NCBI GenBank assembly: GCA_016234445.1
Contig: JACRBT010000004.1
Location: 310,001 to 374,000 of the forward strand
Reading direction: 5' to 3'
DNA from: Chloroflexota bacterium
GTDB taxonomy: Bacteria > Chloroflexota > Dehalococcoidia > Tepidiformales > Tepidiformaceae
Length of the DNA: 64,000 bases
Shown: piece after piece, positions 1-64,000 of the stretch
Numbering within the stretch: position 1 is the first letter of the stretch
Layout: every line of letters begins with the position of its first letter
Position numbers and translations under genes: made by a program
Notes under the pieces: model-generated
The model's database searches: none
Told to the model about the DNA's origin: nothing
Seen by the model: the letters and a program-made list of their open reading frames with translations, nothing else

Positions 1-394
1 CGAGCCCACCCGCGAGATTGCGTTCGCGGTGGCGGCCGCCGGCTGCCTCTTCCCCGCGGCCGAGGATGAGGTGGTCGCCGAGGTGGAGGCGGTGCGCCGC
101 CCGGGCGAGCGTGGTGCCGCGGACGATCCCGGCGCGCATCCGGGTCAGCGGGCCTTCGCCGGCGTCGGGGAACCAGCGGAAGAGCTGGTCCGCCACGACC
201 ATCCCAAGGATGGCGTCACCGAGGAACTCGAGGCGTTCGTTGGAGATGGCTGCGGCGTCCGTTTCGTTGAGATAAGAGGAGTGGGTCAGGGCTTGCTGGA
301 GGAGGGCGTCCGGGAGCGAGGCGATGCCCAGCCGCTCGATGAGCGCTTCGCGAGTCGCGGGTTCAGCCAGCGGCACGGGACCCCCTGCCAGCAT
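1..394 (-). CDS. rnc: Ribonuclease III, N-terminal part (cut by window edge)
   Basis: Double-strand-specific endoribonuclease that processes rRNA precursors and structured RNAs in the cytoplasm. Only the first 131 residues lie in the window; the gene continues past position 1. The catalytic domain is clear: HSSYLNE at residues 38-44 and the family signature NERLEFLGDA at about 52-61, whose acidic residues bind the metal ions, followed by the GRGEEAAGG turn and RNLAGGL, matching the usual ILADAxEA segment. The dsRNA-binding domain would be outside the window. The ATG at 392-394 is the only start that keeps the usual short leader before the domain; a weak purine stretch precedes it. It is transcribed away from the zinc-finger genes at 478 across an 83-bp gap. 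Confidence 0.9.
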   Translation of the reverse strand, partial: MLAGGPVPLAEPATREALIERLGIASLPDALLQQALTHSSYLNETDAAAISNERLEFLGDAILGMVVADQLFRWFPDAGEGPLTRMRAGIVRGTTLARAAHRLHLGDHLILGRGEEAAGGRHRERNLAGGL

Positions 395-477
395 CGCCCT
401 GTCCGGTCGAGGGACGAAGAAATGCTAAAGTTCCATGATCATATGGACCGGGTTTTGCCGATGTCAAGGATAACGCT

Positions 478-888
478 ATGATCCCGGCAGACCCCCATTT
501 ACCTATGACAACTACGAAAAATTCATGCAGCGTCTGTGGCGAAGGCCTCACCGAGGCCACCTCGGCGATCTGCAACTCCTGCGGCGAGCCCTACCACCTG
601 AACCAGCGCGCCGACATCCCCGGCAAGGACTGCGGCGAGGTCTGGATCGACGAAGGCCACCTCGCCCTCGAGTTCGCCTGCAACACCTGCCTGAACCCCC
701 CGCTGGAACCCGGCGGCCTCGACGACGTGCTCGACATCGAAGAAGCCGCGGCACTGGCGGGCGTGGCCGCGGGTGCCCTCGAAGCGGCGGCCGGGATGGG
801 GGCGCTGCGCCACCGGAAGACCGGGAGCGGAACCTATCTCTTCTCCCGGGGCGACGTGATGGAGTTTCGCGAAGGCGGCAATGCGTGA
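478..888 (+). CDS. PHD/RING-like zinc finger fused to an excisionase/MerR-like HTH
   Basis: I do not recognise a named family. The 136-residue protein has an N-terminal metal-binding module with the order C17-x2-C20-x11-C32-x2-C35-x4-H40-x11-C52-x15-C68-x2-C71, a C4HC3 pattern as in PHD/RING-type cross-brace or treble-clef fingers. Residues about 85-133 (LDIEEAAALAGV ... LRHRKTGSGTYLFSRGDVMEF) look like a helix-turn-helix of the excisionase/MerR type. The ATG at 478 has AAGGA seven bases upstream; an internal ATG at 505 has no such site. The 3' end overlaps the next gene by 8 nt, and that gene carries the same cysteine/histidine pattern. A DNA-binding regulator or adaptor is the simplest inference; substrate and targets are unknown. 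Confidence 0.7.
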   Translation: MIPADPHLPMTTTKNSCSVCGEGLTEATSAICNSCGEPYHLNQRADIPGKDCGEVWIDEGHLALEFACNTCLNPPLEPGGLDDVLDIEEAAALAGVAAGALEAAAGMGALRHRKTGSGTYLFSRGDVMEFREGGNA

Positions 889-1108
889 CCTCTGCTGCGA
901 ATGCGGTGAACCGGCCGGGCGCTCGAGCGTGCTCATCTGTGCCGACTGCGGCGCCTGGTTCCACAGCCCCGACGAGCGCGTCGCCGAAGACGGGCGGAAA
1001 TGCGGTGTCCACGTGATCGGTTTCCGGCAACTGCTCGGGCGCGACGTGGTGCCCCTTTGCCTGCGCTGCGACATGGCCTTCCGCTTGCGCTACGGTATCC
1101 CCTCATGA
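881..1108 (+). CDS. Small C4HC3 zinc-finger protein
   Basis: A 75-residue protein with C5-x2-C8-x11-C20-x2-C23-x4-H28-x12-C41-x18-C60-x2-C63. The first five ligands have the same spacing as in the upstream protein, so the two are probably paralogous domains; this copy is the finger alone, without the helix-turn-helix. The start overlaps the preceding gene by 8 nt and its stop overlaps the next start (ATGA at 1105), so the three genes are very likely co-translated. The role is unknown; a structural or protein-protein adaptor is possible. Confidence 0.7.
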   Translation: MRDLCCECGEPAGRSSVLICADCGAWFHSPDERVAEDGRKCGVHVIGFRQLLGRDVVPLCLRCDMAFRLRYGIPS

Positions 1109-1434
1109 CGACGAAACGGCGCGAACGCAAGACGCCCCGGGCGGCCCACGCCCCTGCGGCGGCCGGGTCGACCCAGCCCCAGGCCGGACTGCCGCCCCTG
1201 CCCCCCTGGCACTGGCGGACGTTTCCCGTCTACTTCGCGGGGGCGCTCGGGTTGTTCCTGGGCGTCTACGCGGGCTACCTGGTCGGTTTCGTCCACGCCG
1301 AGACGGGCAACGGCACGCCCACGCTGGTCCTGTTCGTGACCGCGGCACTGCTGCTGGGATTCGGGCTCTCGCGGCTCACTTCCCGGCTGATGATCACTCG
1401 CCGCTGGGTGAAGCCGCGGCCAAAGCGAAAATAA
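1105..1434 (+). CDS. Small membrane protein, two transmembrane helices
   Basis: Unrecognised 109-residue protein. A basic, Pro/Ala-rich N-terminus (about residues 1-34) is followed by two hydrophobic helices, roughly 38-58 (VYFAGALGLFLGVYAGYLVG) and 69-86 (LVLFVTAALLLGFGLS), then a basic C-terminus ending KPRPKRK, so both ends are predicted cytoplasmic. The ATG at 1105 overlaps the stop of the zinc-finger gene. The longer open frame beginning at 1000 is an overlap artefact. It may anchor or partner the zinc-finger proteins, but that is inference from position only. Confidence 0.65.
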   Translation: MTTKRRERKTPRAAHAPAAAGSTQPQAGLPPLPPWHWRTFPVYFAGALGLFLGVYAGYLVGFVHAETGNGTPTLVLFVTAALLLGFGLSRLTSRLMITRRWVKPRPKRK

Positions 1435-1451
1435 GGACGAGGAGCGCCCCG

Positions 1452-2444
1452 ATGGTGTTTTCTGGAGTCGCGCTCACGGGCGCAAGCGTCGAAGAGCACG
1501 TCCGCACGGCCGTCGAAGCCGAACGGGACGGCTACACAACCGGCTGGGTGACCGAAGTTTCCGGGGCCGACGCGGTGACCGTGATGGCCGCCGCCGCGAT
1601 CGCCACGACCACCCTCCGGCTCTCCACCGGAATCGTCTCGACGTACGTGCGGAGCCCCTACCTCGCGGCGATGACCTTCCATTCGCTGGCCGACCTCTCG
1701 GGTGGCCGCGTCGCCGCCGGCTTTGGGACCAGCACCCCCGCGATCGTCACCGGCTGGCACGGGATCCCCTTCGAGCGGCCCCTCGCCACCACGCGTGAAT
1801 TCGTCGACCTCTTCCGGAAGTTGCTTGCGGGCGAGCGCGTGAAAAGCAGCGGCCGCTTCGAGATCCGCGGCGCCTCCCTCCGTGGGCCGGCAAAGGGCGG
1901 CCCGATGCGCGTCTACCTGGCCGCGCTCAACGACGGCATGCTCTCGCTCGCGGGCGAAATCGCCGACGGGGTGATCCTCAACTTCCCGACGCCCGGCTAC
2001 GCGCGTCACGCCCTCGAAGTCCTCGATGCCAGCCTGGCGCGGGCCGGCCGCAGCCGCGAGTCGTTCGAAGTCGTGGCGAACTTCCGCGCCGGGACCGGCG
2101 ACTTCGACGGCCTCGCGAACGTGCTCCGGCGGGAACTGGTGACCTACTTGCTGGCGCCGGTCTACCAGAAGGTGTTCACCGCCGACGGCTTCGGCGACGA
2201 AGTGAAGATCGCCCTCGAACGCTGGGGCGCCGGCGACCGGGCGACGGCCGTTTCCGGCATCTCGGACGCATTCGTGGACGAACACAGCGCTTTCGGGACG
2301 GAGGAGGAGGTCCTGGCGAGGGTCCAGGGCTTCCTCGACCTGGGGATCGACTCCGCGGTGCTCTTCCCGGTGGTGGCCGACGGGCCCGACCGCAAGGCCC
2401 GCGAACTGGCGACGATCCGGGCGCTCGGACCCCGAACTCACTGA
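1452..2444 (+). CDS. LLM-class (luciferase-like) flavin/F420-dependent oxidoreductase
   Basis: 330-residue TIM-barrel oxidoreductase of the luciferase-like monooxygenase superfamily, whose members use FMN or coenzyme F420. Typical features are the repeating EAERDGYTTGWV and MAAAAIATTTLRLSTGIV strands, the DLSGGRVAAGFGTSTPAIV cofactor-binding loop around residues 85-103, and the late DGVILNFPTPGY segment. The pattern resembles F420-dependent reductases more than bacterial luciferase; the substrate cannot be read from sequence. A GGACGAGGAG purine tract precedes the ATG. It lies 17 nt after the small membrane protein and may be in the same transcript, although a link with the zinc-finger genes is not obvious. 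Confidence 0.85.
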   Translation: MVFSGVALTGASVEEHVRTAVEAERDGYTTGWVTEVSGADAVTVMAAAAIATTTLRLSTGIVSTYVRSPYLAAMTFHSLADLSGGRVAAGFGTSTPAIVTGWHGIPFERPLATTREFVDLFRKLLAGERVKSSGRFEIRGASLRGPAKGGPMRVYLAALNDGMLSLAGEIADGVILNFPTPGYARHALEVLDASLARAGRSRESFEVVANFRAGTGDFDGLANVLRRELVTYLLAPVYQKVFTADGFGDEVKIALERWGAGDRATAVSGISDAFVDEHSAFGTEEEVLARVQGFLDLGIDSAVLFPVVADGPDRKARELATIRALGPRTH

Positions 2445-2492
2445 GCCTCCCGGTTGACAGGCAGCGGCATGGCGTGGCACTGTCTAGTCCTG

Positions 2493-2517
2493 ACTTAGTG
2501 TACTTGGTACACTAAGT
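2493..2517. promoter_or_regulatory. Perfect 25-bp palindrome upstream of nadA, candidate operator
   Basis: Two perfect 11-bp arms, ACTTAGTGTAC and its reverse complement, are separated by TTG. It lies 43 bp before the nadA start and downstream of a TTGACA box at 2454-2459. TACACT within the right arm (2508-2513) could itself act as a -10 element, so a bound repressor would block the promoter. No U-tract follows, so it does not look like a terminator. NAD-synthesis genes are commonly controlled by NrtR, NiaR or NadQ; I cannot say which regulator, if any, fits here. Confidence 0.6.
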
Positions 2518-2559
2518 ACATCCGGGGCGCCTGGGAGCGTTCCGGGGAGGTTGGAAGCC

Positions 2560-3780
2560 ATGACCGCCGTCGCCACGCCAACGCGCACCCGGGACGAGGA
2601 ACTCCTCGCCCTTTACAGCAACCCTGACACCTGCCCCGCGGACCGGCTGAAGCCCGTCCCCCTCATCGAAGAGCAGGCTTTCGTCGCCTGGCAGCAGGAC
2701 ATCCCCCGCGAATACCTCCGGGTTTCGCCGGAAGAACTCGACCAGCGAATCCGGGCGGCGCGGGCCTACCTCGGCAAGCGGCTGGTCATCCTCGGGCACC
2801 ACTACCAGCGCGACGAGGTCATCCAGTACGCCGACTTCACCGGCGACAGCTTCAAGCTCGCCCGCCACGCCGCCGAACAGAAGGAAGCCGAGTACGTCCT
2901 CTTCTGCGGCGTCCACTTCATGGCCGAATCGGCCGACATCCTCACCCGGCCCGAAGTGCGGGTGATCCTCCCGAACATGGCGGCGGGCTGTTCGATGGCC
3001 GACATGGCCGACCCGGACGACGTTTACGCCGCCTGGGACGAGATCCACGAGGTCCTCGCGGGCAGCGGGTCGAAGGTCATCCCCATCACCTACATGAACA
3101 GCGCCGCCAGCCTGAAGGCGTTCACCGGCGAACACGACGGCCTCGTTTGCACTTCCAGCAACGCCCCCAAGTCCTTCGACTACGCCTTCGAACGGGGCGA
3201 CAAGATCTTCTTCTTCCCCGACCAGCACCTTGGCCGCAACACCGGCTACGCGAAGGGCATCCCCCTCGACCAGATGGTCCTCTGGAACTGGCGCCTCCCC
3301 CACGGGGGCCTCACGCCGGACCAGATCCGCAAGGCGAAGGTCATCCTCTGGGCGGGCCACTGCAGCACCCACCAGCGCTTCAGCGTCGAACAGATCGAAA
3401 AGGCGCGGCGCGACTACCCCGGGATCAACGTCATCGTCCACCCCGAATGCCGCTGGGAAGTCGTCCAGGCCGCCGACGACAGCGGCTCGACCGAGAAGAT
3501 CGTGCGGGTCGTGACCGAAGCGCCGGCCGGCACCGCCTGGGCCGTGGGCACCGAGATCAACCTGGTGAACCGCCTTGCCCACGAGAACCCGGACAAGACG
3601 ATCTTCTGCCTCGACCCCGTGGTCTGCCCCTGCAGCACGATGTACCGGATCCACCCGGCCTATGTCGCCTGGGTACTCGAAGGGCTCGTCGCCGGGCACG
3701 TGATCAACGAAGTCCGCGTGGACGACGAGACCCGGAAGTGGTCGCTCGTCGCGCTCGAACGGATGCTCGCGCTCCCCTAA
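2560..3780 (+). CDS. nadA: Quinolinate synthase
   Basis: Condenses iminoaspartate with dihydroxyacetone phosphate to quinolinate in de novo NAD synthesis; a cytoplasmic [4Fe-4S] enzyme. The 406-residue sequence has GHHYQRDEVIQYADFTGDS near residue 79 and the three cluster-ligand regions GCSMADM (C144), WAGHCSTHQRF (C268) and VVCPCSTMYRIHP (C356 or C358). GGGGAGG at 2544-2550 sits nine bases before the ATG at 2560; an in-frame TTG at 2551 is too close to that site. The upstream region carries a strong palindrome. nadB and nadC are not in the window. The last 4 nt overlap the convergent RidA-like gene. Confidence 0.93.
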   Translation: MTAVATPTRTRDEELLALYSNPDTCPADRLKPVPLIEEQAFVAWQQDIPREYLRVSPEELDQRIRAARAYLGKRLVILGHHYQRDEVIQYADFTGDSFKLARHAAEQKEAEYVLFCGVHFMAESADILTRPEVRVILPNMAAGCSMADMADPDDVYAAWDEIHEVLAGSGSKVIPITYMNSAASLKAFTGEHDGLVCTSSNAPKSFDYAFERGDKIFFFPDQHLGRNTGYAKGIPLDQMVLWNWRLPHGGLTPDQIRKAKVILWAGHCSTHQRFSVEQIEKARRDYPGINVIVHPECRWEVVQAADDSGSTEKIVRVVTEAPAGTAWAVGTEINLVNRLAHENPDKTIFCLDPVVCPCSTMYRIHPAYVAWVLEGLVAGHVINEVRVDDETRKWSLVALERMLALP

Positions 3781-4157
3781 CCGGCGCCGATCACCGCGGT
3801 CACGTCCACTTCGACCAGCCACTGCGGGGCCGCGAGCGCCTTCACCACCACCATCGTCACCGCCGGGAAGGGCGGCGTGAGGAATTCGCCCCGAATCTCC
3901 GCGGTCTTCGCCCAGAACTGCTCGTCCGTGGTGTAGATGGTCGCTTTGACGATGTCCGCCATCCGCGCCCCGGAGTGCGAGAGCAGCGTCTTGACGTTCG
4001 CGAACGCTTCGCGGGTCTGCGCCTCGATCCCCTCGGCGCTGCTGGTCTGCCCGGAGCAGTAGACGGTGTCGCCGATGCGCATCGCATGGGAGAAGCCATA
4101 GGCGGGCGCATTGAACAGCGACGGCGGGTTGATTGCCTGCTTGCGAGAACCGGCCAC
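3777..4157 (-). CDS. RidA/YjgF-family protein lacking the catalytic arginine
   Basis: 126-residue member of the Rid family; the archetype RidA hydrolyses reactive 2-aminoacrylate and related imines. The core FSHAMRIGDTVYCSGQTS, the helix TREAFANVKTLL, and the strands IVKATIYTT and FPAVTMVVVKALA are all present. The arginine that in RidA follows Pro-Ala (PARSxVEV) is replaced by valine (PAVTMVVV), so imine deaminase activity is doubtful and the protein belongs to a divergent subgroup. The start is GTG with AGGAGG upstream. It is last in a minus-strand group with the acetyl-CoA hydrolase/transferase and an SDR, which suggests a shared catabolic role. Confidence 0.85.
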   Translation of the reverse strand: MAGSRKQAINPPSLFNAPAYGFSHAMRIGDTVYCSGQTSSAEGIEAQTREAFANVKTLLSHSGARMADIVKATIYTTDEQFWAKTAEIRGEFLTPPFPAVTMVVVKALAAPQWLVEVDVTAVIGAG

Positions 4158-4208
4158 CTTTCGCCTCCTCGGTGAACGGCGCGGACGGGGCTTCCGCCGC
4201 GCCTCGCC

Positions 4209-5684
4209 TCAGATGTTAAGCGAACCCCAGAGGTCCTGCGCTTCCTTGCGCAGTTCGGCCCGGAAATCCGGGTGGGCGATGCTGATCAGTTCCTCTGCCC
4301 GCTGCCGGTGGTTCTTGTCCAGCAACCGCGCGATCCCGAACTCAGTCACCACCGTGTCGGTCAGATAACGGGGGATGGTCACCAGCGTCCCCTTTTCGTG
4401 CTGAGCGACGACCTTCGAAAGCGTGCCTTCGAGAGCCGTGGCCCGCATCACCGTGATCGCCCGGCCGCCGGGGCAGAGCGCCGCCGCCATGTGCGTGTCG
4501 GGCTGCCCGCCGGTGCCGTTGACCATGTGCCCGCCGAACCGGTCTTCGCTCGCCACCTGGCCGAGGAGGTCGACGGCGACGGCGCTGTTGATGGACGTCA
4601 TGTTCCGGTTCTGGGACATGTAGGCCGGGTGGAGCAGGAAGTCCGGGTCGTAGAGCTCGAACGCCGGGTTGTTCCGGATCAGGTTCAGGTCCTCGCCGTC
4701 GCAGCCCGTCCACGCGACGGCAACCGACTTGCCCCGGTGGATGGTCTTCAGCGAATTGTCGAGGATCCCGCGCTGCCAGAGTTTCGCAAGGCCGGGCGAA
4801 CCGAGCTCCGTGTGGAGGCCAAGGTGCTTCGCGTCGTCGAAGGCGCCGGCCTTGAACATCAGCGAACTCGGCTGGCCCACGCCCACCTGGATGGTGTCGC
4901 CATCCCGGATGATCTGGCGGATGTTGTCGGCGATGCCCTGGGCCGCGGGGTCGACCTCGCTGAGGCCGAACGCCTGCTGCATCAGGCCGACGGGCATCGC
5001 GTGAAAGAGGTCTTCCACGAGGGCCACCTGGTCCGGGCTCGCCCGGCCCAGCAGCGAGAGGCGCTCGCCGCGCTCGGCCTCCGGCGCCAGCGTTTCGATC
5101 CGCTGGCGGACCCCGGCGAGGTCGACGGGCTTGATGACCCCGTCGACGAAGGCGGTGATTTCGCTGACGTGCATCCAGACGTCGCCATAGACCTGCGAGA
5201 TGTTCGGATCGACGATCGCGACCGTCGTCTTGCAGCGGCGGGCGTATGCCTTCCGGCTCCACATGTGGGGACCGAAGTGCACGTAGCCGCGTTCATTCGG
5301 CTCACTGCACTGGGTGAGGAGGACGTCGGGCATCCGCGCTTCCGGCCGGCCGGCGTCGAACGCCTTCATCCCGAGCATGAAGGTGTTCGGGAGGTAGGTC
5401 GCGATGTGGGCGTCGTGTGCGGGGCGAAGGCCGTCGCCGATGAAGAGCTCGATCTCCTTCTCGCCCCGGATCTCTGGGCCGTAGAGGTACGGTTCCCGGG
5501 GGGCGAGCATCCGAAAGTCAACGCGCCCGAGTGTCTTCGCCCGCTCGTAGAAGCCCATCGCGAGCGCCCCGGGCGAAAGGACCGGGAGGTAGACCAGGTC
5601 GCCTTCCTTGACCAGCTCCATCGCTTCGGAGACCGACTTGCGGCGGCGCTCGTACTCCTCGCGCCAGTTGGCATGGACACTCAT
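4209..5684 (-). CDS. Acetyl-CoA hydrolase/transferase (4-hydroxybutyrate CoA-transferase-like)
   Basis: 491-residue family I CoA-transferase of the acetyl-CoA hydrolase/Cat1 type, which moves CoA between acyl groups through a glutamyl-CoA intermediate. GLHTELGSPG carries the expected catalytic glutamate after HT, and the C-terminal half has VNGTGGQPD, equivalent to the conserved glycine-rich CoA-binding loop of the family. Length and two-domain layout fit a single-chain alpha-beta enzyme. ATG at 5684 has GGAGG eight bases upstream; an adjacent GTG at 5687 is less well placed. It is preceded by an SDR gene and followed by the RidA-like gene on the same strand. Acyl specificity cannot be read. 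Confidence 0.88.
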   Translation of the reverse strand: MSVHANWREEYERRRKSVSEAMELVKEGDLVYLPVLSPGALAMGFYERAKTLGRVDFRMLAPREPYLYGPEIRGEKEIELFIGDGLRPAHDAHIATYLPNTFMLGMKAFDAGRPEARMPDVLLTQCSEPNERGYVHFGPHMWSRKAYARRCKTTVAIVDPNISQVYGDVWMHVSEITAFVDGVIKPVDLAGVRQRIETLAPEAERGERLSLLGRASPDQVALVEDLFHAMPVGLMQQAFGLSEVDPAAQGIADNIRQIIRDGDTIQVGVGQPSSLMFKAGAFDDAKHLGLHTELGSPGLAKLWQRGILDNSLKTIHRGKSVAVAWTGCDGEDLNLIRNNPAFELYDPDFLLHPAYMSQNRNMTSINSAVAVDLLGQVASEDRFGGHMVNGTGGQPDTHMAAALCPGGRAITVMRATALEGTLSKVVAQHEKGTLVTIPRYLTDTVVTEFGIARLLDKNHRQRAEELISIAHPDFRAELRKEAQDLWGSLNI

Positions 5685-5730
5685 CACTGTTCCCTCCGGG
5701 ATCGCTGCTGGTTACTGGTGTGGATGGCGG

Positions 5731-6588
5731 CTACCAGGGGGTGCCGGGCATAAGCGGATGGCCGCGGCCGTCCGGGTCCCATTCGTCGCTGACGAAGGGG
5801 CCGGGGCTGAAGCCGCTCGACGCCGTCAGCCCGCCGTCGAGGGCAAGGACGATGCCGTTCACGAACTTCGACGCATCCGAGGCGAGAAAGACGATCGGGC
5901 CCGGGAGGTCGTCGGCCTGGCCGATCCGGCGCATCGGCGTGCGGCCCTCCAGGTAGGCCAGCATCCCGCTCTCGGCGAGGATGTCGTGCGTCATTTCGGA
6001 GTCGAAGAAGTGCGGGGCGATTGCGTTCGCCCGGATGCCGCGGTCGGCCCACTCGACGGCCATGAGCCGCGTGAGCTGGTTGACCCCGCCCTTCGCCGCG
6101 AAGTAGCCCGGCGTGCGCCCTTCGAAGCCTGCGTGGCCGAAGATCGAGCTGATGTTGATGATGTTTCCGTGGCCCTGGCGGAGCATGTGCTGGGCGGCCG
6201 CGTGAGCGCAGTACCAGAGGCCGATCAGGTCCGTCTTGACGATCTGTTCGAACATCTCCGGCTCGGAATGCTCCGACCGCAGGCCCCGGGGGTCCGAAAC
6301 ACCGGCATTGTTGACGAGGATGTCGACCGTGCCGAAGTGGTCCCAGGCCGTCTTCATCAGGGCCGTGACCTGCTTGTATTCAGTGATGTCACAGGCAACG
6401 ACCAGGCACTTGCGTCCGGTCGATTCGATGAGCCGCTTCGTATCTTCGAGCTTGTCAACGCTGCGGGCGGTCGCGACGATGTTGGCGCCGGCTTCGGCAA
6501 GCGCGTGGGCGAAGGTGACGCCGAGGCCGTAGCTGGCGCCGGTGACGATCGCGGTCTTGCCTTCGAGGGAGAATTGGGACGATGCCAG
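5731..6588 (-). CDS. Short-chain dehydrogenase/reductase, apparent CTG start
   Basis: 285-residue NAD(P)-dependent oxidoreductase. The nucleotide-binding motif TGASYGLG, the NNAG motif (VNNAGVSD), the catalytic NIINISS serine and the YFAAK Tyr-Lys pair are all present. The first methionine codon (6357) falls after the Rossmann glycine motif, so it cannot be the start. Reading back, the frame stays open but has no ATG, GTG or TTG near the domain. A CTG at 6586-6588 lies six bases after a perfect AGGAGG and gives a normal 12-residue leader before the first strand, so I place the start there. The C-terminal about 40 residues extend past the usual SDR core. It probably forms an operon with the downstream CoA-transferase. 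Confidence 0.82.
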   Translation of the reverse strand: MASSQFSLEGKTAIVTGASYGLGVTFAHALAEAGANIVATARSVDKLEDTKRLIESTGRKCLVVACDITEYKQVTALMKTAWDHFGTVDILVNNAGVSDPRGLRSEHSEPEMFEQIVKTDLIGLWYCAHAAAQHMLRQGHGNIINISSIFGHAGFEGRTPGYFAAKGGVNQLTRLMAVEWADRGIRANAIAPHFFDSEMTHDILAESGMLAYLEGRTPMRRIGQADDLPGPIVFLASDASKFVNGIVLALDGGLTASSGFSPGPFVSDEWDPDGRGHPLMPGTPW

Positions 6589-6702
6589 GGTGTGCCTCCT
6601 CTTGGGCGCCTCCGCTTCGGCTGACCCAGCGACGCTGAATCCTACCAGAGCCGCAACCGTGGAAGAAATCGCCGCCAGGCTAGTGCCCGTCCGACCAGAC
6701 CT

Positions 6703-6809
6703 GGATGAAGCCTGTCAACGCCCGCGTTCCCCTCGCCCACAGCAGTCGCAGAGCCTGCTAAGGCCCCCCTCGCCCACCGCAGTGGGAGAGGGGCAGGGGG
6801 TGAGGGGCC
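6703..6809. repeat. Dispersed GC-rich hairpin repeat, copy 1
   Basis: The flanks ggatgaagcct and caacgcccgcgtt, and a hairpin with CCCCTCGCCCAC/GTGGGAGAGGGG arms (6766-6793, 11 of 12 pairs, loop CGCA), are followed by a CAGGGGGTGAGGGGCC tail. The same unit recurs at 36606-36675 almost unchanged. Copy 1 carries an extra partial half-hairpin (6730-6740) plus about 25 bp of unrelated sequence. It overlaps the 3' end of the metallopeptidase-like gene. It looks like a REP-like or MITE-like intergenic element. Confidence 0.75.
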
Positions 6810-7294
6810 AGCGTCCCCGGCCGGGCGCCCACGCGGCTCCGCCGGACCGTCTTCCGCGGACGGCGGCGGCGGACGGAGACTTCGGCGCTCTGGGTGCCGT
6901 GGCTCACGACAAGCCACTCCCCGAGCGTCTTGCGAATCCAGGCCCAGCAGTCGCGGGATTCCGGCGCAATCTCATATTCGCGCTCCCAGAACGCGGGGGG
7001 ATGGTGGACCACCCGCCGTCCGCTCCGCACCGCGGGCACGTCAATGTGGATGAGTTCGTGCTTCACGATGAACCTGAGTACAGAGAGCGGCGTGTCCGGG
7101 CGGCTGAGGGCCGGGTGGATGGAGATGGCTCGGCTGTCCGAGCCTTCCACGGCGATGCAGGCGACGGGGCGGCCCTCCGTGAAGACGATGGGCGTCTCGA
7201 CCGTCAGGTGGGGGAAGAACTCGGCGCGGACGTCCGCTACCACGCTTTCGAGCGTGTACGGCAGGAAGTTCATCGCGGGCTGGATCTGGTCCAT
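6758..7294 (-). CDS. HELxH putative zinc metallopeptidase-like protein
   Basis: 178-residue protein with IVKHELIHIDVPAV around residue 75, the HExxH-like zinc motif HELIH, followed by a downstream HHPPAFWEREYE segment that could supply the third ligand, as in SprT/YgjP/M48-type minimal gluzincins. No signal peptide or membrane segment is evident. I take the ATG at 7294 (MDQIQPAMNF); the earlier ATG at 7366 adds a low-complexity leader. The last about 20 residues (APHPLPLSHCGGRGG) are encoded by a dispersed hairpin repeat, so the native C-terminus was probably altered by repeat insertion. The family assignment is tentative. Confidence 0.55.
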   Translation of the reverse strand: MDQIQPAMNFLPYTLESVVADVRAEFFPHLTVETPIVFTEGRPVACIAVEGSDSRAISIHPALSRPDTPLSVLRFIVKHELIHIDVPAVRSGRRVVHHPPAFWEREYEIAPESRDCWAWIRKTLGEWLVVSHGTQSAEVSVRRRRPRKTVRRSRVGARPGTLAPHPLPLSHCGGRGGP

Positions 7295-7426
7295 GCGAAG
7301 CCCCGGTACGGCGCCGGGCCCGGCCGGCACACGCTCACCATACCGTGAAGTTGGGAAGCGGCACATCTCCGGGGGCGGGGACGGCTTTCCCGGGGACGAC
7401 CTCGCCGCCTGGCGCGCTTGCCGCCG

Positions 7427-7813
7427 TCACCGGGCGAGGTTGGGCGCGTCCACCTTCAGCTTGTTGTTCACCACCAGTCCCAGGTGGGTCATGACCCGCG
7501 ATCGCATCGGTTCTTCGTCGGCGAGGCCGTCGCGGATGCGGGCGGCCAGGTCCGCGTTGCGGCGGCGGGTCGCCTCCCGCCACTCGGCCACGGTGCCCGG
7601 CCGCGAATCGGGGCCGAGAAGCGCATCGAGGCTCTCCCATTCGGCGGCCAGGTGCTCTTCTTCGTGCTGAAGTTCCCGCCGGATGATGTCGAGCGCGTTG
7701 GCGGAGACGCGGGCGTGGAAGTTGATCCGCCCGGTGGTGTTCGCCATCACGTCGTCGCGCAGGAACCCAACGACAGCGCCAAGCAGTTCATCGACGGTGG
7801 GATGGTCCTGCAC
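7427..7813 (-). CDS. DUF6285-type protein
   Basis: 128-residue acidic, helical protein beginning VQDHPTVDELLGAVVGFLRDDV, with GRINFHARVSANALDIIRREL, which I recognise as the DUF6285 pattern; the function is unknown. The start is GTG at 7811-7813, two bases after the phosphotransferase stop, with a GGAAGGAAGGGG tract upstream. DUF6285 proteins often accompany an aminoglycoside-phosphotransferase-like protein and acyl-CoA dehydrogenases, and here the phosphotransferase precedes it directly. A subunit or accessory factor for that kinase is a reasonable inference. Confidence 0.7.
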   Translation of the reverse strand: MQDHPTVDELLGAVVGFLRDDVMANTTGRINFHARVSANALDIIRRELQHEEEHLAAEWESLDALLGPDSRPGTVAEWREATRRRNADLAARIRDGLADEEPMRSRVMTHLGLVVNNKLKVDAPNLAR

Positions 7814-7815
7814 GG

Positions 7816-8841
7816 TTAGCCCCTTCCTTCCAGCATGTCGAGCAGCGCCTGTTCCATGTCGGCGGTGCGGCGGCCGATGGTCGCGAGTTCGACGCTCTTG
7901 CTGACGCCCGAGAGGTACCGCTCGGCCTGGGTGATGGTGATGACGCCCCACTTCAGGTTCGCGAAGACTTCCCAGAAGCGGACCCGCTCGGGGTCGACCG
8001 GGAACCCGCCGGCAGCTTCATAGGCGGCGAAGAACGGCTCGCGGTCGCCGACGCCGGCCACGGGCTTCGTCCCCCCGAAGCGCCAGGCCCGGCACATCAC
8101 CCAGCCAAGGTCCTCCATCGGGTCGCCGAAATGCGCCAGTTCCCAGTCGATCACCGCCCGGAGCCCCTCTTCGCCGAAGATCACGTTCCCCAGGCGGAAG
8201 TCTCCGTGGACGAGGATGGGATCGACCGAGGGCGGGGGCAGCCGCTGCTTCAGCCAGCGAAGGACGAGTTCGAAGACCGGGTGAGGGTCCCGCGACTGGA
8301 GCCGGAACGTAGCCTCCCATTCGGCCACTTGCGATTCGGCCGGCGAGACCCCCGGGGCGGGCGCGGGCAGGCGTCGCAGCTCCGGGTGGCGGCTCAGGTC
8401 GATCCGGTGGATGCGGGCAAGGCTCTCGCCAAGCTGCGCCGGGAGCACCTCCCGGGCTGCCGCGTACTGGTCGCCCCGGACCAGGCGGGCGCCCAGCGTC
8501 TCGCCGGGGACCCGCTTCATCGTGAAGAAGTTGACGCCGAAGCGGCCGATGTCGCCGTCCCAGAGCGGCTCCGGGGCGCGGACGCCGTTCTCCCAGGCGG
8601 CCTTGATCAGCGAGTACTCCAGTTGGCGGCCGGGCGAGGTCATGCCCTCGCCGGGGTCGGCCCGGAAGATCGCTTCCAGGTGCTCGGTGGCGGACCCCTT
8701 CTCGACGTCGGCGTCAAACGTCCAGGTCTCGCGAGAAGCGCCGCCAGACAGCCGCGACAGGTCCGTGACCCGCACAGCCGAGGCAGGCGCCTTCTCCCGG
8801 ATGAACTGCTCCAGGCCGTTCCGGACGGTTTCGACGTCCAA
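7816..8841 (-). CDS. APH/ACAD10-like phosphotransferase family protein
   Basis: 341-residue protein-kinase-fold phosphotransferase of the aminoglycoside phosphotransferase/ACAD10-like group. LSGGASRETWTFDA is the ATP-binding loop, VHGDFRLGNVIF the catalytic loop (HGDxxxxN) and AVIDWELAHFGDP the metal-binding DxD/DFG equivalent. Family members linked to acyl-CoA metabolism are thought to phosphorylate hydroxyl groups on acyl substrates rather than drugs, so I do not call it a resistance gene. The start codon is TTG with GGTGGAG upstream, 3 nt after the stop of the previous gene. It sits in a three-gene cassette with a DUF7064-like gene upstream and DUF6285 downstream. Confidence 0.85.
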   Translation of the reverse strand: MDVETVRNGLEQFIREKAPASAVRVTDLSRLSGGASRETWTFDADVEKGSATEHLEAIFRADPGEGMTSPGRQLEYSLIKAAWENGVRAPEPLWDGDIGRFGVNFFTMKRVPGETLGARLVRGDQYAAAREVLPAQLGESLARIHRIDLSRHPELRRLPAPAPGVSPAESQVAEWEATFRLQSRDPHPVFELVLRWLKQRLPPPSVDPILVHGDFRLGNVIFGEEGLRAVIDWELAHFGDPMEDLGWVMCRAWRFGGTKPVAGVGDREPFFAAYEAAGGFPVDPERVRFWEVFANLKWGVITITQAERYLSGVSKSVELATIGRRTADMEQALLDMLEGRG

Positions 8842-8844
8842 GGC

Positions 8845-9795
8845 TTACTCCACCTGGTCGAGGTATTCGCTCAGGCCGTAGCCTTTGCGGTCGCCATCGA
8901 GGGTGTACTCGGTCATGCCCTCGCCGATGTGGGTGAACTGCCCGGCCCGGCGGTTTCGCAGGGGGATGAAGCCCTTCACGACGCCATCGACCGTGTGCTC
9001 GGTCCCGTCGGCGAGCTTCACCTTCGCCTTGAGGGTGCTGTGGTAGTTGGTGTTGCCTTCGTATCCCGTGTCCACCTTCGCGTCCACGATCTGGACGATC
9101 TTGTCACCCTTGTGGAACACCCCGCCGACCCGGTCGCCAACGATGGAGATGACCATTCCCATGTCGTCGCCAAAGTTCCCGGTGATCCAGCGGTACGATG
9201 GCGTCGACTGCCAGTAGCGCGGCCCCCAGGAGTGGTCGCGGAGCCCGTGGCCGGTCAGGGTGACCACCGGGCCGTCGTCGATCTGGAGCGTCCCCGAAAC
9301 CTTCATGTGCTGCTCGTAGTGGGCGCGCGCGAAATCGTTGCCGGACTTCTCGTCGGCGACGTGGCCATAGATGGGGCCGACGCCTTCGTGGACGAGGTCG
9401 AGCTTGAGCCGCTTGTGGGGGTTCTCCTTGAAGGCGACGGAGGGTTCGCGCATCTCCCGGGGGTCCTTGAGGAACACCGCCGAGCCGTCGTAGGTGGTCC
9501 GGATCTTCTCGCCCGGGACGAGGACGTCGACCTTGAGCCCGCCGGCGTCCCAGCCGTCGTTGGTGGTGATCTGGGGGCGCTTGTAGTTGAAGAGGGCCGA
9601 ACCGTCGGGCTGATAGACGATCACCGTCATCTCGGCGTGGCCTTCGTTCGCCCGGTTGCCGATGCGGAGAAAGCCGCCGAGGTTCTGGGCGCGATCGAAG
9701 AAGTTGAAGTAGACGGATTCGTTGAAGTTCTCTTCGGGGCCGAGGGGATGGGTGTAGTCGTCTTCAGGCTTGACGTTGCCGACGATGGTGACCAT
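8845..9795 (-). CDS. DUF7064/DUF7065-like (AttH/CrtC-type) beta protein
   Basis: 316-residue protein rich in predicted beta strands, with a conserved-looking GHGLRDHSWGPRYWQ motif at about residue 185 that I associate with the DUF7064/DUF7065 families, lipocalin-like double-barrel proteins related to AttH/hydroxyneurosporene-synthase folds. No signal peptide is seen. The ATG at 9793-9795 starts at the first strand; the longer open frame upstream overlaps the divergent VOC gene and is rejected. It is first in the cassette with the phosphotransferase and DUF6285 genes. A lipid or small-molecule binding or modifying role is plausible but unproven. Confidence 0.65.
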   Translation of the reverse strand: MVTIVGNVKPEDDYTHPLGPEENFNESVYFNFFDRAQNLGGFLRIGNRANEGHAEMTVIVYQPDGSALFNYKRPQITTNDGWDAGGLKVDVLVPGEKIRTTYDGSAVFLKDPREMREPSVAFKENPHKRLKLDLVHEGVGPIYGHVADEKSGNDFARAHYEQHMKVSGTLQIDDGPVVTLTGHGLRDHSWGPRYWQSTPSYRWITGNFGDDMGMVISIVGDRVGGVFHKGDKIVQIVDAKVDTGYEGNTNYHSTLKAKVKLADGTEHTVDGVVKGFIPLRNRRAGQFTHIGEGMTEYTLDGDRKGYGLSEYLDQVE

Positions 9796-9886
9796 TGTTC
9801 GCTCCACGCTGAGGGTTGGCGCCGCGCCACGGATGGCCGCATTGTAGCCCACCCGGGGGCGCCCGTCCCGGCGCCGGGGAGAAGCG

Positions 9887-10567
9887 ATGAAGCTCGCCAA
9901 ACAACATGTCGACGTCGGCCTGTTCACCAACAACGCGGAGGCGATGATGCGCTTCTGGCAGGGGGAAGTGGGCCTCCCCTTCGAAGAGACGCTCCCCCTC
10001 GGTGGCGGGATGCGCCAGCAGCGCCACGGCATGAACGGCTCCGTGCTCAAGATCAACGATGCCCGCGACCCCTTGCCCGAAGAGCCACCGGCCGGCTACC
10101 GCGAACTGACCATCGCCCGCCCCGGCCTCCCGGCCCCGCGGCGGCTGAACGACCCCGACGGGAACGCCGTCCTGCTCGTCCCCCCCGGCGAGGGCGGCGT
10201 CGCCGGGATCGGCATGCGGCTGGCGGTGGCGGACGCAGCGGCGTTCCACAACTTCTACGGTCGTGTCCTCGAACTCGAAGCCTGCGGGGAGAACGCCTAC
10301 CGCTGCGGGGACTCCGTGCTCTCCTTCATCCAGGAGGCCGGGGTCGGTCGGGCCGGGGAGATGCGCGCCCGCGGCTATCGCTACCTGACGATCCAGGTCT
10401 GGGACGTCGACGGCGAACACGCCGGGTTCCTCGCCCGGGGCGCCGAAGAGGGCCAGCCGCCGCGCACCCTCGGGAGCACGGCGCGTATCTCCTTCATCCG
10501 TGACCCCGGCGGCAACTGGATCGAGGTCTCCCAGCGGGCATCCCTGACCGGGGCGTTGCCGGGGTAG
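9887..10567 (+). CDS. VOC (glyoxalase/dioxygenase-fold) family protein, two domains
   Basis: 226-residue protein with two vicinal-oxygen-chelate modules. The first begins KQHVDVGLFTNNAEAMMRFW and ends LNDPDGNAVLL (about residues 4-102). The second begins GIGMRLAVADAAAFHNFYG and ends SFIRDPGGNWIEV (about 108-215). DPDGN and DPGGNWIE are the characteristic final-strand motifs carrying a metal-ligand glutamate in active members. The substrate is unknown. GGGGAG precedes the ATG closely. It is divergent from the DUF7064-like gene across 91 bp. Confidence 0.85.
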   Translation: MKLAKQHVDVGLFTNNAEAMMRFWQGEVGLPFEETLPLGGGMRQQRHGMNGSVLKINDARDPLPEEPPAGYRELTIARPGLPAPRRLNDPDGNAVLLVPPGEGGVAGIGMRLAVADAAAFHNFYGRVLELEACGENAYRCGDSVLSFIQEAGVGRAGEMRARGYRYLTIQVWDVDGEHAGFLARGAEEGQPPRTLGSTARISFIRDPGGNWIEVSQRASLTGALPG

Positions 10568-10689
10568 CTGCCGGGCGGGCCTGTCGAGCGTTTGGGCTGC
10601 AAGCGGTAGCCTCGAAACGATCACGCGGTGCGGTTCGACACCCCCGGGGCCGGGCGGCGAGAGGCCCCGCGAACAGGAAGGAACACCCC

Positions 10690-11133
10690 ATGAGATTCGG
10701 GACCGTGCTCGCGCTCGCGTTCGGCGCATTTGCCGCCGCGTTCGCCCTTACCGCGTGCGGCGGCAGTTCAAGCAACGACAGCGGCGTCATCGCCGGGATC
10801 AGCTACATCGACGGCGCCGGCCTCCACGAAATGAACGAAACCATCGTCAACACCGGCAAGATCCCGGCAGACGCCCAGACCGTGGCCATCCGTCTCCAGA
10901 CCGTCACCCTCCTCACCGATTGGCCGGGCGAGCTCGACAAGCAGGCGAAGGCCCTTGCCGCGCTCTTCGGCGAGATGGCGAAAGAACTCGACTCCGCCAG
11001 CCCTGACCTGAAGCGGGTCGAAACCGCCGTCACCAACGCGCACGATGGCTGGCACGACTTCTCGCATGACGTCTGGCTCTACCTTGCCGGGCAGGCGAAG
11101 GTCGGTGGCGCGGAGTCGCACGAGCACCAGTAG
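10690..11133 (+). CDS. Predicted lipoprotein, unknown function
   Basis: 147-residue protein with a signal peptide and lipobox: basic MRFG, a hydrophobic run LALAFGAFAAAFA, then LTAC at residues 21-24, after which the mature part starts CGGSSSNDSG. The mature domain is helical with no cysteine clusters (MNETIVNTGKIPADAQ, LDKQAKALAALFGEMAKEL, WHDFSHDVWLYLAG). AAGGAA precedes the ATG. It is convergent with the CopCD-cytochrome fusion, so a copper link would be inference from position only. I do not recognise a family. Confidence 0.7.
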   Translation: MRFGTVLALAFGAFAAAFALTACGGSSSNDSGVIAGISYIDGAGLHEMNETIVNTGKIPADAQTVAIRLQTVTLLTDWPGELDKQAKALAALFGEMAKELDSASPDLKRVETAVTNAHDGWHDFSHDVWLYLAGQAKVGGAESHEHQ

Positions 11134-11163
11134 CCTGCCGGGGCGGCCCGGCGTCGCGGGCGT

Positions 11164-13344
11164 TTACTGGTCGGTGGCCCCGAGGGTGCGCAGGTAGTTC
11201 ACGAGGTGCCACATCTGCTCCTCGGTCAGCTTGTCCGGCCCGCTGCCCCAGGCGCGCATGGCCGTGGCCGCCACCCCGTCGTTGATGAACACGAAGAGTT
11301 GTCCGTCCGGGTGCTGGGGCACGTGCACCGTGAGGTCGAGGGGGTAGGGTTTCAGGTCGAGCCCCTTCGGCGGCACCCCCGTGGCGCCGTGGCAGGCGAC
11401 GCAGTTCTGGGTGTAGAGCTGACGGCCGGTGGAGATTGAGTCCTGGTCCGGGAAAACCGGGTTCTTGCGGAGGCCCGGCAGGGGCTGGTCCCGGTGAGTC
11501 CCGAAGACGAGGAAGAAACCGGCCGCAAACCCCGCCACCGCCAGCGACTGGTTCGCCCGGCCGATGCGGCGCCAGCGCCGGGAAACCTGGCCACGCCAGA
11601 GGAACATCCCCAGCGCCACAAAGAGCAGGAACATGCCCGTGAACTCGTTCGCGGTCATCCCCGCCGCCGGGTTCCCCCAGCGCCCGCCGCGGTTGACGTA
11701 CTGGACGGGCGGCCCGGCCGGGCGGACGTCGTAGAAGGCCTTGATGTCGTCGGCCCCCGTGCGCCGTACCTCGACCTCGATCCGCCAGCGGCCCTCTTGC
11801 GTCAGGAAGGCGCCCTGGCCAACGAATTGTCCCGCCTCTTCCGCCGGGGCCAGGGCAAGCGTCGCCGGTCCCACCGCCTGGTCCTCCTGGTACCGGAACA
11901 CGAGCTTCACGCTGTCGGCGCCGGGTTCGCCCGCGGCCGGGGTCACGGTCACCCGGTAGGTGTTGAGGCCGGTCCGGTTCGGGTCCACCTGGAGCCGGAT
12001 TCCCAGCGTGTCCGCCTGCACCGTGTGGTCGTACGGCGGCGCCTCCCGCACGTCCGGCACAGACTTGGCGACGCCGGTCTGGGTGAGCATGGCGGCGAAC
12101 ACGAACACGACCAGCCCGAGGAACGCCTCGCCGGAGACCGTCGCGATGAACCGCCGGTGTTCGCTCGCCGGGTTCGCAAGGAACCGGCGGCGGCCGCGGG
12201 TGGCGTTGTAGAGCCCCAGCGCAAGCAAGGGGACCATGAACACGACTTTGCGGAAGATCGTCAGCCCGTAGCGGGTGTCGAACAGCTCCGACGGGTTGGA
12301 GACCTCCACGAAGGCGTTGAAGATGCCCGTGCCTATCAGTGCGAACACACAAACCGAGGCCAGGAGCGAAAACCGCGGCATGACCCGGGCATAGGCGGCA
12401 TCCCGTCCGGCCGATCGGCTGGCGACCGCGAGCCCGAGGACGGCGCCCACCCAGGCAATCGCCGCCAGCCCGTGGCCGAAGTCGATCGCGCCGGCCCAGC
12501 GGCTCCCGGCCCCGGCAGCGGCGTGGCTGGTCGCTGAATAGGCGACGAGGTAGGCAGCGGCGGCGGCGAGCGAGAGGGCGGCCGCGCCCCGGCCCGCGGA
12601 AAGCCGCGCATCGACGATGACCAGGATGAACACCACCGCCGACATCCGGCTGAGCCAGTACAACCCCGAACGCGTCTCGAAGAGCAGCGACTGGAGGCTC
12701 GTCCCTGCGAAGGCATCGCTCAGCAGCTGCAGGTTGAGCAGCGTCGCCGCGCCAAGAACAACCGCGCCGGAGAGGAGGGTCCGGACGAGCACCCGTTCCG
12801 TCGCGGCGGGCACGCCCGGCCAGAGCAGGAGGATCACGCTCGCGCCCCCCACCATGGCGAGCCCGAGCAGCGACAGGAACCGCACGGCCACACCTTCGGC
12901 CAGCGGCGGCGGGTCGGGATCTGAGCCCACGCCGCCGAGCGCGTTCTCGCCCGCGGGCAGGGACCCGTCGGCGTTCAGGACCGTGAACGGGAACGAGCCC
13001 CGGTAGGCGTGCCCGTCGACCTTGGAGACGTTGCTCCAGAGCACGTTGTAGAAGCCGGGCTGGAGTACCGGCAGGTCGACCGCGACGGTCGTGTCGCGGT
13101 TTGAGGCGGCGAGGGGACCCAGCGACAGCGGGCGGCCCGACCCATCCAGGAGGGCAACGCTGGTCGACGACAGCTGCACCGGTTCCGTGAAGTCGAGCTG
13201 GATCTGTCCCGGCGCGCGGCGGAGGAACTCGTTCGAAGCCGGGACGGAGCGGGCAAGGGCGGCATGGGCGGAAGCGTCGGGGCCGGGCCTGGCGGCAAAC
13301 AGCGCCGCCGCGACCACGAGCAGGAAGAGCAGCGCGGCTTTCAC
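11164..13344 (-). CDS. CopC-CopD-cytochrome c fusion, copper-handling membrane protein
   Basis: 726-residue fusion. After a signal peptide comes a CopC-like domain (AHAALARSVPASNEF to FPFTVLNADGS, about residues 27-130), whose first mature residue would be a copper-binding His. A CopD-type membrane domain follows (about 150-430) with eight or so helices and conserved histidines (SATSHAAAG, IDFGHGLAAIAWVG). Then come a beta-rich domain, further helices at about 570-620, and a C-terminal class I cytochrome c domain with CVACH at 648-652 and a likely Met ligand in ATAMRAWG. It overlaps the upstream CopC gene by 4 nt. Roles in copper import, periplasmic copper storage or delivery to cytochrome oxidase are possible; the heme domain implies a redox step. 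Confidence 0.85.
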   Translation of the reverse strand: MKAALLFLLVVAAALFAARPGPDASAHAALARSVPASNEFLRRAPGQIQLDFTEPVQLSSTSVALLDGSGRPLSLGPLAASNRDTTVAVDLPVLQPGFYNVLWSNVSKVDGHAYRGSFPFTVLNADGSLPAGENALGGVGSDPDPPPLAEGVAVRFLSLLGLAMVGGASVILLLWPGVPAATERVLVRTLLSGAVVLGAATLLNLQLLSDAFAGTSLQSLLFETRSGLYWLSRMSAVVFILVIVDARLSAGRGAAALSLAAAAAYLVAYSATSHAAAGAGSRWAGAIDFGHGLAAIAWVGAVLGLAVASRSAGRDAAYARVMPRFSLLASVCVFALIGTGIFNAFVEVSNPSELFDTRYGLTIFRKVVFMVPLLALGLYNATRGRRRFLANPASEHRRFIATVSGEAFLGLVVFVFAAMLTQTGVAKSVPDVREAPPYDHTVQADTLGIRLQVDPNRTGLNTYRVTVTPAAGEPGADSVKLVFRYQEDQAVGPATLALAPAEEAGQFVGQGAFLTQEGRWRIEVEVRRTGADDIKAFYDVRPAGPPVQYVNRGGRWGNPAAGMTANEFTGMFLLFVALGMFLWRGQVSRRWRRIGRANQSLAVAGFAAGFFLVFGTHRDQPLPGLRKNPVFPDQDSISTGRQLYTQNCVACHGATGVPPKGLDLKPYPLDLTVHVPQHPDGQLFVFINDGVAATAMRAWGSGPDKLTEEQMWHLVNYLRTLGATDQ

Positions 13345-13910
13345 GCCCGCCGCGGCCCGAGGAGGTACATCGCCCCGGCGCCGGCGACCAGCGCGGCAAG
13401 ACCAACCGCGGTGACGAGCACCCAGGAGGTCCCTCCGCCGCCCTCGGCGAAGTCCGCCAGCCCCGGAGCCGGGGTTGGCGTTTCGCCCAGGACTGACGCC
13501 TTGAGCACCTCCTTGCCGGGCGAAGGGATGGCGTTCGGGTCGATCCGGAACGTCGTCTGCCCGGTGGCGCCGTCGCCGTCTTCGGCACTCAACGTCTTCC
13601 AGCGGACCGTGTAGTCACCGGCGGGCAGGCTCGTGGGCAGGTTGACGGAGAGCAGGCGGCGGTTGGTGTCGCTTATCACGGCCGCCTCCGTGGTGACCTC
13701 GACGCCCTTCGCGTCCACCACGTCGATGTCGTTGGCCCCCTGCTGACGGGCGAGCTCCTGGGTCATCGTCATCATGATCGAGCGGGGGGCGGCGGCAAGG
13801 ACGGCGCCGTCACCCGGGAACACCGTCGCCGGTTCGGCGTGGGCGAAGACCGCGGTGACCACCACGAGGGCAGCGATGGCGGCGGGAGCGGCGAAAAACA
13901 AGCGGCGCAT
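13341..13910 (-). CDS. CopC-domain protein with C-terminal membrane anchor
   Basis: 189-residue exported protein. The signal peptide runs through AIAALVVVTAVFA, giving a mature N-terminus HAEPATVFPGDGAVL, the CopC pattern in which the first His binds copper. The domain continues to GDYTVRWKTLSAEDGDGATGQTTF. A Pro/Gly linker and a C-terminal helix (SWVLVTAVGLAALVAGAGAMYLL) anchor it. It is first in a two-gene unit with the CopC-CopD-cytochrome fusion (ATGA overlap). TACACT lies 7 nt before the ATG and no ribosome-binding site is seen, so the transcript may be leaderless. Confidence 0.82.
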   Translation of the reverse strand: MRRLFFAAPAAIAALVVVTAVFAHAEPATVFPGDGAVLAAAPRSIMMTMTQELARQQGANDIDVVDAKGVEVTTEAAVISDTNRRLLSVNLPTSLPAGDYTVRWKTLSAEDGDGATGQTTFRIDPNAIPSPGKEVLKASVLGETPTPAPGLADFAEGGGGTSWVLVTAVGLAALVAGAGAMYLLGPRRA

Positions 13911-13917
13911 CGCCGGC

Positions 13918-13923
13918 AGTGTA
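13918..13923 (-). promoter_or_regulatory. -10-like box TACACT, 7 nt from the copC-like start
   Basis: On the minus strand TACACT is followed by seven bases (gccggcg) and the ATG at 13910. Normal -10 to +1 spacing would place the first transcribed base at or beside the start codon. There is no purine-rich site between. It is one of seven such arrangements in this window. Confidence 0.55.
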
Positions 13924-14037
13924 TCGCGGAGAGCGGTTAGCGCCCGGTCTTGCCACCCTGGCGCCTGCCGCGGACGGGGTTGACCTTGACGGCGCGGGCC
14001 GTGTTATGGTGCCCGGGCGGGGCATGGCGGTTGATGG

Positions 14038-14802
14038 ATGCATAGGCTGTTACTGACCGTGCTGTTGCTGGCGTTTGTTGCCACGGGCGGGGTCGTTGTC
14101 GTCCTCTCGAACGGCGGCGGGCACTCCGCCGAGGCGGCCACAGGGCCCTGTGGTACGACCCACGACTGGCTGAGTGCCGAAGAGTCCGAATTCATCGCCC
14201 TGCTGCAGCAGTGGCGCAACACGCACACGCTCTATCCGCCAGGCGGTTCGTCCCCGCTGACCCCCTCGATGCCGCTCAACAAAGCCGCCGCCTGGTTCGC
14301 CGAGTACCAGGTGAACGCCGGCAGCCCGGGCGGGCACGGGGATAACTATGGCCGGGACTGGAAGGATCGCGTCCGCGACTGCGGCTACGACTCGTACTGG
14401 TGGTACGGGAGCGGCGAAGGCGTCTACGCTCTCGCCTCCAGCCAGGTGCTGGACATCGGGCCCGACGAGGCAGTCGACGGACCGCCCTACAACGGCGTGA
14501 CGTACCCCGGAAGCGGCGCAACGGTGGGGGACGTTCACCCGAGCTACCCGTTCAAGTGCGTGGGCGCGGCGGTAGCCCGCTCAGCGGACGGGAAGCGCGT
14601 CGCCTGGGTGGTCGTGCTCGCGCAGTTCCCCCTGAACTCAACCTGCCCCGAGCCCGGCGGCGGCGCCCCACCCACCGTCACCACGGCGACCAATACGCCG
14701 ACGGCCACACCCACAAAGACCCCTACCAGGACCCCTACACCGACTCCCCCGGGCGCAAGGCGCGCCGTCGCCCCGGGCATGTCGAAGTGGCCCGTGGACT
14801 GA
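14038..14802 (+). CDS. Secreted CAP/SCP-like domain protein with Thr-Pro stalk
   Basis: 254-residue surface protein. A signal peptide or anchor (LLTVLLLAFVATGGVVVVL) is followed by a domain resembling the CAP (SCP/PR-1) fold: LLQQWRNTHTLYPP, a central helix AAAWFAEYQVN, GHGDNYGRDWKDRVRDCGY, GEGVYALASS and a final strand VAWVVVLAQFPL. Four cysteines could form disulfides (C37, C119, and later CVG and CPE). The C-terminus is a Thr/Pro-rich stretch (TATNTPTATPTKTPTRTPTP) of the kind common on Chloroflexota surface proteins, with no clear anchor after it. The start is uncertain because no strong ribosome-binding site precedes ATG 14038. Confidence 0.65.
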   Translation: MHRLLLTVLLLAFVATGGVVVVLSNGGGHSAEAATGPCGTTHDWLSAEESEFIALLQQWRNTHTLYPPGGSSPLTPSMPLNKAAAWFAEYQVNAGSPGGHGDNYGRDWKDRVRDCGYDSYWWYGSGEGVYALASSQVLDIGPDEAVDGPPYNGVTYPGSGATVGDVHPSYPFKCVGAAVARSADGKRVAWVVVLAQFPLNSTCPEPGGGAPPTVTTATNTPTATPTKTPTRTPTPTPPGARRAVAPGMSKWPVD

Positions 14803-14827
14803 ACCGCGGGCGTTGAACACACGAAAA

Positions 14828-14849
14828 CGGCCCGCCTCGCAACGGGCCG
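14828..14849 (-). terminator. Intrinsic terminator of the Flp pilin gene
   Basis: Read on the minus strand, CGGCCCG and CGGGCCG form a perfect 7-bp GC stem around an 8-nt loop, followed directly by TTTTCG. It lies 29 bp after the pilin stop. In the plus direction no T-run follows, so it serves the minus strand. Confidence 0.75.
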
Positions 14850-14877
14850 CCTCTACCAGACCTGGCTGCGTTGTCGC

Positions 14878-15063
14878 CTAGAAGCCGAACGAAGTCCAGG
14901 CCACCGAACCGTTGATCGAGGATCCGAGGATCCGCACCGCGCCAATGCAGGCGACGGCGATCAACGCAAGGATCATCCCATACTCGGCAAGCCCCTGGCC
15001 GGACTCGCCGCTCATCCACCGGCGCCAAAGCCGCCGCGCCGGTGCTCGCTCTTGTTCTTGCAT
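14878..15063 (-). CDS. Flp/Fap-type pilin subunit
   Basis: 61-residue type IVb pilin-like protein. A basic leader (MQEQERAPARRLWRRWMSGE) precedes SG|QGLAEYGMILALIA, where the Gly residue, the Glu at +5 and the Tyr after it match the Flp prepilin-peptidase site, followed by a 20-residue hydrophobic helix. The C-terminus is short (LGSSINGSVAWTSFGF). ATG 15063 is chosen; a GTG at 15072 is also possible. No tad/rcp assembly genes are nearby, so the subunit gene is separate from its machinery. It ends at a clear terminator. Confidence 0.85.
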   Translation of the reverse strand: MQEQERAPARRLWRRWMSGESGQGLAEYGMILALIAVACIGAVRILGSSINGSVAWTSFGF

Positions 15064-15188
15064 ACCTCTCACCCCCAGGAAGACCGAAGTTGGCCTACCA
15101 ATCAGTTCGACCGTCCGCACCCGGACCATTCGGGCAGGCGAGGGAACAGAAAGTGTCCTGGGGGTGACGAATCCCGGAAGTCCCCCCG

Positions 15189-16091
15189 TCAGGCCCCGCT
15201 GGCGGCGTACCGGGCGAGCGCCGGCCCATCGTCCGTGATGATCGTCCGGGCGCCAAGGCGGAACAGCGCGGCCATCGTCTCCCGCGTCCTGGCCTCCCCT
15301 TCGTCGCGCATCGTCCATGCCGCAAGGGCCATCCCGTGGCGTTCCAATTCGCGCCCGAGGTCGCACCCCAGGCCGGCAAGGTGACGAAGCGTGGCGATGT
15401 CCACCATCCACTCGACCGCCCCAGGGAGCAGCCCCACCAGGTCCGCGATCCGGGAGCTGGTGTACTCCGCGGCCGTGGTCCGGGGGATATGGGCGAGGGG
15501 GGCGTCGTCCCAGAGGCCGTGGACGCCCCTGCGAGCGGGAGTCATCTCTTCGCTCCGCTCCCGGGCGCTGTAGTGCCACTGGAGCGTGGGGTCGAACGCG
15601 ACCGGCGCCCCGAGTTCGGCGAACGGCCGCAGGTTCCAGTGGGCCTGCGAGCCAACGAACGTGTTCCTCCCGAGCGGCGCGAGCGTGGCCGCCAGCAATT
15701 CGACCCGCCGCGGCGAAATCGGGCGCATCAGCTTGAGGTCGACCTGGAGGAACGTCCCCGACCCGCCGAGCACATCCACAACGTCTTCGAGGAAGCACAG
15801 CGGCGTCTCCGGGTGGCTGCGGTAACGCAGGGCAAGAGCTTCCGGTCGCGTCAGCGCATCGACCTTCCCCGAGCCGGTCGTCGCCGCCGCCAGCCCGGAG
15901 TCGTGGAAGACGAGCATGGAGTCATCCGCAAGGAAGCGGACGTCGATCTCCAGGCGGGGCACGCTCGCGGCGGCGCACTCTTTCACGGCCGGGAGTGAGT
16001 TCGGCGCAAACCTGCCGCTCAGCGTGGCCATGTGGCAGCAGAAGACCCGGGGCACGCCAGCGACGGTGACGGTCAGCGGCGGGCTGCTCAT
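15189..16091 (-). CDS. Glycerophosphodiester phosphodiesterase family protein, divergent active site
   Basis: 300-residue TIM-barrel protein of the GDPD family, which hydrolyses glycerophosphodiesters to glycerol-3-phosphate and an alcohol. LEIDVRFLADDSMLVFHDSGL supplies the conserved Glu, Asp and His, and LQVDLK and ITDDGPALARY match later strands. The usual N-terminal HRG...PENT signature is changed to CHMATLSGRFAPNS: the histidine remains but the arginine and the Glu of PENT are missing, so activity or substrate may differ. No signal peptide is seen. ATG 16091 is 39 bp from the divergent methyltransferase start. Confidence 0.75.
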   Translation of the reverse strand: MSSPPLTVTVAGVPRVFCCHMATLSGRFAPNSLPAVKECAAASVPRLEIDVRFLADDSMLVFHDSGLAAATTGSGKVDALTRPEALALRYRSHPETPLCFLEDVVDVLGGSGTFLQVDLKLMRPISPRRVELLAATLAPLGRNTFVGSQAHWNLRPFAELGAPVAFDPTLQWHYSARERSEEMTPARRGVHGLWDDAPLAHIPRTTAAEYTSSRIADLVGLLPGAVEWMVDIATLRHLAGLGCDLGRELERHGMALAAWTMRDEGEARTRETMAALFRLGARTIITDDGPALARYAASGA

Positions 16092-16118
16092 GGCGCCGAG
16101 CCTACGCCCGCGCCGCCT

Positions 16119-16124
16119 TACAAT
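16119..16124 (+). promoter_or_regulatory. -10-like box TACAAT, 6 nt from the methyltransferase GTG
   Basis: TACAAT (five of six matches to the -10 consensus) is followed by six bases and then GTG at 16131. No ribosome-binding site fits between, which supports a leaderless transcript starting at or near the G of GTG. Confidence 0.6.
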
Positions 16125-16130
16125 CGCCGT

Positions 16131-17135
16131 GTGGACGACCTCGAAGCCGCGCGCTTCCGCATCTACGCGATTGAGGACGGCGCCGTCCGTGCCCAGGCCC
16201 TCGCCTTCTGCCTTCGCACCGGGCTTTTCGACCGGCTGGAGCACCGCGCGCTCACCTTCGACGAACTGAGCCCGGAAGCATCCCTCGCGCCGCGAGTCCT
16301 GCCCGCGCTCCTCGCGTTCCTCTGCAGCGAAGGCCTCCTCCAGCGGGACGACGAAGGGCGCTTCGCCAACACCGCCGCCGCGTCCGCGTTCCTCGTCCGG
16401 ACCAGCCCGCGCTACGTCGGCGGGCGGGGCCTGCTCTTCGCCGGCTTCTTCGATGCCATCGGCCACCTGCCCGGCACGCTGGCGAGCGGCGAACCATGGA
16501 CGCCGGCGGGCCAGCACGACATGTTCGCCGGGTTCGGGGCCGAAGAGCAGCGCTGGTTCGCCGAAGGCATGTTCGCCAACGCCGTCCACGGGGCGAAGGC
16601 GCTCCTGGAAGTGGTCGACTTCGGCAACGTCCGGCGGCTCCTGGACGTCGGCGGGAACGCAGGCGGCTACGCGCTCACGATCGCCGCGGCCCAGCCTTCG
16701 CTTTCGGCAACCATCTTCGACGTCGAGGCGCTGCGGCCGCTGGCCGGGGAGCGCATCGCCGCCGCCCCGCTGGAGGACCGCGTGCGCTTCCAGGGCGGCT
16801 CCTTCTTCGAAGACGCACTCCCCCGGGGCCACGACGCCCTCCTCCTTTCGAGCATCCTCCACGACTGGGACGAGAAAGACTGCGGAAAGATCCTCCGCCA
16901 CTGCTTCAACGCCCTCGAACCGGGCGGGCTGATCGTCGTGACCGAACCGATGCTCCGCGAAGACTCGACCGGGCCGGACCACCCTGCCGCCAGCGGGCTG
17001 ACGATGGCGCTGCTGGGAGGCGAAAACCGGGCGCCATCGCGGGTGGCGGCGATGCTGGCCGCCGCAGGGTTCGTGGCTGCCTGGCAATCCCCGGTCGGGC
17101 CGCAGAACACGACCGTCACCGCCCGCAAGCCCTGA
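16131..17135 (+). CDS. SAM-dependent O-methyltransferase (PF00891-type)
   Basis: 334-residue small-molecule methyltransferase of the caffeate/hydroxyneurosporene O-methyltransferase group. The N-terminal winged-helix dimerisation domain (FDELSPEASLAPRVLPALLAFLCSEGLL) is followed by the Rossmann domain with SAM-binding LLDVGGNAGGYALTI (about residue 170), FDVEALRPL, and the catalytic-helix region LLLSSILHDWDEKDCGKIL, where the His-Asp of HDWD is typical of this family. The GTG start at 16131 is chosen over a longer frame that overlaps the divergent GDPD gene, because TACAAT lies just upstream. The acceptor substrate is unknown; no isoprenoid, quinone or polyketide cluster surrounds it. Confidence 0.82.
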   Translation: MDDLEAARFRIYAIEDGAVRAQALAFCLRTGLFDRLEHRALTFDELSPEASLAPRVLPALLAFLCSEGLLQRDDEGRFANTAAASAFLVRTSPRYVGGRGLLFAGFFDAIGHLPGTLASGEPWTPAGQHDMFAGFGAEEQRWFAEGMFANAVHGAKALLEVVDFGNVRRLLDVGGNAGGYALTIAAAQPSLSATIFDVEALRPLAGERIAAAPLEDRVRFQGGSFFEDALPRGHDALLLSSILHDWDEKDCGKILRHCFNALEPGGLIVVTEPMLREDSTGPDHPAASGLTMALLGGENRAPSRVAAMLAAAGFVAAWQSPVGPQNTTVTARKP

Positions 17136-17227
17136 GGCAGCATCGAAACAGGGGCGCGGCGGCCGCTCCGAGGGGCCGTTTGCCGGAGCGGGCGGGGCTG
17201 GCCATACTGGGTAGAGCACCGGGGCTG

Positions 17228-17257
17228 TTGTTGCAGGTGCAAGTGGGGCTGTATACT
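17228..17257 (+). promoter_or_regulatory. Promoter for the tRNA-Lys/tRNA-Leu pair
   Basis: TTGTTG (17228-17233) and TATACT (17252-17257) are separated by 18 bp. The -10 box ends 22 bp before the first base of tRNA-Lys. This is the best conventional sigma-70-like promoter in the window. Confidence 0.65.
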
Positions 17258-17279
17258 CCCGCCCGACCCGGTCAACGGG

Positions 17280-17355
17280 GGGCCGCTAGCTCAATTGGCA
17301 GAGCAAGTGACTCTTAATCACTAGGTTGAAGGTTCGAGTCCTTCGCGGCTCACCA
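17280..17355 (+). tRNA. tRNA-Lys(CTT), CCA encoded
   Basis: A full cloverleaf can be drawn: acceptor GGGCCGC with GCGGCTC (one G-U pair), D stem GCTC/GAGC, anticodon stem AGTGA/TCACT with loop CTCTTAA (anticodon CTT, reading AAG), and T stem GAAGG/CCTTC around TTCGAGT. Discriminator A is followed by an encoded CCA at 17353-17355. It is 53 bp upstream of tRNA-Leu and probably shares its transcript. Confidence 0.96.
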
Positions 17356-17408
17356 GCACTCGCTGTTCCATACCGGTGGCCCGCTCCGGCGGGCTGCCGG
17401 GCACTTGT

Positions 17409-17490
17409 GGGGAAGTGTCGGAACTGGCAGACGAGCATGACTTAGGATCATGTGCCGAAAGGCGTAGGAGTTCGAGTCTCCTCTTCCCCA
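17409..17490 (+). tRNA. tRNA-Leu(TAG), no encoded CCA
   Basis: Class II tRNA: acceptor GGGGAAG/CTTCCCC, anticodon stem CATGA/TCATG with loop CTTAGGA (anticodon TAG, reading CTA), long variable arm GCC-GAAA-GGC, and T stem AGGAG/CTCCT around TTCGAGT. Discriminator A at 17490 is followed by CGA, so CCA must be added enzymatically, unlike the neighbouring tRNA-Lys. Confidence 0.95.
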
Positions 17491-17565
17491 CGAACTCGAT
17501 TCCGCGTAGAAATACGCCGAGCAATCGTTGTGCGCCGGAGGCCCGGCGCAGGTAAAGGAGGAGGG

Positions 17566-18550
17566 ATGGCGCTTCTTGAGGTGAAGGACCTGCGCACCTA
17601 CTTCTATACGCAGGAAGGGACCGTCAAGGCTGTCGACGGGACCTCCTACGTTGTGGAAGAGGGCGAAACGCTGGGACTCGTGGGCGAATCGGGGTGCGGG
17701 AAGAGCGTTTCAGCGCTTTCCATCCTCCGGCTGATCCCCCAACCCCCAGGCAAAATCGTCTCGGGCGAGATCCTTTTCCAGGGCCGGGACATCCTGAAAC
17801 TGGACGAAGACGAGATCCGGAAGATCCGCGGCAACGACATCGCCATGGTCTTCCAGGAGCCGATGACGTCGCTCAACCCCGTGTTGACCATCGGCCGCCA
17901 GATGACCGAGGCGCTCGAATTGCACATGGACCTCCATGGCAAGGCCGCCCGCGACCGGGCAGCCGAGCTTCTCGAAATGGTCGGGATCCCAGAGGCGCGT
18001 GGCCGCCTCGATGACTACCCCCACCAGTTCTCCGGTGGCATGCGCCAGCGCGTCATGATCGCCATGGCGATGAGCTGCAACCCCAAGCTGCTCCTGGCCG
18101 ACGAGCCGACGACCGCCCTCGACGTGACCATCCAGGCGCAGATCCTCGAAGTCATGAACCGCCTGAGCCGCGAATTCGGCACCGCCGTGATCATCATCAC
18201 CCACAACCTTGGGGTGGTGGCACGCTACGCCGACCGCGTCAACGTCATGTACGCCGGAAAGGTGATTGAGACCGCCTCGGCCCACGAACTCTACGGGAAC
18301 CCCAAGCACCCCTACACGGTCGGGCTCCTCAATTCCGTCCCCCGCCTCGACGAGACGCGAAAAGAGAAGCTGATCCCGATCGAGGGCCTGCCCCCCGACC
18401 TCGCCCACCTGCCCGTGGGCTGCTCGTTCTATGCCCGCTGTGCATGGCGGCAGGATCGCTGCAGGGAGGAATACCCACCGTTTACGCTCGTGGCGAAAGA
18501 CCACTACGCCGCCTGCTGGGAATCCGGGCGTGTCGAAAGGGAGGTGCCAG

Positions 18551-18567
<17 letters not shown>
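17566..18567 (+). CDS. Oligopeptide/dipeptide ABC transporter ATPase, DppD/OppD type
   Basis: 333-residue ATP-binding subunit. Walker A GESGCGKS near residue 43, Q-loop in [13 protein letters not shown], signature FSGGMRQR, Walker [13 protein letters not shown] and H-loop IIITHNLG are all intact. The C-terminal oligopeptide-transporter extension is present ([17 protein letters not shown] and a cysteine-containing tail [15 protein letters not shown]). AAAGGAGGAGGG precedes the ATG at 17566; the open frame from 17452 runs back into tRNA-Leu and is rejected. It overlaps its partner ATPase by 17 nt. No permease or binding-protein genes lie in the window, so the transporter partners must be elsewhere. 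Confidence 0.92.
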
Positions 18568-19579
<1,012 letters not shown>

Positions 19580-19587
19580 GCATTTTC

Positions 19588-19622
19588 GATTTGCGATTTG
19601 CGATTCGCGATTTGCGATTCGC
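19588..19622. repeat. Five-unit 7-bp tandem repeat (GATTYGC)
   Basis: Five uninterrupted heptamers follow the dppF-like stop: GATTTGC, GATTTGC, GATTCGC, GATTTGC, GATTCGC. They are more AT-rich than the surroundings. The function is unknown; probably slippage-generated intergenic sequence. Confidence 0.8.
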
Positions 19623-19636
19623 AGAGGCGACACACC

Positions 19637-19667
19637 ACACCGGGGCGGCTGATGGCCGCCCCGGTGT
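19637..19667 (+). terminator. Strong hairpin terminator after the ABC ATPase pair
   Basis: A perfect 13-bp stem ACACCGGGGCGGC with its reverse complement, loop TGATG, is followed by TCGTTTCC. It sits between the convergent dppF-like and glycosyltransferase genes and could act for both, though the short T-run is on the plus strand. Confidence 0.75.
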
Positions 19668-19679
19668 TCGTTTCCGGCC

Positions 19680-20810
19680 CTACTGCGCCGCCGAGCCCCC
19701 GCGCCCGAGCACTTCCCGGAACAGCGCATCATAGTCGCGGGCCATCCGCTCCTCGCTGAATACTGCGGCGACCCGGGTGCGGCCGGCCGCGCCCATCCGC
19801 GCCCGGAGCACGGGGTCTTCCACCAGCCGCCGGAGCGCTGAGGCGACCGCCTCGACATCACCCGCCGGCGCCAGGATGCCGGTCACGCCGTCGGCCACTG
19901 CCTCGTCCGAACCGGGTGTCGAGGTGGCGACCACCGGGAGGCCCGCGGCCGCGCCCTCCAGCAGGACCAGCGGCAGGCCCTCCCGGTCGGACGTCAGGGC
20001 GAGGATGTCGAAGCTGGCGTATTCGGCGGCGATGTTCTGGCGTTGGCCCCGGAACCGTACCCGGCCCGGAAGGGCCGCCGCGGCCCGGCGTTCGAGGTCG
20101 GCCCGGACCCGCCCGTCACCAACCAGGACAAGCTCGACCGGGAGGTCGTCGAGCATCGCTACGGCGTCGATGAGGACGTCGACTCGCTTCCAGTGGTCGA
20201 GCCGCGCGACGCAGCCGATGACGACCGTCCCATTCGCCGCGGGCGCATACCCGCCGCGCGGCCGTTCGAAGACCGCCACCGGGATCCCGTTCGGAATGAC
20301 GCAGACCCGCCGCGGGGGCATTCCGGACTCACGCATCGCGGCCGCAACCGACTCCGAGACACCCGTGACCGAGGCCGCGAGGCGGGCCCCAAGCCGGTTC
20401 GACTGGCGGAGCCGCCATGCCTGCTTCTCCGCGATGTGGAGGGTCGCCACGGCCGGGACCCCCGTGGAGGCGACCCCCATCATGTCCCAGGCGGGCACAT
20501 GCGGAAACGCGTAATGCACGTTGATGAGCGCCGGTCGGTGTTCCCGGGCCAGGCCGCGAAAGACCCGTGCCCGCCTTAGCCAGGTAGCCGGGGACGACCC
20601 GTTGGGCAGGTTCGGGGCGAGGATCGCTTCGAGGTTCCGGGAATCGAGCCACTCCGGCAGACGGTCCCTTTCGCTGTCACCCGTGAGCACCACCACGACC
20701 TCCCACCCGAGGGCCGGGAGCTGGCGCGACAACGATACGATGACCTCACGCAGCCCACCGTTCCCCGAGGTGTCGGAGACGATAAGCAGCCGGGGACGTT
20801 CCGCCGCCAC
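19680..20810 (-). CDS. GT4-family glycosyltransferase
   Basis: 376-residue GT-B glycosyltransferase. The N-terminal domain opens LLIVSDTSGNGGLREVIVSLS; the C-terminal nucleotide-sugar domain has VIGCVARLDHWKRVDVLI, LVLVGDGRVRADLE and the donor-binding EX7E-type segment SDREGLPLVLLEGAAAGLPVVAT around residue 285. It has no membrane helix; a cytoplasmic-face role in polysaccharide or glycolipid assembly is inferred. The start is GTG at 20810, directly after the TGA of the decarboxylase-like gene, so it is co-transcribed with an LLM oxidoreductase and that gene, an unusual partnership. Confidence 0.88.
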   Translation of the reverse strand: MAAERPRLLIVSDTSGNGGLREVIVSLSRQLPALGWEVVVVLTGDSERDRLPEWLDSRNLEAILAPNLPNGSSPATWLRRARVFRGLAREHRPALINVHYAFPHVPAWDMMGVASTGVPAVATLHIAEKQAWRLRQSNRLGARLAASVTGVSESVAAAMRESGMPPRRVCVIPNGIPVAVFERPRGGYAPAANGTVVIGCVARLDHWKRVDVLIDAVAMLDDLPVELVLVGDGRVRADLERRAAAALPGRVRFRGQRQNIAAEYASFDILALTSDREGLPLVLLEGAAAGLPVVATSTPGSDEAVADGVTGILAPAGDVEAVASALRRLVEDPVLRARMGAAGRTRVAAVFSEERMARDYDALFREVLGRGGSAAQ

Positions 20811-21569
20811 TCAGCTCCGGCCGACGGTTTCGATGGCCTGCAGGGGCGGCTTCGCCGGGTCCACCAGGTAGCGGATTTGGGGCATCGTTATGTCGCAGGT
20901 GGTGACCGACGCGGAGATCGGGAAGTAAGGCACAGCCCCGTCGATCCCCCATGCGTCGGCCTCGAAGGCCAGCAGCCGCGGGGTGCCCCGGTCGGCGCGG
21001 TGGAAGACGAAGTCGGGGTCGACCTGCACCAGCCGCAGCAACTCCGACCCGTTCCGGTCCACCCGCGCGAGGTTCATGTTCGCCAGGTACTGCACGTCGC
21101 CGCCGCTGATCGGTTCGGGGTTCATCAGCGCCACGTCAAGGATGGTCCGTCCATCGACTTCGACAATGGCGTGGACGCGGTCGTAGCCCTTGCGGAGGAC
21201 GACGGCCGCCTCGCCCACCGGGTAGCCCCAGTGCGTGCGAAGTTCCGTGGACGCTCCCGCGGAGTCGGTGTAGCCGCGGACAAGGAACGCTCGCGGCCGG
21301 GCGGCGGAACGGCAGCCCACACGCACTTCCGCGAGCGTGAACGGTCCCGCCGGGCTGTCCGGCACGGAGGTGACGTTGAAGAGCACCGTCGGCGGGATCG
21401 TCGGGTGGAGGGCCGGCGGGAGGAGCGAGAGCATGCCCTCCTCTTCGAGTTCGTACATGACCTGGAGCACGGTCGCGCCCCGAAGTTCCCAGTGGGGCGT
21501 TTCGAAGCTGGGCAGGAGCGGCGAAAGCGGGCCGAGGGGGGTGACGTCGCGAGTGCCGACGAGGGGCAT
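20811..21569 (-). CDS. Acetoacetate decarboxylase-like superfamily protein
   Basis: 252-residue protein with an acetoacetate-decarboxylase-like fold pattern: PHWELRGATVLQVMYELEEEGMLSLLPPALHPTIPPTVLFNV, then FTLAEVRVGCRSAARPRAFLVRGY, THWGYPVGEAAVVLRKGYDRV and LRLVQVDPDFVF. LLPPALHP and the GYPVGEA turn are typical. Whether a Schiff-base lysine is present is unclear, although KGYD is a candidate, so decarboxylase activity is not certain. The ATG overlaps the stop of the LLM gene (TAATG), indicating translational coupling; the longer open frame from 21740 is rejected. Confidence 0.72.
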   Translation of the reverse strand: MPLVGTRDVTPLGPLSPLLPSFETPHWELRGATVLQVMYELEEEGMLSLLPPALHPTIPPTVLFNVTSVPDSPAGPFTLAEVRVGCRSAARPRAFLVRGYTDSAGASTELRTHWGYPVGEAAVVLRKGYDRVHAIVEVDGRTILDVALMNPEPISGGDVQYLANMNLARVDRNGSELLRLVQVDPDFVFHRADRGTPRLLAFEADAWGIDGAVPYFPISASVTTCDITMPQIRYLVDPAKPPLQAIETVGRS

Positions 21570-22675
21570 TACGCGCCTCCCGCGGCGGAGGCGCCTGCCG
21601 GCTGCTTCTGGAACTTCGGCATCACTTCCTTCGCAAAGAGCCGCAGGCTGGCCAGCACCTGTTCCTGCGGCACCGTCTCGACGGCGTTGAGGAGGAAGTT
21701 GATCCGGTCGACGCCGACGGCCTCCCACTTGCGGATGCACTCGATGATCCGGTCGGGGTTGCCGATCGCGAGCCCCTCGGGGATCTGCCCCACCGCCGGA
21801 GCGGTCGCCTCGCGGCGCAAGGCGGGCAACAGGCCCAGGTTGGGGTAGGAACGGCTGGGGTAGGCCTGGCGAGCTGCGAGCAGCTGCTCGGCGAGGTAGT
21901 TGAAGGTCCCCGAGAGGCGGAGACCCGTCTTCGTGCCGTACTCGTCGTCTTCATGGCAGAAGAGGAAGTTGACGGTGTTGACCTGCTCGTTCACGAAGGA
22001 GCCGACGGGGTCGCAGTACTTGATCCGCCGCCGGTACTCGGCGATCTTCTTGTCCTGTTCGGAAAAGCCGCCGAAGGTCAGGCCGAGGCTGCCCATGCCC
22101 CGGTCGGCGGCGTCGAGCTCGGTCCCGGGGCTCGTGACGGCCACCCACATCGGCGGGTGGGGCTTCTGGTAGGGCTTCGGGAGGACGGCGCGCGTTGGCA
22201 TGCTGAAGGCGCGGCCCTGGTAGCCGAACCGCTCCTGGGTCCACATCTTCGGGATGATTCGCACCCACTCGTCCCAGGTCTTCTTCGTCTCGTCCGGGTC
22301 GGCGCCCATGCCGCCCAGTTCGGTCCACGTGGCGGACCGGCCGGTGCCGAACTCCAGCCGCCCGCCGGAGACGAGGTCCATGGTTGCGGCCACTTCGGCG
22401 GCCTTGATGGGGTTGTTGAACTGGGGAACGCAGACGACGATGCCCCGCCCAATGCGGATGTTCTTCGTCTGCATCGCGCAGGCCGTGAGGAAGATCTCCG
22501 GGGCCGAGCAGTGCGAGTACTCCTCCAGGAAGTGGTGTTCCACCGCCCAGACCTGGTCGAAGCCCAGCTCGTCGGCGAGCCGCACCTGCTCCAGGCAGTT
22601 CTGGTAGACCTCGTACTCGGTCTCGCGCTCCCAGGGCCGCGGGACCGAAATCTCATAGAAGATGCCGAATTTCAT
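21569..22675 (-). CDS. LLM-class flavin-dependent oxidoreductase (luciferase-like)
   Basis: 368-residue TIM-barrel monooxygenase/oxidoreductase of the bacterial luciferase-like type. It opens MKFGIFYEISVPRPWERETE and has FDQVWAVEHHFLEEYSHCSAPE, a histidine-rich motif near residue 45 typical of flavin-dependent LLM monooxygenases, and MDLVSGGRLEFGTGRSATW (about 100-118) for flavin binding. ATG 22675 has GAGGTG upstream. It leads a three-gene unit with the decarboxylase-like and glycosyltransferase genes. Confidence 0.87.
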   Translation of the reverse strand: MKFGIFYEISVPRPWERETEYEVYQNCLEQVRLADELGFDQVWAVEHHFLEEYSHCSAPEIFLTACAMQTKNIRIGRGIVVCVPQFNNPIKAAEVAATMDLVSGGRLEFGTGRSATWTELGGMGADPDETKKTWDEWVRIIPKMWTQERFGYQGRAFSMPTRAVLPKPYQKPHPPMWVAVTSPGTELDAADRGMGSLGLTFGGFSEQDKKIAEYRRRIKYCDPVGSFVNEQVNTVNFLFCHEDDEYGTKTGLRLSGTFNYLAEQLLAARQAYPSRSYPNLGLLPALRREATAPAVGQIPEGLAIGNPDRIIECIRKWEAVGVDRINFLLNAVETVPQEQVLASLRLFAKEVMPKFQKQPAGASAAGGA

Positions 22676-22734
22676 TGCCGCACCTCGAACTTTTCGTTTG
22701 CCGGGGCAATCTACCACACGAGCGCGGACCGGCG

Positions 22735-24018
22735 TTATTGGGTGGGGGTAGCCGCGGGCGTGGTCGTCGTGGGGGCGGTCGGCGAAAGGGTGCCTGTGCG
22801 CGTGGGGGTTGCCGTCTGGGTCGTGCCCTTCGTCGGCGTCGCGGTGGCCGTGGGCGAGGTTGTCGGCGTCGCCGAGGGCGAAGCCGTCGCCGTCGGGGTC
22901 GGGGTACGCGTGGGCGTGGCGCCTGCCGTGGGCGAGACCGCGGGCGTCGGGGTCGGCTGCGGCGACCCGCCCCCGTCGTTACGGGTGAGCATGATCGCCG
23001 CGACGGCGCCTGCGCCCACCGCAAAGAGCACGGCGGCGATGATGACGGTCACGAGCGCCGCCGTGCCCGGTCCACGCGTGCTTGGCGGCGCCACGGGGCG
23101 TACGCGGGCCGTGGGGTGCCGTCCCGCGGCGGCGGGGGCGCGCGGTGGCCTCCCCGGGGGCGCGACGACCGGCGCGGTGTCCCCGGTGGGCCGGGCCGGG
23201 ACCCTGCGCAGCGCAAGGCCGAACTCCGCGGCCGTGGGGAACCGGTCCAGGGGATTGATGGCGAGGGCACGCGCCAGCGCCGCTTCCAGCTCCGCTGAGG
23301 CGCCCATCGCCAGCGAGCGCAGGCGCGGGGCCGGCGCCGCCAGCCGCTGCCCGGCGATAGCCGCGGCCGTGGTCCCCGCGAAGGGGAGGCGCCCCGCGGC
23401 CATCTCGTAGAGCGTGAGCCCGAGCGAGTAGACGTCGGAACGCGGGTCGGCCGGCGCCCCCTGGATCACCTCGGGGGCGAGATAGGCGATCGTTCCGAGG
23501 ATCTCGCGCGCCTGGTCGGGCGCGAGGGTGCGCGTGACCGTGTCCGCCACTCCGAAGTCGGCGACCTTGGCAACGCCGTTCTCATTGATCAGGATGTTCT
23601 CGGGCTTCACGTCGCAATGGACGACGCCCTGCTCGTGGGCGTACTGGAGCGCGGCCGCGACCTGGACCCCGTAGCGCAAGACTTCGGCCTCGGTGAAGCG
23701 GCCCTGCGACTGGAGCAACTGGCGCACGGTGTAGCCGTGGACGTACTCCATCACGAGGAAGTGATGGCCGTCGTGCACGCCCGCGTCGTAGACCCCGACG
23801 ATGTTCGGGTGGGAAAGCCGCGCGACGACCCGCGCCTCGCGTTCGATCGACCCGAGGAGGTCGTCGCTCCCGGCGGCCGACTCGCGAAGGATCTTCGCGG
23901 CCACCCAACGCCCGAGGCGCTGGTCTTCGGCGAGCCAGACTTCGGACATCCCGCCGGTACCGAGCAGCCGCTCGAGCCGGTATCGTTGGTCGAGCAGGTC
24001 GGAGGGTTGGAAGGTCAC
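22735..24018 (-). CDS. Hanks-type Ser/Thr protein kinase with membrane anchor and Thr-Pro tail
   Basis: 427-residue PknB-like kinase. The glycine loop is GTGGMS (20-25), the ATP lysine is K42 in VAAKIL, the alpha-C Glu is in IEREARVVARLSHPNIV, the catalytic loop is HCDVKPEN (the RD arginine replaced by Cys), and DFGVAD and APE follow. A Pro-rich linker leads to one transmembrane helix (LVTVIIAAVLFAVGAGAVAAIM) and an extracellular Thr/Pro-rich tail of about 80 residues with no PASTA domains. The start is GTG at 24018, directly abutting the divergent FtsW start, with GGAG six bases upstream. The neighbours (FtsW/RodA, FHA proteins, PBP) imply control of cell-wall growth or division. Confidence 0.9.
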   Translation of the reverse strand: MTFQPSDLLDQRYRLERLLGTGGMSEVWLAEDQRLGRWVAAKILRESAAGSDDLLGSIEREARVVARLSHPNIVGVYDAGVHDGHHFLVMEYVHGYTVRQLLQSQGRFTEAEVLRYGVQVAAALQYAHEQGVVHCDVKPENILINENGVAKVADFGVADTVTRTLAPDQAREILGTIAYLAPEVIQGAPADPRSDVYSLGLTLYEMAAGRLPFAGTTAAAIAGQRLAAPAPRLRSLAMGASAELEAALARALAINPLDRFPTAAEFGLALRRVPARPTGDTAPVVAPPGRPPRAPAAAGRHPTARVRPVAPPSTRGPGTAALVTVIIAAVLFAVGAGAVAAIMLTRNDGGGSPQPTPTPAVSPTAGATPTRTPTPTATASPSATPTTSPTATATPTKGTTQTATPTRTGTLSPTAPTTTTPAATPTQ

Positions 24019-25317
24019 ATGGCACTCCGTGCGGCGAGCGAAGGGCTGACGGCCCGGGAACGGAACATCGAACTGGTCCTCCTCGCCGGCAGCGCCGGGT
24101 TCATCCTGCTCGCCTGGCGGGCGTTGGACACGGCTGGCTTCGTGATGCCGGCCGGCTCGGGCCGGATCGTAACGCAATTCCTGTCCATGGCGCTCTTCGG
24201 CCACTTCGCCCTGCGGCTGGTAGCGCCCCGGGCGGCCGCCCAGCCCTATGCGACGGCCCTCTTGCTCGTCGCCGTGGGCCTCGCCTTCGTCACCCGGCTG
24301 GCGCCCGGAGTGGCCCAGGACCAGGTGAACTGGGTGTCGCTCGGGGTCGTCGTGATGGTCGTCGCGGCGGCGGCCTCCCGCTGGTACCCCCTCCTCCGGG
24401 CGTCGACGTACACAGCCGCACTGGCCGCGATTGTCCTCCTGGTGCTGACCGGCCTCTTCGGCGACACCATCAACGGCGCCCGGCTCTGGATAACCGTCGC
24501 GGGGCAGAGCGTCCAGACGACCGAGGCGATCAAGCTCTTCATGCTCCTCTTTCTCGCCGGCTACCTGGCGAGCGAAGCCGACGTGCTGGCGGCCTCACGC
24601 ATCCGCCTGGCCGGCCGGACCTACGGGACGCTGCCCTACCTCATCCCCCTCGGGGGCGCGGTCTTCGCGGCCGTCGCCGCCCTGGCGCTCCTCAAAGACC
24701 TGGGGTCGATCGCGCTGCTCCTGCTGCTGGCCATGGCCATGCTGTACGTCGCGACCGGGCGGCTGCGCTTTGTCGCCGGCGGGCTCGTCCTCCTCGCCGC
24801 GACGGGAGTGGCAGGCTACTTCCTTTTCGGTCACGTCCAGGACCGCGTCGACACCTGGCTGGACCCCTTCGCCGACCCCGGCGGCAGCGGCTACCAGGCA
24901 ACCCAGAGCCTCTATGCGATCCAGGCCGGCGGCGTCACCGGCGAAGGGCTCGGCCTCGGGGAGCCGGACGTCATCCCGGCGGCGCCGACCGATTACATTT
25001 TCAGCGCCGTGGCCGAGGAGCTGGGCCTGGCGGGGGCCGTCGGACTGGTGTTGCTCTACGTCGTCCTGCTCTTCGCCGGTCTCCGCGTGGCGATGGGCGT
25101 CGAAAACGACTACGGCCGCCTCCTCGCCTCGGGGGTCGTGCTCCTGATCGCGATCCAGGCGGCGGTCATCATCGCCGGGAACCTCCAGCTCATCCCCACC
25201 ACCGGCATCACGCTGCCATTCGTGAGCTACGGCGGCTCAAGTATCGTCGTGAACTTCCTCTTGCTCGGGCTGCTCCTCGGCGTCTCACATTCGGCCGCGC
25301 CGCCCCGTCAGGGCTGA
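24019..25317 (+). CDS. FtsW/RodA/SpoVE-family peptidoglycan glycosyltransferase
   Basis: 432-residue SEDS protein with about ten transmembrane helices, which polymerises lipid II with a cognate class B PBP. Diagnostic segments are GARLWITVAGQSVQTTEAIKL, LLKDLGSIALLLL with the conserved Lys-Asp pair, GYQATQSLYAIQAGGVTGEGLG, PAAPTDYIFSAVAEELG and the C-terminal LIPTTGITLPFVSYGGSS. GGAAGG lies four bases before the ATG, inside the opposite-strand kinase gene. The PBP of this cluster is encoded 1.1 kb away on the other strand and is the likely partner. Confidence 0.93.
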   Translation: MALRAASEGLTARERNIELVLLAGSAGFILLAWRALDTAGFVMPAGSGRIVTQFLSMALFGHFALRLVAPRAAAQPYATALLLVAVGLAFVTRLAPGVAQDQVNWVSLGVVVMVVAAAASRWYPLLRASTYTAALAAIVLLVLTGLFGDTINGARLWITVAGQSVQTTEAIKLFMLLFLAGYLASEADVLAASRIRLAGRTYGTLPYLIPLGGAVFAAVAALALLKDLGSIALLLLLAMAMLYVATGRLRFVAGGLVLLAATGVAGYFLFGHVQDRVDTWLDPFADPGGSGYQATQSLYAIQAGGVTGEGLGLGEPDVIPAAPTDYIFSAVAEELGLAGAVGLVLLYVVLLFAGLRVAMGVENDYGRLLASGVVLLIAIQAAVIIAGNLQLIPTTGITLPFVSYGGSSIVVNFLLLGLLLGVSHSAAPPRQG

Positions 25318-25745
25318 AAGCGGAGCGTCACCGCCCCCACGCCAACGAGGTCGCCCGCGCGCAGGCCAACGCCGTTGCCATCCACGGGCCGGCCGTTGAC
25401 GACCGTGCCGTTGGTGCTTCCCAGGTCGAGGAGCCGCCAGCCACCGCGGGTGCGCTCGACAAGCGCGTGCTCGCCCGACACCGAAGGGTCGCCGAGGATA
25501 ACCCCGGCTTCCGGCGAACGCCCGATGAGGGTGGTCCCCGCGAGCGGAAAGCGTGTACCGGGGGCGATGCCCGTGCCCGCCGCAACCTGGACCACGAGGG
25601 CCGCCACCCCGGCCTCCCGCCGCCGCCGTTCGCCCGCCGGTCGGAGAGAGGTCCGCAGGGTGAACGAGGCCACCAGTACGAAGGCGAAGACGATCGCGAT
25701 CAGCCCGAGCCGGAGGAGGAGTAGCTCGTTCGAACCCGCGTCCAT
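25308..25745 (-). CDS. Membrane-anchored FHA-domain protein (FhaB-like)
   Basis: 145-residue protein. An N-terminal helix (LLLRLGLIAIVFAFVLVASF) is followed by a basic linker and one FHA domain of about 85 residues, with the phosphothreonine-binding pattern LIGRSPEAGVILGDPSVSGEHALVE and DLGSTNGTVVNG. FHA domains bind phosphothreonine, so the adjacent kinase is the likely writer. The ATG overlaps the stop of the second FHA gene (TGATG), and the 3' end overlaps the FtsW gene by 10 nt. Confidence 0.88.
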   Translation of the reverse strand: MDAGSNELLLLRLGLIAIVFAFVLVASFTLRTSLRPAGERRRREAGVAALVVQVAAGTGIAPGTRFPLAGTTLIGRSPEAGVILGDPSVSGEHALVERTRGGWRLLDLGSTNGTVVNGRPVDGNGVGLRAGDLVGVGAVTLRFQP

Positions 25746-26434
25746 CAGGCGCGCTCCAGGCGGATTTCGGTGTCTCCCAGTCGGGCCACGACGCCCGGCG
25801 CGAGCAGGACCCACTCCCGCGGGACGCCGTCTACGAGGATCCCGTTGCGGCTGCCGAGGTCGCGGATGACGTATCCGTCCGCGGTCTGGGCGATCTCCGC
25901 GTGCTGCCGGGAGACGGCAAGGCTGGGGATGACGAGGTCGTTTCCGGGGCCGCGCCCGATCGTGAAGGGCGTATGCGTCAAGGCGACGCGGGTGCCATCG
26001 CCGAGGACGAGGATGGACCCCCGGTGGCGCACGAGCCTCCGCGTCGCCCCCGAGGGCGTCCCCGACGGCGCCAGCGCCACCGGCTGCTCGCCCACGAACC
26101 GCGCCTGGACCCGCAGCGAACCCTCCGCGACCTCGTCCGAAGACTCGACGCGGAGCCGCCGTTCGGCCAGGAGCCGGAGCCCGGCCTCCCGGGCGTGCTG
26201 GTCGAGGACCTTGACGATCTCGTCCCGCAGGCGGGGCAGCGCCGGGCGATAGCGTTCGTGGTCGACGGGATGGAGTTCGACCACGATGTCGTTCGGGGCG
26301 ACGCCGTCGTGGCAGGCGGCCGCAACGGCCTCCTGGACGCGGGAGAGGATCTCGAGCGGGTGGAGGCCGCCTCCGCTCACCTTGCGGGCGGTCTTCTGGA
26401 GGATGCGTTCGAGCGGGTGCGGCGCTTCGGTCAT
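25745..26434 (-). CDS. DUF3662-FHA protein (FhaA-like)
   Basis: 229-residue cytoplasmic protein. Residues about 5-120 match the DUF3662 (FhaA N-terminal) pattern, LERILQKTARKVSGGGLHPLEILSRVQEA and DIVVELHPVDHERYRP; a linker leads to an FHA domain with FTIGRGPGNDLVIPSLAVSRQHAEI and DLGSRNGILVDG. In Mycobacterium FhaA has the same architecture and sits in the pknA/pknB cluster controlling peptidoglycan synthesis. The start overlaps the PBP stop (ATGA), so PBP, FhaA-like and FhaB-like are co-translated in that order. Confidence 0.9.
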   Translation of the reverse strand: MTEAPHPLERILQKTARKVSGGGLHPLEILSRVQEAVAAACHDGVAPNDIVVELHPVDHERYRPALPRLRDEIVKVLDQHAREAGLRLLAERRLRVESSDEVAEGSLRVQARFVGEQPVALAPSGTPSGATRRLVRHRGSILVLGDGTRVALTHTPFTIGRGPGNDLVIPSLAVSRQHAEIAQTADGYVIRDLGSRNGILVDGVPREWVLLAPGVVARLGDTEIRLERA

Positions 26435-27831
26435 GGCGCGAGCGCCGCCCGGAGGACCTGCCCGGCAACCGGCGCGGCGACAGCGCCTCCCTGGCCGCCG
26501 TGCTCGACGATGACGGCGATGGCGATGGTGGGCGCTTCCGCCGGGGCGAAGGCGATGAACCACGCGTGGGCGGTCCCGGAGCCGGCCTCGGCTGTCCCCG
26601 TCTTTCCGGCGACGGTGACCCCGGGGATGCTGATCCCGGCGGCCTGCGAGTCGCCGACGGCGGCGACCATGAACTGGCGCATCGTTTCCGCGACGGATGG
26701 GCTGATGACGCGCCGGCTGCCCCCGGGTGCCAGGTTGAGCGACGTCTTGCCGCCCTTCCCGGCGCTCAGGCCAAGGTGAGGGGTGGCCAGGACTCCCCCA
26801 TTCGCCACGGCCGCGGCCACCATCGCCATCTGCAGCGGTGTCGCCAGAAGCTCTCCCTGGCCGAACGCGGTAGTCGCGAGCAGCACCTGCGATTCCGCCG
26901 ATCCCGGGGCGTGAAGCTGGGTGGGCGCCGTCTCGATCGTGAAGTCGACGGCGCCGCCGAATCCGAGCGCCTCGGCCGTGCGCGTGAGGAAGCCCCAGCC
27001 GAGGCTGACCCCAACCTGCGCGAAGATGGCGTTCACGGAGCGGGCGTAGGCGTCCTTGAAGGTGTATGTCCCCACTCCCTGGGCGGTGTTCCGACAGGAG
27101 ATCGGGAAGCCGTCGATGACGATCTCGCCCGGGCAGGTGACCATCGTCTCGGGCGTGATGATGTGGTTTTCGAGCGCGGAGATGGCGGTGACGGTCTTGA
27201 AGGTCGAGCCCGGTGGGTAGTTCCCCTGGGTGGCCCGGTTGAGCAGCGGCGACCGTTCGTCGGCGAGCAACGCTGCGCCGTCCGTCGCGATCGTCGCCGG
27301 GTCGTAGGCGGGGACGTTGGCCATCGCCAGCACCTCGCCGTTGCGGGGGTCGATGGCGATGACGGCGCCGCGGCGGTCACCAAGCGCCGCCGCGGCCACG
27401 GCCTGGAGCTTCGGGTCGAGCGTCAGGCGGACGTCGAGGCCCTCGCGGGCCCGCCGGGTGAGTTCGGCGTTGACCGCGTCGTCGAACGTCCCCCCGGCCT
27501 GGCCGGTGAGGACGTCGTTGAAGGCGAGCTCCGTCCCCTGCGTCCCGTAGCGCGCGTCGAGGTAGCCGATGGCGTGGGCGAAGATGGTGCTCGTGTATTC
27601 CCGGGTGCCGTCGGGCCGCGACCGGGCGAGGACCGTCCCGTCGCGGGCGAGGATTGCCCCCCGGCCAGGGTCGTTGAAGCTCGCGAGGATGCGGGGGTTG
27701 CCGGCGTGGACGGCGAGGTCCGCCCGGAAGACCTGCCAGTAGGCGAGGGTCGCGAAGAAGACGAGCGCCGCGATGAGGGCGGCGTTGCCCGCAGCGCCAA
27801 CGCGCCGTTCGAACCTGCGTGGCGCCAGCAT
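26431..27831 (-). CDS. Class B penicillin-binding protein (transpeptidase), PbpA-like
   Basis: 466-residue D,D-transpeptidase that cross-links peptidoglycan. It has a single N-terminal membrane helix (ALIAALVFFATLAYW), a short pedestal domain, then the catalytic motifs S209-TF-K212, S265-V-N267 and K410-T-G. The length fits mycobacterial PbpA rather than long FtsI/PBP2 forms, and no PASTA domain is present. Two starts are possible: ATG 27840 or ATG 27831. I prefer 27831 because TACAAT spans the first and lies 7 nt before the second, as at other leaderless-looking genes here. It heads the PBP-FhaA-FhaB unit. Confidence 0.92.
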   Translation of the reverse strand: MLAPRRFERRVGAAGNAALIAALVFFATLAYWQVFRADLAVHAGNPRILASFNDPGRGAILARDGTVLARSRPDGTREYTSTIFAHAIGYLDARYGTQGTELAFNDVLTGQAGGTFDDAVNAELTRRAREGLDVRLTLDPKLQAVAAAALGDRRGAVIAIDPRNGEVLAMANVPAYDPATIATDGAALLADERSPLLNRATQGNYPPGSTFKTVTAISALENHIITPETMVTCPGEIVIDGFPISCRNTAQGVGTYTFKDAYARSVNAIFAQVGVSLGWGFLTRTAEALGFGGAVDFTIETAPTQLHAPGSAESQVLLATTAFGQGELLATPLQMAMVAAAVANGGVLATPHLGLSAGKGGKTSLNLAPGGSRRVISPSVAETMRQFMVAAVGDSQAAGISIPGVTVAGKTGTAEAGSGTAHAWFIAFAPAEAPTIAIAVIVEHGGQGGAVAAPVAGQVLRAALAP

Positions 27832-27838
27832 CGGCGCC

Positions 27839-27844
27839 ATTGTA
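27839..27844 (-). promoter_or_regulatory. -10-like box TACAAT upstream of the PBP gene
   Basis: TACAAT on the minus strand, then seven bases, then the ATG at 27831. If used, the upstream ATG (27838-27840) overlaps the box and would not be in the transcript. Confidence 0.5.
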
Positions 27845-27877
27845 CGGCAGGACACCCGGGCAGGCTCCGGGGACAAG

Positions 27878-27908
27878 GAAAGGGCGCCCCGTTTGAGGAC
27901 GCCCTTTC
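27878..27908 (-). terminator. Hairpin between the PBP and acyl-CoA dehydrogenase genes
   Basis: GAAAGGGCG and CGCCCTTTC form a 9-bp stem with a 13-nt loop, 24 bp after the acyl-CoA dehydrogenase stop on the minus strand. Pyrimidine-rich CCTTGTCC follows in that direction. It would separate this gene from the PBP operon downstream. Confidence 0.6.
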
Positions 27909-27932
27909 GCCGTGATGACCGGTTGGCAGAGT

Positions 27933-29111
27933 CTACCCCCGGGGGAGGCCCAGGCCGCGCGTGGCGATGATGTTCCGCTGGATCTCGTTCGAGCCGCTGT
28001 AGATGCTCGACGGGACCGCCATCATGTAGGACTCCGGCATGGAACCGTCGATCGGCGCCCGCGTCTCCTCCGGCAGCATCTGGCCGGACAGGCCGAGCAT
28101 GCTGACGCCGAAGTTGTAGAGCCGCTGGCCCAGTTCCGACTGGTAGATCTTCACGACCGACGCTTCGTAGTTGGGGACCCGCCCCGCTGCCTGCATGTAG
28201 CCGATCCGATAACCGAGGAAGCGGCCGACGCCGTTCGCGATGACGAAATCCGCGAGCTTCGTCCGGTACTTCTTGCGGCGCTCGGGGTCGCCATCCTTCA
28301 GGTTCTGCACCAGCTTTTCGAGCGTGTGCTTCTGGGAAGCGGTGGTCCCGATCCCGGAGCGTTCGAAGTCGAGCAGGGTCATCCCGACGTACCAGCCGCG
28401 GTTCTCCTCGCCCACGAGGTTGCGGGCGGGCACGCGGACGTCCTCGAAGAAGACCTCGTTGAAGTGGTGGCGGTTGGCCATGTTGATCAGCGGCCGGAGG
28501 GTGAGCCCGGGCACGTTCTTGATGTCGTCGATCAGGAGGAAGCTGATCCCCCGGTGCTTGGGGGCGTCCGGGTCGGTCCGGACCAGGCAGAACATCTGGT
28601 TCGCGCGGTGGCCGCCGGACGTCCAGATCTTCTGGCCGTTGATGACGTATTCGTCGCCATCGCGGACGGCCCGGGTGGTCAGGCTGGCAAGGTCGGAGCC
28701 GGCGCCCGGTTCGCTGTAGCCCTGGCACCAGATGTCTTCGCCGCTGGTGATCCGGGGGAGGTAGCGCTTCTTCTGTTCTTCGTTGCCGTGGATGATCAGG
28801 GTCGGGCCGATCATGCCGACGCCGAAGCCGCGCGTCCCCGTGTCGGGCGCGCCGAAGTAGCCGAACTCCTCGTTGAAGACCATCTGCTCGTAGATGGATG
28901 CGCCAAGGCCGCCGTATTCCTTCGGCCAGGCGGGGGCGATCCAGCCCTTCTTGGCGAGTTCGCTGTTGAACTTCTTCGCCGCCTCGAAGTCCTCGTCGGT
29001 GCGGCTGCCGAGGGTGGCTTCGCCGCCTTCGGGGTTCGGGAGGTTGGCCTTCAAGAAGGCGCGCACGTCCTGGCGCAGCTTCTCCTCTTTTTCACCGAAA
29101 CGGAGTTCCAT
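27933..29111 (-). CDS. Acyl-CoA dehydrogenase family protein
   Basis: 392-residue FAD-dependent acyl-CoA dehydrogenase, catalysing alpha,beta-desaturation of an acyl-CoA. Family motifs are WCQGYSEPGAGSDLASL (substrate/FAD loop, about residue 125), INGQKIWTSGGHRANQ, GISFLLIDD and the C-terminal SSIYSGSNEIQRNIIATRGLGLPRG. WxQGYSEPxAGSD is characteristic of the large actinobacterial-type FadE clade, often acting on steroid or branched acyl groups; specificity here is unknown. The ATG at 29111 has GGAAGGG upstream. It is separated from the PBP operon by a hairpin. Confidence 0.92.
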   Translation of the reverse strand: MELRFGEKEEKLRQDVRAFLKANLPNPEGGEATLGSRTDEDFEAAKKFNSELAKKGWIAPAWPKEYGGLGASIYEQMVFNEEFGYFGAPDTGTRGFGVGMIGPTLIIHGNEEQKKRYLPRITSGEDIWCQGYSEPGAGSDLASLTTRAVRDGDEYVINGQKIWTSGGHRANQMFCLVRTDPDAPKHRGISFLLIDDIKNVPGLTLRPLINMANRHHFNEVFFEDVRVPARNLVGEENRGWYVGMTLLDFERSGIGTTASQKHTLEKLVQNLKDGDPERRKKYRTKLADFVIANGVGRFLGYRIGYMQAAGRVPNYEASVVKIYQSELGQRLYNFGVSMLGLSGQMLPEETRAPIDGSMPESYMMAVPSSIYSGSNEIQRNIIATRGLGLPRG

Positions 29112-29207
29112 GCAGTCCCTTCCCCGGCAGGCTCCCGCGGGGGCCGCCGCCGTGCTGGTTTGGTGCGTCCTATTCTGCGCTTCCGGCGCGCCCACGCCAA
29201 ACGAGGC

Positions 29208-29849
29208 TCAGAAGAGACGGCCCTGGCGGCCCCTGCCCGAGCCCGGCGCCGGGAGGTTGATGTGGAACGCCAGGCTCAGCAGCCTGATTCCCGCGGTCAG
29301 GGCCACGCCCGCGAGCGCCGCCGCGCCCGCCGAAGCCGGTTCGACCAGCCAAACCGCCGCACCCCCCGCCGCCGCCGCCGTCGCATTCACCTCCGACCGG
29401 AGCACCAGGGGCACCCGCGCCGCGAGCACGTCGCGAAGGACGCCGCCCCCGGTCGCGGTCAGCATCCCGAGCAGAACCGCGGGGAGGGGGCCAAGATCCG
29501 CGGAAATGGCGGCGAGCGTCCCCGCCGCGGCGAAGGCGCCGAGCCCGGCCGCGTCGGCCAGGGCGAGCCCACGCCGGGGGATCTCCTGCCGCGCGGCGAC
29601 GACCACGATCGCCAGCACCGAAGCGGCCAGCGCCCAGAGCAGGTAGTCGTCGCGGTCGAGGACGAGCGGGAGCCGGCCGAGGATCACGTCGCGCATGACG
29701 CCGCCGCCGGTGGCCGTGACCACCCCCATGACCAGCAGCCCGAAGACGTCGAGCTTGCGCTGGACGCCGACTTCGACCCCGGAGAAGGCGAAGGCGACGA
29801 TGCCCGCGCGGTCGCAGATGCCGATGACGTCGCCGGCCGAGAGGTCCAC
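29208..29849 (-). CDS. TRIC/UPF0126 (YadS-type) cation channel family protein
   Basis: 213-residue membrane protein made of two repeated halves of three helices each, a hallmark of the TRIC family of trimeric intracellular cation channels. Each half carries the motif GGGVMRD (VVTATGGGVMRDVILG and MLTATGGGVLRDVLAA). The start is GTG at 29849, six bases after TACCCT, without a ribosome-binding site, so the transcript may be leaderless. It is unrelated in function to the flanking acyl-CoA dehydrogenase and lipocalin-like genes. Confidence 0.9.
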   Translation of the reverse strand: MDLSAGDVIGICDRAGIVAFAFSGVEVGVQRKLDVFGLLVMGVVTATGGGVMRDVILGRLPLVLDRDDYLLWALAASVLAIVVVAARQEIPRRGLALADAAGLGAFAAAGTLAAISADLGPLPAVLLGMLTATGGGVLRDVLAARVPLVLRSEVNATAAAAGGAAVWLVEPASAGAAALAGVALTAGIRLLSLAFHINLPAPGSGRGRQGRLF

Positions 29850-29855
29850 GCCGCA

Positions 29856-29861
29856 AGGGTA
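29856..29861 (-). promoter_or_regulatory. -10-like box TACCCT, 6 nt from the TRIC-family GTG
   Basis: On the minus strand, TACCCT-tgcggc-GTG. The 6-nt spacing matches that before the GTG starts at 16131, 38669, 40006 and 48019. Confidence 0.5.
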
Positions 29862-29891
29862 GCGCCGGGTTCTTGCTGCCGATAGGGAGCG

Positions 29892-30272
29892 CTACGCCTT
29901 CAGCCGCCGCCAGAGGAGGGTGCTCACCGCGCCGTCGGGCCCGGGCGGCGGGCTGAGCGTCATCTCGTCGTCGTTGAGGAAGCGGAACTCGCGGACCTGG
30001 TCGGAGCGCAGCCGCGGGGCGGAGGCGGCGACGACCCGGGTGACCATCGTCCCGGCGGCCACATCGCCCGCCTCCAGCACGCCGAAGTAGGCGACGTAAG
30101 GCCCGGCGGCGGGGTCCCGTGGTCCAAGCTGGGCCGACCCGTACCCCGTCTCGTCCCAGATAACGATGCCGACCGGGTCGTCGCCCCAGGGCCGCACGAC
30201 GCTGCCGTCCGGGAGCCGGGACTCGAACGAGACCAGTTCCCAGGCCCCGAGGAAGCGGCGGTTCGTCAGCAC
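29892..30272 (-). CDS. Lipocalin-like domain protein
   Basis: 126-residue soluble protein with the lipocalin_5-type pattern: FLGAWELVSFESRLPDGSVVRPWGDDPVGIVIWDETGYGSAQLG at the N-terminus, predicted antiparallel strands, and an acidic, proline-rich turn before LLWRRLKA at the end. Proteins of this type are thought to bind small hydrophobic ligands; none can be inferred here. The GTG start lies 5 nt after the ilvC stop, so it is probably transcribed with ilvC. Confidence 0.75.
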   Translation of the reverse strand: MLTNRRFLGAWELVSFESRLPDGSVVRPWGDDPVGIVIWDETGYGSAQLGPRDPAAGPYVAYFGVLEAGDVAAGTMVTRVVAASAPRLRSDQVREFRFLNDDEMTLSPPPGPDGAVSTLLWRRLKA

Positions 30273-30277
30273 CAGCG

Positions 30278-32165
<1,888 letters not shown>

Positions 32166-32252
32166 GCGAAAAAAGCCCTTTGGCCTGGAGTTGCGGGGGC
32201 GATTGTACCCGCTGTCACGAATGGGGGATAGGCGAACCCGGCCCGCCCGCGC

Positions 32253-33509
32253 TCAGGCGAGGACGCCCTCGGCCAGGAGGTCCGCCACTTCGTCCGCGGT
32301 CATCCCGAGGATGCGCTCGCAGACGTCCATGGTGTGTTCGCCAAGGAGCGGCGCCGGCGCCCGGAGCTCGCCCGGCGTCGCCACCAGGCGGAAGCCGGGA
32401 CCGTCGTAGGCCGCCCGCCCCGTCTCCGCGTGGTCAAGGTACCGGTAGTAGCCTCGCCCGCGGATGTGCTCGTCCTTGTCGAGGAGGTCCTGGGAGTTCT
32501 GGACGACCCCGCACGGCACGCCTGCGGCCTGGAGCAGCTCCATCACGTCCTCCGCCCGGCGGCCGGCGGTCCACTCGCCGACGACGGCTTCGAGCGCATC
32601 CTCGTTCGCCTTCCGCGCCGCGAGGGTGGCGAAGCGGCCGTCCGTGGCGCTCGCCTGCTGCCCGAAGGCGCCGCACAGCGCAGCCCACTGGCGTTCGTCC
32701 CGGCAGGCGATGACCACCCACCGGTCCGGAGACGCAACCGAGGTGGCGTCGTCGAGGCAGCGGAAGGCGCCGTGGGGGGCGGCCGCCGGGTGGCGGTTGC
32801 CGTTCCGGGTCTGGTTGTTGCCGTTGGCCAGGTAGTCGGCGACGGCGGTCCCGAGGACGTTGACGACCGATTCGAGCTGCGGCAGCTCCACGCACTGTCC
32901 CTTGCCGGTGCGGTTGCGGTAGCGAAGGGCCGCGAGCACGGCCGTGATCGTGTGACCGGGGTTGACCACGTAGTCCGGGTAGTTGGTGCCGACGCCGATC
33001 GGCGGGCGATTGGGGAAGCCCGACATCTCGCTAATCCCGGTCACCGGCGTGAGGACGGCCCCGAACCCGAGGAAGTCCCGGTGAGGGCCTTCCATGCCCT
33101 GCATCGGCGCGTAGGCGGCGATGATCCGGGGATTCACCTTCGCGATCTGCTCGTAGCGCAGGTTCCACTTGTCGATGACGCGAGGGGTGAAGTTGGTGAC
33201 GAAGATGTCGGACTTTTCGATGATCCGGTAGCCGATCTCCTGGCCCCGTTCGCTGTTCAGGTTCAGCAGCATCGAAAGCTTGGAGGCGTTGAAGTTGTTG
33301 AAGTAGCCGGAGACGTTGTAGCCCGTCTTGAAGCTGCCGTCGGGGTTCATCGCGAAGGGATGGACCACGCGGAGCGAGTCAACCTTCGCCTCCGATTCGA
33401 CGCGGACCACCTCGGCGCCGAAAGTCGCGAGGGTCTGGGCGCCGATTGGGCCGGCCCCGAACCAGGAGAAGTCGGCGACGCGGATGCCTTCGAGGGGAAG
33501 CCTGGTCAT
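32253..33509 (-). CDS. CaiB/BaiF-type class III CoA-transferase
   Basis: 418-residue family III CoA-transferase, which exchanges CoA through an aspartyl-CoA intermediate. The N-terminus LEGIRVADFSWFGAGPIGAQTLATFGAEVVRVE is the standard opening; LNLNSERGQEIGYRIIEKSDIFVTNFTPRVIDK and YPDYVVNPGHTITAVLAALRYRNRTGKGQCVEL follow, the latter including the likely catalytic Asp. A longer C-terminal part closes with LLGEHTMDVCERILGM. It lies 16 nt after the other CoA-transferase gene and has AAGGAG before its ATG. The two probably form an alpha-beta pair or act in sequence on one pathway. Confidence 0.9.
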   Translation of the reverse strand: MTRLPLEGIRVADFSWFGAGPIGAQTLATFGAEVVRVESEAKVDSLRVVHPFAMNPDGSFKTGYNVSGYFNNFNASKLSMLLNLNSERGQEIGYRIIEKSDIFVTNFTPRVIDKWNLRYEQIAKVNPRIIAAYAPMQGMEGPHRDFLGFGAVLTPVTGISEMSGFPNRPPIGVGTNYPDYVVNPGHTITAVLAALRYRNRTGKGQCVELPQLESVVNVLGTAVADYLANGNNQTRNGNRHPAAAPHGAFRCLDDATSVASPDRWVVIACRDERQWAALCGAFGQQASATDGRFATLAARKANEDALEAVVGEWTAGRRAEDVMELLQAAGVPCGVVQNSQDLLDKDEHIRGRGYYRYLDHAETGRAAYDGPGFRLVATPGELRAPAPLLGEHTMDVCERILGMTADEVADLLAEGVLA

Positions 33510-33525
33510 CTCAGTCTCCTTCGGG

Positions 33526-34758
33526 TCAGGCGAACGCCGCGAGGACCGCGGCGGTGTGTTCGCCGAGCCGTGGCGGGCGGGCGATGCGGACGGGCGTCTC
33601 GGAGAGCCGGTAGGGGGCGCCCGGGAACTCGAGGGTGGCGTTGAGGTAGTCGAACTGCAGCTGCGTGAACCAGTTGCGGGCGCGCAACTGCGTGTTGTGG
33701 GCGAGATCCTTCGGTGTTGAGGCGATGCCCACGAGGAGCCGGCGCTTCTGGCCCTCCTCGTAAGCCCGCACGGCCGTCATGGAACCGACGAAAGCGGCTA
33801 CGACGCTATTGATGTGCGCGAGCCGTTGGATCGCCGAAGCGGCCGATGACGGGTCGCCCATGATCTGGGTGAGCAGAGCCATGTTCAGACCGTTGCACAT
33901 CGAGGCGTAGGGCTCCTCGTCGAGGTCGCCGGCAGCGCCGTTCTCCCGCATCCAGTCGACGAGCGCAGGGAAGTCGGCGCCGCCGGGGGCAAGGACGAAC
34001 AGCGAAACGTAGCCGTCGATGGCCTTGTACACCCCAACGCCGGGGAGCTGGACGGGGATCATCCCGCGTTCGCCGGTGCGGGTGCGGTTTCGCTTCTGGA
34101 GGTCCCACGTCTGCATCGCCGTTTCCTGCGACATGGAGATGGCCTCCTGGGCGGAGACGTCGACCTGCTGGCCGGCGCCGGTCGCATCGGCCAGGAGCAA
34201 CGCCATCAGGGTGCCCTGCGCGGCCTGGATGCTGGCGGAGATGTCCGACTGGTTGCCGTAGATCATGTTTGGCGGGTCCGCTGGTTCCCCGGCGAGCGTC
34301 ATCACGCCGCCCATCGCCTGGCCGACGATGTCGCTGTAGGCCCAGCCGGCGTGGGGGCCGTCCTGGCCGAACCCGGTGATCGAGGTGTAGACCAGCGACG
34401 GCTTTTCCGCCGCCAGCTCAGCATAGCCAAGCCCGCGAGAAGCGAGATACCCGGCAGGGAAGTCTTCGATGACCGCGTCGCCCGAGAGGATGAGCTTGCG
34501 GGCGGCGGCCCTCCCCCCGGGGAAGTCGAGGTCGATCAGGACCGACTTCTTCGAGGTGTTGTGGACCCAGAAGGCGAGGCTCGTGTCCGGCGTCGCTTCG
34601 TCGCGGTAGTAGGGCGGCGTGTTCCGTTGCCGCCCACCACCTGGCGGTTCGACCTTGATCACTTCGGCGCCCAGGTCCGCGAGGAGCCGGCCGCAATAGG
34701 AACCGAGTTCGTCGCAGAACTCGACGATTCGAAGCCCTTCGAGGGCGCGATCCGTCAC
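33526..34758 (-). CDS. CaiB/BaiF-type class III CoA-transferase
   Basis: 410-residue family III CoA-transferase paralogous to the next gene: LEGLRIVEFCDELGSYCGRLLADLGAEVIKVEPP at the N-terminus, NKKS-type helix VHNTSKKSVLIDLDFPGGRAAARKL, TSITGFGQDGPHAGWAYSDIVGQAMGG, and a final LGEHTAAVLAAF. The start is GTG at 34758, 3 nt after the nitronate monooxygenase stop. Together with that gene and the following CoA-transferase it makes a three-gene unit for CoA-activated substrate breakdown; the substrate is unknown. Confidence 0.9.
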   Translation of the reverse strand: MTDRALEGLRIVEFCDELGSYCGRLLADLGAEVIKVEPPGGGRQRNTPPYYRDEATPDTSLAFWVHNTSKKSVLIDLDFPGGRAAARKLILSGDAVIEDFPAGYLASRGLGYAELAAEKPSLVYTSITGFGQDGPHAGWAYSDIVGQAMGGVMTLAGEPADPPNMIYGNQSDISASIQAAQGTLMALLLADATGAGQQVDVSAQEAISMSQETAMQTWDLQKRNRTRTGERGMIPVQLPGVGVYKAIDGYVSLFVLAPGGADFPALVDWMRENGAAGDLDEEPYASMCNGLNMALLTQIMGDPSSAASAIQRLAHINSVVAAFVGSMTAVRAYEEGQKRRLLVGIASTPKDLAHNTQLRARNWFTQLQFDYLNATLEFPGAPYRLSETPVRIARPPRLGEHTAAVLAAFA

Positions 34759-34761
34759 CGG

Positions 34762-35922
34762 TCAGGCCCCGGCTTTGACGGCGGGCGGCAGCCGGTTGGC
34801 GATGATGTCGGCCGCTTCCGCCACCATGTCCTGGAGGATCTCGGCAGCCGGCCGCGTCCGGGAGAGGAGCCCCGAGATCTGGCCGGCCGCGTTCATCAGG
34901 AGGTCCTCCCGTCCCGCCTTCCGGAGGGAATAGACGAGGTCCGTGATGAGCAACCCCTGGAGGCCCATGGGCAGCGCCTGGATGCCACTGGCGTCCCACG
35001 CTTCGATCAGCGGGTTGGTGATGTTGCGCATCGTCTTACCGCTGTAGAGCTTGGTGATCCGGGTGTCCTCGTCCGTCGCGGCGAGGATGCGCTGCGTCTG
35101 GATGGGCGGCTGGTTCGCCTCGTTCGCGACCAGGAAGGCGGTCCCGCACCAGACGCCGACGGCGCCCAGGGCGAGAGCCGCGACCAGCCCCCGGCCGTCA
35201 GCGATGCCGCCGGCGGCGACCACCATCGTCGGCTTCACGGCGTCCACCACCTGGGGGACGAGGGCCATGGTGGCGACGCGGCCCGTGTGCCCGCCCGCTT
35301 CCGTGCCCTGCGCGACGACGACGTCGACGCCAACCGCGGCCACGCGCTTCGCGTTCTTCACATTGCCGACGAGGGAGATGACCTTCGTACCGTTCGCCTT
35401 GAGCCGGTCCATGAAGGGGCCCGGGCTGCCCAGGCCGGCCGCAAAGACCGGGACCTTCTCTTCGATGACCACTTCCATCTGGTCGTCCGACATGCCGCCG
35501 CCGGCCCGCCGGGGACGAGCCGGCATCGGCTCCTCGGGGGCGGTCTTCCAGTCGATGCCGAGGTCTTCGGCCATCTTCCGGACGGCCGCGTAGGTGCCGG
35601 CGGGGATGAGCTCGCGCGGGTCCTTCGGCATTTCGCCGCTGGCGGCGCCGCCCATGAAGTTCGAAGGCAGGAGCAAGTCCACGCCGAACGGCTTGTTCGT
35701 CATCGAGCGGATCTTGTTGATCTCCGCCCGGAGCTGGTTGGGGCCGTATCCGGCGCCGCCGAGGACGCCAAGGCCGCCGGCGTTGGAGACGGCAGCGGCG
35801 AGTTCGGCCGTCGCCGTTGGACCCTGGATGCCACCCGCGACGGGCCCCATGCCCGCGAGGATGACCGGGTATTCGATGCCGAAGAGGTCGCACAGGGGGG
35901 TGCGGAGAACGGGCCTGGGCAC
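34762..35922 (-). CDS. Nitronate monooxygenase / 2-nitropropane dioxygenase family protein
   Basis: 386-residue FMN-dependent TIM-barrel enzyme. YPVILAGMGPVAG near the start, SNAGGLGVLGGAGY, and the phosphate-binding AQGTEAGGHTGR followed by VVAAGGIADGRGLVAALALGA are the family landmarks; the His of GGHTGR is the typical catalytic residue. Members oxidise nitronates or act as enoyl reductases in lipid pathways, so the substrate is open. I choose GTG at 35922, six bases after GGGAGGG; the open frame extends to a TTG at 35937 that overlaps this site. TATACT at 35956-35961 is a likely -10. It leads the CoA-transferase pair. Confidence 0.88.
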   Translation of the reverse strand: MPRPVLRTPLCDLFGIEYPVILAGMGPVAGGIQGPTATAELAAAVSNAGGLGVLGGAGYGPNQLRAEINKIRSMTNKPFGVDLLLPSNFMGGAASGEMPKDPRELIPAGTYAAVRKMAEDLGIDWKTAPEEPMPARPRRAGGGMSDDQMEVVIEEKVPVFAAGLGSPGPFMDRLKANGTKVISLVGNVKNAKRVAAVGVDVVVAQGTEAGGHTGRVATMALVPQVVDAVKPTMVVAAGGIADGRGLVAALALGAVGVWCGTAFLVANEANQPPIQTQRILAATDEDTRITKLYSGKTMRNITNPLIEAWDASGIQALPMGLQGLLITDLVYSLRKAGREDLLMNAAGQISGLLSRTRPAAEILQDMVAEAADIIANRLPPAVKAGA

Positions 35923-36017
35923 AGCTGTCCCTCCCAACTATTTCGTGGTGGCCGAAGTATACGTCTCCCGGGGAATCCTGTCGGCATGACGGCCGTCAGG
36001 CGCCATGCGGGCGCGAA

Positions 36018-36047
36018 GTGACCGCGGCCCGCGCCACCCTCTACGCT
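36018..36047 (+). promoter_or_regulatory. Candidate promoter of the peroxiredoxin gene
   Basis: GTGACC (36018-36023) and TACGCT (36042-36047) are 18 bp apart. GAGGAG then precedes the ATG at 36076, so this gene has a conventional leader of about 22 nt. Confidence 0.45.
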
Positions 36048-36075
36048 GGATCCACCTACCACGAGGAGACAACCC

Positions 36076-36549
36076 ATGTCCGAAACCGCCACCCTCAAAG
36101 TCGGCGACGAAGCGCCCGACTTCGAACTCCCCTCATCCCCCACCGGCGAAAAGTTCAAGCTCAGCGACTACCGCGGCAAGAACGCCGTGATCATCAACTT
36201 CGTCCCGGCGGCCTTCTCGCCCCCGTGCAGCACCCAGCTCCCGATGATCGAGAAGAAGCGGGCGGAGTTCGAATCGCAGGGCGCCCTCCTGGTCGCGATT
36301 TCGAGCGACGGACCCTGGGCGCAGAAGGCCTGGAAGGAACAGCTTGGGCTCAACTACCCGGTGCTCAGCGACGTCTTCCCCCAGGGCAAGACCGCGCGGG
36401 ACTACGGGGTCATCATCGAGGGACGCGGCATCGCCAACCGTGTCGTCATCGTCGTCGGGAAAGACGGCCGCGTCGCCTGGATCCAGCGGACCGAGAAGAT
36501 CACCGACATGCCGGACTACGACCCCGTGCTGGCCTGCTCGAAGGACTAG
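36076..36549 (+). CDS. Peroxiredoxin, AhpC/TSA family (AhpE/BCP-like)
   Basis: 157-residue thiol peroxidase. APDFELPSSPTGEKFKLSDYRGK and the active-site helix VPAAFSPPCSTQ place the peroxidatic cysteine at C51, with Pro and Ser four positions apart as in PxxxS/TxxC. R115-type residues follow in the GIANRVVIVV strand. A second cysteine, C154, lies three residues from the end; it could act as a resolving cysteine. GAGGAG precedes the ATG. A perfect 11-bp hairpin follows the stop. Confidence 0.92.
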   Translation: MSETATLKVGDEAPDFELPSSPTGEKFKLSDYRGKNAVIINFVPAAFSPPCSTQLPMIEKKRAEFESQGALLVAISSDGPWAQKAWKEQLGLNYPVLSDVFPQGKTARDYGVIIEGRGIANRVVIVVGKDGRVAWIQRTEKITDMPDYDPVLACSKD

Positions 36550-36565
36550 CGGCGGCAAACGCAAA

Positions 36566-36591
36566 AGAGGGCGCCCGCACGGGCGCCCTCT
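36566..36591 (+). terminator. Hairpin terminator after the peroxiredoxin gene
   Basis: AGAGGGCGCCC and GGGCGCCCTCT form a perfect 11-bp stem with loop GCAC, 16 bp after the stop. The bases just before the stem are GCAAA, so read from the opposite strand TTTGC follows; it may terminate both this gene and the convergent alcohol dehydrogenase. Confidence 0.7.
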
Positions 36592-36605
36592 CGCAAACTT
36601 GCCTC

Positions 36606-36675
36606 GGATGAAGCCTCCCAACGCCCGCGTTCCCCTCGCCCACCGCAGTGGGAGAGGGGCAGGGGGTGAGGGGCC
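36606..36675. repeat. Dispersed GC-rich hairpin repeat, copy 2
   Basis: Nearly identical to 6703-6809: flank ggatgaagcct, caacgcccgcgtt, hairpin arms at 36632-36643 and 36648-36659 (loop CGCA), then CAGGGGGTGAGGGGCC. Lies between the convergent peroxiredoxin and alcohol dehydrogenase genes. Confidence 0.75.
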
Positions 36676-36698
36676 TGCGAGCGCATTAGCTTGAGCGG

Positions 36699-37775
36699 CT
36701 AGAAGACGATCACGCTCCGGTTCACTTCCCCGTTCTTGAGGGCTTCGTAGGCCTCGTTGATCTGGTCGAGCTTGTAGCGCCGGGTGATGAGCTCGTCGAT
36801 CTTGAGCCGCTTCTGCCGGTACAGCTCCATCAGCCAGGGCATGTCGTACGTCTGGCGGGTCGAACCGTAGTAGCTGCCGATCATCTGCTTCTCGCCGAGG
36901 AAGCCCAACGCCGCGCCGGGGATCGTCAGTTCCCCCGTCAGCGGAAGCATCCCGACGATGACGGACGTGCCGCCCCGCTTGATCATCTCGAAGGTCTGCT
37001 GAGCAGTCTTCATCAGCCCGATCGCTTCGAAAGCGAAGTCGACGCCCCCGCCGGTCATCGCCTGGACCTGCTGGACGGCGTCGCCCTTGGAGCCGTCGAC
37101 GGTGTCCGTCGCGCCGAATTCGCGGGCCGCCGCCAGCTTATTCTCAAGCAGGTCGACAGCGATGATCCGGGACGCGCCAGCGAGCTTCGCGCCCTGGATG
37201 ATGTTGAGGCCAACGCCACCGGCGCCGACAACGGCAACCGTGGAACCTACCGGGATCTTGGCGGTGTTGGTGACGGCGCCGACGCCCGTCATCACGCTAC
37301 AGCCGACGAGCGCCGCGACTTCCATGGGCACCGCATCCGGCACGGGGACACAGGCGTTCGCGCTCACGAGCATGTATTCGGCGAAGGCCGACATCCCCGC
37401 GAATTGCAGCATCGGCGTGCCCTTGAGCTTGATCCGGCCGATCCGGTTCAGCGACTGCGAGTTCGTGCAGAGGACCGGGCGGCCGGTGATGCAGCGGTCA
37501 CACTTGCCGCAAGACTGGACGAAGGCGATGACACAGCGGTCGCCGGCCTTCACGTTCGTGACGCCGGGGCCGACCTTCTCGACAACGCCGGCCGATTCGT
37601 GGCCGAGCACGACGGGCGTGGGATACATCCACTTGCCTTCCATGAAGTGAAGGTCGGAGTGGCAGACGCCGCTGGCGCTGGTCTTGACAAGCACTTCGCC
37701 GGCCTGCGGCTCCTCGACGTCGACGTCTTCGATGACGAGGGGCTGGTTCGCGCCGTACATCACGGCAGCTTTCAT
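36699..37775 (-). CDS. Zinc-dependent alcohol dehydrogenase (MDR, class III-like)
   Basis: 358-residue medium-chain dehydrogenase. The catalytic zinc ligands are C38 (GVCHSD) and H59-E60 (LGHESAG), the structural zinc lobe is C89-x2-C92-x2-C95-x7-C103, and the NAD site is VAVVGAGGVGLNIIQGA. The closing segment IDELITRRYKLDQINEAYEALKNGE is typical of class III/formaldehyde-type relatives and mycobacterial Adh proteins. ATG 37775 has GAGGAGG upstream; TTGACA at 37833-37838 and GACTAT at 37810-37815 (17-bp spacing) form a likely promoter. Substrate specificity is unknown. Confidence 0.92.
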   Translation of the reverse strand: MKAAVMYGANQPLVIEDVDVEEPQAGEVLVKTSASGVCHSDLHFMEGKWMYPTPVVLGHESAGVVEKVGPGVTNVKAGDRCVIAFVQSCGKCDRCITGRPVLCTNSQSLNRIGRIKLKGTPMLQFAGMSAFAEYMLVSANACVPVPDAVPMEVAALVGCSVMTGVGAVTNTAKIPVGSTVAVVGAGGVGLNIIQGAKLAGASRIIAVDLLENKLAAAREFGATDTVDGSKGDAVQQVQAMTGGGVDFAFEAIGLMKTAQQTFEMIKRGGTSVIVGMLPLTGELTIPGAALGFLGEKQMIGSYYGSTRQTYDMPWLMELYRQKRLKIDELITRRYKLDQINEAYEALKNGEVNRSVIVF

Positions 37776-37871
37776 GTGGTGGTCCTCCTCTGAAAATGGG
37801 GCAAGCGGCATAGTCATCGCTCAATGCACCGCTGTCAATCCGGGAAAGCGCCCGCCGCCCGGCCCGAACAC

Positions 37872-38669
37872 TCAGAAGGGGAAGCGCACAGGCCCGAAGC
37901 GCAGGCAGGGTCGCCAGTGGCGCCCGCCTCCCGGCGCCTCCATCCAGCGCTCGAAGCGGAGCGAAAGGAGGAGGGCGAGGATGACCATCACCCCGCCGAG
38001 GGCCATGTCGAGGAAGTAGTGGTTGCCGGTCGCGACGATGGCCCAGGTCATTAAGGCGAGGAAGGCCACCGCGGCGAATCGCGGCGCAAGTGACTTCGTC
38101 TCCCACCAGGCGCCGATCACGATCAGCAGGATCCAGCCGAAGTGGTACGAGGGGATGGCCGCGTAGTTGTTGGCGAGGGGGCCGGGTTTGGCGCGGCGGA
38201 TGTCGCCGATCGTGTCAACGAAGCCGGATTCGGCGAGGAGCCGCGGCGGGGTCACGGGCAGGAGCCAGTAGATCACCCCGGCGAGGAACCCCGAGAAGAG
38301 CAGCGCGTTCCGCAACACGCGGTACTTCCGCCCGTCCACGTGGAAAAAGATGAAACCCGCCGCGAGCAACACCGGCAGGTGCAGGTACATGTAGACGAAA
38401 TTGCCCAGGTCCATGAGCCACTGGCGATCGAGCGCGGCCTGCTGCCAGGACAGCTCGCGGAATACTCCCAGGGCCCGCTCGAGGTCGATGATCCGGTCGG
38501 CGTTTCGCGTGGCCAACTCCACCCGGTCGGCGGGTAGCCCCCGGACAAAATAGTAAAGCCCGAAAAGAACGAGGAACCCGGCCATCTCCACGGCGTAGAG
38601 CCCGGCGGAACGGACAATCGCGGCGGGGGTCCAGGACGAAGTTCGCAGCCCTTCAACACGCACAGCCAC
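37872..38669 (-). CDS. PAP2-like membrane phosphatase/transferase family protein
   Basis: 265-residue protein with five or six helices and a PAP2_3-type active site: WLLPVTPPRLL, then IPSYHFGW (PSYH in place of PSGH) and GNHYFLDMALG carrying the HxxxD acid-base pair. Members include inositol-phosphate-transfer enzymes (Aur1-like) and lipid phosphatases, so a lipid head-group reaction at the membrane is inferred. The start is GTG 38669 with TACGCT six bases before it and no ribosome-binding site. Confidence 0.82.
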   Translation of the reverse strand: MAVRVEGLRTSSWTPAAIVRSAGLYAVEMAGFLVLFGLYYFVRGLPADRVELATRNADRIIDLERALGVFRELSWQQAALDRQWLMDLGNFVYMYLHLPVLLAAGFIFFHVDGRKYRVLRNALLFSGFLAGVIYWLLPVTPPRLLAESGFVDTIGDIRRAKPGPLANNYAAIPSYHFGWILLIVIGAWWETKSLAPRFAAVAFLALMTWAIVATGNHYFLDMALGGVMVILALLLSLRFERWMEAPGGGRHWRPCLRFGPVRFPF

Positions 38670-38675
38670 GACGCA

Positions 38676-38681
38676 AGCGTA
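38676..38681 (-). promoter_or_regulatory. -10-like box TACGCT, 6 nt from the PAP2-like GTG
   Basis: Minus strand TACGCT-tgcgtc-GTG. The spacing and lack of a ribosome-binding site match the leaderless pattern seen at six other genes in this window. Confidence 0.5.
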
Positions 38682-38746
38682 GGCCGCGGAGCTGCCTTAA
38701 GGAAACCGCCGAGGGGCCCGGAAACGGGGCCTTTCGGCCGTTCCTG

Positions 38747-40006
38747 TCACCCCAGCTTGAGGGCGCGGCGTACGTCCGGATGCTGGAGATCGAGCGCGAT
38801 GGTGTTATACCGGTAGGTGGCGCCAGTGGCCGGGTCGAAGCCATCACGACTGGCGTCCGCCCGGAGCACGCCGATTGCGAGCATGTTGTTGGTGAGGTTC
38901 TTGCTGGCGTATTCGTCTTTCCCCAGGACGACGCCTAGACAGGCCTGGACGGGCTTGAACGTCAGCCAATCTGTCCCAGGCCGGTTTCGGAGGTCGTTGA
39001 TGGCCACGATGGCGGCCGTCTGCTTCTCTTCGGGAAGGTCGCTCCAGACATATCCCGCGTAGTCGTACCGCGGACCTTCGAACGGTAGGGCGACAGGCGC
39101 CGAGGTCCGGTCGAGAGGCTCGTCCGGGAGAAAGATCCAGTCCGTGAAGTCGCGCGATACCACCCGGAGGAGCCCATGTTCCCCGGCCGCCTGGCTGTAG
39201 ACCCGCGCCCGGCCCTTCCCGTAGCGTTGGAAATCCCCGGCGCTCATCCGCTTCTGCATTTCCTGGCCCAGAATAGACACGGGGAGATCCCGCTGCGAGC
39301 CTCGGTACTCGCGGGCGACCTCCATCACAAGCTCCAGTGCGTCGGCGACCCCGCGGTCCGTGAGTTCCAGGCTCGTCCCCTGGGTCCGTATCAGCTTGAT
39401 GGCGGTCTGCACCGCAGCCGCAAGGACAGGGGCGAGCTTCTTGGTGGCGGCCGGAGGTGTGGCTGGCGCCGCCCCCGGTTCCCCCAGGGTCGGCTCAACG
39501 TCGAGGTCGTAGTAGAGGACGACGTCCGCGAGGTCGGTGAGCTGTGCGGCGGTCGTCCACGATACCCCGATGACCACGACCTGCTTGCCGTGCGGCCGGA
39601 GGGTGTTGACCACGTGCAGGAAGCCGTGGTCCCCCGAGACGATGATGTAGGTGGTGACGTTCGGGAACTGGTGGCTCGCTTCGATGCAGTCCGCCGCCAG
39701 CTTCACATCGACAGAGTTCTTGATCCGGATCTCGCCGCTGCCATCGATGTAGCGTTTGGTGAGGACGTACACCGGTTCGAGGGCCGCCATGTAAAGGCTG
39801 GCAGGATCGCCGGCGTGGACGGGGTCCTGCCAATCGGCGTAAGCGCGGGCGTACACGATGCGCCCGAACCTCTCGGCGGCCTCCCGCAGGGCCGTCACGT
39901 TGGGCCGCCGATCTCGCTGGGCGAGGCTGAACTTCAGGTTTTCCCAATCCACGAAGACGGCCACGTCACCTTGCGTTGCCGCTGGCATACTGTTCGGGCT
40001 ATCCAC
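38747..40006 (-). CDS. NYN-domain (PIN-like) ribonuclease-fold protein with C-terminal domains
   Basis: 419-residue protein. Residues about 14-165 form a NYN domain: VAVFVDWENLKFSL with the metal-binding D20 and N23, VDVKLAADCIEA and TTYIIVSGDHGFLHVVN with further acidic residues. This fold includes RNases such as the LabA/DUF88 group. A Pro/Ala linker leads to a segment (about 205-275, LPVSILGQEMQKRMSAGDF, YSQAAGEHGLLRVV) resembling an OST-HTH/LOTUS RNA-binding module, and a further C-terminal domain of about 110 residues that I cannot place. The start is GTG 40006 with TAGGCT six bases upstream. An RNA-degrading or RNA-binding role is likely. Confidence 0.8.
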   Translation of the reverse strand: MDSPNSMPAATQGDVAVFVDWENLKFSLAQRDRRPNVTALREAAERFGRIVYARAYADWQDPVHAGDPASLYMAALEPVYVLTKRYIDGSGEIRIKNSVDVKLAADCIEASHQFPNVTTYIIVSGDHGFLHVVNTLRPHGKQVVVIGVSWTTAAQLTDLADVVLYYDLDVEPTLGEPGAAPATPPAATKKLAPVLAAAVQTAIKLIRTQGTSLELTDRGVADALELVMEVAREYRGSQRDLPVSILGQEMQKRMSAGDFQRYGKGRARVYSQAAGEHGLLRVVSRDFTDWIFLPDEPLDRTSAPVALPFEGPRYDYAGYVWSDLPEEKQTAAIVAINDLRNRPGTDWLTFKPVQACLGVVLGKDEYASKNLTNNMLAIGVLRADASRDGFDPATGATYRYNTIALDLQHPDVRRALKLG

Positions 40007-40012
40007 GCCAAC

Positions 40013-40018
40013 AGCCTA
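40013..40018 (-). promoter_or_regulatory. -10-like box TAGGCT, 6 nt from the NYN-protein GTG
   Basis: Minus strand TAGGCT-gttggc-GTG with no purine-rich site between; another leaderless-type arrangement. Confidence 0.5.
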
Positions 40019-40105
40019 ACGGAAGTAGCGCGACATCTGTTGTCGCGCCCGGCACTTCCCGGGACAAATCGCTAGACTTCAGCCACGAAACGATGGAGGG
40101 ATGCG

Positions 40106-40891
40106 ATGGAAATCCGGGGAGGCGTCACGATCGTCACCGGTTCGGCCACCGGCGTTGGCGCCGCGGCCGTGAAGATGCTCGCGGCCAGGGGCTGCAACGT
40201 CGTCATCAACTACACAAAGAGCGAAGCGGAAGCGCGCGAGACGGAGGCCGCCTGCCGCGCCCTCGGCGTCGAAACGCTGCTCTGCCAGGCCGACGTCTCG
40301 AAAGACGCCGACTGCCGTCGGATGGCCGCCGAGGCGATGGCGAAGTGGGGCCGGATCGACGGCCTTATCAACAACGCCGGCACGACCCAGTTCGTAAACC
40401 ACGCCAACCTCGAGGGCCTGGACGCCGACGACTTCCAGCGGATCTACGCCGTCAACGTCATCGGCCCGTTCCAGATGACCCGCGCGGTCGTGCCCCACAT
40501 GAAGGCAGCCGGCCACGGTTCCGTCGTCAACGTCTCTTCGATAGCGGGCGTGATGGGCGTGGGCAGCTCGATCGCCTACACCGCCTCCAAGGGCGCACTG
40601 AACACGATGACCCTTTCCCTCGCTCGCGTCCTCGGCCCGGAGATCCGCGTGAACACCATCTGCCCGGGGTTCATCCAGGGCAGATGGCTCCGCGGCGGCA
40701 TGGGTGACGAAGCCTACGAGGCGGCCAAGGCGGCCCAGGAGCGAATGACGCCCCTCCACCGGGCCGGCACCCCCGAAGACATGGCCCAGGCCGCCGTCTG
40801 GTTCATCGAAGCCGCCGACCACATCACCGGCGAGATCCTCCTCGTCGATGCCGGCGCCCACCTTGGCGCGGCTCCGCTTATCGCCCGCTAG
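40106..40891 (+). CDS. Short-chain dehydrogenase/reductase (FabG-like)
   Basis: 261-residue classical SDR. TGSATGVGAAAVKML binds NAD(P), NNAGTTQF stabilises the core, VVNVSSIAG supplies the catalytic Ser and YTASK the Tyr-Lys pair (about 152-156); the C-terminus ITGEILLVDAGAH is standard. TAGACT at 40073-40078 is a likely -10 and GGAGGG precedes the ATG. The last 28 codons and following DNA are duplicated 321 bp downstream. The substrate is unknown. Confidence 0.92.
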   Translation: MEIRGGVTIVTGSATGVGAAAVKMLAARGCNVVINYTKSEAEARETEAACRALGVETLLCQADVSKDADCRRMAAEAMAKWGRIDGLINNAGTTQFVNHANLEGLDADDFQRIYAVNVIGPFQMTRAVVPHMKAAGHGSVVNVSSIAGVMGVGSSIAYTASKGALNTMTLSLARVLGPEIRVNTICPGFIQGRWLRGGMGDEAYEAAKAAQERMTPLHRAGTPEDMAQAAVWFIEAADHITGEILLVDAGAHLGAAPLIAR

Positions 40892-41125
40892 TACTTCGCC
40901 AGGAAAGTTGGCGCTCGCTCCCCGTCTCCTCCCCGACGGAGGAGACAGGCCCGGGGGGTGAGGAGCCGCGCAGCGGTCGCCCCGCGTACTTGTGACCGGG
41001 CAGAGGCCGCACTGTCAGGCCCAGGGTTCGCCGAACCGCTCCCGGCACGTTGCTTCCGCCATGGCCCCGCGCTGGCTCCCCCTCTCCTCCGCGACGGAGG
41101 AACGGGGGCCGAGGGGTGAGGGGGC

Positions 41126-41212
41126 ATCGAAGGCGCCGACCACATCACCGCGGAGATCCTCCTCGTCGATGCCGGCGCCCACCTTGGCGCGGCTCCGCTT
41201 ATCGCCCGCTAG
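41126..41212 (+). pseudogene. Duplicated C-terminal fragment of the SDR gene
   Basis: Encodes IEGADHITAEILLVDAG through the stop, the final 28 residues of the SDR at 40106-40891 with two substitutions (A to G and G to A), in an open frame but with no start codon, ribosome-binding site or rest of the gene. It is a remnant of segmental duplication or gene conversion and is not expected to be expressed. Confidence 0.85.
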
Positions 41213-41235
41213 TACTTCGCCAGCAAAGTTGGCGC

Positions 41236-41289
41236 TCGCTCCCCCTCTCCTCCGTCGCGGAGGAGAGGGGGCCGGGGGGTGAGGGCCCG
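41236..41289. repeat. Perfect 13-bp hairpin repeat with GGGTGAGGG tail
   Basis: CCCCCTCTCCTCC and GGAGGAGAGGGGG flank a GTCGC loop, followed by CCGGGGGGTGAGGGCCC. Weaker relatives occur at 40917-40966 and 41073-41120. Layout (hairpin then GGGTGAGG tail) matches the repeats at 6703 and 36606, although the arm sequence differs, so these may be one structural family. Confidence 0.7.
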
Positions 41290-41354
41290 CGCAACGATCG
41301 AACGGCGACTTTCGTCAGCGAGTGCTAGCACCGAGGGATATACATCGCATACTC

Positions 41355-43397
41355 GTGGGCGTAGCATCCCGGCCCGTGCGCGGCACGCGAGCGCTGTGGC
41401 TGGCCGGGGTGGTTAGCCTCGCTGTGTGCTCGCTGCTGTCACCGGCAAGGCCTGCGGGCGCGGGCGAGATACTCGCCAATGGCGAATTCGAGGCCTGGGA
41501 CTCCTCGCGTCCGTCCGGTTGGCTGCTTGGCGCAGTGACGACGGCCACACCGGAGACCGGCACCGTGATCTCCGGCAAGGCGGCGAAACTCTCCGGCTCT
41601 GACGAACTCCGGATCTACCAGCGGATTGACGCCCTGCCCGGAGGGATCTACGCGGCGGCGATCTATGCCGCGGCCGAATCGGGCATACCGGTGGCGGTGC
41701 TCACCGTCTCCTTCACCACCCCGGAGGGCTCAACCGTGGTTGCGTCGGAGGCCGTCGTGCTGGCCCCGGGCTACAGCTACAAGCGAATCGCCGTGACCGG
41801 CACCGCGCCCGCCGGGACGACAGCCGTGCTTGTGACCCTCACGCTCCAGAACTCCACGGACACCACCTTCGCTGCCTTCGCCGACTCCGCGTCGCTCGAC
41901 GAGACGCCCCCGCCACCCACGGCCACTCCCACCGCGACGCCGTCGCCAACGTCCACGGCGGCGCCCACAGCGACCCGGACCAGGACGCCCACGCCAGCGC
42001 CCGGCGGAGGAGCGCCCACCGCGACCCCGCCCTCGCCGTCCGCGAACACCGTGACCCCGTCGCCGGCTACCCCCACCCCGGCGCCGTTCGGGGGGCTGCT
42101 GCGGAACGGCAACTTCGAAGAGGTGGAAGACGGCCGCCCCGCGGGATGGTCGAAGTTCGGCGGGACGATGGAGGTAAGCGAAGCTGCCTACCGCGAGCTC
42201 CGCGCCGTCTCCCTCGCCTCCGACACAAGCTCGACGAAGTGGGTCCAGCAGCTGGTTTCCGTGCAGGGCGGAGAATGGTACGAAGCCGCGGCGTTCGCAC
42301 AGTTGGCGGCCGGCTCGGGCGAGGCATGGGTGAGGGTCGCCTGGTACGCCGCTGCGGATGGCACCGGCAACGCGTTCGAGAACAGCGACGGGAATGTGGT
42401 GACGGGTACCGGCTGGTCAGCGACGACGACAGGGCCAATTCGCGCCCCGGAGACCGCGACTTCCGCCCGGGTGCGGCTGATGCTCCGGCCCGGCGGCCCC
42501 GCCACGGTCCTGTTCGACGACGCTTCGTTCTCTCCCGCCTCCCAGCCAGAGGCGACGCCCACGCCAGCGCCGGCTTCGACGGGGACGCCGCCCGCGACCG
42601 CTTCGGCCACGAAACCGCCGGGTGCCGCGGCCACCGCCCGCCCCGGCCAGGGGTCGCCGGCGGCGGGAGGCGTGCAAACGCCCGCGGCCCAGTCTCTTAC
42701 CGGCCCGAACACCCTCCGCATCTCAGAGGTGATGAGCGACCCCACGGAGACCGGGACCGAGTCGGCCTTCGAATGGGTGGAGCTCGTGAACGCGGGGGCG
42801 GAACCCGTGGAGACCGCCGGCTGGAGATTCGGGGACGGCCAGGAGCTCGACCAGCTCCCCGCGGCAACCGTGCCGCCGGGGGGATTCGTCGTCGTGGCCG
42901 GGAAGAGCGCCACCTTCGCGGCCGGTGTGATCGTGGTCCGCCCCGCGGACGGTAGCGTCGGAAACGGGCTGAACAACAAGGGCGAGGCCCTCCGGCTCGT
43001 CGCCCCGGACGGCACGGAAGCAGATGCCATGTCCTTCGGCGACGACACCTCCGTCTTTGACCCCGCCCCCGCAGCCCCGGGCGCCGGGCAAACGATCGGC
43101 ACGCGGGCGGCAGGGGCCGACCCGGACGCGTCGAACTGGGCAGCGACCCTCCGTCCAACCCCGGGGCAGGCCAACATCTTCCGCTCGCCGTCCCCAACAG
43201 CAGCGGGTTCGCCCCGGGCCGGGACCCCAGGCGCGCCCGCAACGGACGGTTCGGATACGGTGGTAACGGACGACGGGCCTAATCCGGCCGTCTGGGCGAT
43301 CCTCGGCGGAGCGGCAGTCGCGGGACTGACCGGCGCCGGGATCACCGGGCGGCGGCTCTGGCCGAGGATCAGGGGGCGGGTGCGCGGTGGCGATTGA
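41355..43397 (+). CDS. Large surface protein: two beta domains, Thr-Pro linkers, lamin-tail domain, C-terminal anchor
   Basis: About 680 residues. A signal peptide (ALWLAGVVSLAVCSLLSPARPAGAG) precedes two carbohydrate-binding-module-like beta-sandwich segments, each opening with a NGEFE or NGNFEE turn (ILANGEFEAWDSSRPSGWLL and LLRNGNFEEVEDGRPAGWSKF). Thr/Pro-rich linkers separate them, then comes a lamin-tail (LTD) domain: LRISEVMSDP, FEWVELVNAG, VVVAGKSATF, NNKGEALRLVAPDG. A final helix (AVWAILGGAAVAGLTGAGI) and basic tail anchor it. The start is uncertain (GTG at 41322, 41355 or 41376). It overlaps the pseudouridine synthase gene by 11 nt. Attachment or polymer binding outside the cell is inferred. 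Confidence 0.78.
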   Translation: MGVASRPVRGTRALWLAGVVSLAVCSLLSPARPAGAGEILANGEFEAWDSSRPSGWLLGAVTTATPETGTVISGKAAKLSGSDELRIYQRIDALPGGIYAAAIYAAAESGIPVAVLTVSFTTPEGSTVVASEAVVLAPGYSYKRIAVTGTAPAGTTAVLVTLTLQNSTDTTFAAFADSASLDETPPPPTATPTATPSPTSTAAPTATRTRTPTPAPGGGAPTATPPSPSANTVTPSPATPTPAPFGGLLRNGNFEEVEDGRPAGWSKFGGTMEVSEAAYRELRAVSLASDTSSTKWVQQLVSVQGGEWYEAAAFAQLAAGSGEAWVRVAWYAAADGTGNAFENSDGNVVTGTGWSATTTGPIRAPETATSARVRLMLRPGGPATVLFDDASFSPASQPEATPTPAPASTGTPPATASATKPPGAAATARPGQGSPAAGGVQTPAAQSLTGPNTLRISEVMSDPTETGTESAFEWVELVNAGAEPVETAGWRFGDGQELDQLPAATVPPGGFVVVAGKSATFAAGVIVVRPADGSVGNGLNNKGEALRLVAPDGTEADAMSFGDDTSVFDPAPAAPGAGQTIGTRAAGADPDASNWAATLRPTPGQANIFRSPSPTAAGSPRAGTPGAPATDGSDTVVTDDGPNPAVWAILGGAAVAGLTGAGITGRRLWPRIRGRVRGGD

Positions 43398-44166
43398 ACG
43401 GCTTCAGAAGATCCTTTCGAACGCGGGGGTGGCGAGCCGGCGCGTTGCCGAACAGATGATCCTCGCCCGCCGGGTGGCCGTGAACGGCGTCGTCCAGGAC
43501 ACCCTTGGCGCCCGCGCGGACCCCGAAGTCGACGAAATCACGCTCGACGGCGTGCCCGTCCTCCGCGGCCGCTACCGCTACTTCATGCTCCACAAGCCGG
43601 CCGGGTTCATCACCACAGCCAGCGACGAACAGGGCCGGGAAACCGTCCTCGACCTCGTCCCCATCGGCGACGTCCAGCTTCACCCTGTTGGACGCCTCGA
43701 CCGGGAGAGCGAAGGCCTCCTCATCCTCACCAACGACGGCCACCTGACCGACCTCCTCACCCATCCGCGCTACGAGGTCGAGAAGGAGTACCTCGTCGGG
43801 CTGGATGCGCCCCTTCCCGAACGCGACATCCAGCGGCTGGTCCGGGGGATCGAGGTCGACGGCGAGCGGATGCGGGCGTTGTCCGCGAAACCGACGGTCC
43901 CACCGGCGGCGGGCGTCGGCGAGGAGCTCCCGAGCGCTGCCTGGCTCCTGCTGACGCTGCGCGAAGGCAAGAACCGTGAGATTCGGCGGATGATGATCGT
44001 CCTCGGGCGGAAGGTCCTCTTCCTGCGCCGGTTCCGGGTCGGGCCGCTCTCGCTCGGGACGCTCGGCTCGGGGGCGTTCCGCGAACTCACGGAGGACGAG
44101 GTCGCCGCGCTCTATGCGGCCGCCAAGTCCGCCGAATCCAGCGCCGAGCCGCCGCCCGCCCGGTAG
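43387..44166 (+). CDS. rRNA pseudouridine synthase, RsuA/RluB/E/F family
   Basis: 259-residue enzyme that isomerises uridine in rRNA. The N-terminal S4 RNA-binding domain (RLQKILSNAGVASRRVAEQMILARRVAVNG) is followed by the catalytic domain with HPVGRLDRESEGLLILTNDG, in which the Asp of GRLDR is the nucleophile, and KEGKNREIRRM-like LREGKNREIRRMM. The start is GTG at 43387, overlapping the end of the surface-protein gene. It begins a conserved-looking housekeeping series with cmk, plsC, ispH and DUF512; RluB versus RsuA cannot be settled from motifs. Confidence 0.9.
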   Translation: MAIERLQKILSNAGVASRRVAEQMILARRVAVNGVVQDTLGARADPEVDEITLDGVPVLRGRYRYFMLHKPAGFITTASDEQGRETVLDLVPIGDVQLHPVGRLDRESEGLLILTNDGHLTDLLTHPRYEVEKEYLVGLDAPLPERDIQRLVRGIEVDGERMRALSAKPTVPPAAGVGEELPSAAWLLLTLREGKNREIRRMMIVLGRKVLFLRRFRVGPLSLGTLGSGAFRELTEDEVAALYAAAKSAESSAEPPPAR

Positions 44167-44227
44167 GTGGTTGTTGGGGCGGTTTGGCATACGATGCCCC
44201 GAGCGCCGGGAAGGGAAATTCGCGCCG

Positions 44228-44893
44228 ATGGCGAAGGACTCACTGCCAGCAACGATCGCGATCGACGGCCCTGCCGCCTCCGGCAAGAGCATGCTCGGTC
44301 AGGCGCTCGCCGAACGGCTGGGCTACGCCTTCCTCGACACCGGCCGCATGTACCGCGCCTTCACCCTCGCCGCGATCCTCCGCCAGGTGCCGCCGACTGA
44401 CAGCAAGGCGTGCGCTGAACTCGCGGCGGCCGGCCGCCTCCGCGTCGTGCCGGGCGCCGACTCCCGGGTCTTCCTCGATAACGTCGATGTCACCGATCTC
44501 CTCCGCGAGCCCGCCGTCGAGGCGAACGTCAGCGCCTACAGCGCCATCCCCGCCGTGCGCGAAGCGATGGTGGCGCTCCAGCGCCAGCTCGCCGCTTCCG
44601 GCAAGGCAATCCTGGCGGGACGGGACATCGGCACGGTCGTCCTCCCGGATGCGCCCGTGAAGCTCTATCTCGACGCATCCCCGGAGGCCCGCGCCCGGCG
44701 GCGGAGCACCCAGGCCGCCCAGGGCGAAACGGAGGCCCGCCGCGACATCAGCGGCCGCGACCGGATCGACTCAACCCGCCCGGCCAGCCCGCTCGCGATC
44801 GCCCCCGGCGCGATTGTTATCGACACCACCGGCATGACCCCCGACGAGGTGATCGCCGCCGCCATGGAGCAGATCCGATGCGCCGCCGGCTAG
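44228..44893 (+). CDS. cmk: Cytidylate kinase
   Basis: 221-residue (d)CMP kinase: ATP + CMP to ADP + CDP. P-loop IDGPAASGKS at residues 9-18, GYAFLDTGRMYRAFTLAA for CMP binding, LAGRDIGTVVLPDAPVKLYLDASPEARARRR containing the lid arginines, and the SRD-like segment SGRDRIDSTRPASPLAIAPGAIVIDTTG are all standard. TACGAT at 44190-44195 may be a -10 box; AAGGGAAA lies upstream of the ATG. It overlaps plsC by 16 nt. Confidence 0.94.
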   Translation: MAKDSLPATIAIDGPAASGKSMLGQALAERLGYAFLDTGRMYRAFTLAAILRQVPPTDSKACAELAAAGRLRVVPGADSRVFLDNVDVTDLLREPAVEANVSAYSAIPAVREAMVALQRQLAASGKAILAGRDIGTVVLPDAPVKLYLDASPEARARRRSTQAAQGETEARRDISGRDRIDSTRPASPLAIAPGAIVIDTTGMTPDEVIAAAMEQIRCAAG

Positions 44894-45600
44894 CCGCCCT
44901 GCGCAGCCGCTTCGGCTGGAGCTTCTGGGTCCCCGCCTTCTACTGGTGGGCGACCTACGCGATGCGGACGGTGCTCACCATCGTCGCCCGCTGGAAAGTC
45001 ACCGGCCGGGAGCGGGTTCCGCGCGAAGGCGCCCTGATCGTGGTTTCGAACCATCTCAACAACATCGACCCGCCGGTGATCGCGGCCGCCATCGCGAAAC
45101 GGCGGGTGCGGTTCATGGCGAAGATCGAGCTCTTCAAGTGGCCCTTCGGGATCGTCCCCCGGCTCTACGGGGCATTCCCGGTGCGCCGGTTCGAATCGGA
45201 CATTGCGGCGATGTTGAACGCCGAACGCGTGCTCAAGCGCGGCCAGGTGCTGGGCATGTTCCCCGAAGGGACGCGCAGCCGCACCGGTTTCATCGGCCGC
45301 CCCCACCCGGGCACCGCCATGATCGCGCTGCGCTCGGGGGCTACGGTCTTGCCCTGCGCCGTCGTGGGTTCGGAACAGCTTGGCAATCCCTTCAACGTGC
45401 TTCGGCAGCCAAAGATCAGCGTGACCATCGGCGAACCGATCGCCGTCACCGCGGTCCGCCGCCCAACACAGGAGCAGGTGGACGAGCTGACGGACCGCAT
45501 CTTCGCCGAAATCACGGCGATGTTGCCCCCGAAATACCTGCCCGCTAATACTGGATCAGAGGAGCAGGCGGCTGATGGTGGAGATACTCCGGGCGACTGA
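44878..45600 (+). CDS. plsC: 1-acyl-sn-glycerol-3-phosphate acyltransferase family protein
   Basis: 240-residue membrane-associated acyltransferase making phosphatidic acid. Motif I is NHLNNIDPP (the H-x4-D catalytic pair), motif III FPEGTRSRTGF, with an N-terminal hydrophobic segment FWVPAFYWWATYAMRTVLTIV. It overlaps cmk by 16 nt and ispH by 26 nt, so translation of the three is coupled. The cmk-plsC-ispH order is common in bacteria. Confidence 0.92.
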   Translation: MRRRLAALRSRFGWSFWVPAFYWWATYAMRTVLTIVARWKVTGRERVPREGALIVVSNHLNNIDPPVIAAAIAKRRVRFMAKIELFKWPFGIVPRLYGAFPVRRFESDIAAMLNAERVLKRGQVLGMFPEGTRSRTGFIGRPHPGTAMIALRSGATVLPCAVVGSEQLGNPFNVLRQPKISVTIGEPIAVTAVRRPTQEQVDELTDRIFAEITAMLPPKYLPANTGSEEQAADGGDTPGD

Positions 45601-46528
45601 GATGGGGTTCTGCATGGGCGTCCGGCGCGCCGTCCAGATCATGCTGGACGAAGCGACCCCCGAGATCCCCGTCTTCAGCGTCGGCGAGATCGTCCACAAC
45701 CCCCACGTCGTCCGCGAACTCGAAGCCGCCGGCGTCCGCCAGTTGCCCGGCCCCGACGACGTCGAGAGCGACATCGGCGCCCGCACGGCCGAGGCGGTGA
45801 AGCAGGGCAGGGTGGCGATCACCGCCCACGGCGTCGGCGAACGGGTCGTCAAGGAACTCGCAGCCAGCGGCCTCGACGTCGTCGACACCACCTGCCCGAT
45901 CGTCACGCGGGCCCAGCGCTACGCCCAGAAGATCGTCCGCGAAGGCTGGCATTTGATCATCTTTGGCGACGCCGGCCACAAGGAAGTGCGGGGCATCATG
46001 GGCTGGACCAACAACCGGGACGGCCACAGCCAGGCGACGATCGTCGAGTCCGCCGGGATCGACACGCTCCAGCGCCTCGTCGAGGAGTTCCCCGGCGGCT
46101 TCCCAAACAAGGTCGGCGTGATGGCCCAGACCACCCACAAGATGGAGGACTTTTCCAAGTTCGTCGCGAACCTGATGCTCTTGCAGCGCGACCACAACTT
46201 CGAGCTCCACGTCGTGAACACCCTTTGCCACGCCACCACCGGCCAGCAGGAAGCAGCGGCCGCGCTCGCCCGCCAGGTCGACGTGATGGTGGTCGTCGGC
46301 GGCCGCAAGAGCGCCAACACCCGCCACCTCCGCGAAGTCTGCGAAGAACAGGGCACCCCCGCCTACCACATCGAAGGCCCGGCTGAACTCGAAGCCGCCT
46401 GGTTCCAGGGCGTGCAGCGCATCGGCCTCACCGCCGGCGCCTCGACCCCCGACTATTCGATCGACGAAGTCGAAGCCCGCATCCGGGCGATGCTGGCCGG
46501 CGTGGCGGCGGCCGCCCCCCCACGATGA
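45575..46528 (+). CDS. ispH: 4-hydroxy-3-methylbut-2-enyl diphosphate reductase
   Basis: Final enzyme of the MEP isoprenoid pathway, reducing HMBPP to IPP and DMAPP with a [4Fe-4S] cluster. The three cluster cysteines are C13 (GFCMGVRRAV), C107 (VDTTCPIV) and C218 (NTLCHATTGQQ); HGVGERV, GHKEVRG and the NTRHL segment (RKSANTRHL) bind the diphosphate. At 317 residues it is near the usual length. Electrons are probably supplied by a ferredoxin; two ferredoxins are encoded 1.5 kb downstream, though a functional link is inference. It overlaps plsC and the DUF512 gene (ATGA). Confidence 0.95.
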   Translation: MVEILRATEMGFCMGVRRAVQIMLDEATPEIPVFSVGEIVHNPHVVRELEAAGVRQLPGPDDVESDIGARTAEAVKQGRVAITAHGVGERVVKELAASGLDVVDTTCPIVTRAQRYAQKIVREGWHLIIFGDAGHKEVRGIMGWTNNRDGHSQATIVESAGIDTLQRLVEEFPGGFPNKVGVMAQTTHKMEDFSKFVANLMLLQRDHNFELHVVNTLCHATTGQQEAAAALARQVDVMVVVGGRKSANTRHLREVCEEQGTPAYHIEGPAELEAAWFQGVQRIGLTAGASTPDYSIDEVEARIRAMLAGVAAAAPPR

Positions 46529-47988
46529 CCGCGGTCCGCGAACGCAGCCGCGTGGCGCCACCGCGGCCGGCGCCGGCCCCCGGCATCGTTTCGGGCGTGC
46601 GGCCCGGGTCACTCGCGGAAGAGGCCGGGATCGAAGCTGGCGACGCGATCCTCAGCGTCGGCGGCCATGTCCTCCGGGACGTCGTGGACCTCCAGTTCTA
46701 CCAGGCCGAGGCCGAAGTCGAGGTTCACGTCCGCAAGGCCGATGGCCTCGACGAACTGCTGCTCTTCGAAAAAGACGTGGACGAGGACCTGGGGCTCGAA
46801 TTCGAGCGCGCCACCTGGGACGACGTCACCCTCTGCAACAACAACTGCTTCTTCTGCTTCCTCAAGGGCCTGCCGAAGGGCATGCGTCGCACGCTCTACG
46901 TCAAGGACGACGACTACCGCCTCTCCTTCCTCCACGGGAACTTCGTCACCCTCACGAACCTGGCCGACGCCGACTGGGACCGCCTGGCGGAGCAGCGCCT
47001 GAGCCCGCTCAACGTCTCCGTCCACGCAACCGAACTCGACCTTCGCCGCCGGATGCTGGGGAACCCCACGGCGCCCGACGTCATCGCCCAACTCCGGCGG
47101 CTCGGCGAACTGGGCCTCCGCGCCCACACCCAGATCGTCCTCTGCCCGGGCGTCAACGACGGCCCCCACCTCGACCGCTCCGTCCGTGACCTCGTGGCCC
47201 TCTACCCGACGGTGCAAAGCGTCTCCGTCGTCCCCGTCGGCGCGAGCCCGAAGCTGGAAGACTGGTCGCTGCAGCGCGACGGCATCGAACTGGAGCGCCC
47301 CACGCGCGAATACGCCCGCGAGGTCATCGCCCTCCTGCGGCCCCACCAGGCCGCCGCCCGCGCCCGTTTCGGCGCGACCATCGTCCAGTGCAGCGACGAG
47401 TACTACGTCACCGCGGGAGTCACCGTCCCGCCCGCCCGCGACTACGACGGCTTCGGCCAGTACGAAAACGGCATCGGCATGGTCCGGACGATGCTCCGAG
47501 ACCTCGCCGCAACCCGCGCGAAGCTCACCCGCGGCTACGGGGATACGCGGCCCTTTGCCGGCCGCCACGTCGTCATCGCCGCCGGCACGTTGATCGCACC
47601 CACCCTCGCGGAGATCGCCGCCGAACTCTCGTCCCGCACGGGCGCCACGATCGAGGTCCGCGGCATCACCAATCGCGTCTTCGGTGAGCGCGTGAACGTC
47701 AGCGGCCTCCTCTGCGGCGGCGACTACGTCCACGGCCTCGCCGGCTCGGCCCCGGACTGCTTCATCCTCCCGCGGGCCAGCCTCGACTACTTCGGCCGCC
47801 AGTTCCTCGACAGCACGACTATCGAAGAGGTCGAGGCGAAGCTCGGCGCGCCGCTTACCTTCGCCAGCCAGTGGAGCGAGGTCGTCGAGGTGCTCGAACG
47901 CGGCCCCCGGCGCCCCCAACGAAACGAAGCCCCCAACGGCGCCTCGTGGAGCGACGCAGCCGCGAAGCCGCCGGCGGGCATCCGGTAG
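46525..47988 (+). CDS. DUF512 iron-sulfur protein with N-terminal PDZ domain
   Basis: 487-residue radical-SAM-like protein of the DUF512 type. Residues about 18-70 are a PDZ domain (IVSGVRPGSLAEEAGIEAGDAILSVGG). The cluster motif C-x3-C-x2-C appears in CNNNCFFCFLKG at about residue 108, followed by MRRTLYVKDDDYRLSFLHGNFVTLTNL and HATELDLRRRMLGN. The C-terminal part is the DUF512 domain with GDYVHGLAGSAPDCFILP. The function is not established. It ends the ispH operon, and its ATG overlaps the ispH stop. Confidence 0.9.
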   Translation: MTAVRERSRVAPPRPAPAPGIVSGVRPGSLAEEAGIEAGDAILSVGGHVLRDVVDLQFYQAEAEVEVHVRKADGLDELLLFEKDVDEDLGLEFERATWDDVTLCNNNCFFCFLKGLPKGMRRTLYVKDDDYRLSFLHGNFVTLTNLADADWDRLAEQRLSPLNVSVHATELDLRRRMLGNPTAPDVIAQLRRLGELGLRAHTQIVLCPGVNDGPHLDRSVRDLVALYPTVQSVSVVPVGASPKLEDWSLQRDGIELERPTREYAREVIALLRPHQAAARARFGATIVQCSDEYYVTAGVTVPPARDYDGFGQYENGIGMVRTMLRDLAATRAKLTRGYGDTRPFAGRHVVIAAGTLIAPTLAEIAAELSSRTGATIEVRGITNRVFGERVNVSGLLCGGDYVHGLAGSAPDCFILPRASLDYFGRQFLDSTTIEEVEAKLGAPLTFASQWSEVVEVLERGPRRPQRNEAPNGASWSDAAAKPPAGIR

Positions 47989-48006
47989 CCCCGCCGGCGT
48001 TTCCTG

Positions 48007-48012
48007 TACACT
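48007..48012 (+). promoter_or_regulatory. -10-like box TACACT, 6 nt from the 2Fe-2S ferredoxin GTG
   Basis: TACACT-tcgttt-GTG at 48019, without a ribosome-binding site. Same geometry as the minus-strand examples at 29849, 38669 and 40006. Confidence 0.55.
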
Positions 48013-48018
48013 TCGTTT

Positions 48019-48330
48019 GTGCCCCGCATCCGTGTCGAGCCGATTGGCGTCGAGATCGAAGCCCCCGTGGGTGAGACGGTGATGGACGCGGTCTGCGCCG
48101 CCGGCTACTTCTGGCCGGTGGGATGCGCAAAGACCGGCGAATGTACAAACTGCGCCATGGAGGTCGTCTCCGGGCTCGGCAGGTTGAGCCAGATGGGACG
48201 ATACGAACGCCAGAACCTGCTCCGCCAGCGGGGCACGCGCTCGGTCGAAGACCCTCGCCTCCGCCTTGCCTGCCAGGCGCGCGTCGAAGGCGACGTCGTC
48301 GTCTACAAGCGGGGAGTCATCCCCGACTAA
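48019..48330 (+). CDS. 2Fe-2S ferredoxin
   Basis: 103-residue plant-type ferredoxin, a soluble one-electron carrier. Cluster ligands C36-x5-C42-x2-C45-x39-C85 (GCAKTGECTNCAMEV and LACQARV). A leading ubiquitin-like strand set (IRVEPIGVEIEAPVGETVMDAVCAAGY) matches the beta-grasp fold. The GTG start follows a -10-like box directly. It lies 16 nt before a 7Fe ferredoxin gene, an arrangement implying two carriers of different potential made together. Confidence 0.93.
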   Translation: MPRIRVEPIGVEIEAPVGETVMDAVCAAGYFWPVGCAKTGECTNCAMEVVSGLGRLSQMGRYERQNLLRQRGTRSVEDPRLRLACQARVEGDVVVYKRGVIPD

Positions 48331-48346
48331 CCTGGAAGGATAAGAG

Positions 48347-48586
48347 ATGCCCTACGTCATCACGGAGCCCTGTATCGGCGTGAAGGACGCCTCCTGCGTG
48401 GACGTGTGCCCGGTGGACTGCATCCATACGACCGACGAAGCTCCGCAGTACTACATCAACCCGGACCAGTGCATCGACTGTGCGGCCTGCGAAATGGCCT
48501 GCCCGGTCAACGCCATCTACTACGAAGACGATGTCCCGGCCGACTGGAAACAATACATCCAGGTGAACGCCGGGTTCTTCAAGTAA
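48347..48586 (+). CDS. 7Fe ferredoxin (FdxA-like)
   Basis: 79-residue dicluster ferredoxin. The cysteines are C9-x7-C17-x3-C21-x3-C25 and C42-x2-C45-x2-C48-x3-C52. The wide C-x7-C spacing is that of the [3Fe-4S][4Fe-4S] ferredoxins typical of actinobacteria and thermophiles, rather than two regular 4Fe clusters. AAGGATAAGAG precedes the ATG. It shares a transcript with the upstream 2Fe-2S ferredoxin; the partner enzyme is unknown, although IspH and the CoA-linked oxidoreductases in the window are candidates. Confidence 0.93.
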   Translation: MPYVITEPCIGVKDASCVDVCPVDCIHTTDEAPQYYINPDQCIDCAACEMACPVNAIYYEDDVPADWKQYIQVNAGFFK

Positions 48587-48616
48587 CCGAAGCCCCGCGG
48601 GGCCAGGGGAGAATTC

Positions 48617-49546
48617 GTGGAACTTGCCCAGCTCGAGGCATTCTTGCAGGTCGCGCACCACCGCTCCTTCAGCCGGGCGGCCGAAGCGCTCTTCCTGACG
48701 CAGCCATCGGTCACCGCCCGCATCCAGTCGCTGGAACGGGAAATCGGCGAACGGCTCTTCGAACGGACGGGCCGGAGCGTGACCCTCACCGACGCCGGCC
48801 AGGCCTTCATCCCCCACGCGCAGAGGGCCCTCACGGCCGTCCAGGAAGGGACCGACGCGATCGACGCCGTCCGCCACGGCGACGTCGGCAGCATCCGGAT
48901 CGGCGCCAGTTCGAGCATCGCCACGTATGTCCTCCCAGCGATCCTGAAGGCGTTCCACGAAGCCCGGCCGCGCGTCCACGTCCACCTCAGCACCGGCAAC
49001 ACCGAAGAGATCTTCGAGCGGCTCCTCGCCGGCGACACCCATGTCGCCATCTGCCGCCTTACCCAGCACCCCGAGGTCGAGTCGCTGCACCTCTACAACG
49101 ACGACCTGGCGCTCGTCGTCGCCCCGTCGCACCCCTTCGCCAGCCGGGGACGCGTCACCTTCGCCGAAGCGGGCCGCGAACCGTTCCTCTTCTTCGAACG
49201 CAGCTCCAGCTACCACAGCCTCATCTACAGCATGTTCCTCCGAGTCGGCGTCGTCCCCATCTCGATGATGGAGCTCGACTCGATGGAGACGACCAAGCAC
49301 ATGGTCGAAGCCGGCCTCGGCATCTCCATCCTCCCCGTCGTTTCCATCGACCGCGACATCGAGAACAAGACGCTCGTCCGCGTAGACATCCGCGACATGG
49401 AGCAGCCCGCCCAGCGCGACGTGGGTGTGCACGTCATGCGCAACCGCATCCTCGCGCCCCCCATCCGCGACTTCCTCAAGCTCCTGACGAGCCACTATCA
49501 CATCCCCAACCCCTTCGACGGGCGGGGCTCCCAGCCGATCAGCTGA
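48617..49546 (+). CDS. LysR-type transcriptional regulator
   Basis: 309-residue regulator. The N-terminal winged helix-turn-helix is plain: LEAFLQVAHHRSFSRAAEALFLTQPSVTARIQSLEREIGERLFER, followed by a linker helix and the periplasmic-binding-fold effector domain (SIRIGASSSIATYVLPAILKAFHEARP to the end). The effector is unknown. GTG 48617 has GGGGAGA upstream. It lies 30 bp after the ferredoxin gene on the same strand, unusual for LysR proteins, which are mostly divergent from their targets; the downstream GH42 gene is another possible target. Confidence 0.92.
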   Translation: MELAQLEAFLQVAHHRSFSRAAEALFLTQPSVTARIQSLEREIGERLFERTGRSVTLTDAGQAFIPHAQRALTAVQEGTDAIDAVRHGDVGSIRIGASSSIATYVLPAILKAFHEARPRVHVHLSTGNTEEIFERLLAGDTHVAICRLTQHPEVESLHLYNDDLALVVAPSHPFASRGRVTFAEAGREPFLFFERSSSYHSLIYSMFLRVGVVPISMMELDSMETTKHMVEAGLGISILPVVSIDRDIENKTLVRVDIRDMEQPAQRDVGVHVMRNRILAPPIRDFLKLLTSHYHIPNPFDGRGSQPIS

Positions 49547-49579
49547 AGCCGGCCACACCGGGACAACCGCGGCCTCGCG

Positions 49580-49585
49580 TAGAAT
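49580..49585 (+). promoter_or_regulatory. -10-like box TAGAAT upstream of the GH42 gene
   Basis: TAGAAT ends 25 bp before the GTG at 49611, and CGGAGCC follows as a weak ribosome-binding site. No clear -35 is seen. Confidence 0.4.
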
Positions 49586-49610
49586 CCGCGCAACCCACCC
49601 GGAGCCGCCC

Positions 49611-51542
49611 GTGAGCCAGCACCCCATCCGCATCGGCGTCTGCTACTACCCCGAACACTGGCCCGAGGAGCGCTGGGACTCCGACGCCCGGATGATGGCC
49701 GAACTCGGCCTCGACTGCGCCCGGATCGCCGAGTTCGCCTGGAGCAAGATGGAACCCCGCGAGGGCCACTTCGACTTCGGCTGGCTGGAGCGCGCCGTCG
49801 AGACCCTCGGCCGCCACGGCATCGACGTCATCCTCGGGACGCCCACGGCAACGCCACCCCGTTGGCTGACGTCGGCGTATCCGGACGTCCTTCAGCGGGA
49901 CCGGCGGGGAGCCGTCCGGGGCGCGGGCAGCCGTCGCCACTACTGCGCCAGCAGCGAGCGTTACCGCGAGTTCGGCCGCCGGATCGTCGAGGAGATGGGG
50001 CGCCGCTTCGGCCGGGACTCGCGCGTCATCGGCTGGCAGATCGACAACGAATTCGGCGCCCACGACACGGTCCGCTGCTTCTGCGACGCCTGCGATGCCG
50101 GCTTCCGCAACTGGCTGCGGACGCGCTACGAGAGCCTCGACGCCCTCAACGACACATGGGGGACGGTCTTCTGGAGCGGGACCTTCACCAACTGGGACCA
50201 GGTGGAAACGCCGAAGTTCATGCCTGCCGACCCCCAACCGGGGCACTCGCTGGACTACCGCCGCTTCACCTCCGACGCCTGGCGGGACTTCCAGGGCGAA
50301 CAGGTGCAGATCCTCCGCGCGCTCTCCCCCGGCCGCTGGATCACCCATAACGACATGGGCTGGTTCGGCGAACTGGACTACTACCGCCTCGCCGGGGACC
50401 TCGACTTCATCTCCTGGGACAACTACGTGACCGAGACCACCCCCCAGCACGTCGCCAGCAGCCACGACCTCATGCGCGGCCTCAAACGGAAGCCCTTCTG
50501 GGTGATGGAACAGCAGATGGGGAAGATCAACTGGTGGCGCTACAACCCCGCCTTCGCGCCGGGCGAGATCCGTTCCCGGACATGGCAGGACATCGCTCGC
50601 GGGGCCGACGGCGTGGTCTACTTCCGCTGGCGCCAGGTCAGCTTCGGGTCGGAACAGTATCACTCCGCCATCCTCCGCAACGACGCCACCCCCAGCCGTG
50701 GCTACGAAGAGATCCGGGCACTGATCGCGGAGGTGCGCGCGGTCGAAGACCGCCTCGCGGGGACCACCACGGAGGCCCTGGCAGCGATCCTCCACAGTTA
50801 TGACGACCGCTGGGCGCTCGAACTCGACCCCCAGACGCGTGACCTCGAAGGCTTCAAGGCGCTGCAGGAGTCGTACTTCGCCGCCCACCGCGCGCTCTGG
50901 GAACGCAATGTCACGGCCGACATCGTCGCCAGCGACGCCAGCCTCGACGGCTACCGGCTCGTCCTGGCGCCGCAGATGGTCATCGCCACGGCGGCCATGG
51001 CGGAACGGCTGACGGCCTGGGTCGAGGGCGGCGGCCTGCTCATTCTCGGGCCCCGGGCCGGTTCGAAGACGCCGGAGAACACCACCGGCGGGGTGCTGCC
51101 GCCGGGACCCCTCACCGCCCTCTGCGGCGCCACCGTCGAGGAATACGACGCCCCGCCGCCGAGCGAACCGTTCGCGGTCACCTTTGCGGACGGAGCCGCC
51201 GTACCCGCGCGGACGTGGAGAGACGTCCTCGGGGCGCGGGGGGCGGAGGTCCTCGCCCTCTACTCGGGCGGCACCTTCGATGGACTGCCCGCCGTGACGG
51301 TCCACCGGGTGGGCACGGGGATTGTTGTGCTCTGCGGGACCTACGGCGGCCACGACCTCTGGAGCGCCATCCTCGACCGGGTGGCCGCGGAAATCGCGCC
51401 GGCGTCGTCGGCGCCCGCGAATGTCGAAGTCGTGCGGCGGACCGGGAACGGCAAGACCGTCGAGTTCGTCATCAACCACAATCGCGAGACCGTGGCGTAC
51501 GAAGGGCGTACGCTCGCGCCCCTGGGGGTGGTTGTGCGATGA
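49611..51542 (+). CDS. GH42 beta-galactosidase
   Basis: 643-residue family 42 glycoside hydrolase, cleaving beta-galactosides. The TIM barrel opens GVCYYPEHWPEERWDSDARMMAELGLDCARIAEFAW; acid/base E147 lies in QIDNEFG and nucleophile E300 in FWVMEQQ. Four cysteines (C112, C156, C158, C161) match the zinc-cluster ligands of thermophilic GH42 enzymes. The A-domain is followed by a trimerisation domain and a small C-terminal beta domain ending VEFVINHNRETV. No signal peptide is present, so it is cytoplasmic. It overlaps the amidohydrolase gene (ATGA). Confidence 0.94.
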   Translation: MSQHPIRIGVCYYPEHWPEERWDSDARMMAELGLDCARIAEFAWSKMEPREGHFDFGWLERAVETLGRHGIDVILGTPTATPPRWLTSAYPDVLQRDRRGAVRGAGSRRHYCASSERYREFGRRIVEEMGRRFGRDSRVIGWQIDNEFGAHDTVRCFCDACDAGFRNWLRTRYESLDALNDTWGTVFWSGTFTNWDQVETPKFMPADPQPGHSLDYRRFTSDAWRDFQGEQVQILRALSPGRWITHNDMGWFGELDYYRLAGDLDFISWDNYVTETTPQHVASSHDLMRGLKRKPFWVMEQQMGKINWWRYNPAFAPGEIRSRTWQDIARGADGVVYFRWRQVSFGSEQYHSAILRNDATPSRGYEEIRALIAEVRAVEDRLAGTTTEALAAILHSYDDRWALELDPQTRDLEGFKALQESYFAAHRALWERNVTADIVASDASLDGYRLVLAPQMVIATAAMAERLTAWVEGGGLLILGPRAGSKTPENTTGGVLPPGPLTALCGATVEEYDAPPPSEPFAVTFADGAAVPARTWRDVLGARGAEVLALYSGGTFDGLPAVTVHRVGTGIVVLCGTYGGHDLWSAILDRVAAEIAPASSAPANVEVVRRTGNGKTVEFVINHNRETVAYEGRTLAPLGVVVR

Positions 51543-52687
51543 CCCTGGCGCTGCGCGGCGGCATGGTATGGGACGGCCTCGGCGACGGCCCGCGGGAAGC
51601 GACCGTCGTCATCGACGGCGACAGGATCGCGGCGATCGGGCCGGACAGCGGTGCCCCCGACTCGGTCGACGTCTCCGGGCTCACCGTCATCCCGGGCCTC
51701 ATCGAAGGCCACGCGCACCTCTGTTTCAACGCCGCCACCGACTGGCGCGCCGTCTACGACTCCGACTCCGCGCCGCGGATGCTGTTGCGTATGGCCGCCG
51801 CCGGGCGCTCGATGCTGGAAGCGGGGATCACCACCGTCCGCGACCTCGGCGCCCCAACCGCGCTCTCCATCGAAATGCGCGAAGCGTTCGCCACCGGCCT
51901 CGCCCTCGGGCCCCGGTTGCTCGTCTCCGGGGCGCCGATCACGACCACCGGCGGCCATTGCTGGTTCATGGGGGGCGAGGCCGACAGCGAGGTCGAAGTC
52001 CGGCGCGAAGTCCGAAAGCGCGTCAAAGCGGGCTGTGACTGGATAAAGGTGATGGCGACGGGCGGCAACATGACCCGGGGCACGAACACCTTCGAAGCGC
52101 AGTTCACGGTCGACGAACTCCGGGCCTGCGTGGCCGAGGCCCACCGGCTCAACCGGAAGGTCGCCGCCCACGCCCACGGCTCGGCAGGCATCGCCGTCGC
52201 CGTCGAAGCCGGCGTCGACATGCTGGAGCACTGCACCTTCGACACCCCCGATCACGGCATCGTCGCCGACCCGGCGGTGGTCGCCGGGATCGCCCGCAAG
52301 GGCATCGTCGTCTCGCCCACCGTCTCCATCGGCTACCGGGCGTGGCGCAGCGACGGCCGCAAGTCGCAGCGCGCAGCCGCCCTCCGGGAGATGGTCGCAG
52401 CCGGCTGCCCAATGCTCATGAGCACCGACTGCGGCATCCCCGGGGTGCCCCACGACGCCCTCGCCGGGGGGATGGAGGTGCTCTCCGAATACGCGAAAAT
52501 TCCGCCTATCGATGTGCTGAAGCTCGCGACGAGCACCGCCGCCCAGCGCCTCGGCTTGCCCGACCGCGGCGTCCTCGCGGAGGGACGTCTTGCGGACGTG
52601 CTCGTGGTGGAGGGCGACCCGACCCGGGACCTTGCCGCCCTCGGCCGGGTCCGGATGGTGTTCAAGGGCGGCCTGCGCGTCCGCTGA
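51539..52687 (+). CDS. Amidohydrolase family protein (prolidase/imidazolonepropionase-like)
   Basis: 382-residue metal-dependent hydrolase. Metal ligands H58 and H60 (IEGHAHLCF), a bridging Lys in WIKVMATGG, His pairs in AAHAHG and LEHCTF, and Asp in MSTDCG are as expected for the Xaa-Pro dipeptidase/imidazolonepropionase-like branch. A Met-Pro-Gly-rich C-terminal beta segment (GRLADVLVVEGDP) completes the fold. It is translationally coupled to the GH42 gene, but no shared pathway is obvious. Confidence 0.9.
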   Translation: MTLALRGGMVWDGLGDGPREATVVIDGDRIAAIGPDSGAPDSVDVSGLTVIPGLIEGHAHLCFNAATDWRAVYDSDSAPRMLLRMAAAGRSMLEAGITTVRDLGAPTALSIEMREAFATGLALGPRLLVSGAPITTTGGHCWFMGGEADSEVEVRREVRKRVKAGCDWIKVMATGGNMTRGTNTFEAQFTVDELRACVAEAHRLNRKVAAHAHGSAGIAVAVEAGVDMLEHCTFDTPDHGIVADPAVVAGIARKGIVVSPTVSIGYRAWRSDGRKSQRAAALREMVAAGCPMLMSTDCGIPGVPHDALAGGMEVLSEYAKIPPIDVLKLATSTAAQRLGLPDRGVLAEGRLADVLVVEGDPTRDLAALGRVRMVFKGGLRVR

Positions 52688-52703
52688 GCAAGGAGGGGCC
52701 AGG

Positions 52704-53280
52704 ATGGCAGGGACCATCACCTTCGCGCCCGTGACAGCAGACCGCTGGGCCGGACCTGGAGCGGCTCTTTGGCCCTCAGGGAGCCTACGGCGGCTGCTGG
52801 TGCATGTTCTGGCGCCAGACCCGCAAGGAATACGAATCCCTGAAGGGCACGGAGAACAAGGCGTCCATGCAGGCGATTGTCGGCCGCGACGAAGTCCCCG
52901 GGATCATCGGCTACGTCGACGGCGTCCCCGCAGGCTGGGTCTCCGTCAGCCCGCGCGCGGCGTTCCCATCGCTGAACCGGTCGCGGACCCTGAAACCCGT
53001 CGACGACGAACCCGCCTGGTCGATCGTCTGCTTCTACGTGGCCCGCGAGCGCCGGGGCACGGGCCTCATGTCCGGGCTCATCGGCGCGGCGGCCGACTAC
53101 GCCCGCGAACAGGGCGCGACCGTGATCGAGGGCTACCCGGAAGAGGTCGCCGCCGATGGGCAGAAGAACCTTGCCTTCGCGGGAGCCTACATGGGGGTGC
53201 GGCCAGCCTTCGAACCGGCCGGTTTCGTGGAGGTCGTCAAGCGCGGGCGCCAGCCGGTCATGCGGAAGCGGCTCCGTTAG
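52704..53280 (+). pseudogene. GNAT acetyltransferase gene with a +1 frameshift near codon 15
   Basis: The gene starts with AAGGAGGGG and ATG 52704, encoding MAGTITFAPVTADRW, then loses frame at a GGG run at about 52747-52749. The downstream frame continues PDLERLFGPQGAYGGCWCMF and the complete acetyltransferase domain: WSIVCFYVARERRGTGLMSGLIGAAADYA (the R-x2-G-x-G-type acetyl-CoA loop is RRGTGL) and FEPAGFVEV. Removing one G restores a single 191-residue protein. Either the gene is disrupted or the base is a sequencing or assembly error. Translation from ATG 52804 alone would give a 158-residue protein missing the first strand. Confidence 0.82.
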
Positions 53281-53334
53281 CCTGTCCATAACCCCGGGCG
53301 CTTATACACTCGAAGCCGCAAGAGGTTTCGCCCG

Positions 53335-53925
53335 ATGATTTCCAGCATCGTCCTCGCCGCCGGCATGTCGACCCGCATGGGCCAGCCCAAGGCCCTCCTC
53401 GACTGGGGCGGCGAGCCCCTCATCAACTACCAGGTGCGCCAGCTTCGCGAAGCAGGCTGCGACGAGGTCATCGTCGTCCTCGGCCACCAGAGCGACGCCA
53501 TCCAGCGCCAGATGAAGGACGCGAACTGCCGGGTGATGTTCAACGCCCGCCACCAGTTCGGCCGGGCTGGATCGCTCCGGATCGGGGCGAAGGCCGTCAA
53601 CCGCGACGCCGAAGCCATCGTCATCATCAACGTCGACCAGCCCCGGCCCGCCTCCCTGATCAAGGCTCTGATCGACGCCCACAGGGCCGAGAGCGCCGCC
53701 ACCCAACCCACCTTCGCCGGCCGCCACGGCCACCCGGTGGTCGTCTCAGGAAGGCTTCGGGACGAGCTTATGGCCGCCGACGACGCGACCGGCGGGCTCC
53801 AGGGCGTGCTCGCCGCGCACGAGGGCGAGATCGCCAGCGTCCCCTGCGACGCCGTCTGCGAACTCGACGTCAACACCCCCGACGACTACGAGGCGGCCCG
53901 GCGCACGTTCGGTCTCGCCGGCTAG
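53335..53925 (+). CDS. MobA/MocA-like NTP transferase
   Basis: 196-residue nucleotidyltransferase resembling the molybdenum-cofactor cytidylyl/guanylyltransferases. VLAAGMSTRMGQPKALLDWGG is the nucleotide-binding signature (LAAGxSxRMGxxKxLL) and IINVDQPRPASLI carries the metal-binding Asp. TACACT at 53305-53310 and AAGAGG before the ATG give a conventional start. The substrate may be a cofactor or a sugar-phosphate; no molybdenum genes are nearby. It is followed 4 nt later by a HAD hydrolase. Confidence 0.85.
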   Translation: MISSIVLAAGMSTRMGQPKALLDWGGEPLINYQVRQLREAGCDEVIVVLGHQSDAIQRQMKDANCRVMFNARHQFGRAGSLRIGAKAVNRDAEAIVIINVDQPRPASLIKALIDAHRAESAATQPTFAGRHGHPVVVSGRLRDELMAADDATGGLQGVLAAHEGEIASVPCDAVCELDVNTPDDYEAARRTFGLAG

Positions 53926-53929
53926 CGGC

Positions 53930-54610
53930 GTGGCCATCCGGGTTGACCGCCGCCCGGGCCCAAAGGCGGTCATCTTCGACCTCGACGAAACGCTGATCGA
54001 TAGCCGCCGGGCGTGGGAATACGCACTTGAGCAGGCTGTCCTCGCGGTAACGGGCCAGCGCATCGACCCCCGGCCGCTCGTGGAGGAATACCGCGGGCGC
54101 GACTGGCGCGAGGCCGTGGCGATCGTGGTCAACGGGCCCGTGGAGCGGGAACGCGCCGCCGCCCTCTCGGCCAGTATGTTCGGCCGCAGCGCGCTCAAAC
54201 GGCTGCTCGTCCACGAAGGCGTCGGGATGGCGCTCGACGTGCTCCGGGGCGACGCGACCGAGGTCGGCGCCATCTCCCGCTTCCCCCACCAGCTCGCGCT
54301 GCTGCAAGCGCAATCCACGGGGCTCGACCGCTTTCTCGCGGTCCTTTCGGCCACGCCCGGAGACGCGCGGTTCGACGTTGCCGAACGGCTGGCCGGCTGC
54401 CTGCGGTTCCTGGAATACCCGGCCTCGGACTGCGCCTTCGTCTCGGGTGAAGTCACGGCCCTGGAGATGGCCGCGTCGATCGGCTTCCTGGCGTTTGAGG
54501 CGGCGTGGGCGGCCACCGGCGCGACCGGCTTTCCAGCTATCATCCACCCCGGCGGACTGCGAGACCTGCTCGCGAGTCGCCGGGAGGAGGCGCCGCCCCG
54601 AGGGGTCTAG
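53930..54610 (+). CDS. HAD-superfamily hydrolase
   Basis: 226-residue phosphatase-fold protein. Motif I is VIFDLDETLIDS (nucleophile Asp and acid/base Asp in DxDET); the cap domain is helical (LEQAVLAVTGQRIDPRPL, VEEYRGRDWREAV), and SGEVTALEMAASIGFLAFEA is the motif IV region. The start is GTG 53930, 4 nt after the preceding stop. The substrate is unknown. The stop overlaps that of the small zinc-ribbon gene on the other strand by 2 nt. Confidence 0.82.
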   Translation: MAIRVDRRPGPKAVIFDLDETLIDSRRAWEYALEQAVLAVTGQRIDPRPLVEEYRGRDWREAVAIVVNGPVERERAAALSASMFGRSALKRLLVHEGVGMALDVLRGDATEVGAISRFPHQLALLQAQSTGLDRFLAVLSATPGDARFDVAERLAGCLRFLEYPASDCAFVSGEVTALEMAASIGFLAFEAAWAATGATGFPAIIHPGGLRDLLASRREEAPPRGV

Positions 54611-54723
54611 GCGGCGCCTTCCTCGCGCGGCTCGACAAACAGGTGGCAGCCCGGGCAATACGTCTTCGGGCGGCTGGAGAGGAAGCGGAGTTCGCAGGAG
54701 GGGCAGCTGACGATTCGTCGCAT
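54607..54723 (-). CDS. 38-residue zinc-ribbon protein
   Basis: A very small open frame encoding MRRIVSCPSCELRF, then SRPKTYCPGCHLF and an acidic tail (EPREEGAA). Two CxxC pairs, CPSC and CPGC, are separated by 12 residues, the classic zinc-ribbon layout. AAGGGAAAGG lies upstream, 11 bases before the ATG, and TACACAT further upstream may be a -10. It is convergent with and just overlapping the HAD gene. No family is recognised; the clear zinc knuckles make a real gene likely. Confidence 0.65.
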   Translation of the reverse strand: MRRIVSCPSCELRFLSSRPKTYCPGCHLFVEPREEGAA

Positions 54724-54761
54724 GGCTGGGTGGGCCTTTCCCTTGGCTGATGTGTAGAGGT

Positions 54762-54784
54762 TCACACCACGGGGATCGGTGTGA
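54762..54784. promoter_or_regulatory. Inverted repeat in the small zinc-ribbon/YbjQ intergenic region
   Basis: TCACACC and GGTGTGA, 7-bp perfect arms with a 9-nt spacer, lie about 40 bp upstream of the small gene on the minus strand and over 100 bp from the YbjQ start. The rest of 54724-54906 has a TAGACT box at 54872-54877 and no other gene. Confidence 0.4.
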
Positions 54785-54906
54785 TAGGGGAATCTTCGTA
54801 TCAGGAACGCGTAAGAAATAGCCTGAACCTATGGATGGATAGCCATGATTCGCCCGCCGGGGACGGGGTGCTAGACTGACCACATCCCCGAAAGCGAGGT
54901 CCACCC

Positions 54907-55227
54907 ATGGCAGTCACCGTGACCACCACCGGTTCCGTCGAAGGCAAGCAGGTCGTGAGCTACCTGGGCGTCGTCGCCGGCGAAACCATCCTCGGCGTCA
55001 ACGTCTTCAAGGACATCACGGCCGGCTTCCGCAACATCGTCGGCGGCCGCTCCGGCAAGTACGAAGAGGAACTGCGAAAGGGCCGCCAGACGGCGATCGA
55101 AGAGATGGCCCAGCGCGCCACCGAGATGGGCGCCGACGCCGTGCTCGGCGTCAAGATCGACTACGAGACCGTCGGCGGCCAGATGCTGATGGTCACCGCC
55201 TGCGGCACCGCGGTGAAGCTGAGTTAG
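54907..55227 (+). CDS. YbjQ/UPF0145-like heavy-metal-binding-domain protein
   Basis: 106-residue cytoplasmic protein matching the YbjQ/UPF0145 pattern: [41 protein letters not shown], then helix [31 protein letters not shown] and a final strand. The family forms beta-rich oligomers; the function is uncertain. TAGACT at 54872-54877 and a GCGAGG tract precede the ATG. It stands alone, 92 bp before gap. Confidence 0.85.
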
Positions 55228-55319
55228 GCGCCCGGGCGACAGGCCACCGCGGTGGCCCGGTAAAGCCGGAGCCGGTAGGCTTGGCGGGCAAACACGTCTT
55301 CACGCGGGGGTAACGGATC

Positions 55320-56336
55320 GTGGCTACCAAAGTCGGCATCAACGGGTTCGGGCGCATCGGCCGCCAGGTCTTCAAGGCGATCAGCGAGCGCTATCCCGGC
55401 AAGCTCGAAGTCGTCGCGATCAACGACCTCGTCGCCTCCGAAACCAACGCGAACCTCCTCAAGTACGACAGCAACTACGGCCGCTGGGACAAAGAGATCC
55501 GCGCTGTCGATGGCGGCCTCTCCGTCGATGGCCGCGTCGTCAAAGTGTTCAGCGAACGCGACCCGGGCGCGATCCCGTGGGGCTCCGCCGGCGTGGAGAT
55601 CGTCATCGAATCCACGGGCCTCTTCACGGACGCGACGAAGGCAGCCGCCCACCGCCGCGACAGCGTCCGGAAGGTCATCATCAGCGCCCCCGCGAAGAAC
55701 GAGGACTTTACCATCGTCCTCGGCGTGAACGCCGAAAAGTACGACCCCGCGAAGCACCACGTGATTTCGAACGCCAGCTGCACCACGAACGGGCTCGCCC
55801 CGGTGGTCAAGGTGCTCGTCGATAACCTCGGCGTGGTCAAGGGCCAGATGACCACCATCCACAGCTACACGAACTCCCAGCAGATCCTCGACAAGGCCGC
55901 CGGCACCGACCTTCGCGAAATGCGCGCCGGCGCCCTGAACATCGTCCCGACCTCGACCGGCGCGGCCAAGGCCCTCCGCCTCGTCATCCCCGAGATCGAC
56001 GGGAAACTCGACGGGCTCTCCTACCGCGTCCCCACGCCCACGGTTTCGATCGTCGAGGTCGTCGCCCTCACCGAGAAGGACACCACCAAGGAAGCCCTCA
56101 ACGCGCTCCTCGAAGAGACGGCGGGCGAAAAGATGAAAGGCATCCTTGGGTTCACGATGGACCCCGTCGTCTCCATGGACATGAAGGGCGACGAGCGTTC
56201 GAGCATCGTCGATGGCCAGTCGACGAACGTCGTCGGGGGCAACCTGGTGAAGGTTGCCGCCTGGTACGACAACGAATGGGGCTATGCCTGCCGGATCAGC
56301 GACCTCTGCTCGTTCCTGGTGGCAAAGGGCCTCTAG
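55320..56336 (+). CDS. gap: Glyceraldehyde-3-phosphate dehydrogenase, type I
   Basis: 338-residue glycolytic/gluconeogenic dehydrogenase. NAD-binding KVGINGFGRIGRQVFKA, catalytic C154 in SNASCTTNGLAP, and the substrate-binding NIVPTSTGAAKAL and AWYDNEWGYACR are all present. The usual second cysteine of SCTTNC is Gly here, a harmless variation seen in some lineages. The start is GTG; a purine tract GCGGGGG is placed upstream. No pgk or tpi follows, so it is not in a glycolytic operon. Confidence 0.95.
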   Translation: MATKVGINGFGRIGRQVFKAISERYPGKLEVVAINDLVASETNANLLKYDSNYGRWDKEIRAVDGGLSVDGRVVKVFSERDPGAIPWGSAGVEIVIESTGLFTDATKAAAHRRDSVRKVIISAPAKNEDFTIVLGVNAEKYDPAKHHVISNASCTTNGLAPVVKVLVDNLGVVKGQMTTIHSYTNSQQILDKAAGTDLREMRAGALNIVPTSTGAAKALRLVIPEIDGKLDGLSYRVPTPTVSIVEVVALTEKDTTKEALNALLEETAGEKMKGILGFTMDPVVSMDMKGDERSSIVDGQSTNVVGGNLVKVAAWYDNEWGYACRISDLCSFLVAKGL

Positions 56337-56407
56337 CCCGGTCCCGCTGGCGACCCAAAGAGGAACAATCGCTAGGATAGTCGCCAACCCCACCCCGCGG
56401 GGGATGC

Positions 56408-59400
56408 ATGGCCGAAACCCCGTTCGAGCGTGCCGCAGGGCGAGCCTGGCAGGCCCCGCCGGTCGTGCGCGCCCGGGCCATGCTCCTCTGGTGGCCGGTC
56501 ACCCTCGCCCTCATCCTCCTCCTCGGCGGCTACCTGCGCTTCCATGACCTCCGCTGGGACCAGCCCGCCGGCGCCTCCGCGCCGCTCCAGATGCACCCCG
56601 ACGAGCGGTTCCTTTCCTTCGTCGCCGACCGCGTCGACTGGCCGTCAGACGCCAGCGGGTACTTCGACACCGCCCGGAGCCCGCTCAACCCCTACAACAC
56701 CCCCGACACGCATTCGTTCGTCTACGGCACCTTCCCCCTCTTCCTCGCCAAGGCAGTGAGCACCATCGCGGGGGATGACCCGTCGGGCCCCAACAACAGC
56801 TACGACAAGACCGTGGTCTGGGGCCGGCGGCTCACGGCCCTCTTCGACACAGCCACCATCGCCCTCGTCTTCGGCCTTGGCACCGTCCTCGCCGGGAAGC
56901 GAGCCGGCCTCGCCGCGGCCCTGCTCTACGCCCTCTCGGTCCTCCCCACGCAACTGGCCCACTTCTGGACGATGGACCCCTACGTCGTCTTCTTCGCGAC
57001 CGCGACGCTCCTCCTCTCGGCACTCGCCGTTCGGCCGCCACGGCGCGTCTCGAGCGGCGTCCTCCTCGCCGCCGCCGGCGTGACCGTCGGCCTCGGGCTC
57101 GCGAGCAAGGTCACGGCGCTCCCCATCCTCCTCAGCCCGCTGGTCGCCGTCATGGTCCGGGTCGGCCTGCGCGACCTCACACGGCTGGGCCTGACCTGGC
57201 GCGGCAAGCGGGGCGACTCCCCCGGCGCCAGGATCACCGGCCACTGGACCAGCGACGTCTCCGCGGTCTGCGTCTCCCTGGCGCTGGCGATCGTCGTCTT
57301 TCGCGTCGCCCAGCCCTACGCCTGGACAGGCCCGCACTTCTGGGACATGAGCATCAGCGACTACTGGTGGAGCGACATCCAGCGCGAGCGCGACTTCCAG
57401 AATGGCAACGTCGACTACCCGCCGTTCGTCCAGTTCGCCGGGCGGACGCCGTTCCTGACACCCCTGCGGCACATCGTCCTCTTCGGGCTCGGCCCGGCCC
57501 TCGGGGTGGCGGCGATCGTCTCGCTCGTGGCCGCCGCGGTGGTCATGTTCCGCCGCCGGGAACTCGTCTTCCTCCTGCCGCTGGTCTTCGCCGCCGCCGT
57601 GTTCGGCTTCCAGGGGCCGCGGTTCGTCGCCTTCATGCGCTACTTCGTGCCGCTCTACCCGGTGCTCTGCCTGTTCGCCGCCTGGGGGCTGCTCGAACTC
57701 TGGCGCGCGGCGGGGAACTGGCGAGCAAGCAAGTTCACCCTCGAACTGGCCCGCTGGCGATACGACCTGCCCCACGTCAGCCGGCTTCACATGCGCTGGG
57801 CCGCCGGCGGGGTCATCGCCCTGGTCTTCGGGGCCACCATCTGGTGGGCGGCCGCCTTCCAGGCTGTCTACAACGAAGAACACCCCCGGGTCGCCGCCAG
57901 CCAGTGGATCTACGACAACGTCCCGCCCGGTTCCGGCATCACGGCCGAAATCTGGGACGACTCCCTCCCCTACGGCTTCGGGGGCAGGTCCGCCGGGCTC
58001 TACCGGTTCGTCGAACTGGAGCTCTACCTCCCGGACACGCCCCAGAAAATCCGCGAACTCGTCTACGGCCGCCCCGGGACGCCGCCGAAGCTCGGACTGA
58101 ACAACGCCGACTACGTCGCCATCTCCTCCAACCGCGTCCGCGACTCCATCCCCCGGCTCGAGCGCGAATACCCCGCGACCGCCCGCTACTACGAACTCCT
58201 CGACAGCGGCGAACTCGGCTTCGAACTCGTGAAGACCTTCACCCTCCACCCGACGTTCCTCGGGATCTCCATCGACGACACCAGCGCCGACGAGTCCTTC
58301 ACCGTCTACGACCACCCGGAGGTGCGCATCTACCGCAAGACGGCGGCATGGGACCCCGCGAAGGCTCTCGCCCTCCTCAACGAAGCGCACCCCGAACGGG
58401 CGCTCAACCTCCTCCCCCGCCAGGGTGGCACGAACGGCCTCCAGTTCACGGCCGAAGAGGCCGCGGTCCAGCAGGCCGGCGGCACCTTTAGCGACGCCTT
58501 CGACCGCGACGGCCCCGCGAGCCACCTCCCCTGGCTCTGGTGGCTGGCCTGGCTCGAACTCGCCGCCTTCGCGGCCATCCCCTGGGTGACCTGGCTCTTC
58601 CGCGCCCTGCCCGACCGCGGCTATGGGCTCTCCAAACTCTGCGGGTTCGCCGCCGTCGTCCTCGCGACGTGGCTCGCCACCGCCTGGGGCGCCGCAGACT
58701 TCTCGTGGGGGCTTTGCTGGACGGCGTTCACCGCGGCGATGGTCGCCGGGGTGGTCCTCGGCTACGCGCGGCGGGACACGATCCGCGCCGACTTCCGGGA
58801 GCACTGGGTGTCGTGGGCGGCGATGGAGGCTGTGTTCCTCCTCGCGTTCGCCGGCTTCCTGATGCTGCGTTATGCCAACCCGGACCTCTGGCATCACCCC
58901 CAGGGAGGCGAAAAGCCGATCGAGCTCGCCTATCTCACCGCCGTCGCGCGCTCGACCCACATGCCCCCATACGACCCCTGGTTCGCCGGCGGCACGATGA
59001 ACTACTACTACATGGGCTGGTTCTTCATCGCCGTCCCCATGCGCGCCCTCCGCCTCCTCCCGGAAGTCGGATTCAACCTCGCCGTCCCGACCTTCGCCGC
59101 CCTCGGGGCGACCACCGCCGCCTCGACCGTCCACAACCTCGTCGCCTTGCGCCCGGGCGGGGGAATGTCGCTCCCGTCCCGGCGGACGCTCGTGCTGATG
59201 GCCTTCCTCGGGGCGTTCCTCCTCGTCGGCGTGGCCAATCTCGACGGCGCCCACCAGACCATCGAGCGCTTCCAGTACCTCAACGTCATCACCGACGACC
59301 GCGCCGGCCACGCCACCTATCACTGGAGCCTCTTCAGCGACACGCCCTTCCTCGGAGGCGCCGTCGGCTTCTTCTCCGGCGTCTACCGCTCGATCTTCGA

Positions 59401-61021
59401 AGGCGCACCGCTGCCGCCGTTCGACTGGTGGCGAAGCAGCCGGGTCCACATGGGCTCGATCGACATCACCGAGTTCCCGTACTGGTCGCTGCTCTTTGCC
59501 GACCTCCACCCCCACCTGATGGGCGTTCCCTTCTTCGGCCTGATCATTGCCCTGGGCGTGACCTACACGGCGACCGCGAGCGACGGCCACCGCGCCCGGT
59601 GCTGGTTCCTGGCCCTGGCGATGGGCCTGGCGCTGGGCCTTGAGCGGACCGTCCACACCTGGGACTTCCCGACGGCCGTGCTCCTCACAACCGGGGCAAT
59701 CGCCCTGGGGCAACTGGTCGCCCCCGGACGCTGGCAGCAGCGATGGTGGGACTTCGCCGGGCACGCCGTCCTCGCGGCGGCCGTGCTCACGGTCGTCTTC
59801 GCCCCCTACACGGCCCACTTCGAAGTCTTCAACAGCGGCATCCAGCGGGCGAAGGAGACCACGAAGGCGAACCAGTACTTCGCCCACTTCGGCCTTTTCG
59901 TGGTCTTCGCGCTCGCCTTCATCGCCGTCCGCTACCGGGAGGAGCAAGTCGCGCGGGCCGGCGCAGGGGGGCGAAACCCGTTCCTCGCGCTCACCCGCGG
60001 GCCCTGGGAACTCGGCGCACTCGCCCTCTTCGTCACTGGCCTGACCGTCTTCACCTGGCGCTACGACTGGACCGTGATGGTCCTCAGCGGCGTGATCCTG
60101 CTCTTCCTGGCCAACCTGGCCTGGCTCGACTGGCGCCGACAGCCGCGCGACCTCGCCCGTCTCCTTGTGACCGTGCTCTACGCCGCCGCTTTCGGGGTCG
60201 CCGCCGGTGTGGACGTCGTCACCGTCAAAAACGACATCGAACGGATGAACACCGTCTTCAAGTTCTCGCTCCAGGCGTGGCAGCTGTTCGCCCTCGCCAG
60301 CGCCTATGCGGGCTGGTACGTCACGACCCGGCTGCGCGCGTCCGGGGCCGAGGCGCTTGCAGGCAGCCGGACCCGGCTCGCCGCAACCTGGGCGTGGGGA
60401 ATCACCGCCGCAGCGCTGCTTTTCGGTGCTTCGATCTTCCTGATATCGGGGACGAACGCGCGCCAGGAGGCTCGCTTCGCCGACCTTCCCTGGACCCTCG
60501 ACGGCTTCGCCTACCAGCAACGCGCCGTCTTCGTCGAAGACCTTGGCACCCCGGACCCCGCCGACGACCGCACGCTCAAGCTCGCCGACGACACCGCCCT
60601 CATCTGGTGGCTGCGCGACAACGTCCAGGGCAGCCCGGTCATCGTCGAGGCCGTGGGGAACCTGTACCACTGGACCGGGAGGATCAGCTCGAACACCGGT
60701 CTCCCGGCCGTCATCGGCTGGGACTGGCACCAGATCCAGCAGCGCTGGGATTACACCGCCCTGGTCCAGCTCCGCCGGGGAGAGACCCAACGGTTCTATC
60801 ACGACAGCGACACCATCGCCGCGGCCCAGTTCCTCCAGAAGTACGACGTCCGCTACGTCGTCGTCGGGGGGGCGGAACGGGCGACCGGCACCCCGGCCGG
60901 CATCCAGAAGTTCCAGAAGATGGAGGCGCTGACGCCCGTGTACACGCATGGCGACGACGTCATCTACCGCGTCGACCAGGCGAAGCTAACCGCCACGTTG
61001 ACGCCGGGCGCGGTGCGTTAG
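56408..61021 (+). CDS. PMT-like plus DUF2298 (YYY-domain) giant membrane protein
   Basis: 1537-residue fusion of two polytopic glycosyltransferase-type halves. The N-terminal half (about 1-640) resembles GT39/PMT/ArnT membrane glycosyltransferases: MHPDERFLSFV follows the first helix as a lumenal acidic motif, and many helices alternate with a soluble domain (residues about 480-640). The C-terminal half (about 720-1537) is the Chloroflexota/archaeal DUF2298 domain, with GTMNYYYMGWFF, DLHPHLMGVPFFGL and a last soluble domain (IWWLRDNVQGSPVIVEAV, VGGAERATG). It is likely to use polyprenyl-phosphate sugar outside the cytoplasm. TAGGAT at 56373-56378 may be its -10. It is followed by three GT4 genes. 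Confidence 0.9.
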   Translation: MAETPFERAAGRAWQAPPVVRARAMLLWWPVTLALILLLGGYLRFHDLRWDQPAGASAPLQMHPDERFLSFVADRVDWPSDASGYFDTARSPLNPYNTPDTHSFVYGTFPLFLAKAVSTIAGDDPSGPNNSYDKTVVWGRRLTALFDTATIALVFGLGTVLAGKRAGLAAALLYALSVLPTQLAHFWTMDPYVVFFATATLLLSALAVRPPRRVSSGVLLAAAGVTVGLGLASKVTALPILLSPLVAVMVRVGLRDLTRLGLTWRGKRGDSPGARITGHWTSDVSAVCVSLALAIVVFRVAQPYAWTGPHFWDMSISDYWWSDIQRERDFQNGNVDYPPFVQFAGRTPFLTPLRHIVLFGLGPALGVAAIVSLVAAAVVMFRRRELVFLLPLVFAAAVFGFQGPRFVAFMRYFVPLYPVLCLFAAWGLLELWRAAGNWRASKFTLELARWRYDLPHVSRLHMRWAAGGVIALVFGATIWWAAAFQAVYNEEHPRVAASQWIYDNVPPGSGITAEIWDDSLPYGFGGRSAGLYRFVELELYLPDTPQKIRELVYGRPGTPPKLGLNNADYVAISSNRVRDSIPRLEREYPATARYYELLDSGELGFELVKTFTLHPTFLGISIDDTSADESFTVYDHPEVRIYRKTAAWDPAKALALLNEAHPERALNLLPRQGGTNGLQFTAEEAAVQQAGGTFSDAFDRDGPASHLPWLWWLAWLELAAFAAIPWVTWLFRALPDRGYGLSKLCGFAAVVLATWLATAWGAADFSWGLCWTAFTAAMVAGVVLGYARRDTIRADFREHWVSWAAMEAVFLLAFAGFLMLRYANPDLWHHPQGGEKPIELAYLTAVARSTHMPPYDPWFAGGTMNYYYMGWFFIAVPMRALRLLPEVGFNLAVPTFAALGATTAASTVHNLVALRPGGGMSLPSRRTLVLMAFLGAFLLVGVANLDGAHQTIERFQYLNVITDDRAGHATYHWSLFSDTPFLGGAVGFFSGVYRSIFEGAPLPPFDWWRSSRVHMGSIDITEFPYWSLLFADLHPHLMGVPFFGLIIALGVTYTATASDGHRARCWFLALAMGLALGLERTVHTWDFPTAVLLTTGAIALGQLVAPGRWQQRWWDFAGHAVLAAAVLTVVFAPYTAHFEVFNSGIQRAKETTKANQYFAHFGLFVVFALAFIAVRYREEQVARAGAGGRNPFLALTRGPWELGALALFVTGLTVFTWRYDWTVMVLSGVILLFLANLAWLDWRRQPRDLARLLVTVLYAAAFGVAAGVDVVTVKNDIERMNTVFKFSLQAWQLFALASAYAGWYVTTRLRASGAEALAGSRTRLAATWAWGITAAALLFGASIFLISGTNARQEARFADLPWTLDGFAYQQRAVFVEDLGTPDPADDRTLKLADDTALIWWLRDNVQGSPVIVEAVGNLYHWTGRISSNTGLPAVIGWDWHQIQQRWDYTALVQLRRGETQRFYHDSDTIAAAQFLQKYDVRYVVVGGAERATGTPAGIQKFQKMEALTPVYTHGDDVIYRVDQAKLTATLTPGAVR

Positions 61022-61052
61022 CCGGTCACCGCCCTGTAACATCAACCTCCCC

Positions 61053-62144
61053 ATGCCGACGGAGATCCGTGCGTTCGTCAACGCCTGCACCACCGGAACC
61101 TACCTGACGGGGATCCCGGCCTACGCGAGGGAGATCGCGGCGGCACTGGCCCGCCGCCACGACACCACCGTCCACTTCGCTTCGCGGGAAGAGCAGCCCG
61201 AGGGGACACTCCCCGTACGCCCGCCGTTGAAGCATCGCCAGCTGTGGACCCAGTTCCAGGTCCCCCGCCTCATGCGGTCGATGGACGCGAACGTCTACCT
61301 CGGGACCGAGTACTCGGCGCCCGTGTTCACGCGGCTCCCCAGGGTGGTGATGGTGCATGACCTTGCCCACCGCACCATGCCGAAACTCTACACCCGCGGC
61401 GGCCTCCTCCATGTGCGGATGCTCTTCGAAACGCTGAAGCGGGCCGACCGCCTCCTCGTCCCTACCGCGGCCGTCGCCGGTGACGTAGTCCGTTACCTCG
61501 GCTTCCCCGCCGGGCGCGTGCATGTCGTCCCCGAGGCGCCGCGGACCGGTTTCGGACCGGTGAGCCCCGAGTCGGTCGCCGCAACCAGCGAACGCCTGGG
61601 GATTGCCCGGCCCTATCTTCTTGGTGTCGGCGTGCTCAACCGCCACAAGCGGACAATCGACGCGATCCGGGCACTGGCGCTCCTCCGCGACCGCGGTTGC
61701 GACGTCGAACTCGTGCTCGCCGGGCCGACCGAAACCGGGCTGCTGGAGCATTACCACCGCGCCTCAGGCCGCCTGGGCGTCGCCGAAGCCGTGCGTTTCC
61801 TCGGGCATGTCCCCGACGACGACCTGGCCGCCCTCTACGCCGGGGCTGTTGCCCTCGTGTTCCCCTCGATAATGGAGGGCTTCGGCATCCCCCCTCTGGA
61901 GGCGATGGCCTGCGGCGCCCCGGTGATCGCGGCGGACATCCCCGTGCTCCGGGAGAACCTGGAGGGTGCGGCCTTGCTTGTCCCCCCGCGAAATCCGGCC
62001 GCCATCGCCGGGGCTGCGATGACGCTGCTCACCAGCGCCTCCGCCCGGGAGGAGTGGGTCGGCCGGGGCCGGGAGCGCGCCACGCAGTTCAGCTGGGACC
62101 GCGCCGCCGCCCAGACGGCCGATGTCTTCCGGCAGCTGCTGTGA
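61053..62144 (+). CDS. GT4 glycosyltransferase, first of three tandem paralogues
   Basis: 363-residue GT-B glycosyltransferase. N-domain AFVNACTTGTYLTGIPAYAREIAAALARRH, FHASR-like acceptor strand, then VVMVHDLAHRTMPKLY; C-domain LGVGVLNRHKRTIDAIRAL, LVLAGPTETGLLEHY and the donor-site EGFGIPPLEAMACGAPVIAADIPVL (E-x7-E). The start is ATG 61053, 10 nt after TAACAT (61037-61042), with almost no leader. Its stop overlaps the next gene (GTGA). Local proximity to the PMT-DUF2298 gene suggests an exopolysaccharide or glycoprotein pathway. Confidence 0.9.
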   Translation: MPTEIRAFVNACTTGTYLTGIPAYAREIAAALARRHDTTVHFASREEQPEGTLPVRPPLKHRQLWTQFQVPRLMRSMDANVYLGTEYSAPVFTRLPRVVMVHDLAHRTMPKLYTRGGLLHVRMLFETLKRADRLLVPTAAVAGDVVRYLGFPAGRVHVVPEAPRTGFGPVSPESVAATSERLGIARPYLLGVGVLNRHKRTIDAIRALALLRDRGCDVELVLAGPTETGLLEHYHRASGRLGVAEAVRFLGHVPDDDLAALYAGAVALVFPSIMEGFGIPPLEAMACGAPVIAADIPVLRENLEGAALLVPPRNPAAIAGAAMTLLTSASAREEWVGRGRERATQFSWDRAAAQTADVFRQLL

Positions 62145-63238
62145 CTCCCCCCGGGCGCCGCCTGCGCGTGCTGATTGACGCCGTGGACCTGGCGCAGCCG
62201 CCCACCGGGCTCGGTGTCTACGCGACCGAACTGGCGGCGGCACTCGCCCGCACCGGGGACGTGGACGTGCACACTGCGTTCCCGGCGCCGGGGCCGGCCG
62301 GGACGTCGCCGTTCCCGCTCCCGGACCGTCATCGCCAGCTCTGGCGCCAGGCCGTCCTTCCCCGGCGGCTGCTGGCGGCAGGCATCGACGTCTACCACGG
62401 CACGGAGTTCGCGGCGCCGCTGCTCTGCCGCGTGCCCCGCGTGGTCACGGTCCACGACGTCGCCTTCCTCAGCCGCCCGCGCGCCTACACCTTGCGGGCG
62501 CGGGCACATTACCGCGCCCTCCTCGCGACTGGCCTCCGGGCGGAGCGGATCATCGTCCCCTCCCGGCACGTCGCCGGCGCCCTCGCATCCGCGACCGGCA
62601 CGGATCGGGCGAAGATCCGGGTCGTCCCGGAGGCCCCGCCGCCGGGGATGGAGGTGGCAGCCCGAGAACGTGTCACGGCGACGCTCCGGGGTCTCGGCGT
62701 CGAACGCCCGTACCTGCTCTGTGTGGGGTTCGCGGACCGGAGGAAGCGCGTGGTCGACGTCGTCCGGGCGCTGGCATTGCTGGAGGGCCCCCAACGCCCG
62801 TCGCTCCTGGTCGCCGGGGAGGACCGGGAGGGCGTGCAGGCTGCGCTCGAACGCGAAGCCCGGCGTCTCGGGGTCAGCGACCGGGTCCGGTTTACCGGGT
62901 ACTTCACGGGCGACCTGGCAGCGCTCTACGGCGGAGCCCTGGCACTGGTCTACCCCTCGCTGGATGAGGGCTTCGGCCTCCCCCCACTCGAGGCGATGGC
63001 ATGCGGGACCCCCGTCATCGCCTCCGACATCCCGGCTCTGCGCGAAACCGCCGGCGAAGCAGCCATGTTCGTCCCGGTCCGGTCGCCGGCTGCGATCGCG
63101 GACCGCGCCCGGTCGCTGCTCGCGGACCCGGCGGTGGCCGCCGGCTGGCGCGCCCGGGGACTTGCCCGATCCGCCACATACTCCTGGGAGAGGGCCTCCC
63201 GCGAGACGCTGGAGGTCTACCGTGAACTCGCCCGGTAG
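62141..63238 (+). CDS. GT4 glycosyltransferase, second of three tandem paralogues
   Basis: 365-residue paralogue with the same landmarks: LIDAVDLAQPPTGLGVYATELAAALAR, VPRVVTVHDVAFLSRPRAY, YLLCVGFADRRKRVVDVVRAL, LLVAGEDREGVQAALEREARR and EGFGLPPLEAMACGTPVIASDIPALRE. Start GTG 62141 overlaps the preceding stop (GTGA); the open frame extends further upstream but overlaps the first paralogue. It overlaps the third by 17 nt, so the three are expected to be made in step. Confidence 0.9.
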   Translation: MTPPGRRLRVLIDAVDLAQPPTGLGVYATELAAALARTGDVDVHTAFPAPGPAGTSPFPLPDRHRQLWRQAVLPRRLLAAGIDVYHGTEFAAPLLCRVPRVVTVHDVAFLSRPRAYTLRARAHYRALLATGLRAERIIVPSRHVAGALASATGTDRAKIRVVPEAPPPGMEVAARERVTATLRGLGVERPYLLCVGFADRRKRVVDVVRALALLEGPQRPSLLVAGEDREGVQAALEREARRLGVSDRVRFTGYFTGDLAALYGGALALVYPSLDEGFGLPPLEAMACGTPVIASDIPALRETAGEAAMFVPVRSPAAIADRARSLLADPAVAAGWRARGLARSATYSWERASRETLEVYRELAR

Positions 63239-64000
63239 CACCGCCAATCGCATTCGCGTCCTTCTCGACGCGGTCACCCTGGCCGACCCGCCAACCGGCG
63301 TCGCAACCTACGCCACTCAGCTGGCGGCGGCACTCGCTGCGCGGCCGGACATCGACGTTGGCGTCGCCTTCCCGGTCGCGGGCCCCCGGGGGACGCGGCA
63401 GCACCCGCCCAGCCGGAAGCACCGCCAGCTCTGGCGGCAGCTCGTCCTGCCCCGCCTGCTCTCACGCGAGAGCTACGACGTCTACCACGGCACCGAGTAC
63501 GGCTCGCTGCTCCGAAGCCCCGTCCCGCGCGTCGCCACCGTCCATGACCTCTTCTTCCGCAACCTCCGCAAGCTCTTCGACCACCGCGGCCGCTGGCACA
63601 TGCGTGCGATGCTCCAGACAGCGCTGGCGGCGGAACGGATCGTCGTCCCCGCGCGGCACGTCGGCGAGCAGCTCACCGCGGAGTTCGGCTACCCGGCCGC
63701 CCGGGTCCGGATCGTCTACGAGGCGCCAACAGCCGGGATGCGCCCCGCTTCAGCCGAGTCGGTAGCCCGGGTGCGACAAGAACTCGGTTTCAGCGAGCCC
63801 TACCTCCTCTGCGTGGGCATCGGGCACCGGGGGAAACGGACGATCGACGTCCTCCGCGCCGCGGTCCTCCTCCGGGAGCGCGGGCTGACGGTGCCGATGG
63901 TCCTCGTCGGCTGGCCGGACCCGAGAGTCGGAGAGGCGCTCCAGCGCGAAGCCGCCCGCCTCGGGCTGGGCGACATCGTTTCCTTCACCGACTACTACCG
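63222..64000 (+). CDS. GT4 glycosyltransferase, third tandem paralogue (cut by window edge)
   Basis: The first 259 residues of a third paralogue: LLDAVTLADPPTGVATYATQLAAALAARPDIDV, KHRQLWRQLVLPRLL, VPRVATVHDLFFRNLRK, YLLCVGIGHRGKRTIDVLRAAVLL and PMVLVGWPDPRVGEALQREAARLG. The donor-binding motif lies beyond the window. GTG 63222 has GGAGG six bases upstream inside the second gene and overlaps that gene by 17 nt. Confidence 0.9.
   Translation, partial: MNSPGSTANRIRVLLDAVTLADPPTGVATYATQLAAALAARPDIDVGVAFPVAGPRGTRQHPPSRKHRQLWRQLVLPRLLSRESYDVYHGTEYGSLLRSPVPRVATVHDLFFRNLRKLFDHRGRWHMRAMLQTALAAERIVVPARHVGEQLTAEFGYPAARVRIVYEAPTAGMRPASAESVARVRQELGFSEPYLLCVGIGHRGKRTIDVLRAAVLLRERGLTVPMVLVGWPDPRVGEALQREAARLGLGDIVSFTDYY

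Follow-up and report, generated by a model that had tools for sequence, protein, structure and literature searches.

The window, a stretch of 64,000 nucleotides from a bacterium of the family Tepidiformaceae (class Dehalococcoidia, phylum Chloroflexota), contains close to its left end three small overlapping genes, two for predicted zinc-finger proteins and one for a membrane protein. The features of this region are the following:

2–394, minus strand: rnc (RNase III), cut by the window edge, assigned by BLAST to rnc of related loci; head of the divergent rnc-smc-ftsY block
438–482, no strand assigned: rnc/gene 1 divergent promoter region, conserved in the window's family
505–888, plus strand: gene 1 (127 aa), predicted N-terminal binuclear zinc finger and C-terminal winged HTH; relatives start at the equivalent ATG
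526–690, plus strand: finger 1, ligands C8, C11, C23, C26, H31, C43, C59 and C62 (127-aa numbering), invariant in alignments
727–876, plus strand: winged HTH of gene 1, MerR/BldC-type, in the window's family only; wing basic, predicted recognition helix non-basic
881–1108, plus strand: gene 2 (75 aa), finger only; overlaps gene 1 by 8 nt and adjoins gene 1 in relatives
893–1069, plus strand: finger 2, ligands C5, C8, C20, C23, H28, C41, C60 and C63, followed by conserved GRDVVPxCxRCDMAFRL
1105–1434, plus strand: gene 3, two-helix membrane protein, basic at both termini, carrying a WxWRTFPV motif; overlaps gene 2 by 4 nt (ATGA)
1452–2444, plus strand: LLM-class F420-dependent oxidoreductase (PF00296, 4e-59), a neighbour in part of the family
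2551–3780, plus strand: nadA, quinolinate synthase (PF02445, 1.3e-95), a neighbour

The overlaps at 881/888 and 1105/1108 are as the original prediction described them. The start of gene 1, however, had been placed at position 478, probably 9 codons too early: because alignments with relatives begin at ATG 505, and ATG 478 sits inside a -10-like TATGAT, the true start is probably ATG 505 and gene 1 probably spans 505–888. Between rnc and gene 1 (window 438–482), the minus strand carries TTGACA-18-TATGAT (11/12) and the plus strand TTGCCG-16-TATGAT (9/12). This promoter region is strongly conserved, including the block TTGCTAAAG..ATGATCAT. A palindromic operator 5' of gene 1 was also considered and rejected, the promoters of rnc and gene 1 being the better reading of the conserved block.

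The product of gene 3 has two hydrophobic stretches (residues 39–66 and 68–93) between basic ends, in line with the two-helix membrane protein that had been proposed. Its predicted place in one transcription unit with the fingers is supported, and the linkage is strongly conserved. Gene 3 adjoins a finger gene in 36/36 genomes with a good gene 3 match, also where gene 2 is missing, the finger and gene 3 lying at the ends of different contigs in one of them (G002). Within the window's family, gene 1 was present in 35/37 genomes, gene 2 in 23/37 and gene 3 in 35/37.

Read from the sequence, finger 1 has the pattern C-x2-C-x11-C-x2-C-x4-H-x11-C-x15-C-x2-C and finger 2 the pattern C-x2-C-x11-C-x2-C-x4-H-x12-C-x18-C-x2-C. 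The same ligand order and spacing had been claimed for both fingers, which applies to their identical first halves, whereas the second halves differ. A pattern that is not conserved in homologues had been named as the outcome that would speak against the prediction; instead, all eight ligands were invariant in 21 homologues of finger 1 and in 12 homologues of finger 2, and among 31 diverse fingers from the whole class the invariant columns were exactly the eight ligands and no others. Because the ligands are invariant in all three alignments, the pattern is confirmed as real and not due to chance. Fingers 1 and 2 are homologous to each other (hhalign E 2e-6, 42 columns). Placing the second finger on a tree was tried and abandoned, as its 60 columns do not suffice.

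The binuclear RING-like treble clef is defined by four ordered ligand pairs that interleave on two zinc ions (PMC4999995), and the group of binuclear cross-brace treble-clef folds is well established (PMC4999995, PMC4506424). The order and invariance of the eight ligands agree with such a fold, and the interleaving is a prediction from the ligand order. Each finger would hold two predicted zinc sites, C1C2+H5C6 and C3C4+C7C8, forming a cross-brace treble clef; we infer both zinc binding and this pairing. The AlphaFold models were of moderate quality (pLDDT 73, built without zinc), and that of finger 2 had a weak likeness to the PHD fingers of TAF3 and BHC80, with no significant Foldseek match (best E 0.45). 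Weak matches to double zinc ribbon families, together with the second half of the finger that does not align with PHD or Prok-RING_1, might suggest two separate zinc ribbons or a zinc store in place of a cross-brace fold. We regard this as distinctly unlikely, since the lone H...C pair between two CxxC pairs fits a cross-brace and finger 2 matches mainly PHD structures, though weakly.

By profile search, the finger was detected in 128 of the 294 genomes of the window's class, representing 25 taxonomic families. In a sample of the phylum, all matches fell within this class and none was found in the rest of the phylum, except for one marginal match with stop codons; presence beyond the phylum was covered by one close-relative scan. 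A mobile or defence origin was considered and set aside: a plasmid search for the finger family gave no match, and the PADLOC and PHROGs matches were weak and confined to the HTH, with a single marginal PHROG of unknown function as the exception. Finger proteins outside the window's family lack the HTH and carry a short tail after the finger instead. In nine finger proteins from several families a conserved basic C-terminal motif, RRxYRR, follows a variable linker, and this tail possibly binds RNA or membranes. Another conserved C-terminal tail, (E)PPVGxGH, was observed in five finger proteins of three families.

A survey of the neighbours of homologues, as had been suggested with the original prediction, placed the finger gene directly downstream of PolyA_pol/cca (PF01743) at 42 loci, which represent 21 families without counting that of the window. 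The distance from the cca stop to the finger start had a median of -1.5 nt, with 40/42 loci within -30 to +60 and 14 at exactly -4 (ATGA overlap), the finger start being chosen nearest to the cca stop, which favours short distances. On the other side, rnc and smc are divergent in most loci (rnc-smc-ftsY); dinG often follows. In three families cca, finger and gene 3 follow in a row, which is an intermediate arrangement. Second fingers, in tandem or nearby, were also seen behind cca in four families. No description of a finger partner of cca was found in the literature searched.

Gene order of this kind might also be explained if the finger gene were a passenger of unrelated function, held by the stable rnc-cca-dinG order; cca genes that have dinG or rnc close by but no finger also occur, so the order may be finger-independent. 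The very tight and often overlapping spacing to cca across 21 families makes this unlikely, as does the fact that the window's family kept the finger after losing that cca. In many genomes of the class there are two PolyA_pol genes, of which one has a detectable HD domain and the other lacks it (for example L041 and L161 of one genome); CC addition and A addition may be split between the two enzymes.

The window's family has a single PolyA_pol gene, located elsewhere in the genome. The sole family member included in the tree, L148, groups with two finger-less families outside the clade of finger-linked cca genes (100/100), and the other four PolyA_pol genes of the family have the same low similarity to finger-linked cca genes as L148. 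Hence, the window's family lost the finger-linked cca paralogue but retained the finger next to rnc-smc-ftsY; the finger gained a winged HTH and was joined, in the majority of members, by a second finger. Several other lineages lost the finger but kept the finger-linked type of cca. As the finger outlived cca here and was lost where cca remains, it is unlikely to be an obligatory cca subunit, and these losses limit our confidence in the explanation favoured below.

The MerR/excisionase-like HTH that had been predicted after finger 1 was recovered. While Pfam HTH_17 (0.0042) and excisionase (0.0026) matched below their curated cut-offs, Foldseek aligned the model of this domain with the DNA-binding domains of BldC, RacA and MerR at a probability of 1.00, although with a best E of only 0.016. 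The domain thus shares the winged HTH fold of these regulators; it differs from them in being fused behind a finger and in its predicted recognition helix, whose columns are alanine/acid-rich with almost no basic residues. The wing is basic, with a conserved HR[RK]T. Because the predicted recognition helix is nearly free of basic residues, DNA binding by this domain is doubtful. The Foldseek matches include 3ucs, the MerR-like CbpM with a J-domain protein, which shows by analogy that a MerR-like fold can serve protein binding.

Gene 1 might nevertheless encode a transcription regulator, with a winged HTH that binds DNA, perhaps in the rnc/gene 1 intergenic region, fingers that dimerise or sense zinc or redox state, and a membrane protein that holds or releases it. 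While the MerR/BldC-type fold, the conserved basic wing and the strongly conserved divergent promoter region are consistent with such a role, we consider it rather unlikely: the recognition helix is alanine/acid-rich with hardly any basic residues, CbpM has the same fold and binds a J-domain protein, the HTH is missing outside the window's family, and two promoters account for the conserved intergenic block. The original prediction, whose interpretation is supported in part, had suggested a zinc adaptor combined with a DNA-binding regulator at the membrane. Against this last idea, most relatives have no HTH and lie directly behind a cca-type gene, an arrangement that points to RNA metabolism as the origin rather than to a membrane-tethered regulator.

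Binuclear PHD/RING-type fingers are mostly known from eukaryotes, and those of bacteria are usually treated as precursors of the ubiquitin system. A role as a ubiquitin-like E3 ligase, or in another modification system with a RING-like finger, would agree with the RING-like cross-brace ligand order and with a similarity to Prok-RING_1 that is below the cut-off (4e-4). We nonetheless consider a ubiquitin-like system very improbable. No E1, E2 or ubiquitin-like gene was present in the conserved gene order of about 50 finger loci, of which the recurrent neighbours only were identified, or among the annotated neighbours in the window, as the original prediction had already stated for the window, and the only ThiF match of the genome sits on another contig. 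A search with UQ_con (E2) gave no match, but the controls were equally silent and the search is therefore uninformative.

The explanation that we favour, tentatively and with somewhat less than even confidence, is that the fingers are class-specific binuclear treble-clef adaptors, ancestrally made with the CCA-adding enzyme and, in this family, linked to a membrane protein. Genes 1 and 2 would encode small cross-brace fingers, most likely protein- or RNA-binding adaptors and not enzymes. One message would ancestrally have encoded both the finger and a cca-type tRNA nucleotidyltransferase, in many cases with coupled translation, and this shared message hints at an auxiliary function in RNA 3'-end metabolism. 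With the cca paralogue lost from the window's family, the finger would there have acquired the winged HTH, in most cases along with a tandem second finger, and the unit would have been maintained together with the two-helix membrane protein. The two fingers might act jointly as a soluble adaptor that docks on the gene 3 protein, and the winged HTH could be a further protein- or nucleic-acid-binding module. We infer these physical complexes and all functions of the fingers and of gene 3; conserved gene order can persist without physical interaction, which counts against the adaptor reading.

A more specific proposal, and one that we hold to be rather unlikely, is that this PHD-like finger family is the dedicated partner of one of the two tRNA nucleotidyltransferases of these Chloroflexota, in tRNA 3'-end synthesis or quality control, and that the window's family, having lost the enzyme, rewired it into a pair of finger and winged HTH linked to the membrane. 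The finger family is old, as it spans 25 taxonomic families, has its own spacing and is associated with genes of tRNA maturation rather than of ubiquitin. It offers a test of what PHD/RING-type fingers did before or beside ubiquitin, and the finger might be a new factor of CCA addition.

Prokaryotic members of the binuclear treble clefs are reportedly known, the original survey being that of Burroughs in 2011. As far as the literature searched goes, and with the families of that survey outside the comparison, the fingers form a new bacterial branch that extends across the class, is spaced in its own way and keeps a conserved linkage to cca. The original prediction had called them PHD/RING-like; the C4HC3 ligand order supports this, but the spacing is non-canonical, with H-x11/12-C instead of H-x2-C. 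The profile comparison that it had proposed revealed similarity to PHD and Prok-RING_1, but in the N-terminal half only and below curated cut-offs. Filing the fingers as PHD or Prok-RING_1 was rejected on these grounds; as the next ligand after the histidine comes at 11–12 residues and not at two, they are not clean members of either family.

With the PHD finger (PF00628) they share the eight C4-H-C3 ligands in the same order, and the N-terminal half, CxxC-x11-CxxC-x4-H, aligns with the PHD fingers of WSTF, UHRF1 and KDM5. PHD was the commonest Pfam match (14/21 finger members, weak, best 1.4e-4), and, among structures, the finger profile too matched mainly PHD fingers, always weakly. In contrast, the second half of the family's fingers does not align, the bacterial setting is without histone tails, and the two fingers scored 16.2 and 17.1 bits, below the gathering score of 24. 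Prok-RING_1 (PF14446) is likewise bacterial and shares the CxxC...CxxC-x4-H core (hhalign E 1.7e-6 over 27 columns). However, it has H-x2-C-W and no invariant final C-x2-C, the window's fingers differing in both, and finger 1 reached 20.7 bits against a cut-off of 29.1, over the N-terminal half only. A separate Prok-RING_1 protein with H-x2-C-W, above the curated cut-off, is encoded in the same genome (L128, G000:C6:36946-37077).

The remaining likeness is to the operon of the CCA-adding enzyme (tRNA nucleotidyltransferase), as cca lies directly upstream of the finger in the 21 other families; the window's locus differs in that cca is absent, while rnc-smc-ftsY and the eight ligands are kept.

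Follow-up and report, generated by a model that had tools for sequence, protein, structure and literature searches.

A single gene in the window (the whole stretch of 64,000 nucleotides that was analysed) encodes a protein in which a CopC domain, a CopD membrane domain, a YtkA/FixH-like beta domain and a class I cytochrome c domain are joined in one chain. We read it, with a rough probability of 0.45, as a copper acquisition protein with a tethered electron donor, of the type of Bacillus subtilis YcnJ, which has been proposed to import Cu(II) in support of heme-copper oxidases. The earlier note had described a single 726-residue protein with CopC, CopD, beta and CVACH cytochrome domains, and this is borne out by the coordinates (exact in position, strand and length, with a GTG start) and by the Pfam matches. 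The chain it called a "three-part fusion" is real, but the count has to be raised to four, since the "extra beta domain" is itself YtkA/FixH-like. The features of the locus are:

11164..13344, minus strand: CopC-CopD-YtkA/FixH-cytochrome c fusion gene, 726 aa
13267..13344, minus strand: signal peptide, residues 1-26, ending in ASA before His27 (read by eye)
12979..13266, minus strand: CopC domain, residues 27-122, with a putative Cu(II) site at His27, Asp110 and His112 (Pfam, conservation, fold match)
12079..12900, minus strand: CopD membrane domain, residues 149-422, with eight predicted long helices and invariant His274 and His291 (Pfam, alignment, predicted structure)
11710..12039, minus strand: YtkA/FixH-like beta domain, residues 436-545 (weak Pfam, relatives, structure match)
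11500..11652, minus strand: two extra predicted helices, residues 565-615, likely membrane-spanning (predicted secondary structure)
11167..11472, minus strand: class I cytochrome c domain, residues 625-726 (Pfam, solved relatives, structure match)
11389..11403, minus strand: heme attachment motif CVACH, residues 648-652 (CxxCH in 20/20 aligned sequences)
11305..11325, minus strand: H-x3-H-x-D motif, residues 674-680 (H674 aligned with His83 of Thioalkalivibrio paradoxus CytC552)
11257..11259, minus strand: Met696, probable distal heme ligand (invariant, 20/20)
13341..13910, minus strand: second CopC (189 aa), whose C-terminal anchor is hydrophobic, with Asp for a copper-site His (DGD; Pfam, alignment)
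13341..13344, minus strand: 4-bp overlap of the second CopC and fusion genes (GTGA; sequence)

The Pfam matches of the fusion all lie above cut-off (CopC, 3.2e-18, residues 27-122; CopD, 1.3e-18, residues 319-420; PF13442, 1.9e-10, residues 637-718). Scores against the NCBIfam equivalog models fall below theirs: the fusion reaches 80.2 bits with copper_CopD (NF033808, curated cut-off 195), and the fusion and the second CopC reach 50.9 and 49.8 bits with copper_CopC (NF033814, cut-off 95). A pseudogene in the window is ruled out, as the frame is open and all the ligands are present. Ten helices in total are predicted, which would place the CopC, beta and cytochrome domains all on the outer side of the membrane; in the AF2 model of the fusion (pTM 0.63) the relative placing of the domains is uncertain.

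The residues of the CopC Cu(II) site (His27 and D-x-H) are present, His27 in all 19 of the aligned sequences reaching that position, and cleavage after ASA would expose this histidine at the N-terminus. The domain superposes on solved CopC structures, including the CopC domain of YcnJ (9c14), with Z 16-17 and an rmsd of 1.1-1.8 A over 95-100 residues. In CopD, His274 and His291 are invariant (20/20) and both align with histidines of E. coli YebZ. The CopD domain may also share the fold of cytochrome bd subunit I (9r2g_A; Z 16.2, rmsd 4.0, 262 residues), a score to be read against the Z of about 14 that helical models often reach. Furthermore, the copper ligands, the heme ligands and the two extra histidines of the cytochrome are all kept in 20 BLAST-found sequences, with one additional residue between the two histidines in L051. 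That one chain has kept the ligands of Cu(II) and of heme along with the CopD histidines, throughout the lineage, supports, at the level of the sequence, the earlier proposal of copper handling coupled to electron transfer.

A second, separately anchored CopC overlapping the fusion, also described earlier, is confirmed by the 4-bp overlap, by the hydrophobic C-terminal anchor and by a CopC Pfam match (2.7e-14). The overlap makes translational coupling of the two genes likely. Its N-terminal histidine is kept and Asp stands in place of the second one, a replacement shared by all of the 32 related genes, which come from 31 loci. The protein lacks the two-His Cu(II) site and is left with a single-His site like that of YcnI. 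On sequence grounds it is a paralogue in its own right, its copper site changed, and not a plain duplicate.

When the same architecture was searched for, as the earlier note had proposed, the fusion was found again in the family and across Chloroflexota, with the full chain in at least 64 of 400 genomes. This recurrence suggests that copper uptake in the phylum is tied to electron transfer, and it leads us to reject a chance or assembly join. Within the same family (37 genomes, that of the window included), the whole chain stands in one frame in 16 (15 at 47-53% identity, and the window's own), is interrupted by contig ends in 2, is broken by frame changes in the complete genome of Tepidiforma flava and is without CxxCH in one (G023); the other 17 have no full-length match. 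The earlier note had held that homologues without heme, or a split gene, would speak against the fusion. The former number 1 of 37 in the family (G023) and are common across the phylum: at least 60 other genomes of the 400 contain only chains in which the match ends short of the cytochrome; the cytochrome is therefore dispensable to this type of protein. Of the latter there is one clear case, L122, in which a CopC-CopD-YtkA gene is followed directly downstream by a YtkA-cytochrome gene; T. flava and L121 are frame-broken, not split, the second frame of L121 continuing the first.

Other layouts also bring CopD together with a cytochrome, which we count in favour of coupling: besides L122, these are L124 (CopD with a weak YtkA and a cytochrome) and the CopD-cytochrome fusions L131, L132, L133, L135 and L136, on contigs of Acetobacteraceae, Rhodospirillales and Acidobacteria. 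The cases outside Chloroflexota are single MAG contigs found by patterns containing the H-x3-H-x-D motif. A genome-contig search with a single-protein query confirmed no relatives, whereas the alignment query did recover them. As to a viral origin, no relative was confirmed in one scan of viral contigs with a single-protein query, which finds close relatives only; as to a plasmid origin, coverage of the query stays below 80% in every plasmid record. Among the titles and abstract openings listed by searches of open-licence PMC papers, none describes the fusion, although a description may well have been published already or stand in a domain database.

The beta domain of the fusion stays below the cut-off of Pfam YtkA (E 0.03). 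In alignment A1 (17 sequences, the window protein included), 11 of the 17 match FixH and 5 match YtkA at E 0.01, and YtkA passes the Pfam cut-off in two relatives, L121 and L122. By structure, the domain resembles CrdA (Z 12.6, rmsd 2.2, 102 residues) and copper-reconstituted FetP (Z 10.9, rmsd 3.4, 106 residues). The fusion could be an oxidase-assembly module, a reading that we consider rather unlikely: the cytochrome would dock on the CuA subunit or on Sco, and guide or power copper loading by the YtkA/CtaK-like domain, while CopC and CopD supply the metal. YtkA/CtaK domains are described as aiding CuA assembly in B. subtilis (PMC13344008), the genome encodes Sco and a heme-copper oxidase whose subunit II is of the CuA type, and YtkA and cytochrome form a protein of their own in L122. 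However, COX1 lies on another contig than the fusion, no oxidase gene appears in the 9 scanned of the 60 listed neighbour families common to the relatives (a partial look), and CopD-cytochrome fusions in which Pfam finds no YtkA (L131, L132, L133, L135 and L136) would be left unexplained.

The cytochrome has CxxCH and a distal Met on a cytochrome c fold, as befits class I, and its heme is probably attached covalently in vivo; the genome encodes a cytochrome c assembly protein (PF01578). It is the best conserved domain in A1, with a mean pairwise identity of 63% against 43-50% for the other parts. Its nearest solved relative is T. paradoxus CytC552 (7o9u and 9vr0; E 4.8e-14 and 7.4e-14), which is reported to take electrons in vitro from a copper enzyme, thiocyanate dehydrogenase (TcDH), and whose His83, the counterpart of H674, lies on the modelled electron path to a heme propionate (PMC9456337). 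In addition, copCD is reported to flank the TcDH cluster (PMC5328954).

The motif containing H674 helps in judging whether the cytochrome is a generic heme add-on, that is, an ordinary respiratory electron carrier or tether fused by domain shuffling, exchanging no electrons with copper. H-x3-H-x-D occurs in 7 of 8 CopD-cytochrome fusions (the eighth has one residue more) against 1 of 22 other cytochromes of the class, all found by PF13442 and read at the match coordinates, and in 1 of 7 cytochrome relatives hand-picked from 46 plasmid records. Among 30 loci, the best matches to a model that includes the motif, H-x3/4-H-x-D fits 23, and the other 7 read by eye as H-x3-5-H-x-D/E; its presence in 58 of 58 pattern-found loci is uninformative, because these were found by peptide patterns containing H...H.DG. 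A wider rule, by which these histidines would flag a cytochrome joined to a metal permease of whatever kind, was dropped, as both inspected FTR1 iron permease fusions (L211 and L212) are without the motif. The motif may serve as a sequence mark for locating separate cytochrome partners of CopD. These counts, together with the several different CopD-cytochrome arrangements, make the add-on improbable. On its side are the fusions of cytochromes to FTR1 and the reported addition of cytochrome domains to nitrite reductases by Chloroflexi (PMC8756737). PF13442/PF00034 is moreover found at only two places in the genome, the fusion and the bc complex, so that the domain could serve the chain between complexes. 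Finally, in homologue L112 Gln occupies positions 27, 112 and 291 while the heme ligands and H-x3-H-x-D are retained, which also weakens the idea that H674 and H678 form a copper site tied to the CopC and CopD ligands. At least as improbable is the reverse direction, in which Cu(I) would be oxidised to Cu(II) outside the membrane and heme c would relay the electron to the oxidase, either as a protective measure or to load CopC with Cu(II): CytC552 accepts electrons from a copper centre, and CopC is described as very tight for Cu(II) and resistant to reduction (PMC7529816), but the layout otherwise matches YcnJ, reported as an importer made under copper starvation (PMC12362106), and no conserved Met hints at a Cu(I) site (5 within residues 149-425, none invariant).

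If the fusion is a copper acquisition protein with a tethered donor, the CopC histidine brace (His27, Asp110, His112) would capture Cu(II) outside the membrane, and the membrane-anchored second CopC, with its single-His site, might be an accessory Cu(II) carrier, as YcnI is for YcnJ. Import by CopC and CopD is thought to begin with Cu(II), and the cell handles Cu(I). The cytochrome, on the same side as CopC, would be reduced by the respiratory chain, and an electron could pass from the heme, via the H674/H678 patch at its edge, to copper held where CopC meets CopD. Since CopC has a much higher affinity for Cu(II) than for Cu(I), reduction would make the Cu(II) site release its copper. The Cu(I) would then move to His274 and His291 of CopD and further inwards, or else reach the CuA site of the oxidase by way of the YtkA-like domain. 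The domains, their ligand conservation, their linkage and their distribution are what we observed, and the chemistry of CopC and YcnJ is established knowledge; from these we infer the direction of the electron, the site of reduction, the role of the second CopC and the destination of the copper. Reduction of Cu(II) at the membrane, raised in the earlier note, would be part of the same scheme.

In favour of this scheme are also the crystallised pair of CopC and flavocytochrome c described below, and a genome that encodes Sco and the CuA-type subunit II and shows no match to YcnI. Several observations count against it. The Cu(II) of Pseudomonas fluorescens CopC is reported to be reduced by DTT only and not by ascorbate (PMC7529816), so that the reduction would be hard for a cytochrome with an ordinary potential, except if CopD drew the Cu(I) off. 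The electron flow of CytC552, from copper to heme, is opposite to the one proposed, and L112 keeps its heme ligands without the copper ligands. The dispensable cytochrome of the phylum, the motif-based discovery of the cases outside Chloroflexota, the uncertain domain placing in the AF2 model and the position of COX1 on another contig weigh on the same side. A stronger form of the proposal is possible, with the odds against it: a self-contained cupric reductase-permease, which would capture Cu(II), reduce it by electrons that travel from its heme c along a conserved histidine relay, and deliver the resulting Cu(I) to the permease part of the same chain, while a single-His CopC would take over the feeding role of YcnI. 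If true, the protein would fill the place of the reductase that the YcnJ/CopD model of import lacks; it would have persisted in many Chloroflexota lineages and would recur as CopD-cytochrome fusions in other phyla. According to a 2026 B. subtilis study (PMC13344008), YcnJ has no known reductase, and the reduction may or may not be enzymatic. A lineage whose importer carries a c-type cytochrome in the same chain, and in which the ligands of both copper and heme persist, would be a natural clue to this step, which becomes testable with one purified protein.

Several known systems resemble the fusion in part. The cytochrome c/FTR1 fusions (L211, L212) also join a metal permease to a cytochrome c, but the metal is iron and H-x3-H-x-D is absent. 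CtiP of Corynebacterium glutamicum (CopD-CtaG) likewise links a CopD-like region to a partner required for cytochrome oxidase, this partner being CtaG, with no heme domain in the description cited (PMC9145763). In L131, L132, L133, L135 and L136, CopD shares its chain with a cytochrome of this type; the chain carries no CopC, Pfam shows no YtkA in it, and in L135 and L136 a CopC gene adjoins. T. paradoxus CytC552 shares CxxCH, H-x3-H-x-D and the distal Met with the fusion cytochrome, but is described as a free periplasmic protein with His-rich tails that receives electrons from thiocyanate dehydrogenase (PMC9456337). CopC of the same organism, crystallised with flavocytochrome c (5n1t), sits beside a c-type heme as in the fusion, and from this proximity it was proposed that CopC frees Cu(I) upon reduction (PMC7529816); that complex is non-covalent, involves a sulfide dehydrogenase and has no CopD. 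YcnJ itself (CopC-CopD-YtkA) is without a cytochrome, and its partner YcnI is a DUF1775 protein, a family with no match in the genome studied here, where a CopC with Asp for His takes that place. The likeness to the fusion lies in the order of the first three domains (the third one in the fusion being probably of the YtkA type), the histidine-brace residues, the conserved CopD histidines and the membrane-anchored copper-site protein encoded next door.

The fusion is read from one open frame, which overlaps the gene of the second CopC.

Coordinates of the fusion, its Pfam domains and the adjoining gene
11164-13344, (-) strand: fusion gene, 726 codons in a single open frame that starts with GTG
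fusion residues 27-122: CopC domain (Pfam E 3.2e-18, above the curated cut-off)
fusion residues 319-420: CopD domain (Pfam E 1.3e-18, above the curated cut-off)
fusion residues 637-718: cytochrome c domain, PF13442 (Pfam E 1.9e-10, above the curated cut-off)
13341-13910, (-) strand: second CopC gene, 189 aa with a hydrophobic C-terminal anchor, overlapping the fusion gene by 4 bp

CopD and the cytochrome are separated by a beta domain that matches YtkA weakly (Pfam E 0.03). Among 17 aligned fusion sequences, the window one included, this domain matches FixH in 11 and YtkA in five, and the YtkA match is above the Pfam cut-off in two relatives (L121 and L122). In the AlphaFold2 model (59 sequences in the alignment; mean pLDDT 85.2, pTM 0.63), CopC is rich in beta strands and is followed by eight long helices; after these come the beta domain, a pair of helices and the cytochrome domain, which is helical. 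In a second look with VIA-align, the CopC part resembled solved CopC structures, including that of YcnJ, the Bacillus subtilis CopC-CopD-YtkA protein proposed to import Cu(II) (Z 16-17). The matches of the beta domain were CrdA, a copper determinant (Z 12.6), and FetP reconstituted with copper (Z 10.9); that of the cytochrome part was CytC552 of Thioalkalivibrio paradoxus, its closest solved relative (Z 15.2, rmsd 2.8, 106 residues). Heme c is attached at the outer face of the membrane. With ten predicted helices after a signal peptide that is cleaved off, CopC, the beta domain and the cytochrome would all sit on that face. The CopD region (model residues 139-425) also aligned with cytochrome bd subunit I (9r2g_A; Z 16.2, 262 residues, 4.0 A), a likeness that may reflect either a shared fold or a mere helical bundle.

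The putative copper and heme residues are strongly conserved. We aligned 24 proteins from BLAST-found loci, leaving out L056 (a broken copy) and L057, and set aside L050, L055 and L058, which have no CxxCH, and the fragment L053. The remaining 20 comprise 17 of the family Tepidiformaceae (own included) and three from other families of Dehalococcoidia. CopC His27 is present in all 19 sequences reaching it; CopC Asp110 and His112, CopD His274 and His291, the heme residues Cys648, Cys651, His652 and Met696, and the cytochrome residues His674, His678 and Asp680 are invariant in 20/20. E. coli YebZ has His at both positions aligned to His274 and His291. All twelve positions agree in 57 of 58 further full-length sequences, a set selected for the histidine motif. 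The exception, in a Thermomicrobiales genome (L112:3448-5733), carries Gln at 27, 112 and 291, retains the heme ligands and H-x3-H-x-D, and is perhaps a relative that abandoned copper. Mean pairwise identity among the 17 fusions is highest in the cytochrome (0.63), followed by CopC and the beta domain (0.50 each), CopD (0.44) and the helices (0.43).

The cytochrome carries two extra histidines. We searched 60 genomes of the class for PF13442 and took the best match from each of 30 of them; eight of these loci belong to CopD fusions. Seven of the eight have H-x3-H-x-D, the eighth having one extra residue between the histidines; of the 22 loci outside CopD fusions, one has it. Seven plasmid cytochromes, picked from 46 records similar to the domain, include one with the motif; two of the seven are FTR1 iron permease fusions, both lacking it. 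Every one of the top 30 matches in Chloroflexota shows a pair of histidines, spaced 3-5 residues apart, and then x-D/E (seven judged by eye). Counted along the printed alignment, CytC552 His83 stands opposite His674, with Arg95 also in register. In the part of PMC9456337 drawn on here, His83 is modelled as the entry point for electrons passing from a copper centre to a heme propionate, and copCD flank the gene cluster of the copper enzyme feeding CytC552 (PMC5328954, likewise in part).

Patterns containing the histidine motif retrieved further arrangements, in MAGs whose taxon labels may be wrong where the locus is a single contig. A Herpetosiphonaceae MAG (L122) has a CopC-CopD-YtkA gene followed by a YtkA-cytochrome gene, and a Bacillota MAG (L124) CopD, a YtkA just below threshold and a cytochrome. 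CopD-cytochrome chains occur in Rhodospirillales, Acetobacteraceae and Acidobacteria (L131, L132, L133, L135, L136), adjoined by a CopC gene in L135 and L136; in L134, cut by a contig end, the cytochrome alone is visible. Separately, L211:2740-4602 and L212:2623-4533 join an FTR1-family iron permease to cytochrome c; here too, a cytochrome is built into a metal permease.

A fusion match of some kind is found in 44 of 61 related genomes (own included). Among 37 same-family genomes, the full chain lies in one frame in 16, is truncated at contig ends in two and lacks CxxCH in G023 alone; 17 have no full-length match. In the remaining one, the complete Tepidiforma flava genome, changes of frame interrupt the gene (L084:7854-10104), and in the MAG locus L121:716-3204 it is frame-broken, not split; either real decay or sequencing error could explain these breaks. 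The family model matches 221 of 400 Chloroflexota genomes at 1e-20. Since at least 64 have one match spanning position 25 or earlier to 715 or later (at least two more start late), and in at least 60 all matches end before position 620, leaving the cytochrome outside, the cytochrome, though common across the phylum, is optional there.

We favour reductive release: copper on the fusion's CopC would be reduced by electrons from the cytochrome, whereupon CopC would let go Cu(I), to be passed to CopD. We favour it because the cytochrome c is in the same chain, CopC prefers Cu(II) far over Cu(I), and a CopC-flavocytochrome c co-crystal prompted the suggestion that CopC frees Cu(I) upon reduction near a heme (both as told in part of PMC7529816). 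However, the same source reports that Cu(II) bound to Pseudomonas fluorescens CopC is unreduced by ascorbate. The fusion may instead act in oxidase assembly, and its own genome encodes Sco, a CuA-type subunit II and a heme-copper oxidase. Possibly the cytochrome is a plain electron carrier, PF13442/PF00034 being found at two places only in the genome, the fusion and the bc complex. Copper oxidation is also possible. The bc-complex cluster (cytochrome b, Rieske) on the own contig C10 encodes an odd electron-transfer fusion, a 628-aa protein (L171:8404-10290, (-) strand) in which a cytochrome c with CRTCH is joined to five LysM stretches and, at the C-terminus, to a weakly matched cupredoxin-like domain (E 0.0013, below cut-off).

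The second CopC is a separate paralogue. Its relatives keep the N-terminal His and have D-G-D for D-G-H in 32/32 genes (31 loci), adjoining the fusion or about 1 kb upstream; the separate CopC genes of L112 and L122 have neither form. The two frames overlap in 14/14 same-family loci having both, some starts being over-extended. A lipoprotein-like gene separates the two in four inspected Dehalococcoidia loci (L076, L080, L088, L118); the one scanned, L076:6913-7923, starts like a lipoprotein and contains beta-propeller repeats. In some Chloroflexota (L099:2033-3595, L109:6464-7681) the gene immediately upstream of the fusion encodes a His/Met-rich protein with no Pfam match, possibly copper-binding; a grouping of relatives of the L099 protein covers 26 loci, their median distance being about 100 bp.

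In the titles and abstract openings of the open-licence papers that our searches listed we found no description of this cytochrome-bearing fusion; domain databases may already list the architecture. According to part of PMC13344008, YcnJ support of menaquinol oxidase requires the CopC and CopD copper-site residues, its YtkA domain contributes to CuA assembly, and it is not known to have any associated reductase. Its DUF1775 partner YcnI is anchored in the membrane and binds Cu(II) at a site with one histidine (PMC12362106, in part); DUF1775 has no match in the own genome. Like YcnI, the second CopC would combine a membrane anchor and a one-histidine Cu(II) site beside a YcnJ-type gene, and may be its equivalent. 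CopC-CopD and CopC-CopD-YtkA fusions are already known; the novelty is the addition of the cytochrome.
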